DNA from: Bradyrhizobiaceae bacterium
GTDB lineage: Bacteria > Pseudomonadota > Alphaproteobacteria > Rhizobiales > Xanthobacteraceae
Assembly: GCA_947479905.1 (NCBI GenBank)
Contig: CANKBJ010000017.1
Span: 1-37,173, forward strand
Direction: 5' to 3'
Length of the DNA: 37,173 nt
Below, piece after piece: positions 1 through 37,173 of this stretch (its first letter is position 1; every line of letters starts with the position of its first letter). The notes under the pieces are model-generated. The model saw only the letters and a list, made by a program, of their open reading frames with translations, searched no databases and had not been told where the DNA came from. The position numbers and the translations under genes were made by a program.

Positions 1-21
1 AGCGACTTAAAGGTCTGACCG

Positions 22-1239
22 ATGGAAGAATTTTACCGCATCCGCCGCCTTCCGCCTTACGTGTTCGAGGAAGTGAACAAGGCCAAGGCCAAAGCCCGCG
101 CCGCGGGGGCAGACATCGTCGATCTCGGTATGGGCAACCCCGATTTGCCGGCGCCGCAGCACGTCCTCGACAAGCTCAAGGAGACCTTGGGCAAGCCGCG
201 CACCGATCGCTATTCGGCATCGCGCGGCATACCCGGCCTGCGCCGCGCCCAAGCCGCCTATTACGAGCGGCGCTTCGGTGTGAAGCTCAACCCGGACACG
301 CAGGTCATCGCCACTTTGGGCTCGAAGGAAGGCTTCGCCAATATGGCGCAGGCCATCACCGCGCCGGGCGACGTCGTCATTGTGCCCGACCCGAGCTATC
401 CGATTCACGCCTTCGGCTTCCTGATGGCGGGCGGCGTCATCCGCTCGGTGCCGTCGGACCCGACGCCGGATTTTTTTGCGCATGTCGAGCGAGCAATCAA
501 GCATTCAATCCCGAAGCCGATCGCCATCGTGGTCTGCTACCCGTCGAACCCGACCGCTTTCGTCGCCGATCTCGATTTCTACAAGGACCTCGTCGCCTTC
601 GCGAAAAGGCACGAGATCTTCATCCTGTCGGATCTGGCTTACGCCGAAGTCTATTTCGACGGCGTGGCGCCGCCCTCTGTGCTGCAAGTGCCGGGCGCGA
701 ACGACGTCACCGTCGAATTCACCTCGATGTCGAAGACATTCTCGATGGCCGGCTGGCGCATGGGTTTTGCCGTCGGCAATGAGCGGCTGATCGCGGCCTT
801 GGGCCGGGTGAAGTCCTATCTCGATTACGGCGCTTTCACGCCGGTACAGGTCGCGGCCGCCGCCGCGCTCAACGGTCCGGACGATTGCGTGCGCGAGATG
901 CGCAGCATCTATACGAAGCGCCGCGACGTCATGGTGGAAAGCTTTTCGCGCGCCGGATGGGACGTGCCGCCGCCGTCGGCGTCGATGTTCGCCTGGTCGC
1001 CGATCCCGGCGCCGTTCCAGGAAATGGGTTCGGTCGAATTCGCCAAGCTCCTGGTCGAGAAGGCCGAAGTGGCCGTCTCGCCCGGCACCGGCTTCGGCGA
1101 ACGGGGCGAGGGCTTTGTGCGTATCGCGCTGGTGGAGAATGAGCAGCGCATCCGCCAGGCCGCCCGCAATATCAAGAAGTTCCTGGAAACGGCGCCGCAG
1201 CAACTGCACAACGTCGTTCCGCTAGCGACCCGACGATAG
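22..1239 (+). CDS. PLP-dependent class I/II aminotransferase (AlaC/DapL-like)
   Basis: A 405-residue cytoplasmic fold-type I aminotransferase that would move an amino group between an amino acid and a 2-oxo acid using pyridoxal phosphate. Visible family marks are GNPD near residue 38, the DPSYP segment at 123-127, NPTA at 176-179, SDLAY at 203-207 and the PLP lysine K238 in SMSKTFSMAGWRMGF. This subgroup is often annotated as LL-diaminopimelate aminotransferase, but close relatives act as glutamate-pyruvate (alanine) aminotransferases, so the substrate is not settled by sequence alone. It lies 17 bases before homoserine dehydrogenase on the same strand, so co-transcription and a role in aspartate-family or alanine metabolism are likely. 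Family is certain, substrate is inferred. Confidence 0.9.
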   Translation: MEEFYRIRRLPPYVFEEVNKAKAKARAAGADIVDLGMGNPDLPAPQHVLDKLKETLGKPRTDRYSASRGIPGLRRAQAAYYERRFGVKLNPDTQVIATLGSKEGFANMAQAITAPGDVVIVPDPSYPIHAFGFLMAGGVIRSVPSDPTPDFFAHVERAIKHSIPKPIAIVVCYPSNPTAFVADLDFYKDLVAFAKRHEIFILSDLAYAEVYFDGVAPPSVLQVPGANDVTVEFTSMSKTFSMAGWRMGFAVGNERLIAALGRVKSYLDYGAFTPVQVAAAAALNGPDDCVREMRSIYTKRRDVMVESFSRAGWDVPPPSASMFAWSPIPAPFQEMGSVEFAKLLVEKAEVAVSPGTGFGERGEGFVRIALVENEQRIRQAARNIKKFLETAPQQLHNVVPLATRR

Positions 1240-1256
1240 ATCAGGCGACACATCAA

Positions 1257-2570
1257 ATGACGAAGCCCCTCCGAGTCGGTGTCGCCGGCCTAGGCACTGT
1301 CGGCGCCGCCTTGATCGCGCAGGTCGCGGCGCAGCGCGCGCAATTGACCGCGCGTTGCGGCCGCGGCATCGAGATCGTCGCGGTCTGCGCCCGTTCCAAG
1401 GCCAAGAACCGCGGCGTCGATCTCAAGAAGATGAAATGGTTTGCCGATCCCGTCGAACTGGCGGGCGACCCGGGCATCGACGTGTTCGTCGAGCTGATGG
1501 GCGGATCGGGCGACCCGGCGAAAACCGCCGTCGAATTCGCGCTCGCCTCCGGCAAATCGGTGGTCACCGCCAACAAGGCGTTGCTCGCCAAGCACGGCGT
1601 CAGACTGGCGCAGTTGGCCGAGAAGAGCGCCGTCTCGCTCAATTACGAAGCGGCCGTGGGCGCGGCGATCCCGATCGTCAAGACCTTGCGCGAAGGCCTC
1701 ACCGGCAATTCTATCGACCGCATCTACGGCATCCTCAATGGCACCTGCAATTACATCCTCACCAGGATGGAGCAGGAGAAACTGTCCTTCGTCGAATGCC
1801 TGAAGCAGGCGCAACAGCTTGGTTACGCCGAAGCCAATCCGGCCTTCGACATCGAGGGCCATGACACCGCGCAGAAACTGTCGCTGCTCGCCAGCCTCGC
1901 TTTCGGCACCAAGGTCGACCAGAGCGCGATCTATGTCGAAGGCATTTCCTCGATCGCAGCCGCCGATCTCGCCGCCGCCGACGAACTCGGCTATCGCGTG
2001 AAATTACTCGGCGTCGCGGTCAAGACGCCGCAGGGCATCGAGCAGCGCGTGCATCCGACGATGGTGCGCAAGGAGTCCTCGATCGCCCAGGTCATGGGCG
2101 TGACCAATGCGGTGACGATCGACGCCAAAGGCATCAATCCGATCACCCTGATCGGGCCGGGCGCCGGCGGCGCCGCCACCGCCTCGGCGGTATTGTCCGA
2201 TATCGCCGATGTCGCGCGCGGCCAGATGACGTCGCCGTTCGGCCGGCCGACTGCGAGCCTCACCACCGTGCGCAAGGCGCCGATGCAGCGTCACGAGGGC
2301 GGCTATTACATCCGGCTGATGGCGCGCGACAAGCCCGGCACCGCGGCCAGCATTGCGACAAGGCTGGCCGAGCAGGAGATTTCGCTGGAGTCGATCGTCC
2401 AGCGCCACCCTAAGGATGGTCCGAGCGCCGATACCGCCAAGGGTTCGGTGCCGGTCATTTTGGTTACCTATGCGACCAGCGAAGATGGCGTACGCAAAGC
2501 CCTTGCCGCTGTGGGCCGCGACAAGGTCATCTCTGGCCGGCCGCAGGTGATCCGGATAGAGAAGAACTAG
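1257..2570 (+). CDS. hom: Homoserine dehydrogenase
   Basis: A 437-residue cytoplasmic enzyme reducing aspartate semialdehyde to homoserine, the branch point to threonine and methionine. The N-terminal Rossmann fold carries GVAGLGTVGAAL at about residues 8-19, followed by the ANKALLA segment typical of the family, the catalytic domain with NGTCNYILTRM, and a C-terminal ACT domain at about 350-430 (YYIRLMARDKPG), which usually gives threonine feedback control. Length matches the monofunctional form with an ACT tail. It follows the aminotransferase by 17 bases and probably shares its transcript. The start is the first ATG after that gene's stop; a weak AGGCGA precedes it. Confidence 0.96.
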   Translation: MTKPLRVGVAGLGTVGAALIAQVAAQRAQLTARCGRGIEIVAVCARSKAKNRGVDLKKMKWFADPVELAGDPGIDVFVELMGGSGDPAKTAVEFALASGKSVVTANKALLAKHGVRLAQLAEKSAVSLNYEAAVGAAIPIVKTLREGLTGNSIDRIYGILNGTCNYILTRMEQEKLSFVECLKQAQQLGYAEANPAFDIEGHDTAQKLSLLASLAFGTKVDQSAIYVEGISSIAAADLAAADELGYRVKLLGVAVKTPQGIEQRVHPTMVRKESSIAQVMGVTNAVTIDAKGINPITLIGPGAGGAATASAVLSDIADVARGQMTSPFGRPTASLTTVRKAPMQRHEGGYYIRLMARDKPGTAASIATRLAEQEISLESIVQRHPKDGPSADTAKGSVPVILVTYATSEDGVRKALAAVGRDKVISGRPQVIRIEKN

Positions 2571-2627
2571 GCAACCGGCTTTAGCCGCCGATTTTTCAGC
2601 GATAGTATTTGTAAGAGGAACGCCACG

Positions 2628-3620
2628 ATGGCTTCGATCACTGTCCAGCCCGAACTGCTGCTGGAGCGCATTCTCACCCTCGAAATCGTGCGCGTCACCG
2701 AGCGCGCCGCAGTTTCGGCTGCGCGCCTGCGCGGACGCGGCCTGGACAAGGCCTCCGATCAGGCCGCGGTCGACGCCATGCGCCGCGAACTCAACAAGCT
2801 GCCAATCGACGGCACCGTGGTGATCGGCGAGGGCGAGATCGACGAAGCGCCGATGCTGTTCATTGGCGAAAAGGTCGGCAACCGAAATGGCCCGAAAGTC
2901 GACATCGCGGTCGACCCGCTCGAAGGCACGGTCCTTTGCGCCAAGAACATGCCGGGCTCGATCGCCACCATCGCCATGGCCGACGGCGGCACGCTGCTGC
3001 ATGCGCCGGACTGCTACATGGACAAGATCGCCATCGGCCCGGGCTATCCGAAGGGCACGGTCGATCTCGACGCCTCGACCGAGGACAACATCATCAGTCT
3101 AGCCAAGGCCAAGGGCGTCAAGCCGTCGGAAATCACCGCCATTCTGCTCGATCGTCCGCGCCATGCCGACAAGATCGCCGCCATCCGCAAACTGGGCGCC
3201 GCGGTCAGCCTGATCAGCGATGGCGACGTTGCCGGCGTCATTCACTGCGCCGAGCCGAAGACCGGCATCGATATTTATCTCGGCAGCGGCGGCGCGCCGG
3301 AAGGCGTTCTGTCGGCGGCGGCGCTTCGTTGCATCGGCGGTCAGATGCAGACGCGGCTGATCATCGACACCGAAGCGCTGCAAGAGCGCATCCGCAAGAT
3401 GGGTATCAAGGACGCGCGGAAGAGATACGAGATCGAGGACATGGTGAAGGGCGATTGCCTGTTCGCCGCCACCGGCGTCACCACCGGCGCGATGCTGCGC
3501 GGCGTCGTCTTCGGGAAGGACATGATCGAAACCGAGACCGTCGTCATGCGATCGGCGACCGGCACCGTGCGGCGCGTGATCGGCGAACACCGTCAGCTGG
3601 CGAAGTTTCATCTGGATTAA
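2628..3620 (+). CDS. glpX: Class II fructose-1,6-bisphosphatase
   Basis: A 330-residue cytoplasmic metal-dependent phosphatase of the GlpX family, which removes the 1-phosphate from fructose 1,6-bisphosphate in gluconeogenesis; relatives in autotrophs also act on sedoheptulose 1,7-bisphosphate in the Calvin cycle. Family marks are GEGEIDEAPML near residues 67-76 and the metal-binding DPLEGT at 96-101. An AGAGGAA ribosome site lies about ten bases before the ATG. The gap to hom is 57 bases, so it may belong to the same transcription unit. No Calvin-cycle genes are in the window, so gluconeogenesis is the safe call. Confidence 0.95.
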   Translation: MASITVQPELLLERILTLEIVRVTERAAVSAARLRGRGLDKASDQAAVDAMRRELNKLPIDGTVVIGEGEIDEAPMLFIGEKVGNRNGPKVDIAVDPLEGTVLCAKNMPGSIATIAMADGGTLLHAPDCYMDKIAIGPGYPKGTVDLDASTEDNIISLAKAKGVKPSEITAILLDRPRHADKIAAIRKLGAAVSLISDGDVAGVIHCAEPKTGIDIYLGSGGAPEGVLSAAALRCIGGQMQTRLIIDTEALQERIRKMGIKDARKRYEIEDMVKGDCLFAATGVTTGAMLRGVVFGKDMIETETVVMRSATGTVRRVIGEHRQLAKFHLD

Positions 3621-3624
3621 AAGT

Positions 3625-3753
3625 CTGTCGTCCCCGCGAAGGCGGGGACCCATAATCCCAAGATTTTGTTTTACGCGAGATAGCAAAGCAATTCCTGCTT
3701 TGCCCCAAGCCTCCGCCGCGGCGTATGGGTCCCCGTTTTCGCGGGGACGACAG
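3625..3753. repeat. MITE-like paired palindrome, copy 1
   Basis: A 129-bp intergenic element between glpX and recJ. Its two 30-base ends (3625-3654 and 3724-3753) are inverted repeats with 28 of 30 positions matching, each containing a GTCCCCG...CGGGGAC palindrome followed by CCATA. A central hairpin, GCAAAGCA with its complement TGCTTTGC around five bases, sits at 3683-3703. The two ends differ just inside the arms: ATCCCAAG after the left one, CGCCG after the right one. A second copy with the same build lies inverted at 22091-22215. There is no reading frame inside, so any movement would need a transposase from elsewhere. Confidence 0.85.
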
Positions 3754-3799
3754 TTTGGGATAACGTGCGCTCTGCTCGCAAATTCCCTATATTGGCCGC

Positions 3800-5620
3800 A
3801 TGGCGAACCTCACGGCCCTGCCGGCAGACCTGTCGAGCGAACGCTACTTCCTCGGCGTCGAGAAATCGGCGACCGGACGCGCCTGGCGCGACCGGCTGGA
3901 CGCGCGCGGCGTTGCGCGCGCCACCACCATCACGCAGCGTCTCGGCACGCCCGAACTGCTGGCGCGCGTGCTGGCCGGCCGCGGCGTGGAAGCCGACGAG
4001 GCCGAGGTCTATCTCGATCCGACCATCAAGAATTTGATGCCCGATCCGTCGGTGTTGACCGGCATGGCGGCTGCGAGCGCGCGGCTGGCCGATGCAGTCG
4101 TGCGCGGCGAAAAGGTCGCCATCTTCGGCGACTACGATGTCGATGGTGCGACCTCGGCGGCGCTGCTCACCCGCTATCTGCGGCAATGCGGTCCCGATCC
4201 GATCGTTCATATTCCCGACCGGATTTTCGAGGGCTACGGCCCGAATGTCGATGCGATCAAAAGCTTTGCCGAAAAAGATGTGACGCTGTTGGTCACCGTC
4301 GATTGCGGCACCACCAGCAATGCGACGCTGCTGGAAGCGGGCCCGCTCGGCATGGATGTGGTGATCCTCGATCACCATCAGGCCGACGTTGAGTTGCCGA
4401 AGGCGGTCGCGATCGTCAATCCGAACCGTGCCGACGATCTGTCGGGGCTCGGTTATCTTTGTGCCGCCGGCATCGTATTCATGACGTTGGTGGCGCTGAC
4501 CCGCGAATTGCGTGGCCGCAATTTTTTCACCGCCACGCGGCCGGCGCCCGATCTGTTGTCGATGCTGGATCTGGTCGCGCTCGGCACCGTCGCCGACGTC
4601 GTGCCGCTCAAGGGCCTCAACCGCGCCTTCGTCGCCAAGGGGCTGATCGCACTGCGCCGCCGCGAACAGATCGGCCTGACCGCGCTGATGGATGCGGCGC
4701 GCCTTTCCGGTCCGCCGGAAGCTTTTCATCTCGGCTTTCTTCTGGGGCCCCGCATCAATGCCGGCGGCCGCATCGGCCGCGCTGATCTCGGCGTGCGCCT
4801 GATGCTCGAGGAAGACCCGATCGAGGCCGGGCGTATCGCAGTTGAGCTTGATCGGCTCAACGGCGAGCGCCGTTTGATCGAAGTCGCGGCGGTGGCGCAG
4901 GCCGAGGCCGAAGCCATGGCCGCGCTGGGCATTGAGGAGACGGGCGCCATTGTCGTCACCGCGCAGGAGGGCTGGCATCCCGGCGTGGTCGGACTGGTGG
5001 CGGCGCGGCTGAAGGAGCGTTTCGGCCGTCCCGCGTTTGCCGTCGCGCTAGAGCCGGGCGGCACCGGGACCGGCTCGGGGCGCTCGATTCCTGGCGTCGA
5101 TCTCGGCCGCGCGGTGCGGCAGGCGGTGCATGACGGGCTGTTGATCAAAGGCGGCGGGCACGCCATGGCGGCCGGTGTCACTTTGCGAAAAGAAGGACTC
5201 GCGGCATTTCGCGCCTTTCTTGAAGTGACTTTGGCGGCCTCGGTCGAAGCTTCGCGGCGCGACAGCGCGCTGAAGGTGGATGGTGCGGTGAGCGCGGGCG
5301 GCGTCACGCCGGCCCTTTGTGAAATGCTGTCGAAGGCCGGGCCTTATGGCGCCGGCAATCCCGAGCCGGTGCTGGCATTGCCCGCGCATACGCTCGCTTA
5401 TGCCGATCCGGTCGGCGAGAATCACATCCGCGCGCGCTTCAAATCCGGCGACGGCAAATTCGTCAACGCCATTGCTTTCCGCGTCGCCGGTACCCCGCTA
5501 GGCCGAGCGCTCATCGACAATCGCGGACGGCAGATGCACGCCGCCGGTTATCTCACCGTCGATCGCTGGCAAGGTGAGGAGCGCGTGCAGATGCGGCTCA
5601 TCGATGTGGCGGTATCCTGA
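3800..5620 (+). CDS. recJ: Single-stranded-DNA-specific exonuclease RecJ
   Basis: A 606-residue DHH-family 5'-3' exonuclease acting on single-stranded DNA in recombination and mismatch or base-excision repair. The catalytic metal motifs are intact: DYDVDG at 111-116, VTVDCG ending near 170, DHH at 191-193, and the DHHA1-domain motif GGGHAMAAG near residue 450. A C-terminal OB-like part follows. Length is normal for RecJ of this group. It starts 47 bases after the MITE-like repeat, so it probably has its own promoter. The gene downstream is convergent. Confidence 0.96.
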   Translation: MANLTALPADLSSERYFLGVEKSATGRAWRDRLDARGVARATTITQRLGTPELLARVLAGRGVEADEAEVYLDPTIKNLMPDPSVLTGMAAASARLADAVVRGEKVAIFGDYDVDGATSAALLTRYLRQCGPDPIVHIPDRIFEGYGPNVDAIKSFAEKDVTLLVTVDCGTTSNATLLEAGPLGMDVVILDHHQADVELPKAVAIVNPNRADDLSGLGYLCAAGIVFMTLVALTRELRGRNFFTATRPAPDLLSMLDLVALGTVADVVPLKGLNRAFVAKGLIALRRREQIGLTALMDAARLSGPPEAFHLGFLLGPRINAGGRIGRADLGVRLMLEEDPIEAGRIAVELDRLNGERRLIEVAAVAQAEAEAMAALGIEETGAIVVTAQEGWHPGVVGLVAARLKERFGRPAFAVALEPGGTGTGSGRSIPGVDLGRAVRQAVHDGLLIKGGGHAMAAGVTLRKEGLAAFRAFLEVTLAASVEASRRDSALKVDGAVSAGGVTPALCEMLSKAGPYGAGNPEPVLALPAHTLAYADPVGENHIRARFKSGDGKFVNAIAFRVAGTPLGRALIDNRGRQMHAAGYLTVDRWQGEERVQMRLIDVAVS

Positions 5621-5743
5621 TCGCGCATTAACGCCGCGGAATTATCCTGCGCCAATCGAATGGCGGTCTGTTTTGCTCAGACGGCGGATTTCGAACAGGG
5701 GACTATGCTTGCGTCCAGCCCCTGACCTGGACATCTGTACCAA

Positions 5744-5779
5744 GCCCCGTCCAATGCACCCCCCTGCAACGGACGGGGC
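5744..5779. terminator. Possible bidirectional terminator hairpin
   Basis: A nine-base-pair perfect stem (GCCCCGTCC with GGACGGGGC) and an 18-base loop lie between the convergent recJ and the small gene at 5807-6139. No clear T-run follows on either side, so termination is only suggested by position. Confidence 0.35.
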
Positions 5780-5806
5780 GAGGTGCGAGCAATCTTTTGG
5801 GTGGCG

Positions 5807-6139
5807 TCAGCCGGCCGCGGTGCGCGTCGGGCGGTTCGCCGCCGGAACGATGCGGCGGGAAATCTTGCGCTCGACGACGATGGTGCGCGGCGCCGATGCG
5901 GAGCCGGTAAACACCACCGATTTGACCGCGTCGCGGCGCGGCGGCGCGAGCTTGGCCAGTTCGGCGCGAACCTGATCGCGCGGCAGACCCATCAGCGCGG
6001 CGGCGATATCGGCTTGTTCGTCGAGGTCGTCGGTGAGCCCCTGGGCGGCGGTGATGGCCTCGGCCAAAGTCGGCATTTCCTCGCGGACGCGGCGGGCGCC
6101 GTACTTGGTGTTCCAGGTATTTGTATTGTTTTTGCTCAT
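5807..6139 (-). CDS. Small hypothetical protein
   Basis: A 110-residue soluble protein that I do not recognise. The start was set at the internal ATG giving MSKNNTNTWNTKYGARR, because the frame upstream is composed unlike a protein start, and GAGAG lies about six bases before this ATG. The N-terminal part is polar, the middle (about 30-70) is predicted helical with acidic and alanine-rich runs (LTDDLDEQADIAAALMG), and the tail is rich in Arg, Pro and Ala. It shows no signal peptide, membrane segment or metal motif. It sits downstream of the HerA-like ATPase on the same strand, 111 bases from it, so common transcription is possible. It looks like a lineage-conserved protein, but that was not tested. 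Confidence 0.65.
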   Translation of the reverse strand: MSKNNTNTWNTKYGARRVREEMPTLAEAITAAQGLTDDLDEQADIAAALMGLPRDQVRAELAKLAPPRRDAVKSVVFTGSASAPRTIVVERKISRRIVPAANRPTRTAAG

Positions 6140-6250
6140 CTTTTCGCTCTCGGCAGACTCAATGCAAGGACCACTATGCCGTATATGGTGCGGTGCAGCA
6201 ATAAAAATAGTGCGTTGCGGCAAATGTTCCCCGCCTGCCGGTGAATGATG

Positions 6251-7837
6251 TCAGCGCCGCATCATGCCGCCCAGCGTCCCGCGCACGATGGCGCGGCCGA
6301 TGGTGCCGCCGGTTTTGCCGCCGAGCGACTTGCCGAGATCGGCGGCAATCTGACCGGCGACGCGGTTGGCGATCGAGCGCGTCACTTCGCGCGCGACCAG
6401 TTGCCCGGTCGACAGGCGGGTGCCACGTGGCGTCGAGGAGCCGAAAATTCCGCCGAGGAATCCGCCAATGCCGCCGAGAATGCCGCCGCCAGCCGATGCC
6501 GGCTGAGGCTGACCGGGCGCCGGCGCAGTGGCCGCAGTGGTCCCGTCCTTCAGCCTTTGCTGCAGGACCTCATAGGCGGACTCCGAATCGATTTGCTGTT
6601 CGTATTTGCCCTTCACCGGGCTCGCCTGAATGATCGCCTTGCGCTCTTCCGGCGTGATGACGCCAAGGCGGGCCGTGGGCGGGCAGATCATCGCCCGTTC
6701 GACCAGCGACGGTATGCCGTTGCCTTCCAGGAAAGAGACGAGCGCTTCGCCTTTGCCAAGTTCCATGATGATCTTGGCGGTATCGAGCTTGGGATTGGCG
6801 CGGAACGTCTCGGCCGCGGCCTTGACCGCCTTCTGGTCGCGCGGCGTGAAGGCGCGCAGTGCGTGCTGCACGCGATTGCCCATTTGCGCCAGGACCGTGT
6901 CCGGCACGTCGAGCGGATTCTGGGTGATGAAATAGACGCCGACGCCTTTTGAGCGGATCAGGCGCACGACCTGCTCGATCTTGTCGAGCAGGGGCTTGGG
7001 CGCGTCGTTGAACAGCAGATGCGCCTCGTCGAAGAAGAACACCAGTTTCGGCTTTTCCGGATCGCCCAGTTCCGGCATCTGCTCGAACAGCTCCGACAGC
7101 AGCCAAAGCAGAAACGTGCCGTAGAGCCTCGGATTTTCAATCAGCTTGTCGGCGGCGAGAATGTTGACGTAGCCGCGGCCCTCGCGGTCGGTGCGCATGA
7201 AATCCGACAACGCTAGCGCCGGCTCACTGAAGAACTTAGTGCCGCCTTGGTTTTCCAGCACCAGCAACTGACGTTGAATGGTGCCGACGCTGGCCTTCGA
7301 CACATTGCCATATTGCGTCGTCAACTCGGCGGCGTGGTCGGCGATCAGCGACAGCACCGCGCGCAAATCCTTGAGGTCGAGCAGGATCAGTCCCTGTTCG
7401 TCGGCGATGCGGAAGGCGATGTTCAGCACGCCTTCCTGCACGTCGTTGAGATCGAGCAGTCGGGACAAAAGCAACGGGCCCATTTCCGAAATGGTGGCGC
7501 GGATAGGATGGCCCTGGACGCCAAACAGATCCCACAGCATGGCGGGGAAGCGGTCAGGTTCGTAGTCGAAACCCATGTCCTTGGCGCGCTTGACCAGAAA
7601 ATCCTTGGGCTCGCCGGTGGCGGAAATGCCGGACAAGTCGCCCTTAACGTCGGCGGCAAAGACCGGGACACCGGCCCGCGAAAAGCCTTCCGCCAGAACC
7701 TGTAATGTGACGGTCTTGCCGGTGCCCGTGGCCCCGGAAATGAGACCATGCCGGTTGGCGAGCTTCAGCGTCAGGTACTCGGCCTTGTCGCCGCTTTTGC
7801 CGACAAATATCTTGCCGTCCTGTTCGACCGCGCTCAT
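6251..7837 (-). CDS. HerA/YjgR-type ATPase (DUF853)
   Basis: A 528-residue AAA+-like ATPase of the FtsK/HerA superfamily, YjgR branch. The Walker A motif GATGTGKT lies at residues 35-42, and a Walker B strand [12 protein letters not shown] lies near the middle. A Gly-rich segment near residue 480 ([17 protein letters not shown]) precedes an Arg-rich C-terminal helix region, as in this family. The start was moved inward from the longest frame to the ATG giving [14 protein letters not shown], which has GGGGTGA before it and matches the family beginning. The cellular role of the family is poorly defined; DNA or nucleic-acid translocation is only assumed from HerA. It lies 94 bases downstream of soxR on the same strand but is not an expected sulfur-oxidation gene. 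Confidence 0.9.
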
Positions 7838-7931
7838 CGCATCACCCCGCTGCAACATCAAGTGTGTCCGGCAACATGCAATATTCGCCGCGCAACGGCA
7901 ATCGGCTGAGTCGTGAGGAAAGGGGCCGGCC

Positions 7932-8276
7932 CTAGCGCTTGCGCTGCTTGCGGCAGAAGACGTCATAGATCGCGCCGATGACGACACGGGCTTCGTCGCT
8001 GGCAAGATTGTAATAGATGGCTTTGCCGTCGCGCCGCGTCGACACCAGCCCATCGGCACGCAGCCGCGCCAGTTGCTGCGATACGGTCGGCTGGCGCAGC
8101 GAAAGAATTTCTTCCAGTTCGCTCACCGATTTCTCGCCTTCGGCGAGAATGCAAAGGATCATCAGCCGGCTTTCATGCGCCAGGGCTTTTAGAAAGTCGC
8201 TCGCACGCCTGGCGTTGCCGACCATGCGTTCGAGCTCTTGCGGACGCCCGCTGCTTTCAATCTGCTGCAAGTTCAT
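7932..8276 (-). CDS. soxR: SoxR, ArsR-family sulfide/persulfide-responsive repressor
   Basis: A 114-residue winged-helix regulator of the ArsR/SmtB family. It is not the iron-sulfur SoxR of oxidative stress. Recognition-helix region: [19 protein letters not shown] (about 60-78), wing: [11 protein letters not shown]. It carries exactly two cysteines, C42 ([10 protein letters not shown]) and C108 (YDVFCRKQ). These positions match the cysteine pair of BigR and SqrR, known to form a polysulfide or disulfide link that releases DNA. It lies 37 bases after soxS, likely in one leftward transcript, facing soxV. The most likely role is repression of the sox genes until reactive sulfur appears, acting at the four sites listed separately. 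Confidence 0.9.
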
Positions 8277-8313
8277 CGGTCACCAACGGACGAATTGTTG
8301 TATTTTGCGATAA

Positions 8314-8700
8314 TCACGAACGGCCTTCGACGCCGGGGGATACTTCGAGTTTCTTGATCATTGCGCCGAGAAATCCCCAGAAATGCTCCTCACCCGGATA
8401 GCCGCGAATGCGGCCGATCTCGCGTCCCTTGTCGATCAAGACGAACAACGGCGTCAACCGTTCGTTCTGTATAAAGGCCAGGTCGGGCGGCCGCGCCCGG
8501 TCTGTATCGACGCGCCGCAATGGCGCGCGTTTGCCTTCGTCGGTTTTATCATAGACCGGCGCGATTTCGCGGTCGAAGACGGCGCACCAGACGCAACCGG
8601 CCTGTTCGAACATCACCAGCTCGGCGGCGCGCGCCGGATAAGACGTCAGCGTGATAAACATCACGCAAACGGCCGCAGTGTAAGAAAAATATTTCATCAT
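8314..8700 (-). CDS. soxS: SoxS, periplasmic thioredoxin-like protein
   Basis: A 128-residue exported thioredoxin-fold protein. The N-terminal signal peptide runs to about residue 26 (ends YPARAAE). The redox motif CVWC is at C36-C39 in FEQAGCVWC, and a cis-Pro loop (RLTPLFVLID) follows. In Paracoccus, SoxS reduces SoxY-linked thiols and keeps the Sox system active, receiving electrons from SoxV. Here it is divergent from soxV across a 116-base gap containing a candidate SoxR site, and is followed by soxR. No clear ribosome site is visible before either of the two adjacent ATG codons at its start. Confidence 0.88.
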   Translation of the reverse strand: MMKYFSYTAAVCVMFITLTSYPARAAELVMFEQAGCVWCAVFDREIAPVYDKTDEGKRAPLRRVDTDRARPPDLAFIQNERLTPLFVLIDKGREIGRIRGYPGEEHFWGFLGAMIKKLEVSPGVEGRS

Positions 8701-8774
8701 TTGTAAATATCTAGCAGGTTTGTTCTGTCGCTTATTCGGTGGATAAAACCAAGGCGGCTTGCTTCCGCATCTTA

Positions 8775-8796
8775 TATATCATTAATAACGAATATG
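8775..8796. promoter_or_regulatory. Candidate SoxR operator, soxS/soxV
   Basis: TATATCA-N8-GAATATG in the divergent soxS-soxV gap, 20 bases before the soxV start. The right half is identical to the soxY site, while the left half keeps only the outer ATAT. Spacing is the same eight bases as in the other three sites. Confidence 0.55.
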
Positions 8797-8816
8797 TCGA
8801 TGAAAGGTCGCCGACG

Positions 8817-9551
8817 ATGAGTCTCGATGTCTCGGTCGGCGGCGCCTTTGTCGCGGGGCTTCTTTCGTTCGCGTCGCCCTGCGTTTTGCCGTTAGTGCCG
8901 CCATATCTGGCTTACATGGGCGGCGTCTCGATCGCGGAATTGCGCGCCGGAGACGGTGTACCGGGGCGATGGCGTGTGCTGAGAGCGGCGCTTGGTTTTG
9001 TCGCCGGCTTTTCAAGCGTGTTCGTGGCGCTCGGTGCGACGGCGTCGTTTATCGGGCAGGTGGTTGGCGCCTATCTCGGACTTCTCGGTTACGTCGCCGG
9101 CATTCTGCTCATTATCATGGGCCTGCATTTTGTCGGCGTCTTGCGCATCTCGCTGCTCGATCGCACCGCGCGCGTTGGCGTGGCGCGCGAGCCGGCCGGA
9201 ATTGCCGGTGCTTACGCGATCGGCCTTGCATTCGGCTTTGGCTGGTCACCTTGCGTCGGGCCCGTCCTGACCGCGATCCTGCTGATGGCCGGCGCGTCGG
9301 AAAGCGCGACCGAGGGCGCGTGGCTGTTGCTGGTCTATTCGGCTGGCATCGGCGTACCGTTCCTTGTCGCTGCCGCCTTCGCCGGGGCATTCATGCGCTG
9401 GAGCGCGCGGTTTCGCCCGCAACTCGGCAGAATCGAAAAGGCGATGGGTGTGTTTCTGATTGTCGCCGGCGTGCTGATTTTCACCGGGCAGATGCCGGCG
9501 ATTGCCTTTTGGCTGATCGAGACCTTTCCGGGATTGGGCAAGCTTGGCTGA
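8817..9551 (+). CDS. soxV: SoxV, CcdA/DsbD-type thiol-electron membrane transporter
   Basis: A 244-residue inner-membrane protein of the CcdA family with about six membrane spans. The two conserved cysteines are present: C22 in FASPCVLPLVPPY and C146 in GWSPCVGPV, each followed by proline-containing helices as in CcdA and DsbD. It carries reducing power from cytoplasmic thioredoxin to periplasmic SoxS and SoxW. The start was set at the ATG giving MSLDVSVGGAF, with AAAGG about nine bases before it; the longer frame start would add a polar segment across the SoxR site. It is the first rightward gene of the island. Confidence 0.92.
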   Translation: MSLDVSVGGAFVAGLLSFASPCVLPLVPPYLAYMGGVSIAELRAGDGVPGRWRVLRAALGFVAGFSSVFVALGATASFIGQVVGAYLGLLGYVAGILLIIMGLHFVGVLRISLLDRTARVGVAREPAGIAGAYAIGLAFGFGWSPCVGPVLTAILLMAGASESATEGAWLLLVYSAGIGVPFLVAAAFAGAFMRWSARFRPQLGRIEKAMGVFLIVAGVLIFTGQMPAIAFWLIETFPGLGKLG

Positions 9552-9560
9552 AAAACAGCC

Positions 9561-9591
9561 GCGGCCCCGAAACCGTGAGGCTCGGGGCCGC
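9561..9591. terminator. Intrinsic terminator, soxV / dctP-like convergent pair
   Basis: A ten-base-pair perfect GC-rich stem (GCGGCCCCGA with TCGGGGCCGC) and an 11-base loop. On the minus strand it is followed by GGCTGTTTTT, so it fits a Rho-independent terminator for the leftward gene at 9610-10698, and may also stop soxV transcripts. Confidence 0.75.
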
Positions 9592-9609
9592 TCGAACCGG
9601 TAGCCGCGA

Positions 9610-10698
9610 CTAACTGCGCGTGCGCATACGGATCTGGAAGCTGTCGAAACCGAGTTCGGCCACTTGCAGCCACGCATAGGCGTCGTTGCGGTAGGGCACC
9701 AGGCTTTCATACAGCTTCTTGAAGTGCGGGTTGGTCTTCGACAAGTCGGCGTAGATGTCGTTGGCCGCCTTGTAGCAGGCCTCCAATACCGGCTGCGGGA
9801 ACGCGCGCAATAACGCGCCGTTCGCCACCAGCCGTTTGAGCGCCGGCGGATTGACGTAATCGTATTTCGACAATGTCCACACCCAGGCATCGTTCGACGC
9901 CGTGAAGATCGCCGCTTGGTAATGCTTCGGCAGTTCGTTCCATTTGGCAATGTTCATGATGTTGTGGGCGTTACCGCAGCCTTCCCACCAGCCCGGATAG
10001 TAATAGTACTTGGCGACCTTGACGAAGCCGAGCTTCTCGTCGTCGTAAGGTCCGACCCATTCGGCGGCGTCGATGGTGCCTTTCTCTAGCGCAGGGTAAA
10101 TATCCGGCGCTGCCAGTTGCTGCGGCACCGTGCCGAGCTTGGCCAGGATCATGCCAGCAAAACCGCCGACGCGGAATTTCAAACCCTTGAGATCGTCAAC
10201 GGTGTTGATTTCCTTGCGGAACCAGCCGCCCATCTGCGCGCCGGTATTGGCCGCGGCGTAGCCGATGCAGTTGTACTCCTTGAGCAGATCGTTGAGCAGT
10301 TCCTCGCCGCCGCCATGGCGGATCCAGGAAATCATCTGTCGCGGGTTCAGACCGAACGGCAGCGCGGTGCCGAAAGTGAAGGCCGGGTTCTTGCCGAAGT
10401 AGTAATAGAGCGCGGTATTGCCCATCTCGACAGTGCCGCTCTGCACCGCGTCGAGCACCTGCAGCCCGGGGACGATTTCGCCGGCGGCGAAGGTTTGAAT
10501 CTGAAACTTGTTGTCGGTGATTTCGGCGACGCGCTTGGCGAAATATTCGCAGCCGCCATACAGGGTATCGAGCGACTTCGGCCAACTGGCCGTCAGCCGC
10601 CATTTTATTTCAGGAGACGATTGAGCGATAGCGGGTGCGGCTACAGTCGACGCGGCGAGTCCCACGCCCGCGGCTTGCAAAAATTGACGACGCTTCAT
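9610..10698 (-). CDS. TRAP-type (DctP family) periplasmic binding protein, Tat-exported
   Basis: A 362-residue solute-binding protein of the TRAP transporter DctP family, close in style to the receptors for 2-oxo acids and related carboxylates. It begins MKRRQFLQAAGVGLAAS with a Tat-type signal cleaved near AIAQ (residue 26). Core family features are IKWRLTASWPKSLDTLYGG, the AGEIVPGLQVLDAVQSGTVEMG segment and the ligand-Arg region FRVGGFAG. GAGGGG precedes the ATG by seven bases. No DctQ or DctM membrane subunits are in the window, so it is an orphan receptor or works with distant partners. Its place inside the sox island, between soxV and soxW, suggests binding of a sulfur-containing or related carboxylate, but no substrate can be read from sequence. 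Confidence 0.88.
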   Translation of the reverse strand: MKRRQFLQAAGVGLAASTVAAPAIAQSSPEIKWRLTASWPKSLDTLYGGCEYFAKRVAEITDNKFQIQTFAAGEIVPGLQVLDAVQSGTVEMGNTALYYYFGKNPAFTFGTALPFGLNPRQMISWIRHGGGEELLNDLLKEYNCIGYAAANTGAQMGGWFRKEINTVDDLKGLKFRVGGFAGMILAKLGTVPQQLAAPDIYPALEKGTIDAAEWVGPYDDEKLGFVKVAKYYYYPGWWEGCGNAHNIMNIAKWNELPKHYQAAIFTASNDAWVWTLSKYDYVNPPALKRLVANGALLRAFPQPVLEACYKAANDIYADLSKTNPHFKKLYESLVPYRNDAYAWLQVAELGFDSFQIRMRTRS

Positions 10699-10920
10699 GG
10701 CATTTCCCCTCTGTTGGTCGGTGCGCCGACCGGAGGAGTTTCCACTTTTTTTATCGCCTTATTTTTCCGCTTTATTTCTTATTCGCGCTTCCGCTGTCGG
10801 CGCCCCACATGGGCAAGTTTACGCCAATGCGTGCGAATAAATAGCCCCCGATTTTGCAAGCTGTGCCAGCACGGTCGATGTATTGTTGCGGCGCAACCAA
10901 AACCCAAGCCAAGGTTGGCG

Positions 10921-11667
10921 CTAACCGAACCGGAACGCCAGCAGATTATCGAACGAACGCAATTCGATCAGAATGCGATGCAATAGATTGCTGTCGCGTG
11001 TGGTGATTGCGCCGGGGATCAACTCGAGCCCGGCCCTGGCGCCATCGACCAGCCGGCGGAATTCCGGGCTGTTGTGAACGGTCGCGCTGGCGATGCTGTC
11101 GCAACGGTCGAGGATATAGCCGTAGATCGAGGCCTTGTTGGCGATGGCGAAGCGCACCTGCGGCTTGCTCCAGTCGAGGGCATTGTCGTTGTAGAGCATC
11201 AGGGCATCGGCAGCGGCATTGGCGTCACGCACGCAGTCGGCCAGCACGACGATACCGCTTGCCTTGCGCAGATCGTAAAGGTCGCCGCGAATGGCACTGA
11301 GCGACTGGCTGGCGGCATCGGCGCGGCCGGACTTGAGCATCATGTCGGCGGCGACGAGGCGCGCGCCGATGTTGACAAGGGTGGTGCCGTAAAGCGCTAT
11401 GCCGGCGAAGGCATCCGGCGCCTTGCCGGAAAAACGCGCGTTGAGTTTCGCCCAGGCGTCGCGCAGCCGATCGAATTCGAGCGAGGCGAGGTCGGTATTG
11501 CCGGTGCGCAGATAGCCGATAACCACCCGATTGTGCCCGGCGGCTTTTTCCACTGCCGCGTTGAAATCGGCCAGATCGCCGGCGCGAGCGAGGCCAGGAC
11601 TTGCCAGCAGGGCAAAACCCAGAATGGCAGGGCCGAGGACTGCGATACGCGCAAAGCTGACCGGCAT
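10921..11667 (-). CDS. Exported protein of unknown function in the sox island
   Basis: A 248-residue protein I do not recognise. It starts with a clear Sec signal peptide (hydrophobic 8-26, cleavage likely after GLARA). The mature part is mostly helical, with no CXXCH, no CXXC and only two cysteines, in LADCVRDAN and LDRCDSIAS, about 40 residues apart. Charged helices such as EFDRLRDAWAKLNARF and a tail LHRILIELRSFDNLLAF suggest a soluble periplasmic helical bundle. It is divergent from soxW across 100 bases holding a candidate SoxR site, so it is probably induced with the Sox system. GGTGA lies six bases before the ATG. A helical scaffold or binding role is only a guess. Confidence 0.75.
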   Translation of the reverse strand: MPVSFARIAVLGPAILGFALLASPGLARAGDLADFNAAVEKAAGHNRVVIGYLRTGNTDLASLEFDRLRDAWAKLNARFSGKAPDAFAGIALYGTTLVNIGARLVAADMMLKSGRADAASQSLSAIRGDLYDLRKASGIVVLADCVRDANAAADALMLYNDNALDWSKPQVRFAIANKASIYGYILDRCDSIASATVHNSPEFRRLVDGARAGLELIPGAITTRDSNLLHRILIELRSFDNLLAFRFG

Positions 11668-11693
11668 GTCTGTTCACCGCACTGTGAGACGAA

Positions 11694-11715
11694 TATATGA
11701 GCTATTATGAATATA
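11694..11715. promoter_or_regulatory. Candidate SoxR operator, soxW / unknown exported gene
   Basis: TATATGA-N8-GAATATA in the 100-base divergent gap between the unknown exported gene (start 11667) and soxW (start 11768). It aligns without gaps to the soxS/soxV site, sharing TATAT and GAATAT at the same spacing. Confidence 0.5.
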
Positions 11716-11767
11716 AGAGGCGCGGCGGCGAGTCCGTTCTCGCCGGTTTGGAATACGGCGGACGATT

Positions 11768-12343
11768 ATGAACTTATCACGGCGGCATCTCTTGCTCGGG
11801 GCTGTGGCAACCGGGGTTCTGGGCGCGCCCGTGGCGCGCGCCGACGATCCGGTGCTGACCGATGACGGGCTCTACAAGCAATCCTGGTTTCTGGAAAGCT
11901 TCCTCGATTTGCCGGAAGACCTTGAGGACGCCCGCAAGGCAGGCAAGCGCTTCGTCGTTATGTGGGAGCTTAAAGGCTGCCCGTATTGCAAGGAAACGCA
12001 TTTCGTCAATTTCGCCAAGCCGGAGATTTCCAACTACATCAAGGCCAATTTCGAGATTCTTCAACTCAACATCATTGGTTCGCGCATCGTGACCGATTTC
12101 GACGGAGCAAAGCTGTCGGAAAAGGAAATGGCGGCGAAATACGGCGTGCGATTCACCCCGACCTTCCAGTTCTTCGCCGAGCGAGCCGGGCCGTTGAAAA
12201 ATGAGCCGCCACAGAAACGAGAGGTTGCGCGCGCGCCGGGCTATCTGCGGCCCGAGGATTTTCTCAGCATGTTCCGCTACGTTCGGGAAAAAGCCTATCG
12301 CGACAAGAGCTTCCGCGAATATGTCAAAGCCCTGCCGAGCTGA
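11768..12343 (+). CDS. soxW: SoxW, periplasmic thioredoxin
   Basis: A 191-residue thioredoxin-fold protein with a Tat-like signal (SRRHLLLGAVATGVLG, cleavage near VARA). The redox motif CPYC lies at C71-C74 in WELKGCPYCKETHF, followed by the thioredoxin cis-Pro segment VRFTPTFQFF. SoxW in Paracoccus is a thioredoxin reduced through SoxV and is coded next to it. Here it leads the rightward soxW-soxY side of the island, but soxY has its own promoter region with a SoxR-type site 141 bases downstream. No strong ribosome site is visible. Confidence 0.88.
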   Translation: MNLSRRHLLLGAVATGVLGAPVARADDPVLTDDGLYKQSWFLESFLDLPEDLEDARKAGKRFVVMWELKGCPYCKETHFVNFAKPEISNYIKANFEILQLNIIGSRIVTDFDGAKLSEKEMAAKYGVRFTPTFQFFAERAGPLKNEPPQKREVARAPGYLRPEDFLSMFRYVREKAYRDKSFREYVKALPS

Positions 12344-12377
12344 CGCCGCGGCTCACAAAGGCCGCCGCGACGGTATC

Positions 12378-12399
12378 CATATTCTTTTTTGTGAATATG
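12378..12399. promoter_or_regulatory. Candidate SoxR operator, soxY
   Basis: CATATTC-N8-GAATATG, a perfect inverted repeat of seven-base arms, about 85 bases before the soxY start. It ends three bases before a likely -35 box, so bound SoxR would block RNA polymerase. This is the best copy of the four. Confidence 0.7.
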
Positions 12400-12401
12400 A
12401 T

Positions 12402-12429
12402 TTGACCTCTTCGCTGCCGTCGTTATGGT
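12402..12429 (+). promoter_or_regulatory. Candidate sigma-70-type promoter of soxYZ-XA
   Basis: TTGACC, a 16-base spacer and TATGGT, placed directly after the perfect SoxR-type site and about 56 bases before the soxY ATG. The -35 box matches the consensus at five of six positions; the -10 box is weaker. Confidence 0.45.
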
Positions 12430-12484
12430 CGTCGGTGAAGGGGCTTCGTGTCGGCCCTGCAACGATTTTCGGGAGGTACTATCC

Positions 12485-12940
12485 ATGCGGCATCTGACTC
12501 GTCGCGCCGCCCTGGCGCTCGGCGCCGGAAGCGCTGCCATCACTCTGGTTGGCTGGAACGGCGGCGCGTTCGCCACGCCGCAGGCCGCCGCCGATGACAT
12601 CGCCAAATTCACCGGTGGCGCGACGCCCGAGAAGGGCAAGATTTCGATCGAACTGCCGGAGATTGCCGAGAACGGCAATACCGTGCCGCTGTCGTTCGCG
12701 GTCGATGCGCCGATGACCGGGACCGATTATGTCAGCGATGTGCTGGTGGTTGCCGAAGGCAATCCGAATCCGGGCGTGGCGACGTTTCACTTCACGCCGC
12801 TGTCGGGCAAGGCCGAAGCCGCGACCCGCATCCGGCTTGCCACCACGCAGAACATCGTTGTCGTCGCCAAGACCAGCGGCGGCAAATTTTACACCGGGCA
12901 AAAACTGGTCAAGGTCACCATCGGCGGTTGTGGCGGCTGA
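12485..12940 (+). CDS. soxY: SoxY, sulfur-carrier subunit
   Basis: A 151-residue periplasmic carrier protein. It ends in the defining GGCGG motif, with the sulfur-binding C149 on a flexible tail, to which thiosulfate sulfur is attached and processed. The N-terminus has a Tat-type signal (LTRRAALALGAGSAA, cleavage near AFATP), needed to export folded SoxYZ together. The start is the ATG with GGGAGG eight bases before it; the longer frame start upstream is ignored because it would place a Cys-rich stretch before the signal. It is followed by soxZ after 59 bases. Confidence 0.97.
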   Translation: MRHLTRRAALALGAGSAAITLVGWNGGAFATPQAAADDIAKFTGGATPEKGKISIELPEIAENGNTVPLSFAVDAPMTGTDYVSDVLVVAEGNPNPGVATFHFTPLSGKAEAATRIRLATTQNIVVVAKTSGGKFYTGQKLVKVTIGGCGG

Positions 12941-12999
12941 TAGCGCCGACCGCCGTGTTGCCTTGATCCATAGCCGAATTTGAATTTCAGGAGACGACC

Positions 13000-13323
13000 A
13001 TGGCCGAAACGCCGAAGATCAGAGTTCCCAAGACCGCCAAGAAGGGCGAAATCGTCGAAATCAAGACGCTGTTGCCGCACATCATGGAAAGCGGCCAGCG
13101 CAAGGACAAAGACGGCAAGACCATTCCGCGCAAGATCATCAACAAATTCGCGGCCGAGTTCAACGGCAAGCCGGTGTTTTCGGCCAATATCGAGCCGGCG
13201 GTCGCGGCCAACCCCTATTTGCAGTTCTCCGCGAAGGTCGAGGAGAGTGGCACGTTCAAGTTCAGCTGGACGGACGATGACGGTTCGGTCACCACCGCGG
13301 AAGAAAAAATAACCGTATCCTGA
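13000..13323 (+). CDS. soxZ: SoxZ, partner subunit of SoxY
   Basis: A 107-residue immunoglobulin-like beta protein that dimerises with SoxY and travels with it through the Tat system, so it has no signal of its own. The family pattern is clear: PKIRVPKTAKKGEIVEIKTLL at the start, HIMESGQRKD, IPRKIINKF and the end KFSWTDDDGS. It has no cysteine. AGGAG precedes the ATG by about seven bases. It sits between soxY and the soxXA fusion, in the usual YZA order. Confidence 0.97.
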   Translation: MAETPKIRVPKTAKKGEIVEIKTLLPHIMESGQRKDKDGKTIPRKIINKFAAEFNGKPVFSANIEPAVAANPYLQFSAKVEESGTFKFSWTDDDGSVTTAEEKITVS

Positions 13324-13398
13324 CCGGTCGATTGCCGCGCGCAATGTCGCGCGGTCTAAGCTATAAAAAAAAGACATCAGGTCTGGGAGGATTCGGCC

Positions 13399-14655
13399 AT
13401 GCGTGGAAAGTTTTTGGCAGTCGGAGTAGCCGCTGCCGCGTCGATGATGGCCAGCGTCATCGTCACCGATTCAGGCGCGCGGGCCCAGTCGAAGGCGCCG
13501 CTTGGACTCGGGCAGGATGCCGCCGCGCGGCCGTGGAAACGCTATCCGGGCTGGCCGGCCGCCGATTACTCGAAATACAACACGCTCGGAAAGCTGGCGA
13601 CCGCGCCGGCGCCGAAAGAGCCGCGCAAACTGACCGGCCCGGTCGGTGGCGACGCCGCCAATGGCGCCAAACTGGTCGCCGACCGCTCGCGCGGCGGATC
13701 CTGCCTGGCTTGTCATGTGATGGGTCCGGCCGGCAACGCCGATCTGCCGGGTAACGTCGCGCCCGATCTGTCGGAAATCGGCAATGCCGGCCGCGAGGAC
13801 GAGTGGCTCTACAATTACGTCTTCGATGCGCGCGTCTACAATCCGGAAACCGTGATGCCGCCCTGGGGCAGCCACGGCTTTTTCTCGGAGGCCGAAATCA
13901 AGGACATCGTCGCCTTCCTCAAGACGCTGAAGTCGCCGGCTGTGTTCCGGACCGCGCTCGACAATCCCGAGAAGCGTCCGCAGCCGGTCGAGAAGCGCGA
14001 CAATCTCGATCCGCTTGAAAATCCCGGCATGTGGGCGGTCGAAAAAGGCGAGGAGCTTTGGAAGCTGAAAAGCGCCTCGGGCTTCTCCTGCAACACCTGC
14101 CATAGCGATCCGAAAACGTCCTTCAAGACCTGGGCGGCGTCGATGCCGAAATGGGAGCCGCGCCTCAACAAGGTGCTGGGCGTCGAGGAGTTCGTCACCC
14201 GCCATGCTCGCACCACCATCGGCGTCGACTGGCCGATGGAAACCGACAACAATCGCGCCATGTCGGTGTATCTGCATTTCCTCGCCAATGGCACGCCGAT
14301 TAAGGTCGATACCGAAAGCGCCGAAGCCAAAGCCGCGATCGCGCGCGGCGTTGAGCTGAGCAAGCGCAAGGTCGGCGCGCTCAACATGGCCTGCACCGAT
14401 TGCCACGGCATCGCGGTCAACAAGTGGATTCGCGGCCAGTGGATGGGCGAGCCGAAGGGTCAGTACGATCACTTCCCGACCTGGCGTACCAGCCTGCTGG
14501 CGATCTGGGATATCCGCCAGCGCTTCCAGTGGTGCTCGGTCAATATTCGTGGCGACGAACTGCCGCCGGATTCCAAGGAATATGGCGATCTGGAATTGTA
14601 TCTCGCCTCGCAGAACCAGGGCCTGACGATGAGCGTGCCCGGCATTCGCCATTGA
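13399..14655 (+). CDS. soxXA: SoxX-SoxA fusion, triheme cytochrome c
   Basis: One 418-residue chain joining two proteins that are normally separate. A Sec signal ends near residue 30. The SoxX part (about 85-183) has heme motif C102-L-A-C105-H106, then GNVAPDLSEIGN and NPETVMPPWG with the likely Met ligand M153. A charged Pro/Glu linker (about 185-208) leads to the SoxA part, with heme motifs C231-N-T-C234-H235 and C332-T-D-C335-H336 and the active-site Cys C379 in RQRFQWCSVNIR, the residue known in SoxA to bind sulfur. SoxXA joins thiosulfate oxidatively to SoxY C149. No separate soxX exists in the window. The usual Cys ligand of SoxA heme 1 is missing; H269 sits there. GGGAGG precedes the ATG. 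Confidence 0.93.
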   Translation: MRGKFLAVGVAAAASMMASVIVTDSGARAQSKAPLGLGQDAAARPWKRYPGWPAADYSKYNTLGKLATAPAPKEPRKLTGPVGGDAANGAKLVADRSRGGSCLACHVMGPAGNADLPGNVAPDLSEIGNAGREDEWLYNYVFDARVYNPETVMPPWGSHGFFSEAEIKDIVAFLKTLKSPAVFRTALDNPEKRPQPVEKRDNLDPLENPGMWAVEKGEELWKLKSASGFSCNTCHSDPKTSFKTWAASMPKWEPRLNKVLGVEEFVTRHARTTIGVDWPMETDNNRAMSVYLHFLANGTPIKVDTESAEAKAAIARGVELSKRKVGALNMACTDCHGIAVNKWIRGQWMGEPKGQYDHFPTWRTSLLAIWDIRQRFQWCSVNIRGDELPPDSKEYGDLELYLASQNQGLTMSVPGIRH

Positions 14656-14788
14656 GATAGATCATGGCCGGGCGCTGCCCGGCCATTCACGCTAGAGCTG
14701 CGACGAAGTCAGGCAAATCCGGGGTTACATCCGAAATTGTCGTAGATGGAATGCGAGTCGTTTTCGGAACGGGATTGAGAGCCTTGTC

Positions 14789-16477
14789 ATGATCACACGC
14801 CGGGAAATGCTTCAGGTCAGCGCCGCGACCGCGGCGCTCGCAGCAGGCGCGGGCGGTTTATCGCGCGCCTTCGCCCAGCAGCGACTGACGCAGGACGATC
14901 TCACCCGCTTCGATGCGGTCGGCAATGTCACGCTGCTGCATGTCACCGATATCCACGGCCAGTTGATGCCGGTCTATTTCCGCGAGCCGAGCGTCAATCT
15001 CGGCGTCGGCGCGGCGAAGGGGCTGCCGCCGCATCTGACCGGCACGGATTTCCTCACCAAGTTCGGGATCGCGCCGAAATCGGCCGCGGCCTATGCGATG
15101 ACCGATCGGGACTTCACCGCGCTTGCTAAAAGCTACGGCAAGATCGGCGGCCTCGATAGGCTGGCGACGGTGGTCAAGCAGGTGCGTGCCGAACGCGACG
15201 GCAAAGTTCTGCTGCTCGACGGCGGCGATACCTGGCAGGGGTCGCTTGGCGCCAATTCGAGCCGCGGCCAGGACATGGTCGACTGCATGGCGCTTTTGAA
15301 GCCGGACGCCATGACCGGCCATTGGGAATTCACCTATGGCGAAGCGCGGGTGCAGGAACTGGTCAAGAGCCTGGATTTCCCGTTTCTGGCGTTGAACATC
15401 CGCGACACGGAATGGAACGAGCCGGTGTTCGACGCGGTCAAGATGTTCGAGAAGGGCGGCGTCAAGATCGCCGTGCTCGGTCAGGCCTTCCCCTATACGC
15501 CGGTCGCCAATCCGCGCTGGATGATGTCGAAGTGGTCCTTCGGCATTCGCGAGGAGGAAGTGCGCGCCCAGGTCGACAAGGCGCGCGCCGCCGGTGCGCA
15601 ACTCGTCGTGCTGTTGTCTCATAACGGCTTCGACGTCGATCGCAAGCTCGCCTCGCGCGTCGCTGGCATCGACGTCATTCTGACGGGGCACACGCACGAC
15701 GCGCTGCCGGAAGCGGTGACGGTCGGCAAGACATTGCTGATCGCCTCGGGCAGCCACGGCAAATTCGTCTCGCGGCTCGATCTCGACGTGCAGGGCGGAG
15801 CAGTCAAATCGTATCGCTACAAACTGATCCCGCTATTTGCCGACGTCATAAAGCCGGATGCCGCGATGACGGCCGCTGTCACCAAGGCGCGGGCGCCTTA
15901 CGCCAAGGAACTATCGCGCGTCGTCGGGCACGCGGATTCGCTGTTGTACCGGCGTGGCAATTTCAACGGAACGTTCGACGATCTGATCTGCGCGGCGCTG
16001 TTGAAAGAGCGCGATGCCGAGATCGCGCTGTCGCCCGGCTTCCGCTGGGGCACTAGCGTGCTGCCGGGCGCGCCGATCACGGTCGAGGACATCCACAACG
16101 CCACCGCGATCACCTATCCGCAGGTCTACCGGCTGGCGATGACCGGCGAGCGGCTGAAGGAAATCCTGGAGGACGTCGCCGACAATCTGTTCAATCCCGA
16201 TCCGTATTACCAGCAGGGCGGCGACATGGTGCGCTGCGGCGGGCTTGGGTATTCGATCAATGTCGCAAAACCGATCGGGCAGCGCATTTCCGGCATGACC
16301 CACCTGAAAGCCGGCAAACCGATCGATCCGCGGCGTGAATACACGGTCGCCGGCTGGGCCAGCGTCAACGAAGGCACGCAAGGGCCGAATATCTGGGATC
16401 TGGTGGAGCGTCATATCGCATCGCAAAAGACGGTACGGGTCGCGCCGAATTCATCGGTGAAAATATCCGGTATCTAG
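14789..16477 (+). CDS. soxB: SoxB, dimanganese thiosulfohydrolase
   Basis: A 562-residue periplasmic hydrolase of the 5'-nucleotidase superfamily that releases sulfate from SoxY-bound thiosulfonate. A Tat-type signal (ITRREMLQVSAATAALAAG) ends near FAQQ. Metal and active-site motifs are D54-I-H56-G, GGDTWQGS (about 145-152), the SoxB-specific GHWEFTYG (177-184), LLSHNGFDVD and GHTHDALPE. Size and motif order are typical. It lies 133 bases after soxXA. The only ribosome-like site is a weak GAGAG. A half-conserved SoxR-type pattern upstream was judged too weak to list. Confidence 0.97.
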   Translation: MITRREMLQVSAATAALAAGAGGLSRAFAQQRLTQDDLTRFDAVGNVTLLHVTDIHGQLMPVYFREPSVNLGVGAAKGLPPHLTGTDFLTKFGIAPKSAAAYAMTDRDFTALAKSYGKIGGLDRLATVVKQVRAERDGKVLLLDGGDTWQGSLGANSSRGQDMVDCMALLKPDAMTGHWEFTYGEARVQELVKSLDFPFLALNIRDTEWNEPVFDAVKMFEKGGVKIAVLGQAFPYTPVANPRWMMSKWSFGIREEEVRAQVDKARAAGAQLVVLLSHNGFDVDRKLASRVAGIDVILTGHTHDALPEAVTVGKTLLIASGSHGKFVSRLDLDVQGGAVKSYRYKLIPLFADVIKPDAAMTAAVTKARAPYAKELSRVVGHADSLLYRRGNFNGTFDDLICAALLKERDAEIALSPGFRWGTSVLPGAPITVEDIHNATAITYPQVYRLAMTGERLKEILEDVADNLFNPDPYYQQGGDMVRCGGLGYSINVAKPIGQRISGMTHLKAGKPIDPRREYTVAGWASVNEGTQGPNIWDLVERHIASQKTVRVAPNSSVKISGI

Positions 16478-16536
16478 CGGCCGCGCCGGGTTCGCCAGCG
16501 GCCCGAAAAAGATCATGTGCAGGACGACAATTTTAT

Positions 16537-16558
16537 TACATTCAATAAATAGAATGTG
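16537..16558. promoter_or_regulatory. Candidate SoxR operator, soxC
   Basis: TACATTC-N8-GAATGTG, with six inner bases of each arm fully complementary, 40 bases before the soxC ATG. Same spacing as the soxY site, with one symmetric base change in each arm. It implies a separate promoter for soxCD and the sulfide dehydrogenase genes. Confidence 0.6.
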
Positions 16559-16598
16559 ATATGACGCTGCCGGGAGAGAACGCTGCCGGGAGTTGCCG

Positions 16599-17864
16599 AT
16601 GACGGATTCGAACGACGACACGCGGACATCGCGCCGCCGGTTTTTGACAGGTGCCGCAGGCCTTGCCGCCGCGGGCGCAACAGGCGCGGCGCATGCCGGA
16701 AATCCCAAAAATCTGCCGCCGAACATTGCCGCATGGAGCAAGACTCTGGGCGATGGCGTCGCGGTGCGGCCTTACGGGCACCCGTCGAAATTCGAGAAGA
16801 ACGTCATTCGCCGCGACGTGCAGTGGCTCACCGCCAGCCGCGAATCATCGGTCAGCTTTACGCCGCTGCATGAACTTGACGGCATCATCACGCCGAACGG
16901 GCTTTGTTTCGAGCGGCATCATTCCGGCATTGCCGAGGTCGATCCAGACGACTACCGGCTGATGATTCACGGTCTGGTCGACAGACCGCTGATCTTCACG
17001 CTCGACGACATCAAACGATTGCCGCGCGTCAACCGTATTTACTTCCTTGAGTGCGCCGCCAATACCGGCATGGAATGGCGCGGCGCGCAGCTCAATGGTT
17101 GCCAGTACACGCACGGCATGATCCACACCGTTCAATATACCGGCGTGCCATTGAAGCTTTTGCTCGAGCAGGCCGGCGTGAAGACCAATGGCAAATGGCT
17201 TCTGGTCGAAGGCGGCGATGCGTCCGGGCTCGATCGTTCGCTGCCGCTGGCCAAGGCGCTCGACGATTGCTTGATCGCCTACCGGCAGAACGGCGAGATG
17301 TTGCGGCCGGAGCAGGGCTATCCGGTGCGGCTCGTCGTGCCGGGCTGGCAGGGCAATATGTGGATCAAGTGGCTGCGCCGCATCGAAGTCGGCGACAAAC
17401 CCTGGTACACGCGCGAGGAGACCTCGAAATACACAGACCTGATGGAGAATGGCAAGGCGCGCAAATTCACCTTCGTGATGGATGCGAAGTCGGTCATTAC
17501 CTCGCCATCGCCGCAAGTGCCGGTCAAGCGCAAAGGCTTCCAGGTGATTTCGGGGCTGGCGTGGTCAGGCCGCGGTAAAATCAAGCGCGTCGACGTCTCG
17601 CTTGACGGCGGACGCAACTGGCGCGCCGCGCGCATCGATGGCCCCGTCCTCGACAAATGCTGTGTGCGTTTCTACGCGGAGGCCGAATGGAACGGCGAGC
17701 CCTGGCTGCTGCAATCGCGGGCCATGGACGAGACCGGCTATACGCAGCCGAGCAAGGACGCGCTTCGCAAAATTCGCGGCGTCAATTCGATCTATCACAA
17801 CAACGGCATCCAGACCTGGGCGCTCAAGGCCAACGGGGAGGTCGAGAATGTCGAAGTCGGTTAG
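16599..17864 (+). CDS. soxC: SoxC, molybdenum sulfane dehydrogenase subunit
   Basis: A 421-residue enzyme of the sulfite oxidase family that, with SoxD, oxidises the SoxY-bound sulfane sulfur and yields six electrons. A Tat signal is clear (TSRRRFLTGAAGLAAAG, cleavage near AHAG). The molybdenum-cofactor cysteine is C152 in YFLECAANTGMEW, followed by the Mo-co dimerisation domain. The start was set at ATG 16599, six bases after GGGAG; a TTG at 16593 directly touches that site and is not usable. The ribosome site region is a 16-base tandem duplication. The 3' end overlaps soxD by 17 bases. Presence of SoxCD implies full oxidation to sulfate without sulfur globules. Confidence 0.96.
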   Translation: MTDSNDDTRTSRRRFLTGAAGLAAAGATGAAHAGNPKNLPPNIAAWSKTLGDGVAVRPYGHPSKFEKNVIRRDVQWLTASRESSVSFTPLHELDGIITPNGLCFERHHSGIAEVDPDDYRLMIHGLVDRPLIFTLDDIKRLPRVNRIYFLECAANTGMEWRGAQLNGCQYTHGMIHTVQYTGVPLKLLLEQAGVKTNGKWLLVEGGDASGLDRSLPLAKALDDCLIAYRQNGEMLRPEQGYPVRLVVPGWQGNMWIKWLRRIEVGDKPWYTREETSKYTDLMENGKARKFTFVMDAKSVITSPSPQVPVKRKGFQVISGLAWSGRGKIKRVDVSLDGGRNWRAARIDGPVLDKCCVRFYAEAEWNGEPWLLQSRAMDETGYTQPSKDALRKIRGVNSIYHNNGIQTWALKANGEVENVEVG

Positions 17865-18531
17865 TTTGATCGTGGCCGCGCTGCTGCTGGCGTCGCCGGC
17901 AATGGCGCAGGACAAGACTCAAGTCGGTAAGAGCCCGCCCCGCAATTACGGCGTTGGGCAAGTTGCGACGCCGGCGCAAATTGCCGGATGGGACATCGAC
18001 GTTCGGCCGGACGGCGTGGGCGCGCCTGCCGGCAAAGGATCGGTCAAGGACGGCGAGAAGATCTATCTCGAAAAGTGCGCGGCCTGTCACGGCGAATTCG
18101 GCGAAAGCGCCGGGCGCTGGCCGCAACTGGCGCAGGGCAAGGGAACGCTGGCCTCGCACGATCCGGTCAAGACGGTCGGCTCGTATTTCCCCTATTTGTC
18201 GAGCGTGTTCGACTATGTCCGCCGCGCCATGCCGTTCGGCGATGCGCAGTCGCTGAGCAATGACGAGCTGTATGCGGTGGTCGCTTTCGTGCTCAATCTC
18301 AACGATATTGTCGACGACAAATTCGTGCTGTCGAAGGACACCTGGGCTCAGGTGAGGATGCCGAACGAGAGCGGCTTCTACGACGACGACCGAGAGAAGA
18401 GCGAGAAGGCGTTCTGGAACAGCAGGCCCTGCATGAAGGATTGCGGCCCGCCGGTTAAGATCACAGGGCATGCGGCGGTCATCGATGTGACACCGGAAGA
18501 CAAAACACCGCGCAAAGGCGGGGTCGAATAG
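17848..18531 (+). CDS. soxD: SoxD, one-heme cytochrome c subunit of sulfane dehydrogenase
   Basis: A 227-residue periplasmic cytochrome c, electron acceptor of SoxC. A signal peptide ends at MAQD (about residue 20). A single heme motif C77-A-A-C80-H81 is present in EKCAACHGEFGE, with MPFGDAQSLS supplying a likely Met ligand. The start overlaps the end of soxC by 17 bases, which fits translational coupling. The SoxD of Paracoccus is much longer, about 380 residues with two hemes, so this is a natural one-domain form. A CMKDC pair near the C-terminus is not a heme site. The frame upstream of this start is a soxC shadow. Confidence 0.93.
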   Translation: MSKSVSLIVAALLLASPAMAQDKTQVGKSPPRNYGVGQVATPAQIAGWDIDVRPDGVGAPAGKGSVKDGEKIYLEKCAACHGEFGESAGRWPQLAQGKGTLASHDPVKTVGSYFPYLSSVFDYVRRAMPFGDAQSLSNDELYAVVAFVLNLNDIVDDKFVLSKDTWAQVRMPNESGFYDDDREKSEKAFWNSRPCMKDCGPPVKITGHAAVIDVTPEDKTPRKGGVE

Positions 18532-18540
18532 AATTTCTTT

Positions 18541-18567
18541 CGCTGCGACAATTTGTCGGCCGCAGCG
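18541..18567. other. Intergenic hairpin after soxD
   Basis: A perfect seven-base stem (CGCTGCG with CGCAGCG) with an inner GACA/TGTC pair, just after the soxD stop. No T-run follows, so it is more likely an mRNA processing or stability element than a terminator. Confidence 0.35.
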
Positions 18568-18633
18568 CAATGAATTATAAATTGGGCGCCATGGAAGACC
18601 GTGCGACGCTCGAAACGAAGGGAGGTTTAGGTC

Positions 18634-18972
18634 ATGCGCCGGGCGATGCCTGCACGGAGATCGGCAACGCGACTTTTGGCGATGGCCGGCGGAATGGCTT
18701 TGGGCCTGCTCGCGTCGCCGGCGAGGACCGCCGATGTCGAATACGGCAAGCATCTATCCGCCGAGTGCATAACCTGTCACGGCGCATCAAAGTCGGACAG
18801 CACGATTCCGGATATTCACGGCCTCGGCGAAGCGCATTTTGTCGAAGTGCTGAGAGCTTACCGTGCCAAGGCGTTGCCCAATCCGGTGATGCAAAGCATC
18901 GCTGTCCGCCTGGGCGATGAGGAGATTTCAGCGCTCGCAGCCTATTACACGACGGCCAAAAGGCCGAAATAA
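18634..18972 (+). CDS. Small c-type cytochrome, FccA/SoxE-like
   Basis: A 112-residue exported monoheme class I cytochrome c. A twin-Arg or basic N-terminus leads a hydrophobic signal ending near ARTAD (about 33). The heme motif C45-I-T-C48-H49 lies in SAECITCHGASKSD, and a Met in NPVMQSI is the likely distal ligand. It stands 15 bases before the flavocytochrome c flavoprotein gene, so it is the expected heme partner that takes electrons from sulfide oxidation. FccA subunits are often diheme; this one-heme form resembles the SoxE type. GGGAGG lies eight bases before the ATG. Confidence 0.88.
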   Translation: MRRAMPARRSATRLLAMAGGMALGLLASPARTADVEYGKHLSAECITCHGASKSDSTIPDIHGLGEAHFVEVLRAYRAKALPNPVMQSIAVRLGDEEISALAAYYTTAKRPK

Positions 18973-18987
18973 CCACAAGGGGGCACC

Positions 18988-20268
18988 ATGACTAACATCA
19001 CACGCCGTCACTTTGGCATTATGGCCGGAGCGTCGCTATCGGCACTCGGCCTGCCGATCCTGTCTGCTCCATCGTTGGCGCAAGGCAAGCCGCGCGTCGT
19101 CGTTATCGGCGGCGGACCTGGCGGGGCAACCGCCGCCCGCTACATCGCCAAGGAATCGAACGGTGCGATTGACGTGACCTTGATCGAACCGCTCAAGACT
19201 TTCACCACCTGCTTCTTTTCCAATCTCTATGTCGGTGGCTTCCGCGATTACAAATCACTGACCCACAATTACGATAAAGTCAGGAAGGGTGGAGTCAAAG
19301 TCGTACATTCAATGGCCGCCTCGATCGACCGCGACAAGAAGCAGGTCGTTCTCGCCGGCGGCGGCAGGGTGCCTTACGACCGCTTGCTGGTCGCCCCCGG
19401 CATCGACATCAAGTTCGATTCGGTGCCCGGCTATTCGGAGAAAGCCGCGGAGGTCATGCCGCATGCCTGGAAGCCCGGCGCGCAGACCCAGCTTCTGGTC
19501 AAAAAGCTCAATGCGCTGAAAGACGGCGATCAGATCGTCATGATCGCGCCGCCGAATCCCTATCGTTGCCCGCCGGGACCCTATGAGCGGGTATCGATGT
19601 TTGCCCATGTGCTGAAGAAAAAGGGCTTCAAGAAGTCGCGTATCGTCATCCTCGATCCCAAGCCCGCTTTCTCCAAGCAGGGCGTTTTCACCGAAGGTTG
19701 GGAGAAGCATTACCCCGGCATGATCGAGTGGCAGGACCCGAAGATCCACGGCGGCATCAAGGGCGTCGATGCCAAGACCGGCGAGGTGAAGACCGACTTC
19801 ACCAATTACAAGCCTGCCTTGGTCAATGTCATCCCGGCGCAGATGGCCGGTAAGATCGCGCGCGATGCCGGTCTCGCTAACCAATCCGGCTTCTGCCCGA
19901 TCGACGCGGCGTCGATGAAGTCGACGGTCGATCCGAACATCTTCGTCGTCGGCGATGCCTCGATCGCCGGCGAGATGCCGAAGTCGGCTTTTTCAGCCAA
20001 CAGCCAGGCCAAGGTGGCCGCGATGGTCATTCGCGCCGAACTGACGAAGTCGCGGGCGTTCCCGGCGCGTTATTCCAATACGTGCTGGAGCCTGATCGCG
20101 CCCGACGACAACATCAAGGTGGGCGCCAGCTACGAGCCTGTCGATGGCGCCATCAAGGCGTCCAACAGCTTTGTCAGTCAGCGCAACGAAAGCGCCGACC
20201 TGCGCAAGCAGAACTACAAGGAATCGGTCGACTGGTACCAAGGCATCACGACCGATATTTTTGGCTAA
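18988..20268 (+). CDS. fccB: Flavocytochrome c sulfide dehydrogenase, flavoprotein subunit
   Basis: A 426-residue Tat-exported FAD protein (ITRRHFGIMAGASLSALG, cleavage near LAQG) that oxidises sulfide to sulfur or polysulfide in the periplasm; called SoxF in Paracoccus. The dinucleotide motif VVVIGGGPGGATAA lies at 37-50. C75 in TTCFFSNLYVGG is at the site of covalent FAD attachment known in Allochromatium FccB. C194 (YRCPPGPYER) and C366 (NTCWS) fit the redox-active disulfide of that family. VVGDASIAGEMPKSAF is the second FAD segment. It closes the soxC-D-E-F unit, with AAGGGGG before the ATG and a strong terminator after. Confidence 0.94.
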   Translation: MTNITRRHFGIMAGASLSALGLPILSAPSLAQGKPRVVVIGGGPGGATAARYIAKESNGAIDVTLIEPLKTFTTCFFSNLYVGGFRDYKSLTHNYDKVRKGGVKVVHSMAASIDRDKKQVVLAGGGRVPYDRLLVAPGIDIKFDSVPGYSEKAAEVMPHAWKPGAQTQLLVKKLNALKDGDQIVMIAPPNPYRCPPGPYERVSMFAHVLKKKGFKKSRIVILDPKPAFSKQGVFTEGWEKHYPGMIEWQDPKIHGGIKGVDAKTGEVKTDFTNYKPALVNVIPAQMAGKIARDAGLANQSGFCPIDAASMKSTVDPNIFVVGDASIAGEMPKSAFSANSQAKVAAMVIRAELTKSRAFPARYSNTCWSLIAPDDNIKVGASYEPVDGAIKASNSFVSQRNESADLRKQNYKESVDWYQGITTDIFG

Positions 20269-20293
20269 CCGACTGAGTTCCGCGCATTGACAG

Positions 20294-20320
20294 ACGGCGG
20301 CCCCCTCGGGCCGCCGTTTT
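20294..20320 (+). terminator. Rho-independent terminator after fccB
   Basis: A ten-base-pair perfect stem (ACGGCGGCCC with GGGCCGCCGT), a four-base loop and a run of T. It lies 26 bases after the fccB stop and marks the end of the sox island. Confidence 0.85.
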
Positions 20321-20391
20321 GCGTTGGCGCGCCGTTTCGCCTATGAAAGTGGCGACAACTGTCGTTTCACCCCTTCGATTCCGGGACTTTC

Positions 20392-21378
20392 ATGACCAAG
20401 CTTAATCTTTCCGTCGCCGTCGGCCCCTATGACCGCACGCGCGCGCTCATCGACGGCTCCGTTCAGATTGACGGCGTCAATCCGTCCTGCATGACCCTGT
20501 CGCCTGAGGAAATTTTCTTCCGTGCCTTTCGCCATGCCGAATTCGATATTTGCGAATTGTCGCTATCGAGCTTCACGGTCAAGACAGCGCAAGGCGGCGG
20601 ACCTTACGTTGGCGTGCCGGCCTTTGTGTCGCGTGCCTTCCGCCACACCTCGATTTATGTGCGCACCGACCGCATCAAGAAACCGGAAGACCTCAAGGGC
20701 AAGCGCGTCGGCGTGCCGGAATATCAGCTCACCGCCAATGTCTGGGCGCGTGCCATTCTGCAGGACGACTACGGCGTCAAGCCGTCCGACATCCAGTGGG
20801 TGCGCGGCGGTATCGAGGATGCCGACCGGCCTGAAAAGATAAGCATCAAGCTTCCGCCCGACGTGAAGCTCGAGGATGCGCCCGCCGGCAAGTCGATCTC
20901 GGCGATGCTGGCGGAAGGCACGATCGATGCCTTCATCGCACCGCGTCCGCCGTCGCTGCCGAAGAACACGCCCAATGTCGGCTGGCTGTTTGCCGATCCC
21001 GTGGCCGCCGCCAAGGATTATTACAAGCGCACCGGCGTTTTTCCGATCATGCACATCGTCGGCGTGCGGCGCACCCTGGCCGAGCAGCATCCATGGCTGC
21101 CGGGCGCGGTGTTCAAGGCCTTCGATCAGTCGAAAGCGAAGGCACTTGAGCTTCTCAGCGACACCTCGGCGACCAAGGTGACGCTGCCGTTTATCGAGGA
21201 GCGGTTGGCCGAGGCGAAATCGCTGATGGGCGAGGACTTCTGGTCCTACGGCATCGAGCCGGCGCGCAAGACGCTGGAAAGCTTTTTCAAGCATCACCAC
21301 AGCCAGGGCCTGTCGGCGCGGCTGGTGACGCCGGAAGAGATGTTCCATCCGGGTACACACGAAGCCTTCAAGATCTAG
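20392..21378 (+). CDS. Periplasmic-binding-protein-like protein (4,5-dihydroxyphthalate decarboxylase-like annotation group)
   Basis: A 328-residue protein of the type 2 periplasmic-binding fold. Sequence style (LNLSVAVGPYDRTRALIDGSV, FDICELSLSSFTV, RIKKPEDLKGKRVGVPEY, LTANVWARAILQDDYGV) matches proteins commonly annotated as 4,5-dihydroxyphthalate decarboxylase or ABC substrate-binding protein. There is no signal peptide: the start is polar and the next strand is the first beta strand of the fold, so it is probably cytoplasmic. Whether it is an enzyme or a binder cannot be told. GGGA stands five bases before the ATG. It is followed 15 bases later by another binding-like gene, probably in one transcript. 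Confidence 0.8.
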   Translation: MTKLNLSVAVGPYDRTRALIDGSVQIDGVNPSCMTLSPEEIFFRAFRHAEFDICELSLSSFTVKTAQGGGPYVGVPAFVSRAFRHTSIYVRTDRIKKPEDLKGKRVGVPEYQLTANVWARAILQDDYGVKPSDIQWVRGGIEDADRPEKISIKLPPDVKLEDAPAGKSISAMLAEGTIDAFIAPRPPSLPKNTPNVGWLFADPVAAAKDYYKRTGVFPIMHIVGVRRTLAEQHPWLPGAVFKAFDQSKAKALELLSDTSATKVTLPFIEERLAEAKSLMGEDFWSYGIEPARKTLESFFKHHHSQGLSARLVTPEEMFHPGTHEAFKI

Positions 21379-21393
21379 CCGGGGAGCCAGGCG

Positions 21394-22089
21394 ATGGCGA
21401 CGATCAAAGTATTCAGCGGCGGGGCGCCGAAGGAAGTGTTCCTGCGGCTGTCGCCGGCCTTTGAGCAGCAGACCGGCCATAAGCTCGATTTCACCTTCGC
21501 CGTCATGTCGGTGCTGCGCGACAGGTTGGCGGCGGGCGAGAGAACCGACGTGCTGGTGATGCCGACGAATATTCTCGACGATTACGAGAAGAGCGGCGTC
21601 GCGCGTGGCGCGCACCGGGCGGTACTCGGTCTGGTCAGCGTCAATGCCGTGGTGCGCACCGGCGCGCCGATGCCCGATCTGTCGAGCCCGGACAGCGTCA
21701 AGCAGGCAATGTTGAATAGCCGCGCGATCGCGCATGCGACACCGGGTGCGACGCCGAGCGGTACGCATATGGGCAAGCTTCTCGATCAACTTGGTATTGT
21801 GGAGGCAATGAAGGGCAAGGTCATTCACCGGCCGGCGCTCGAGGGCGGTGTGCAACTGGTGGCGAGCGGCGAGGCCGATATCGGCTTCTATCCGAAAAGC
21901 GAAGTCATCAATATCGAAGGGCTGACGCTGGCGGGGCCGTTGCCGGCGGCGATCCAGCTCACGACCATTTACGGCGCGGCCGTTGCGTCGGCAAGCGCGG
22001 CGCCGGACGCGTCGGCGGCCTTCATTGGCTTTGTCACCGATCCGGAAAATCGCGGCGCCTGGGCGCAGGCCGGCTTCGACCAGCCGTAG
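21394..22089 (+). CDS. ModA-like substrate-binding-domain protein without signal
   Basis: A 231-residue protein with a small type 2 binding-protein fold resembling molybdate-binding ModA (IKVFSGGAPKEVFLRLSPAFEQQTGHKLDFTF; RTDVLVMPTNILDDYEKSG; HATPGATPSGTHMGKLLDQLGI; ADIGFYPKSEVI). It lacks a signal peptide, starting MATIKVFSGG directly at the first strand, so it is expected to be cytoplasmic or non-classically placed. GGGGAG lies eight bases before the ATG. It is 15 bases after the preceding binding-like gene. No ABC permease on this strand goes with it. The ligand is unknown. Confidence 0.8.
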   Translation: MATIKVFSGGAPKEVFLRLSPAFEQQTGHKLDFTFAVMSVLRDRLAAGERTDVLVMPTNILDDYEKSGVARGAHRAVLGLVSVNAVVRTGAPMPDLSSPDSVKQAMLNSRAIAHATPGATPSGTHMGKLLDQLGIVEAMKGKVIHRPALEGGVQLVASGEADIGFYPKSEVINIEGLTLAGPLPAAIQLTTIYGAAVASASAAPDASAAFIGFVTDPENRGAWAQAGFDQP

Positions 22090-22090
22090 G

Positions 22091-22215
22091 TCGTCGTCCC
22101 CGCGCACGCGGGGACCCATACGCCGTGTCGGTGAGAGTCGCAAAGAAAGCCAGTTGGCTTCTTTCAATATCGCCCGACTTGGGGTTATGGGTCCCCGCCT
22201 TCGCGGGGACGACAG
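22091..22215. repeat. MITE-like paired palindrome, copy 2 (inverted)
   Basis: A 125-bp element filling the gap between two convergent genes. Its ends (22091-22120 and 22186-22215) are inverted repeats matching at 26 of 30 positions. The right end, read on the minus strand, is identical over all 30 bases to the left end of copy 1 at 3625-3654, and the inner flanks (A-Y-CCCAAG on one side, CGCCG on the other) are conserved, which fixes it as inverted relative to copy 1. A central AAAGAAAGCC / GGCTTCTTT hairpin lies near 22142-22164. It may also terminate both flanking genes. Confidence 0.85.
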
Positions 22216-22221
22216 ATTGTC

Positions 22222-23178
22222 CTACTTTCGCGGCGGAATCTGGATCAGTTCGTCGGTCTGCGCCTTGGTCAAAAGCTGCGGGATGAACTTCAACGTCACC
22301 GCTTCCTGCATCAGCGAATCAAGCCCGGTGATCTTGTCCGGGTCGACCAGGCTCTTGGGGAAGAACTCGTCCCGCACGCGCTTGGCCATCGGCTCCGGTA
22401 CCTTGACGAATTCGGCATAGTCTTTGATGACCTGCGGGTTAGCGGAGTACATATAGTCGATGGTTTCGCGATAGGCCTGCATGAAGCGCTCGACGATCGC
22501 CTTGTTCTTTTCCAGATATGCGGCGTTGGCAACCACGACGCGAATGGTCTGGCCGCGCACCAAAGTCGCGTCGGTTGCCTTGGCGACGATGTGGATCTTG
22601 CCTTCTTCGAGTTCCTTCAGCCCGAACGGCGGCGAGGCCCAGCCGATGTCGACCTGGTCGGTCATCACCGTCGTCAGTGTCGTTGCCGGATTGCCGGTCG
22701 CTTGCGGCTTGGCGGTCAATTTGTATTCGTTGATGAAGGCGCGCACCACGCTCTGGGTCGAGGATCCGTTGCTCGAAAAGGCGATGGTCTTGTCGGCGGT
22801 ATCCTTCAGCGTCTTGATCGCCGGGTTCTTGGCATACCAGTAGTCCGCCGCGCCGGTTGCCTGGGCGCCGATGATGCGCACCGGCGCGCCCTTCGAGTAG
22901 GCCGCCATGGCGCCCAGCGTGCCGACCGCGAGGCCGAGATCGACGCTGCCGGAAATGACCGGCTGGAGCGTCTCGCCGCTGCCCGAAGTGTAGATCATCT
23001 CAAGCGTCAGGCCGTGCTTCTTGAAGATGCCGGCTTTGGTGCCGAGTTCGGTGATCGCGGTGTCCCAGTTGCCGCGCTGGCCGATCGTCATCTTGATCAA
23101 GTCGTCGGCCTTGGCCGGACCCGATAGAGCAACGGCGGCCATCGCCGCCAGGCCCGCGATATGTCTGAAGTGTTTCAT
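22222..23178 (-). CDS. ABC transporter substrate-binding protein, NitT/TauT type
   Basis: A 318-residue periplasmic binding protein of the SsuA/TauA/NMT1 group. A Sec signal (KHFRHIAGLAAMAAVALSGPAKA) ends at about residue 24. The family pattern follows: MTIGQRGNWDTAITELGTKAGIFKKHGL, SGSVDLGLAVGTLGAM and AFSSNGSSTQSVVRAFINEY. GGAGGAG lies before the ATG. It is the last gene of a leftward unit with two permeases and an ATPase, 27 bases downstream of the second permease. The family takes up nitrate, taurine, sulfonates, aromatic acids or thiamine precursors; the ligand here is not evident. Confidence 0.9.
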   Translation of the reverse strand: MKHFRHIAGLAAMAAVALSGPAKADDLIKMTIGQRGNWDTAITELGTKAGIFKKHGLTLEMIYTSGSGETLQPVISGSVDLGLAVGTLGAMAAYSKGAPVRIIGAQATGAADYWYAKNPAIKTLKDTADKTIAFSSNGSSTQSVVRAFINEYKLTAKPQATGNPATTLTTVMTDQVDIGWASPPFGLKELEEGKIHIVAKATDATLVRGQTIRVVVANAAYLEKNKAIVERFMQAYRETIDYMYSANPQVIKDYAEFVKVPEPMAKRVRDEFFPKSLVDPDKITGLDSLMQEAVTLKFIPQLLTKAQTDELIQIPPRK

Positions 23179-23205
23179 CGCATTCTCCTCCCTGATTGTC
23201 TTTTT

Positions 23206-24000
23206 CTAGCTTCGCTTGATGCTGTCGAGACCGCCGAGGCGGCCGACGACGGAATTGGCGCCGATCGACAAAATGAACAGGACGATCAGCATGGCGTACA
23301 TGCGCGGCATGTCGAAGATACTGTAAGCCTGGATAATGAGAAAGCCGATGCCTTTGTTGGACAGTTTGGTTTCGGCTAGCAGCGTGCCGATCAACGCCAC
23401 GCCGAGGCCGAGACGCACGCCGTTGATGATCGGATGCCTCATCGCTGGCAGATAAATCTTGAACACCATCTGCGCCGTCGAGGCGCGGAAGCTTTTGCCG
23501 ACCCGGATCAGCACCTTGTCGATCTGGCGCATGCCGGCGGCGGCCGACAAAGCCACCGGAAAAAAGCACGACAACGTGCCGAGGGCGATCTTGGAGCCGG
23601 GACCGACGCCGAACCACATGATCATGACCGGGAAGAAGATGATCTTGGGCGTGGGCCCGAGATAATACAGATAGGACTCGAATGCCCTCGACAGGAACCG
23701 GTTGGCGCCGAGCACGATGCCGACGATGAGACCAAGAGTCCCGCCAAGCAACAGCGCCGTGCCGACTTCGCCGGCGGTGACGGCGAGGTTGAAGTAATAT
23801 TCGCCATGCGCGAGCAAGTCGAACAGCGCGCGGCCTATCGCCAGCAGCGACGGCACGACGTCGCGATACAACCAGCCGGAATGCGACAGGAACTCCCAGA
23901 CCGCGAGAACGGTCAGGATGATGACAAGCCGCAGCAGCGTCACCGGGCTTAACACCGGCGCCGAGGCGGGCATCGACGTTACTCGGCTCGTGTCAGCCAT
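23206..24000 (-). CDS. ABC transporter permease, NitT/TauT type (second)
   Basis: A 264-residue inner-membrane permease of the SsuC/TauC family with about six spans. The ATPase-contact loop EAA-like segment is VALSAAAGMRQIDKVLIRVGKSFRAS, followed by FKIYLPAMRHPIINGVRLGLGVALIGTLLAE, a hallmark of this group. It overlaps the preceding permease by 22 bases, so the two are translationally linked and probably form a heterodimeric channel. The N-terminus has a longer soluble lead of about 25 residues. Confidence 0.92.
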   Translation of the reverse strand: MADTSRVTSMPASAPVLSPVTLLRLVIILTVLAVWEFLSHSGWLYRDVVPSLLAIGRALFDLLAHGEYYFNLAVTAGEVGTALLLGGTLGLIVGIVLGANRFLSRAFESYLYYLGPTPKIIFFPVMIMWFGVGPGSKIALGTLSCFFPVALSAAAGMRQIDKVLIRVGKSFRASTAQMVFKIYLPAMRHPIINGVRLGLGVALIGTLLAETKLSNKGIGFLIIQAYSIFDMPRMYAMLIVLFILSIGANSVVGRLGGLDSIKRS

Positions 24001-24767
24001 CGCTCAGCCTTTTCCAAAACCATGAAGAACAATACGCTGACCAAAACCACGAAACAGATCGCGGCATAGGTTCCGGAGAGATCGTAGCGCTCGGCCAGTT
24101 CGTTGATCAGCTGGCCGAGCCCGCCGAAATTAATCAGGAACTCGACGCCGACGACATTGATGAGGGCGAAGATAAGTCCGAGGCGAATACCGACGAAGAT
24201 GGTCGGCAGGGCCGCCGGAAACAGGATTTTCCAGAACTGCTGCGTCGGCGTCAGGTTGAAACTGCGCCCGACATTGACCAGCACCTTGCGGGTGCCGGAA
24301 ATGCCCTCAAGCGTCTTGAGTATCACCGGCGGCAGCCCGGACACGAAGCCCATCATGATGATGGTCCAGGCATTGCGCCCGAAGATAACCAGGAACAGCG
24401 GATAGCACAGCACCACCGGCGCCGAGGCGAGCGCCGCCACCCATGTTTCGCAGGCCTGCTGCAACAGCTTGAAGCGCTGCATCAGCACGCCGCCGCTGAC
24501 GCCGACGATGGTGAGCATGACGCCGGCGGTCAGGCATTCGGTTAAGGTCATCACGAAACGGCTGAGCACCTGCTCTTCGACGATGATGCGCGGAAAGCTG
24601 GCGATGATTTCGGACGGCGGCGGCACGATGAAGCGGTTCAAGCCGCCGCTACGGATCAGCACTTCCATGATCGCAAAGAACGCGATCAGCGTGCCGAGCC
24701 CGGTGAGCGCGGGCAAGGCGCCACCGAGGCTGACGCGCCGCCGTGGCGTGGTGCCTGCCATGGTCAT
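23979..24767 (-). CDS. ABC transporter permease, NitT/TauT type (first)
   Basis: A 262-residue inner-membrane permease with about six spans. The coupling loop ILKTLEGISGTRKVLVNVGRSFNLTPTQQFWKILFPAALPTIFVGIRLGLIFALINVV is typical of the family, as is the end FINFGGLGQLINELAERYD. It overlaps the ATPase gene by four bases (ATGA-type junction) and the next permease by 22, so this is a tightly coupled operon. Two different permeases in one NitT/TauT system are less common than a single homodimeric one. Confidence 0.92.
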   Translation of the reverse strand: MTMAGTTPRRRVSLGGALPALTGLGTLIAFFAIMEVLIRSGGLNRFIVPPPSEIIASFPRIIVEEQVLSRFVMTLTECLTAGVMLTIVGVSGGVLMQRFKLLQQACETWVAALASAPVVLCYPLFLVIFGRNAWTIIMMGFVSGLPPVILKTLEGISGTRKVLVNVGRSFNLTPTQQFWKILFPAALPTIFVGIRLGLIFALINVVGVEFLINFGGLGQLINELAERYDLSGTYAAICFVVLVSVLFFMVLEKAERWLTRAE

Positions 24768-25609
24768 GAGGCGGCGCCGGTTTGATGCAGCGCGTGTTCT
24801 TCCTCGTCGCGCATGCCGCGGCTGGCTTCCTCGCGCAGATCGGCCCAGATTTGCGCGACGTAGCGGCCAAAAGCTTCGCTGCCGACGATTTCCGAGGTGC
24901 GCGGGCGTGGCAGATCGATATCGACGATGCGTTTCACCTTGCCGGGTCGATACGTCATGACCAGGATGCGATCGGACATCTGCACGGCTTCGGTAATGTT
25001 GTGGGTGATGAGAAGCGTCGTCTGCTTCAATTGCTGCTGAATTTGCAGGACCTTGTCGCCGAGCAGCAGCCGGGTCTGTTCGTCGAGCGCGGCGAAAGGC
25101 TCGTCCATCAGCAGGATTTTCGGCTCGGAGGCGAGCGTGCGGGCCAGCGAGACGCGCTGGCGCATGCCGCCGGATAATTCGTTCGGATAGCGGTTTTCAA
25201 AGCCGTCCAGACCGACCAGCGCGATGAAGTGGCGGGCGCGCTCGATCCGTTGCGCCTTCGGCATGCCGATCAGTTCGAGCGGGAAGGCGACATTGTCGGT
25301 GACGCTGCGCCAGGGGAAGGTCGATTCCTCCTGGAACACCATGCCGATCGATTGATGCGGACTGTTGATGGTTTCGCCGCAGACGCTGACGACGCCGGAG
25401 GTGTGGCCGAGCAGTCCGCCGATGACATTGAAAAGTGTCGACTTGCCGCAACCGGACGGGCCGATCACCGACAGGAATTCGCCTGGCCGCACGCCGAAGG
25501 AGACATGATCGACGGCGGTAACGGGACCGTCGGGCGTGTCGAAGCGGACGACAACGTCATCGACCACCAGGATGTCGGCATTGGCAGGCTTGGGAGAAGG
25601 TGCTGTCAT
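24764..25609 (-). CDS. ABC transporter ATP-binding protein, NitT/TauT type
   Basis: A 281-residue cytoplasmic ATPase powering the transporter. Walker A GPSGCGKST lies at 50-58, the Q-loop VFQEES near 91-96, the signature LSGGMRQR at 145-152, Walker B LLMDE at 166-170 and the switch His in LITHNITEAV. The tail after about 250 is a short acidic and basic extension. It begins 15 bases after the thiamine-diphosphate enzyme gene, with no strong ribosome site, so it depends on that transcript. Confidence 0.95.
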   Translation of the reverse strand: MTAPSPKPANADILVVDDVVVRFDTPDGPVTAVDHVSFGVRPGEFLSVIGPSGCGKSTLFNVIGGLLGHTSGVVSVCGETINSPHQSIGMVFQEESTFPWRSVTDNVAFPLELIGMPKAQRIERARHFIALVGLDGFENRYPNELSGGMRQRVSLARTLASEPKILLMDEPFAALDEQTRLLLGDKVLQIQQQLKQTTLLITHNITEAVQMSDRILVMTYRPGKVKRIVDIDLPRPRTSEIVGSEAFGRYVAQIWADLREEASRGMRDEEEHALHQTGAAS

Positions 25610-25624
25610 GGGTCTTGATCGCTT

Positions 25625-27424
25625 CTATTCGCTTTTGCCGGTAGCGCCTTGCGCCGTCGTTCCGGCATAGCCGGGCTCGACGCGCGCGTCGACGACGGCG
25701 ACGCGGCCGGCTTCGACCGCGGCGATGGCCTTTTCAAACACGGCGGCGAGATCGTCAATCGATTCGACCGGTCCGAAGCCTTGCGCGCCCTGGGCGCGGG
25801 CGATGCCGGCGAGATCGATATCGGGTTCGGAAATGCGTTGGCCGATCCAGCGGTTTTCCACCGGACGGCTGCGCATGCGGGCGACCCGCTCCTGATGCAA
25901 CTCGTCATTGAAGAAGGAGCGGTTGTTGGCGACCACGATCAACAGCGGAATGTGATAATGCACCGCCGTCCAAAGTGAGGTGACGCCCATGAGGAAGTCG
26001 CCATCGCCGCAGACTGCGACCACGAGACGTCCTGAGCCCTTAAGCGCCAGCGCGGCGCCGACCGAAATGCCGGGGCCGCCGCCGACGCCGCCACCGCCAT
26101 CGGAGCCGAGATAATCGAGCGGATGGCGCAGCGGCCAGCTCGCGCCGTTCCAGGACAGCGAGACATGGGTCAGGGTGGTAGGCTTGTCGCCGACGGCGCG
26201 GCGCAGCGCATCGGCCATGTGATCGACGGTGATCTTGCTGCCGGAAAGTTTCGGGAATTCGCGCGGCGTCTTCGGCAATTCGCGCGCGGCGGCCGGGCCG
26301 AGCGCCTCTAACAGATGCGGTACGGCGACATCCGGCTCGCAGTCGATCATCACATCGACCGGTGGCAGGCCCTGATAGTCCATGCTCCAGCCATTATGCA
26401 GGCGATGATCAACCGACATCTGGATAACCTTGGCGGCGATAGTGCCTCCGACGCTCTTAAAGGTGCCGGCAATGTCGAGCCAATCGAGACTGAGAATGAC
26501 GTCGGCCTTGCGAATAACGTCGGCGGCTTCCGGCGCCAGAGCGATGACGCCTGGTGCGCCCGCATGCAGCGGATGGTCGGTCGGGAAGGCGGCGGCGACT
26601 TTCAGATCGGTGATGACGCGCGCGCCGAGGCGCTCGGCGAGCACAATGCGGGTATTCCAGGCTTCGACGTCGCGCGAGACGCGGCCGGCGAGAATGACCG
26701 GATTTTTGGCGCCGCGCAGAAGATTGGCGGCCGTCTTGATGGCGTCGGCATCGGGCGCGCTCTTGACCGGCGGCATGTAACGTTTGGCGTCGATGGCCGC
26801 GACAGGTTCGGTGAGCTTGGCTTCCTGCAATTCGACGTCGAGATTGACGTAAGTCGGTCCGCACGGCGCAGTGTTGGCGATCCAGTTTGCGCGTAGCACC
26901 GACTCGCGGGCGGCAACGGGCGAACCCGGCTGATCGTCCCATTTGGTATAGCCGCGCACCAGCGCGCCTTGATCGCGCGCGGTGTGTATCCATTCGATCC
27001 ATGGCCGGCGCTTCGCGGCATCGTTCGGGCCGGTGGCGCCGATGATGAGCATGGGCATGCGGTCGCACCAGGCGTTGAAGATCGACATGGTGGCGTGCAT
27101 CAAGCCGACATTGGAATGCACGGCGGCGGCCATTGCCTTGCCGGTGACCTTGGCATAGCCGTGCGCGATGGCGACCGCGCTTTCCTCGTGCAGGCACAGC
27201 AGCATCTGCGGCTGTTTGTTGCCGAGATAATTCACCAGACTATCGTGCAGGCCGCGATAGCTCGCGCCGGGGTTGAGGGCGATATAGGGAATGTCGAGCG
27301 CGCGGATCGCGTCGGCGATCACATCGCTGCCGAAAGCAGCGGCATTGACGCCAGCGGGGACGGGGCGGTCGACGGAAGCCGTGTCGGCATGGGACGGCGC
27401 TTTGGCAGGATTGGGATTCAGCAT
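25625..27424 (-). CDS. Thiamine-diphosphate-dependent enzyme (acetolactate synthase-like family)
   Basis: A 599-residue cytoplasmic enzyme of the TPP family that includes acetolactate synthase and 2-oxo-acid decarboxylases. The catalytic Glu lies in LCLHEESAVAIAHGYAKVTG. The metal/TPP motif is VCGDGDFLMG followed by VVANNRSFFND. The middle domain is present (PVILAGRVSRDVEAW). The start was set at the ATG giving MLNPNPAKAPS; the longer frame would run through a promoter-like palindrome and has an Arg-rich, unlike-protein lead. It heads an operon with an ABC uptake system, so it probably degrades the imported compound. It is not sulfoacetaldehyde acetyltransferase by overall style, and no phosphate acetyltransferase is nearby. 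The substrate is unknown. Confidence 0.9.
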   Translation of the reverse strand: MLNPNPAKAPSHADTASVDRPVPAGVNAAAFGSDVIADAIRALDIPYIALNPGASYRGLHDSLVNYLGNKQPQMLLCLHEESAVAIAHGYAKVTGKAMAAAVHSNVGLMHATMSIFNAWCDRMPMLIIGATGPNDAAKRRPWIEWIHTARDQGALVRGYTKWDDQPGSPVAARESVLRANWIANTAPCGPTYVNLDVELQEAKLTEPVAAIDAKRYMPPVKSAPDADAIKTAANLLRGAKNPVILAGRVSRDVEAWNTRIVLAERLGARVITDLKVAAAFPTDHPLHAGAPGVIALAPEAADVIRKADVILSLDWLDIAGTFKSVGGTIAAKVIQMSVDHRLHNGWSMDYQGLPPVDVMIDCEPDVAVPHLLEALGPAAARELPKTPREFPKLSGSKITVDHMADALRRAVGDKPTTLTHVSLSWNGASWPLRHPLDYLGSDGGGGVGGGPGISVGAALALKGSGRLVVAVCGDGDFLMGVTSLWTAVHYHIPLLIVVANNRSFFNDELHQERVARMRSRPVENRWIGQRISEPDIDLAGIARAQGAQGFGPVESIDDLAAVFEKAIAAVEAGRVAVVDARVEPGYAGTTAQGATGKSE

Positions 27425-27549
27425 GCAGTTTGGATCAGCCCGTGCTCTCCCGTGCGCCTTTCGGCCACAGGGCCGTTCAGGCCGCCGTTTCTCCCCATAA
27501 TTGGCGCTTGTTGGTCCGGCGCGGCTGACGTTGTCGCACAGTATAGGCT

Positions 27550-27578
27550 TTGACATTAGCGCTTAATAGCCAATAAAT
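27550..27578 (+). promoter_or_regulatory. Candidate promoter of the LysR gene with overlapping palindrome
   Basis: A perfect -35 box TTGACA, a 17-base spacer and ATAAAT, about 44 bases before the lysR start. The spacer holds a near-palindrome ATTAGCGCTTAAT (27555-27567), centred on AGCGCT, as expected for an autoregulating LysR protein that also controls the divergent operon. Confidence 0.45.
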
Positions 27579-27621
27579 ACGCACGTCATTGGTGCAAATA
27601 TCACAACAATAGTGAGGCCGC

Positions 27622-28539
27622 TTGGACCGCTTCCGGACCATGGAAAGCTTCGTGAGGGTGGTGCGGGCCGGCAGCTTCACCATCGGCGCCAGCCAGCTCG
27701 GCCTGTCGCGCGCTTTGGTGTCGCGGCACATCAGCGATCTGGAAACGCATCTCGGCGTACGCCTATTGAACCGCTCGACGCGATCGCTGGCGCTCACAGA
27801 AGAGGGCACCGCCTATCTTGAATTCTGCGAAAAGTTGTTTCGTGAGATCGAGACCAACGAGCGCGCCATTTTGCGCACCCACATCGAGCCGGCCGGCACG
27901 CTCAAGGTGCTGGCGCCGAAGTCGTTCGGCGCCATGCATTTGTCCGACGCCGTCATCGGCTTCGCCAGGGCGCAGCCGCGATTGCGCGTGTCGTTGATGC
28001 TGGAGAATACGCCATATCGCGGGTCGTACGATTTCGCCGAACGCGATCTCGACGTGGTTTTGTGCTTCTCCACCATGCGCGGCGCCTCAGTGGTCGAAGA
28101 AAAGATCGCGACGCTCGATTGGGTGCTGTGCGCGTCGCCCGATTATCTCGCGCGCGCCGGCGAACCAAGCGAGCCGGCCGCGCTCGGCATGCACGCCTGT
28201 CTCGTCCATGTTCATGTATCGCCGAGTGACGCGGTATGGCGCCTGACCGGTCCGGTTGGACAAATTCCGGTCAAGGTGCGAGCGGCGTTTTCGTCGGACA
28301 GCGCCTACACCTTGCGCAAGGCCGCGGTCGCCGGGCTCGGCATCACGATGATCCCGCGTTATGCGGTTGCCGAGGATCTTGCCAGCGGCGCATTGGTGAC
28401 CGTCTTGCCGGGCTACAGGATTTCGCCGCGCCCTTTGTTGGCGGTCTATCCGAAAGCCCTGGTGACTCCGGCCAAGGTGCAGGCCTTCGTTGCCTATCTC
28501 AAGGACTGGATGGTCGAACGGAATTTCGACGGAGCATGA
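27622..28539 (+). CDS. LysR-family transcriptional regulator
   Basis: A 305-residue regulator with an N-terminal winged helix (MESFVRVVRAGSFTIGASQLGLSRALVSRHISDLETHLGVRLLNRSTRSLALTEEG) and a C-terminal co-inducer domain of the periplasmic-binding fold. The start is a TTG, giving the usual MDRF beginning of this group, with GTGAGG just before it; the next ATG is six codons inside. It is divergent from the TPP enzyme-ABC operon, which it probably controls in response to the substrate. Its stop codon falls inside a 50-base palindrome that separates it from the convergent transglycosylase. Confidence 0.92.
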   Translation: MDRFRTMESFVRVVRAGSFTIGASQLGLSRALVSRHISDLETHLGVRLLNRSTRSLALTEEGTAYLEFCEKLFREIETNERAILRTHIEPAGTLKVLAPKSFGAMHLSDAVIGFARAQPRLRVSLMLENTPYRGSYDFAERDLDVVLCFSTMRGASVVEEKIATLDWVLCASPDYLARAGEPSEPAALGMHACLVHVHVSPSDAVWRLTGPVGQIPVKVRAAFSSDSAYTLRKAAVAGLGITMIPRYAVAEDLASGALVTVLPGYRISPRPLLAVYPKALVTPAKVQAFVAYLKDWMVERNFDGA

Positions 28540-28581
28540 TCCCGAAAAGCCGGAACCGGTTTTTCGGATGAGGTCATGCTC
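28532..28581. repeat. Rhizobial-type dispersed palindrome
   Basis: A 50-base imperfect palindrome running from GAGCATGATCC to GGTCATGCTC with the centre CCGGAACCGG and flanking CGAAAA/TTTTCG. I recognise this pattern as a repetitive intergenic element frequent in Bradyrhizobium relatives. It overlaps the lysR stop and separates two convergent genes, so it may act as a two-way terminator. Only one copy is in the window. Confidence 0.75.
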
Positions 28582-28591
28582 AATTGAAAAG

Positions 28592-29857
28592 TCAACCCGG
28601 CTGACGCAGCCGTGCCAGAACTTTCAGTCCAGCGTAACCGTCGACCGGCTCCATGCCGGCGCTTTTCTGGAACGCGCCAACGGCTTTGACCGTATCGCTG
28701 CCGGTACGGCCATCGATGCCGTCGGTCTTGAAACCGCGTTCGTTGAGACGACGCTGGATCTCCTTGACCTCATCGATGGTCAGCACGCGCTCGCCGCCGG
28801 GAAACTGCTGACGAAAGCCGCCATCGCCGCGCACCAGATCGCCAAGATGCACAAGCGCCAGCGTGTAGCTGATCGACGGATTGTAGGAATAGACCGCGCG
28901 GAAATTCTGCCCGACCAGAAAGGCCGGCCCGCCGCCAACCGGCATCCACAATTTGACCTGATCGTCAGGCCGCGCAAAGGCGGCGCCGTCGGCGCGTTTT
29001 ACGCCGAGCGATTGCCATTTCGCGTAACTGCGGAAGCTTCTGTTGTCGGCGAGACGGCTGTTGAAACCTGCCGGCCATTTCACCTCGCAGCCCCAGGCTT
29101 CGCCGCGCCGCCATTTGCCGCGCTCGACCAGATAACGCGCCGTGCCAGCGAGCGCGTCGTCAGGCTTGCCGAACGGGTTGGCGCGGCCGTCCTTGTCGTA
29201 ATCGACGCCGAGATGCAGCCAGACTTCCGGCATCCATTGCGTATGACCCATGGCGCCGGCCCATGAGCCGATCATCGCCGCGGGCTGCGCCCAGCCGCGA
29301 TCGATAATTGTCAGCGCATTGATCAATTCGGTTTCCCAATATTTGCGGCGCCGCGGCTCGCCGTAAGCCAGCGCGGCGAGAGCGGGAATGATCGGACGCA
29401 TATATTTCGGATTGTCGATGACGTCGCCGAACGAGGACTCCATGCCCCACAGGCCGAGAAGGACGAAACGATCGACACCGTAATCGGCCTCGAGGCGGGC
29501 CAGTAGTCCGGCGAATTCCTTGGCGCGCTGCTTGCCGACGGTCACCCGCCAGTCCGAACAGCGGCGATTGATGTACTGCCACATCTGTTCGGTAAATTCA
29601 GGCTGCTTGCGCTGGAGTTCATAAACGCCGGTGTCCGGCATCACCGCGTTCATCACGCGGTCGTAGGTTTTGTCCGAGACGCCGCGCCGCAGCGCCTGAT
29701 CGCGGAAACCCGCTACCCAGCGCGCGAAGCCCGGCGGCTGCGCCGCCAAAGCGCCGCCACCGAAGGCCATGCTTGCGGCTACGCCGAGCGCGCCGCCGAG
29801 CAGTGCCCGGCGGTTGAGATGCGGAACGAAGGGAGAGGCAGCGCCGATTCGGTTCAT
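28592..29857 (-). CDS. Lytic murein transglycosylase, MltB family, with peptidoglycan-binding domain
   Basis: A 421-residue exported enzyme that cleaves the glycan strands of peptidoglycan with 1,6-anhydro-muramic acid formation. A Tat-type signal (LNRRALLGGALGVAASMAFGGG, cleavage near ALAAQ) is at the N-terminus. The catalytic Glu is E140 in LLGLWGMESSFG; WAGAMGHTQWMP and the NPFGKPDDALAGTARYL segment are MltB marks. A C-terminal PG-binding_1 domain at about 355-421 (VKEIQRRLNERGFKTDGIDGRTGSDTVKAV) anchors it to the wall. The start was placed at the ATG before the signal; the 136 codons upstream in frame are Pro/Arg-rich and overlap the next gene. Confidence 0.92.
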   Translation of the reverse strand: MNRIGAASPFVPHLNRRALLGGALGVAASMAFGGGALAAQPPGFARWVAGFRDQALRRGVSDKTYDRVMNAVMPDTGVYELQRKQPEFTEQMWQYINRRCSDWRVTVGKQRAKEFAGLLARLEADYGVDRFVLLGLWGMESSFGDVIDNPKYMRPIIPALAALAYGEPRRRKYWETELINALTIIDRGWAQPAAMIGSWAGAMGHTQWMPEVWLHLGVDYDKDGRANPFGKPDDALAGTARYLVERGKWRRGEAWGCEVKWPAGFNSRLADNRSFRSYAKWQSLGVKRADGAAFARPDDQVKLWMPVGGGPAFLVGQNFRAVYSYNPSISYTLALVHLGDLVRGDGGFRQQFPGGERVLTIDEVKEIQRRLNERGFKTDGIDGRTGSDTVKAVGAFQKSAGMEPVDGYAGLKVLARLRQPG

Positions 29858-29938
29858 GCTCGGCAGTCTAGCGATTGACGCCCGGCAAACAATCGGCGCG
29901 CGTACAACTCGTCGCGCGACAGCGGCGAGAATCGATAC

Positions 29939-29967
29939 GGCCTCCGCGACAGACTGCCGCGGAGGCC
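29939..29967. terminator. Possible terminator hairpin
   Basis: A ten-base-pair perfect stem (GGCCTCCGCG with CGCGGAGGCC) and nine-base loop just after the stop of the leftward low-complexity protein gene. The following minus-strand sequence has only scattered T, so it is a moderate candidate. Confidence 0.5.
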
Positions 29968-29993
29968 GCTTGGCTTTGATTTTGTCGCGACGC

Positions 29994-30296
29994 TTACCTG
30001 ACGGAACCGTTGACCGCTGCGCCGGCGTTGCCGCTGCCGGTCGTCGTCCGGTTCTTTTTCTTGACGGTGGTTTTGCCGGAGACGTCGGCGCCGACCTTGG
30101 CGTTGGTACCGCCAACATTCGCGTTGGCGCCGGCGCTGGAGTTCGAATTGGTGGCGCCGCTGGTGCCGCTGTTACCAACGCCGACAGCCGCTCCACCGGA
30201 CGTTCCGGCGCCGACATTGGCGCCGACCTGGGCGAAGGATACGGTGGTGGCGAGAGCGAATGCACTGGCGAGCAGTGCTGTCTTCAAAGACTTCAT
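29994..30296 (-). CDS. Small exported Gly/Ala/Ser/Asn-rich protein
   Basis: A 100-residue protein with a clear Sec signal (MKSLKTALLASAFALATTVSFA, cleavage before QVGAN). The mature part is low in complexity: repeats of GANVGAG, GNSGTSGATNSNSSAGANANVGG, then a basic patch KKKNRTTTG and an end GNAGAAVNGSVR. It has no Cys, Trp or long hydrophobic part. GAGGAG lies eight to nine bases before the ATG, so it is likely well translated. It is flanked by two cell-wall enzyme genes. Function is not known; a disordered periplasmic or outer-surface protein is the best description. Confidence 0.8.
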   Translation of the reverse strand: MKSLKTALLASAFALATTVSFAQVGANVGAGTSGGAAVGVGNSGTSGATNSNSSAGANANVGGTNAKVGADVSGKTTVKKKNRTTTGSGNAGAAVNGSVR

Positions 30297-30422
30297 AAAA
30301 ATTCTCCTCGGCATGATGGGCTGAAGCGAGGTTCCCGGCGCGCGAACGGCGCGGATCACCCGGCTGTCAACGGGTGGCGGTGGGATAGGTTCCGGGGAAC
30401 CCGCATTTGCGCAGTGGCGTCT

Positions 30423-32042
30423 TTAGTTCCCGCGACGCCAGAAGCGTCGCACCTTGCCCTGCTTTTCGGCCAAAGCTTTCGCTTCTTCCGGGGGCAAAAT
30501 AACCGGCGGCTTGTCCGGAATCACGGGGGCGGGATCGCCGGGCTTGATCTCGGTGCCGCGGCCGCCGATCAGATTTTCGTAAGACAGAACCAGCGACATG
30601 TAAGGATTGACCCAGACCCAGCCGAGTTTGGTCACCACCTGCATGTTGAAATGGAGATGGTACGATGTGCCATTTTCGAAATCGCCCCAGGTAGCGACCT
30701 TGCCGATGATTTCGCCCTGGCTCACTTGCCGGCCGCTCACCAGGCCTTCCTCATCCATGAATTTCGGGTTCATGTGCAGATAGCGAAAGCGCACGAATTC
30801 GTTCGGCGTATTGATGACGATATAGGCGCCGAGATTGCCCGGCATGCGCCAGATCAGGCCGTCGCGTACCGCGGCGATGGTGTGCTGATAGGGCAGGCAC
30901 CGATCGGCGGCTTCGTTTTTCAGCACGCAATTGCTCGGCCGCATGTCCTGGCCTTGATGGCCGTAGCCGCCGGGACACTGGCCGACCTGGAAGTCGCGCA
31001 GCTCGCAGAAATTGTCGCGCCAGGGATAGGTGAAATTGGCCGCGGTCGCTTCGTTGAATGTCAGCGGAATGCCGTTCACCTTGCAGGTATAGAGCCCGTT
31101 CTTGCGGCCAAGCCGGCCGGTGTGGCCGCTGCGATAGCAATCGCCCCATGGCATGAAGGATTGCGACTTCACATAGGCCGGCGCATTGGCGAACGGAAAG
31201 CGCATCGCTGCATAGACATGATAGTCGGCGCGGCCGGGCATCTTACGCCAGCCGGTATTCGGAATGAGATCGCCGGGGCCGTAATAGGTAAAATCTGATT
31301 TGGCGGTGGGCCGCGTCAAATCGAGATGCGGCGCTTTGATCGTTTGCGGCGTGCCGCCGGCAGTGCGCAACAGGTGCAGGAACTTCACCGCGACCGGGTC
31401 GGCTTCGCGGCAGGACGGATAGCGGGACGACGGACGGCGGTCGTAACACTGGATCGAAACGATATAGGGCACGCCGAAACGTTCGAACACGTAACGCACA
31501 TGGGCTTCATGCAGGATGCGCCGGATGCCGGGGAAGGCCTCCTGCAAATCCTTGGCCGGGAATGTTTCGTGATGGTCCGGTCCATCGAGATCGTAGGTGA
31601 AGCCGGCGCCGGTGATTTCGACTTCGACCGGCTTTTTCCTATAGTGGAACCGGAAACCGCCATCGCTCTGGCTGAGCGTGAATGTGCCGGTGTACCCGGC
31701 AGGCCCCGGCAGAAAATACTTGGTCGGATGAAACGGGCCGAAATATTTGTCGGCGCTTTGCGCCTCCGGTTTTCCGGCGGCCAGATCGGCGCGGAAAGTA
31801 TCGATGTCGATCGGCAGCAGCACCGGCACGCTGCTCTTGGCGATGCCAGGAAACCGCTTTTCGATTTGCGTATTGATGCGGGCGAAGGACTCCGCCGGCG
31901 GCGCATTGCCATGATCGGGAATAGACGCCGCCGCCGCCGCCCAATCGATTTGGGTGATGGTGACGCGGGGCGCTTCGATTTCAGCGGCGGCGGCGCTGCC
32001 GGCAATCAGCAGGACCGCGGTCACGATGACCGGAAATCTCAA
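30423..32042 (-). CDS. M23-family metallopeptidase with large N-terminal domain
   Basis: A 539-residue exported peptidase likely cutting peptidoglycan cross-bridges. The start chosen is a TTG with GAGGGA seven bases before it, opening directly on a signal peptide (LRFPVIVTAVLLIAGSAAAAE). Zinc ligands of the LytM fold are intact: H362 and D366 in YGHQGQDMRP, and H462/H464 in YHLHFNMQ. The first 350 residues are not recognised and carry many paired cysteines, suggesting disulfides. The end is Pro-rich, then basic. It stands near the transglycosylase, consistent with wall remodelling. Confidence 0.85.
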   Translation of the reverse strand: MRFPVIVTAVLLIAGSAAAAEIEAPRVTITQIDWAAAAASIPDHGNAPPAESFARINTQIEKRFPGIAKSSVPVLLPIDIDTFRADLAAGKPEAQSADKYFGPFHPTKYFLPGPAGYTGTFTLSQSDGGFRFHYRKKPVEVEITGAGFTYDLDGPDHHETFPAKDLQEAFPGIRRILHEAHVRYVFERFGVPYIVSIQCYDRRPSSRYPSCREADPVAVKFLHLLRTAGGTPQTIKAPHLDLTRPTAKSDFTYYGPGDLIPNTGWRKMPGRADYHVYAAMRFPFANAPAYVKSQSFMPWGDCYRSGHTGRLGRKNGLYTCKVNGIPLTFNEATAANFTYPWRDNFCELRDFQVGQCPGGYGHQGQDMRPSNCVLKNEAADRCLPYQHTIAAVRDGLIWRMPGNLGAYIVINTPNEFVRFRYLHMNPKFMDEEGLVSGRQVSQGEIIGKVATWGDFENGTSYHLHFNMQVVTKLGWVWVNPYMSLVLSYENLIGGRGTEIKPGDPAPVIPDKPPVILPPEEAKALAEKQGKVRRFWRRGN

Positions 32043-32147
32043 TATACGTCCCTCGACTGCGGCTACGCCGAACAAGGTTTAAGACTAGTGGGTTCCGCCT
32101 GCGGTGAACAAGGGCGGAACCAGCGCGGTAAATTGAAGCAAGGCCGT

Positions 32148-32180
32148 CGACCGTTCCCCGCGCGATTGCGGGAACGGTCG
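32148..32180. terminator. Hairpin downstream of efp
   Basis: An 11-base-pair perfect stem (CGACCGTTCCC with GGGAACGGTCG) and 11-base loop, 14 bases after the leftward efp stop. No T-run follows, so it may terminate weakly or protect the transcript end. Confidence 0.5.
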
Positions 32181-32194
32181 CGCGAAGACGAGTC

Positions 32195-32761
32195 TCAATC
32201 CTTGGCGCGTTCGACGTAGGACCCGTCTTCCGTCATGATGACGACGCGGGTGCCGACGGTGATGTGGGTCGGCACCATGGTGCGCACGCCGTTCGACAGG
32301 ATCGCCGGTTTGAACGAGCCCGACGCGGTCTGGCCCTTCATGGCCGGCTCGGTATCGGTGATTTCCAGCGTCATCTTCTGCGGGATCTCGATGGCGATCG
32401 CGGTGCCTTCGTGCATCGACAACTGCACCTTCATGCCTTCCTGCATATAGGGCGCGGCGTCGCCGACCACGTCGGCCTGGATCTGGACCTGATCGTAGGT
32501 GGCGTCGTTCATGAAATGGAAGCCGTCGGCGTCCTGATAAAGGTAGGAATATTCCACTTCCTCGACATGGGCGCGCTCGACCGGATCGGTGGTCTTGTAG
32601 CGCATCTGGGTCTTCACGCCGTCGGAAATCCGGCGCATATCGATCTGCGTGGTCGGCGTGCCCTTGCCGGGATGGAAACTTTCGGCATGCAGGACGACGC
32701 AGAGCTTGCCGTCGAGATCGACGATATTGCCCTTACGGATTTGGCTGGCGATGACCTTCAC
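32195..32761 (-). CDS. efp: Elongation factor P
   Basis: A 188-residue translation factor that relieves ribosome stalling at polyproline stretches. Length is exactly that of typical EF-P. The N-terminal KOW-like domain has the modified-lysine loop SFHPGKGTP with K33, corresponding to the lysine that receives beta-lysine in E. coli. Two OB domains follow ([18 protein letters not shown]; the end [20 protein letters not shown]). The start is a GTG giving [12 protein letters not shown], with GAGGG eight bases before it; the frame runs open far upstream but the added part is Pro/Arg-rich and overlaps epmA on the other strand. Its modifying enzymes are coded divergently beside it. Confidence 0.96.
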
Positions 32762-32891
32762 GAGTGCAACCCTCAAATGTTTGGCAGGCGAATTTCGGGC
32801 CGGCCCCGCGTGCAGGGCCGGATTCGGGCCGCACCATAGCGATCCTGGCGCGCGACGCCAGCCCTTCGGCTTCCCGGCAGGACGGGCCTGA

Positions 32892-33938
32892 ATGGCCGGC
32901 CAAAGCCCTCCATTTTGGCTGCCGGGGCGGCACGCCGCCCGCAGGCCGCATTTGCTGGCGCGGGGCCGCATCGCTGCGGCTTTGCGGGCCTGGTTCGATA
33001 AGGCCGGGTTCCTTGAGGTCGAAACCGCGACCTTGCAGGTTTCACCCGGCAACGAGACCCATTTGCACGCTTTCTCGACCAGCCTGATCGGCCCCGATAC
33101 GGCGCGGCATGACTTGTATCTGCGTACCTCGCCGGAATTCGCTTGCAAGAAACTGTTGGCGGCCGGCGAGACTCGCATCTTCGATTTCGCGCGGGTGTTT
33201 CGCAACCGCGAGCGCGGCGCGCTGCATCATCCCGAGTTCACCATGCTGGAATGGTACCGCGCCAACGAGACCTATGAGGCGTTGATGGACGATTGCGCGG
33301 CATTGCTGGCCGAGGCCGCGAGCGCCGCCGGCAGCGCGCGGTTTTCGTTTCGCGGTCGATCGATTGATCCGTTTGCTATGCCGGAACGGCTGACCGTGGC
33401 GGAGGCTTTTGCCCGCGATGCCGGGATCGACCTGCTGGCGACGGTCCATGGCGGCGAGGGCGACCGCGCCGCCTTGGCGCAAGGCGCGGTCAAAGCCGGT
33501 GTGGCGATTGCCGATGACGACACCTGGGGCGACATCTTCAGCCGAATTCTGGCCGAACGGGTCGAGCCGCATCTCGGCAATGGCCGTGCGACAGTATTAT
33601 ATGAGTATCCGCTGCCGCAGGCGGCATTGGCGCGCGCCAAGGATGGCAGCGGCAAGGTGGCCGAGCGTTTCGAGCTTTATGCCTGCGGCGTCGAACTCGG
33701 CAATGCCTTCGGCGAGTTGACCGACGTTGCCGAACAGCGCGCACGTTTCGCCGCGGCGATGGATGAAAAGGAGCACATTCATGGCGAGCGCTATCCGGTC
33801 GACGAGGATTTTCTCGACGCGCTCGCTAGAATGCCGCAGGCCTCGGGTATAGCGCTGGGCTTCGACCGGCTGGTCATGCTGACAACCGGCGCCGACCGCA
33901 TCGAGCAGGTGATATGGACGCCGGTTCAGGACGTGTGA
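32892..33938 (+). CDS. epmA: EF-P lysine lysyltransferase EpmA (GenX/PoxA)
   Basis: A 348-residue class II lysyl-tRNA synthetase-like enzyme without an anticodon-binding domain, which attaches beta-lysine to EF-P. Class II motif 2 is [28 protein letters not shown], motif 3 is [14 protein letters not shown], and [10 protein letters not shown] lies between. It is divergent from efp (130-base gap) and eight bases before epmB. A GGACGGG stretch precedes the ATG. It is about 20 residues longer than the E. coli enzyme, mainly at the N-terminus, so a slightly later start is possible. Confidence 0.94.
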
Positions 33939-33945
33939 GAGGGAC

Positions 33946-35007
33946 ATGAACAAGCACATTCCCACTTTGCGGATTTTGCGCACCGCAGGGCAGATTGTCG
34001 AAGAAGGCTTTGCGTCGCCCGAGCAACGCGCCGCCCTTGACCAGGTCGCCGCCCGTTACGCGGTCGCCCTGCCGCCGGCGCTCGCTGAGCTAATCGACCG
34101 TAATGACATCGACGATCCGATCGCGCGGCAGTTCGTGCCGGACATTGCCGAACTCGACCGCCGCGATGAAGAACTGCTCGACCCGATCGGCGATGACGCG
34201 CATTCGCCGGTCGAGGGCATCGTGCATCGTTATCCCGACCGCGTGCTGCTCAAGTTGACTCATGTCTGCGCGGTGTATTGCCGCTTCTGCTTCCGCCGCG
34301 AAATGGTTGGCCCCGACAAGCCGACCGCGCTGTCGGCGGACGCGCTTGTCGCGGCGCTCGACTACATCAGGATGCATCGGGACATCTGGGAAGTCATCCT
34401 GACAGGCGGCGACCCAATGGTGCTGTCGGCGCGGCGCTTGCGCGAGACGATGAAGGCGCTCGGCGCAATCGATCACGTCAAGGTCGTGCGTATCCATACG
34501 CGCGTTCCGGTCGCCGATCCCAAGCGCATCACGCCGGAGCTGGTGCGGGCGCTCAAGATCAAAGGCAAGCCAACCTATGTGGCGCTGCACGTCAATCATG
34601 CCCGCGAACTGTCGCCGGTGGTGCGCGTCGCGGTCGCGCGTCTGGCGGATGCCGGCATGCCGTTGCTGGCGCAGACCGTGTTGCTCAAGGGCGTCAACGA
34701 CAATGCGGAAACGCTTGCCGCGTTGATGCGCGCCCTGGTCGAATGCCGGATAAAACCGTATTATCTGCATCACGGCGATCTGGCGCCCGGCACGTCGCAT
34801 TTGCGAACCGATATAGCGACGGGCCAGAACCTGATGCGGCACCTGCGCGGCCGCGTCTCCGGCCTTTGCCAGCCAACTTACATTCTCGATATTCCGGGCG
34901 GGCACGGCAAATCGCCGATCGGTCCGACTTATCTGACGGCTGAGGGAGAAAATTATTCCGTCGAGGATTTCAGCGGGGGCCGGCACATTTATCCGCCGCG
35001 CGCGTAA
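33946..35007 (+). CDS. epmB: EF-P (R)-beta-lysine aminomutase EpmB
   Basis: A 353-residue radical SAM and PLP enzyme that converts L-lysine to beta-lysine for EF-P modification. The iron-sulfur motif is C108-x3-C112-x2-C115 in THVCAVYCRFCFRRE, and the PLP lysine is K322 in DIPGGHGKSPIG. The SAM-binding TGGDP lies near 153-157. It has the short length of EpmB rather than the longer lysine-catabolic KamA. It starts seven bases after epmA on the same strand, so the two are co-transcribed. No hydroxylase EpmC is in the window. Confidence 0.93.
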   Translation: MNKHIPTLRILRTAGQIVEEGFASPEQRAALDQVAARYAVALPPALAELIDRNDIDDPIARQFVPDIAELDRRDEELLDPIGDDAHSPVEGIVHRYPDRVLLKLTHVCAVYCRFCFRREMVGPDKPTALSADALVAALDYIRMHRDIWEVILTGGDPMVLSARRLRETMKALGAIDHVKVVRIHTRVPVADPKRITPELVRALKIKGKPTYVALHVNHARELSPVVRVAVARLADAGMPLLAQTVLLKGVNDNAETLAALMRALVECRIKPYYLHHGDLAPGTSHLRTDIATGQNLMRHLRGRVSGLCQPTYILDIPGGHGKSPIGPTYLTAEGENYSVEDFSGGRHIYPPRA

Positions 35008-35039
35008 CTCATTTCATCGAGTCGCCACGCGATATTCGT

Positions 35040-35186
35040 TCAATGCCGGATTGCCATGACATCGAGCACGGCGGCCGCCAGTGCAAGCCCAGCGAAGCCA
35101 ATGAACACGACAGCGATAACAGCGTTCCAAACGAACGACACGTCGCGACGCAGGGCGGACACCACAGTCTTGCTATTCATCATCAT
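35040..35186 (-). CDS. Small single-span membrane protein, 48 residues
   Basis: A short frame starting with three consecutive Met codons. A strong GAGGAG lies nine bases before the first ATG. The product begins MMMNSKTVVSALRRDVSF, then has one hydrophobic helix (WNAVIAVVFIGFAGLALAAAVL) and a short polar tail ending RH. The basic residues before the helix predict an N-in orientation. I do not recognise a family. Good ribosome site, clean membrane topology and an otherwise empty gap support it as a real small gene. It is convergent with epmB, 32 bases away, and lies downstream of tRNA-Glu on the same strand. Confidence 0.6.
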   Translation of the reverse strand: MMMNSKTVVSALRRDVSFVWNAVIAVVFIGFAGLALAAAVLDVMAIRH

Positions 35187-35301
35187 GGCCTGATGCTCCT
35201 CAACAGAGCGCGGGGTAGAGAATGCGAATCTATCGCTCGACAGTATGCTTGCCAGTATTTTCTACGTTAAATTGTGCGTGATATGCGGCGCGTCTACGCA
35301 T

Positions 35302-35334
35302 GCCTGCCATGACCGTAAGGCAAGCATGGCAGGC
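35302..35334. other. Hairpin between tRNA-Glu and the small membrane protein gene
   Basis: A ten-base-pair perfect stem (GCCTGCCATG with CATGGCAGGC) and 13-base loop, about 30 bases after the tRNA 3' end on the minus strand. It may end the tRNA transcript or lie in the leader of the small gene. No T-run is present. Confidence 0.4.
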
Positions 35335-35365
35335 CAATACCATTCTCCGGCGCCGCTGCTGGGAC

Positions 35366-35441
35366 TGGCGCGCCCTAGGGGATTCGAACCCCTGTTACCG
35401 CCGTGAAAGGGCGGTGTCCTAGGCCTCTAGACGAAGGGCGC
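35366..35441 (-). tRNA. tRNA-Glu(UUC)
   Basis: A full cloverleaf on the minus strand, 76 bases including an encoded CCA end. The acceptor arms GCGCCCT and AGGGCGC pair over seven bases, with G as discriminator. The anticodon stem CCGCC/GGCGG frames the loop CTTTCAC, giving anticodon TTC, which reads GAA and GAG. The T-arm GGGGTTCGAATCCCC is standard. Confidence 0.98.
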
Positions 35442-35470
35442 TTAAGCTCAAGTCTCAGCAATTCGCGCGA

Positions 35471-35499
35471 CGTATAGAGAGCTTCGCCGCCATCGGCAA
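35471..35499 (-). promoter_or_regulatory. Candidate promoter of tRNA-Glu
   Basis: On the minus strand TTGCCG, a 17-base spacer and TATACG, ending 30 bases before the tRNA 5' end. Spacing is ideal for a sigma-70-type promoter; the rest of the 188-base gap up to the glyoxalase gene shows only GC-rich inverted repeats. Confidence 0.5.
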
Positions 35500-35629
35500 G
35501 CCAGCTGCGGAATCGGCCGCAACGGGAGGGGAAAAGACCGCCGGCCCTCAAATACGAGCCCCGGAAATTTCGATCCGGGGGGGCGCCGTCGGACGGTCGC
35601 GTCCGGCGGCTACCCGAACACCCGCCCGC

Positions 35630-36085
35630 TCACCACTTGCCGGTATTCGGCATCGATTTCCACGGCTCTTGCGGCGGCAGGGCGGAGCCCTTCTGAAGGA
35701 TTTCGATGGAATGGCGGTCGGGCGAGCGCACGAAGGCCATGACGCCGTCGCGCGGCGGGCGGTTGATGGTCACGCCGGCTGACATCAACTTCTTGCAGGT
35801 GGCGTAGATATCGTCGACCTCATAAGCGAGGTGGCCGAAATAGCGGGCATCGCCGTAATCCTCGGTATCCCAATTATAGGTGAGTTCCACCTCGGGACCG
35901 GGCCGGCCGAATTTCTTGCTGGCCTCGACCGCGTCCGCGTCGTCAGCGCCGACCAGGAACACCAAAGTGTACCGGTTCTTCTCATCCACCCGGCGGCGGG
36001 TCTCCTTGAGACCAAGCTTGTTGACGTAAAAATCGAGCGCGGCGTCGAGATCGCGGACGCGCAGCATGGTGTGCAGAAATCGCAT
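35630..36085 (-). CDS. gloA: Lactoylglutathione lyase (glyoxalase I)
   Basis: A 151-residue cytoplasmic enzyme converting the methylglyoxal-glutathione adduct to lactoylglutathione. It has the two-part VOC fold, with expected metal ligands H5 ([10 protein letters not shown]), E67 (EVELTYNW), H85 (FGHLAYEV) and E128 (RHSIEIL). [21 protein letters not shown] is a strong glyoxalase I segment. The start is the ATG giving MRFLHTML, with GAGGA seven bases before it; the longer frame crosses the start of the divergent sirtuin gene. The C-terminus is a short polar tail. Confidence 0.94.
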
Positions 36086-36152
36086 GGGGGAATCCTCGTG
36101 AATGTTCGGGCCAATGCCGGGTCTTGGATGTAGCCTTGCCAGTACTATAGCA

Positions 36153-36911
36153 ATGATTACCGCCGATCTCGACATCGCCGTCAGCCACCTGCGCGACCTG
36201 ATAAACGGCGCTCGCCGGATCGTGCCTTTCACCGGCGCCGGCATTTCGACGGAATGCGGCATTCCGGATTTTCGTTCCCCCGGCGGTCTGTGGACCAAGA
36301 ACCGGCCGATCCCGTTCGACGACTACATGGCCAGTGAAGAAGCCCGCGACGAGGCATGGCGCCGCCGTTGGGCAATCGACGAGACATTTGCCAAAGCCAG
36401 GCCCGGCCGCGGTCATCTGGCGCTGGCCAGCCTGTACAAATCCGGCAAGGCGCCGGCTTTGATTACCCAGAACATCGACAATCTGCATCAAGCCTCCGGC
36501 ATCGCGGCGCAAGATGTCATCGAACTGCACGGCAATACCACTTACGCACTGTGCATGAACTGCGCGCAACGCCATGAACTGCCGGGCATCCGCGCAACCT
36601 TCGAAGCAAGTGGCCGCGCGCCGGACTGTTCCTGCGGCGGCGTCATCAAGACCGCGACGGTGTCGTTCGGCCAGCCGATGCCGGTTGCCGCGATGCAGCG
36701 AGCGCAGGCGCTGGCGAGCGATTGCGATTTGTTTCTTTCGGTCGGATCTTCGCTGGCGGTATGGCCGGCGGCGGGTATTCCACTATTGGCGAAACGGAAC
36801 GGCGCCACGCTCGTTATCGTCAATCGCGAGCCGACCGAGTTCGACGAATTTGCCGATCTGGTGGTCCGCAACGACATTGGCGACGCGTTGGCGGCCTTCG
36901 TTACGCACTGA
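36153..36911 (+). CDS. NAD-dependent protein deacylase, Sir2 family
   Basis: A 252-residue sirtuin that would remove acyl groups from protein lysines using NAD. Key motifs are GAGIS at 28-32, [11 protein letters not shown], the catalytic QNIDNLH with H126 in ELHGN, and a zinc site C134/C137 (CMNC) with C159/C161 (CSC). VSFGQPMP and [15 protein letters not shown] complete the NAD fold. The start is uncertain: ATG 36153 gives [13 protein letters not shown], the usual beginning, but has no clear ribosome site; ATG 36102 would add 17 residues. It is divergent from gloA. Confidence 0.92.
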
Positions 36912-37114
36912 TTCGCAAGGGTTTCCCAGAGGTATCCGTTGTGCACAGAGCTGTGTGCAAGCGCATTTTGGCCTTTGCGGTTTAAGGCCGGGTGTTATCT
37001 TCAAATCACAGATTCGTCGGAGCGCTTTGTAAGCTTCAATTAAAAAGCGTCGAAAAGCGGCGGGGGCCGCAGCGCGTCAAACGGACGCAAGTTGTCGAAC
37101 GGGATTGAATCGAA

Positions 37115-37173
37115 ATGCCAGATACAAATCTCCGACCCGGCGCGGTCCGAGACGTCATCGATGAAACGGCGAC
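37115..37173 (+). CDS. 5' end of a gene cut by the window edge
   Basis: An ATG opens a frame of 19 codons (MPDTNLRPGAVRDVIDETA) that runs off the window. Nothing can be said about function. The 203-base gap before it holds a small TGCACA/TGTGCA inverted repeat near 36942-36959 and no other clear signal. Confidence 0.4.
   Translation, partial: MPDTNLRPGAVRDVIDETA

Follow-up and report, generated by a model that had tools for sequence, protein, structure and literature searches.

SoxXA cytochromes include a type I with a diheme SoxA and a type II in which SoxA lacks heme 1; the SoxAX of Starkeya novella (structure 3oa8, which we take to comprise the Starkeya SoxAX chains) is presumably of type II. 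SoxA is described as joining thiosulfate to its cysteine and handing it to SoxY (passages of PMC4423706, PMC6879331 and PMC9562282). For SoxAX this cysteine mechanism is extrapolated from TsdA. It is contested in the case of the Starkeya enzyme, which according to the accessible part of PMC4423706 is reported to be active without the cysteine and for which a copper mechanism has been proposed; the same text characterizes SoxXA as very resistant to mechanistic study.

Searches of an open-access library turned up no account of a SoxX-SoxA fusion, the accessible passages of PMC9774590, PMC11582611 and PMC6397845 included, which is a weak negative. The name 'soxXA' in Hyphomicrobium denitrificans was rejected as a precedent, since soxA is Hden_0703 there and the accessible text of PMC10451225 mentions no fusion, and "SoxX-SoxA" in the available excerpts of PMC6382920 and PMC3440390 denotes neighbouring genes. 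Here we describe a fused soxXA gene in a sox cluster of a Bradyrhizobiaceae bacterium (contig CANKBJ010000017.1; "the window" denotes the whole analyzed stretch of 37,173 nucleotides).

The fused soxXA gene and its sox cluster

On translation, positions 13399-14655 give a single stop-free frame of 418 codons. The encoded protein matches the NCBIfam profiles of SoxX (TIGR04485, residues 99-177, 79.7 bits with a cut-off of 61) and SoxA (TIGR04484, residues 209-417, 156.7 bits with a cut-off of 110). The preliminary description of an uninterrupted SoxX-SoxA frame therefore holds, both profiles standing side by side over their cut-offs and the SoxX match lying inside the residues 85-183 that had been assigned to this domain. 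The best separate SoxA per genome scores 117-261 bits on TIGR04484, and more than 200 bits in 15 of 16 genomes. The chain contains three CxxCH heme motifs (C102-C105-H106, C231-C234-H235 and C332-C335-H336). The SoxX heme residues, Met153 and the active-site Cys379 are all as previously claimed, by sequence and alignment, and the position of Met153 is Met in 41/41 separate SoxX rows. In the PDB, the fused protein matches by sequence the SoxA and SoxX chains from Rhodovulum, Paracoccus and Starkeya. When the sequence was read by eye, no second signal peptide was seen in the linker. Between the signal peptide and the SoxX domain is a conserved segment with five invariant residues (P45, W46, R48, Y49, W52), to which no family is assigned.

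Table 1. Features of the fused soxXA gene and of the surrounding sox cluster in the window
Feature	Position	Strand	Evidence
ArsR/SmtB-family regulator, soxR position	7932..8276	-	BigR model below its cut-off
soxS position, CVWC motif	8314..8700	-	position; no NCBIfam match
soxV (DsbD/CcdA-type membrane protein)	8739..9551	+	PF02683
thioredoxin-like protein, soxW position	11768..12343	+	PF13098; no NCBIfam match
soxY, true GGCGG-arm type	12425..12940	+	TIGR04488 143.4 bits, cut-off 125
soxZ	13000..13323	+	TIGR04490 113.9 bits, cut-off 76
GGGAGGA ribosome-binding-like stretch, 7 bases upstream of ATG	13385..13391	+	by eye
soxXA, SoxX-SoxA fusion (triheme cytochrome c), 418 aa	13399..14655	+	translation, profiles, alignment
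Sec-type signal peptide, residues 1-30, end ARAQ	13399..13488	+	by eye
conserved pre-SoxX segment, residues 31-83	13489..13647	+	alignment of fused proteins
SoxX cytochrome c domain, residues 84-178	13648..13932	+	TIGR04485; structural match 1h32_B
SoxX heme motif CLACH, residues 102-106	13702..13716	+	sequence, alignment
Met153, distal ligand of SoxX heme by homology	13855..13857	+	invariant in fused alignment
linker, residues 179-208	13933..14022	+	fused alignment, model
diheme SoxA domain, residues 209-418	14023..14652	+	TIGR04484; structural match 1h31_A
SoxA heme 1 motif CNTCH, residues 231-235	14089..14103	+	sequence, SoxA alignment
His269, in place of distal Cys of SoxA heme 1	14203..14205	+	SoxA alignment
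SoxA heme 2 (active site) motif CTDCH, residues 332-336	14392..14406	+	sequence, SoxA alignment
Arg375, active-site Arg 4 residues N-terminal to Cys	14521..14523	+	SoxA alignment; passages of PMC4423706
Cys379, active-site residue, heme 2 ligand by homology	14533..14535	+	SoxA alignment
soxB thiosulfohydrolase	14789..16477	+	TIGR04486 855.8 bits, cut-off 550
soxC	16593..17864	+	TIGR04555 648.7 bits, cut-off 420
cytochrome c, soxD position	17848..18531	+	Pfam; no NCBIfam match
small cytochrome c, fccA position	18634..18972	+	PF00034 barely above cut-off
fccB, flavocytochrome c sulfide dehydrogenase flavoprotein	18988..20268	+	PF21706, PF09242

The gene order in the window is soxR and soxS (both on the minus strand), soxV, soxW, soxY, soxZ, soxXA, soxB, soxC, soxD, a cytochrome c gene and fccB, where soxR, soxS, soxW and soxD are named by position. 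In three same-family clusters whose genes are separate (L047, L048, L099), the arrangement is soxW-soxX-soxY-soxZ-soxA-soxB-soxC; by comparison, the window set lacks soxX before soxY and carries the fusion in the soxA slot. In two other clusters (L035 and L080) the fused gene stands before soxY instead of in the soxA slot. The proteins of the three separate-gene clusters are 73-74% (SoxB) and 75-77% (SoxC) identical to those of the window, and 30-32% (SoxA) and 32-34% (SoxX) identical to the respective parts of the fusion.

Several neighbouring genes were also recorded. A 248-aa protein without a Pfam match is encoded between soxV and soxW (10921-11667, minus strand); it is present in 28 of 32 fused stretches (absent in L027, L029, L035 and L080) and, at 33-51% identity, in the same-family separate-gene clusters L045, L047, L048 and L099. 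Two substrate-binding-protein genes follow fccB (20392-22089, plus strand) and are common to many fused clusters. In two fused stretches (L020, L024) soxB is directly followed by a substrate-binding-protein gene, and no soxC, soxD or fccB match lies between them.

Occurrence of the fusion and of separate soxX genes

Scanning a single genome for each species yielded 27 loci, to which the window and a plasmid locus were added. This set contains 29 full-length fused proteins, two of them from a single locus (L027), the fused protein of another locus (L031) being truncated by the end of its stretch. No stop codons across the linker were found in any of the 29 full-length proteins, window included, and all 29 members of set A2 (again with the window) match both families at E<=1e-10. 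The other fused rows are 53-90% identical to the window protein (29 rows of alignment A1, which relative to the full-length set leaves out L015 and takes in L051 and L080). The L015 frame extends beyond the usual end, to 457 residues. An in-frame gap removes the SoxX heme motif in the fusion of L029 (7869-9056), a Bradyrhizobium tropiciagri draft; this loss may be an error, as the contig is a draft. Locus L027 bears two fused soxXA genes in tandem (6416-7678 and 8001-9188).

The fusion is thus confirmed and is no assembly error. The source genome, a metagenome bin in 266 contigs and 86.85% complete, would by itself allow for an assembly or sequencing artefact; the other 28 full-length fused proteins are continuous, one of them on the complete plasmid of Indioceanicola profundi (L035), and the fusion is present in genomes of one contig (G263) and four contigs (G142, G034). 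Because independent assemblies carry the same fusion, the artefact reading is refuted, with next to no chance of being correct.

The survey of related genomes that had been suggested for the same fusion found it in relatives of the source organism. The full fusion occurs in 22 of 296 genomes of the family draw, plus one genome (G279) where a contig end truncates it; the genus of the window accounts for G279 and for 18 of the 22, and other genera for the remaining 4. In the class and phylum draws, 2 of 385 genomes (the own genome and G422) and 1 of 398 (the own genome) have the fusion, counting only matches listed at E<=1e-10. The own genome is counted in all three draws, which overlap, and a single query was used, so an independent fusion of very different sequence could escape these counts. 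Genus g25 gave one match past E 1e-60 among 146 genomes, a frame with three CxxCH motifs. The check for further fusions was made frame by frame for frames of about 380 residues and up. It covered 16 genomes, 14 chosen for long SoxA frames and 2 as extra phylum cases; in all of them the SoxX and SoxA matches are separate and the frame lengths differ, and these candidates were rejected. Four loci (L078, L081, L082, L099) were rejected as fusions likewise, their SoxX and SoxA matches standing apart.

In the own genome, a profile search of the 266 contigs (86.85% complete) detected no second SoxX and no SoxA other than the fused gene over the cut-offs; a single further SoxX match, on a different contig, is far under the cut-off (22.2 bits). 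The reported absence of a separate soxX is therefore borne out for the assembled part of this genome. The fusion-bearing genomes number 24 when G279 is counted. Fourteen of them, G263, G142 and G034 included, lack any further SoxX over the cut-off, and 10 possess an additional, separate one. Such additional soxX genes had no place in the earlier picture. In nine of the ten, the extra soxX and soxA adjoin a gene for an AACIE-type SoxY and no soxB lies within the stretch examined (loci of this kind are L081, L092-L097, L107, L109 and L110). The extra SoxX of the tenth genome (G216) is of the ordinary kind; soxX-soxY and soxZ-soxA occupy two different contig ends there, and no soxB was seen within 20 kb. 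The SoxY and SoxZ of this genome (L108, L111), which adjoin the ordinary soxX and soxA, are 77% and 80% identical to those of the window.

The extra clusters of the nine genomes resemble soxX2Y2Z2A2F2, the second sox cluster of Starkeya novella; according to the accessible part of PMC3797975, neither the SoxAX nor the SoxYZ of that cluster was detected. The Starkeya genes are separate, unlike the fusion, and the extra clusters described here are distinguished by their AACIE-type SoxY and the lack of soxB in the stretch.

Heme ligands, linker and structural model

The column of His269 is His in 32/32 fused rows and in none of the 57 separate SoxA rows, which have Cys (52), Ser (3), Glu (1) or a gap (1); these counts include near-copies, L036-L044 being alike and L025 and L050 apparently representing one contig of 82321 bases. 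Paracoccus pantotrophus (L101) has Cys in this column. We take it that heme 1 in solved SoxA structures has this Cys as its distal ligand; heme 1 of the fused protein may accordingly be His/His-ligated, and so held differently. A fused copy outside the 32-row count (G1117), with three CxxCH motifs, reads TRHAKATTG, so that it has His here as well.

The active-site Cys is present in all 89 SoxA rows (32/32 fused, 57/57 separate) and the active-site Arg in 32/32 fused and 55/57 separate rows. The catalytic residues named in the cited SoxA literature are present in the fused protein. W378, which adjoins the active-site Cys, is found in 32/32 fused rows and in 1 of 57 separate ones. The preliminary description was right about the diheme SoxA with its active-site Cys, but overlooked His269. 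Overall, the two halves are 24-35% (SoxA) and 29-43% (SoxX) identical to the aligned separate rows.

Separate SoxA proteins without the heme 1 CxxCH motif were observed in nine genomes of genus g25 (L036-L044). The main states of heme 1 among the aligned rows are accordingly a distal Cys, loss of the motif (these nine) and a distal His (all fused rows).

The linker contains nine residues that are invariant in the fused alignment (P180, D188, P190, R193, P196, E198, R200, D204, N208). Over its 30 codons, comparison of the window with L030, its nearest relative, gives 5 synonymous and no non-synonymous differences, and the non-synonymous differences between the window and seven relatives range from 0 to 8. 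A structural model was built from alignment A3 (28 fused, 45 SoxA and 41 SoxX rows; heme columns checked) and reached a pLDDT of 87.7 and a pTM of 0.86, with block means of 85-92 over residues 181-210 and values below 50 for residues 1-29. What had been called a charged linker does exist, but is better described as a conserved segment that is ordered in the model.

Modelled residues 195-418 match 1h31_A (Z 25.0, 1.7 A over 221 residues) and residues 68-178 match 1h32_B (Z 12.1, 3.1 A over 103 residues). SoxA of 3oa8 matches with Z 22.8, and TsdA and TsdBA are weak structural matches. A first model based on 29 rows reached a pLDDT of only 64.0; its structure search gave the same SoxA chains.

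History, proposed function and relation to known enzymes

In a quick tree of 69 rows (18 of the 32 fused and 51 of the 57 separate rows), the SoxA halves of all 18 fused rows group as a single clade (SH-aLRT 100), on a long stem of 2.03 changes per site. The same clade was recovered in a careful tree of 43 rows (14/14 fused rows, 100/100), whose 14 fused and 29 separate rows were also used for the grouping tests. The SoxX halves (17 fused and 49 separate rows) need one change, with a one-clade support of only 44 on 116 columns. One clade of the SoxB proteins from fused clusters is rejected (37 rows; AU p = 0.00028, 0% of 200 bootstrap trees), the AU tests having been chosen after the quick trees had shown the conflict. 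The careful SoxB tree was built without L036 and L041, which the quick one included. Eleven of the 14 fused-cluster SoxBs form one clade (100/100), and those of L027, L035 and L080 are placed elsewhere, among separate-type clusters. The conflict is thus due to three clusters outside the family, where soxXA and soxB do not share one history. This conflict between the fused gene and the history of its cluster had escaped the preliminary description, which had recognized the fusion itself. We infer that it was caused by transfer of soxXA; a transfer of soxB, or an old duplication followed by losses, is possible.

Where the fused gene came from is less firmly indicated. It may have formed in the family of the window from the resident soxX and soxA, changed fast and later reached L027, L035 and L080, in which case no outside gene took the place of anything in the family. 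We hold this origin to be somewhat less likely than not. In its favour, the surrounding cluster is otherwise the family's own, and the test does not reject (p = 0.235) a grouping of all fused SoxAs with five separate rows chosen as closest by SoxB, so that a family origin with fast change is compatible with the trees. Against it, holding them with three of these five rows gives p = 0.04, and the best SoxA tree places the fused clade, with its long stem, outside all 29 separate rows used. Grouping the fused SoxAs of the family with its separate SoxAs, to the exclusion of L027, L035 and L080, gave an AU p of 3e-80, which means only that the fused rows inside and outside the family belong together. 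We regard as rather unlikely another history, in which an old duplicate SoxXA was fused once and then lost many times, the SoxB conflict reflecting transfers of soxB and not of soxXA. The single clade on a long stem and the co-occurrence of another soxX in 10 of 24 fused genomes would agree with it, but the sparse spread over class and phylum would require many losses, and the fused gene occupies the soxA slot in the family and the place before soxY in L035 and L080.

With regard to function, the working enzyme could consist of two chains, if the product is cut in the periplasm or if SoxA restarts in-frame. M211 can be read as a start, but an internal start would deprive SoxA of a signal peptide, and the invariant residues and high model confidence of the linker also make two chains improbable. 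It is equally hard to credit that the substrate or carrier is another sulfur compound in place of thiosulfate and SoxYZ. The low identity of both halves to separate proteins and the W378 of all fused rows, found in only one separate row, speak for such a change; the true-type SoxY, SoxZ, SoxB and SoxC of the same cluster, which we count in favour of a SoxXA role in the Sox pathway, and the 14 fused genomes without another SoxX over the cut-off speak against it.

We therefore consider it likely that the gene encodes a single-chain SoxXA acting on thiosulfate and SoxYZ, which originated once and was carried into sox clusters outside the family. One signal peptide would direct the export of a single chain, to which three hemes would then be attached, and the linker would fix SoxX at a defined place on SoxA. 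Thiosulfate would bind at heme 2 of the SoxA half, be oxidatively joined to Cys379 and be passed to the Cys of SoxYZ. The electrons would presumably reach a soluble cytochrome by way of the Met-ligated heme in the built-in SoxX half. The adjoining SoxB and SoxCD would finish the oxidation to sulfate. The fused gene may have arisen once, as a SoxA branch with His for Cys distal to heme 1, and would have moved as one gene into the outside clusters. The more specific proposal, a self-contained triheme SoxXA of single origin in which heme 1 went from His/Cys to His/His and which replaces the two-gene enzyme in resident sox operons, seems to us evenly poised between right and wrong.

The fixed 1:1 ratio of SoxX to SoxA proposed earlier follows from the single frame, provided that the chain stays uncut. 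The suggestion that the fusion replaces assembly factors found no backing: SoxAX is described as heterodimeric in the accessible part of PMC4423706, and SoxK has been described as a stabiliser of type III enzymes (passages of PMC4891895). SoxXA starts the Sox pathway, and a one-chain form would be easier to make at a fixed ratio. Comparison of the three heme 1 states could test the role of this heme with the active-site Cys held constant, and a roving His/His SoxXA, if real, would be a natural test of the same question. The conflict between the SoxA and SoxB trees also suggests that single components are exchanged between sox clusters.

A precedent for joining a SoxA-family catalytic cytochrome to an electron-accepting one is TsdBA of Marichromatium purpuratum (5lo9; passages of PMC9774590). 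The reaction of TsdBA is the interconversion of thiosulfate and tetrathionate, and the diheme TsdB, not SoxX, forms its acceptor half; the N-terminal half of the fused protein has one heme motif and matches SoxX. The Starkeya SoxAX (3oa8) shares the SoxA fold with the fusion, but is listed as diheme with two chains, whereas the fusion has three heme motifs in one chain. Loss of the heme 1 motif, the mark of type II, is not seen in the fusion, where C231, C234 and H235 are present. The closest enzymes are the type I SoxXAs of Rhodovulum sulfidophilum and Paracoccus pantotrophus (1h31, 1h32, 2c1d), which like the fusion combine a monoheme SoxX with a diheme SoxA, the active-site Cys and Arg and the fold of both halves; the P. 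pantotrophus enzyme (L101) shares the sox cluster context as well. The SoxA half carries the two CxxCH motifs of type I but has a distal His instead of Cys at heme 1, in one chain instead of two, and its cluster has no soxX before soxY. By these sequence features, the fused protein is a new SoxXA variant that probably works like SoxXA.
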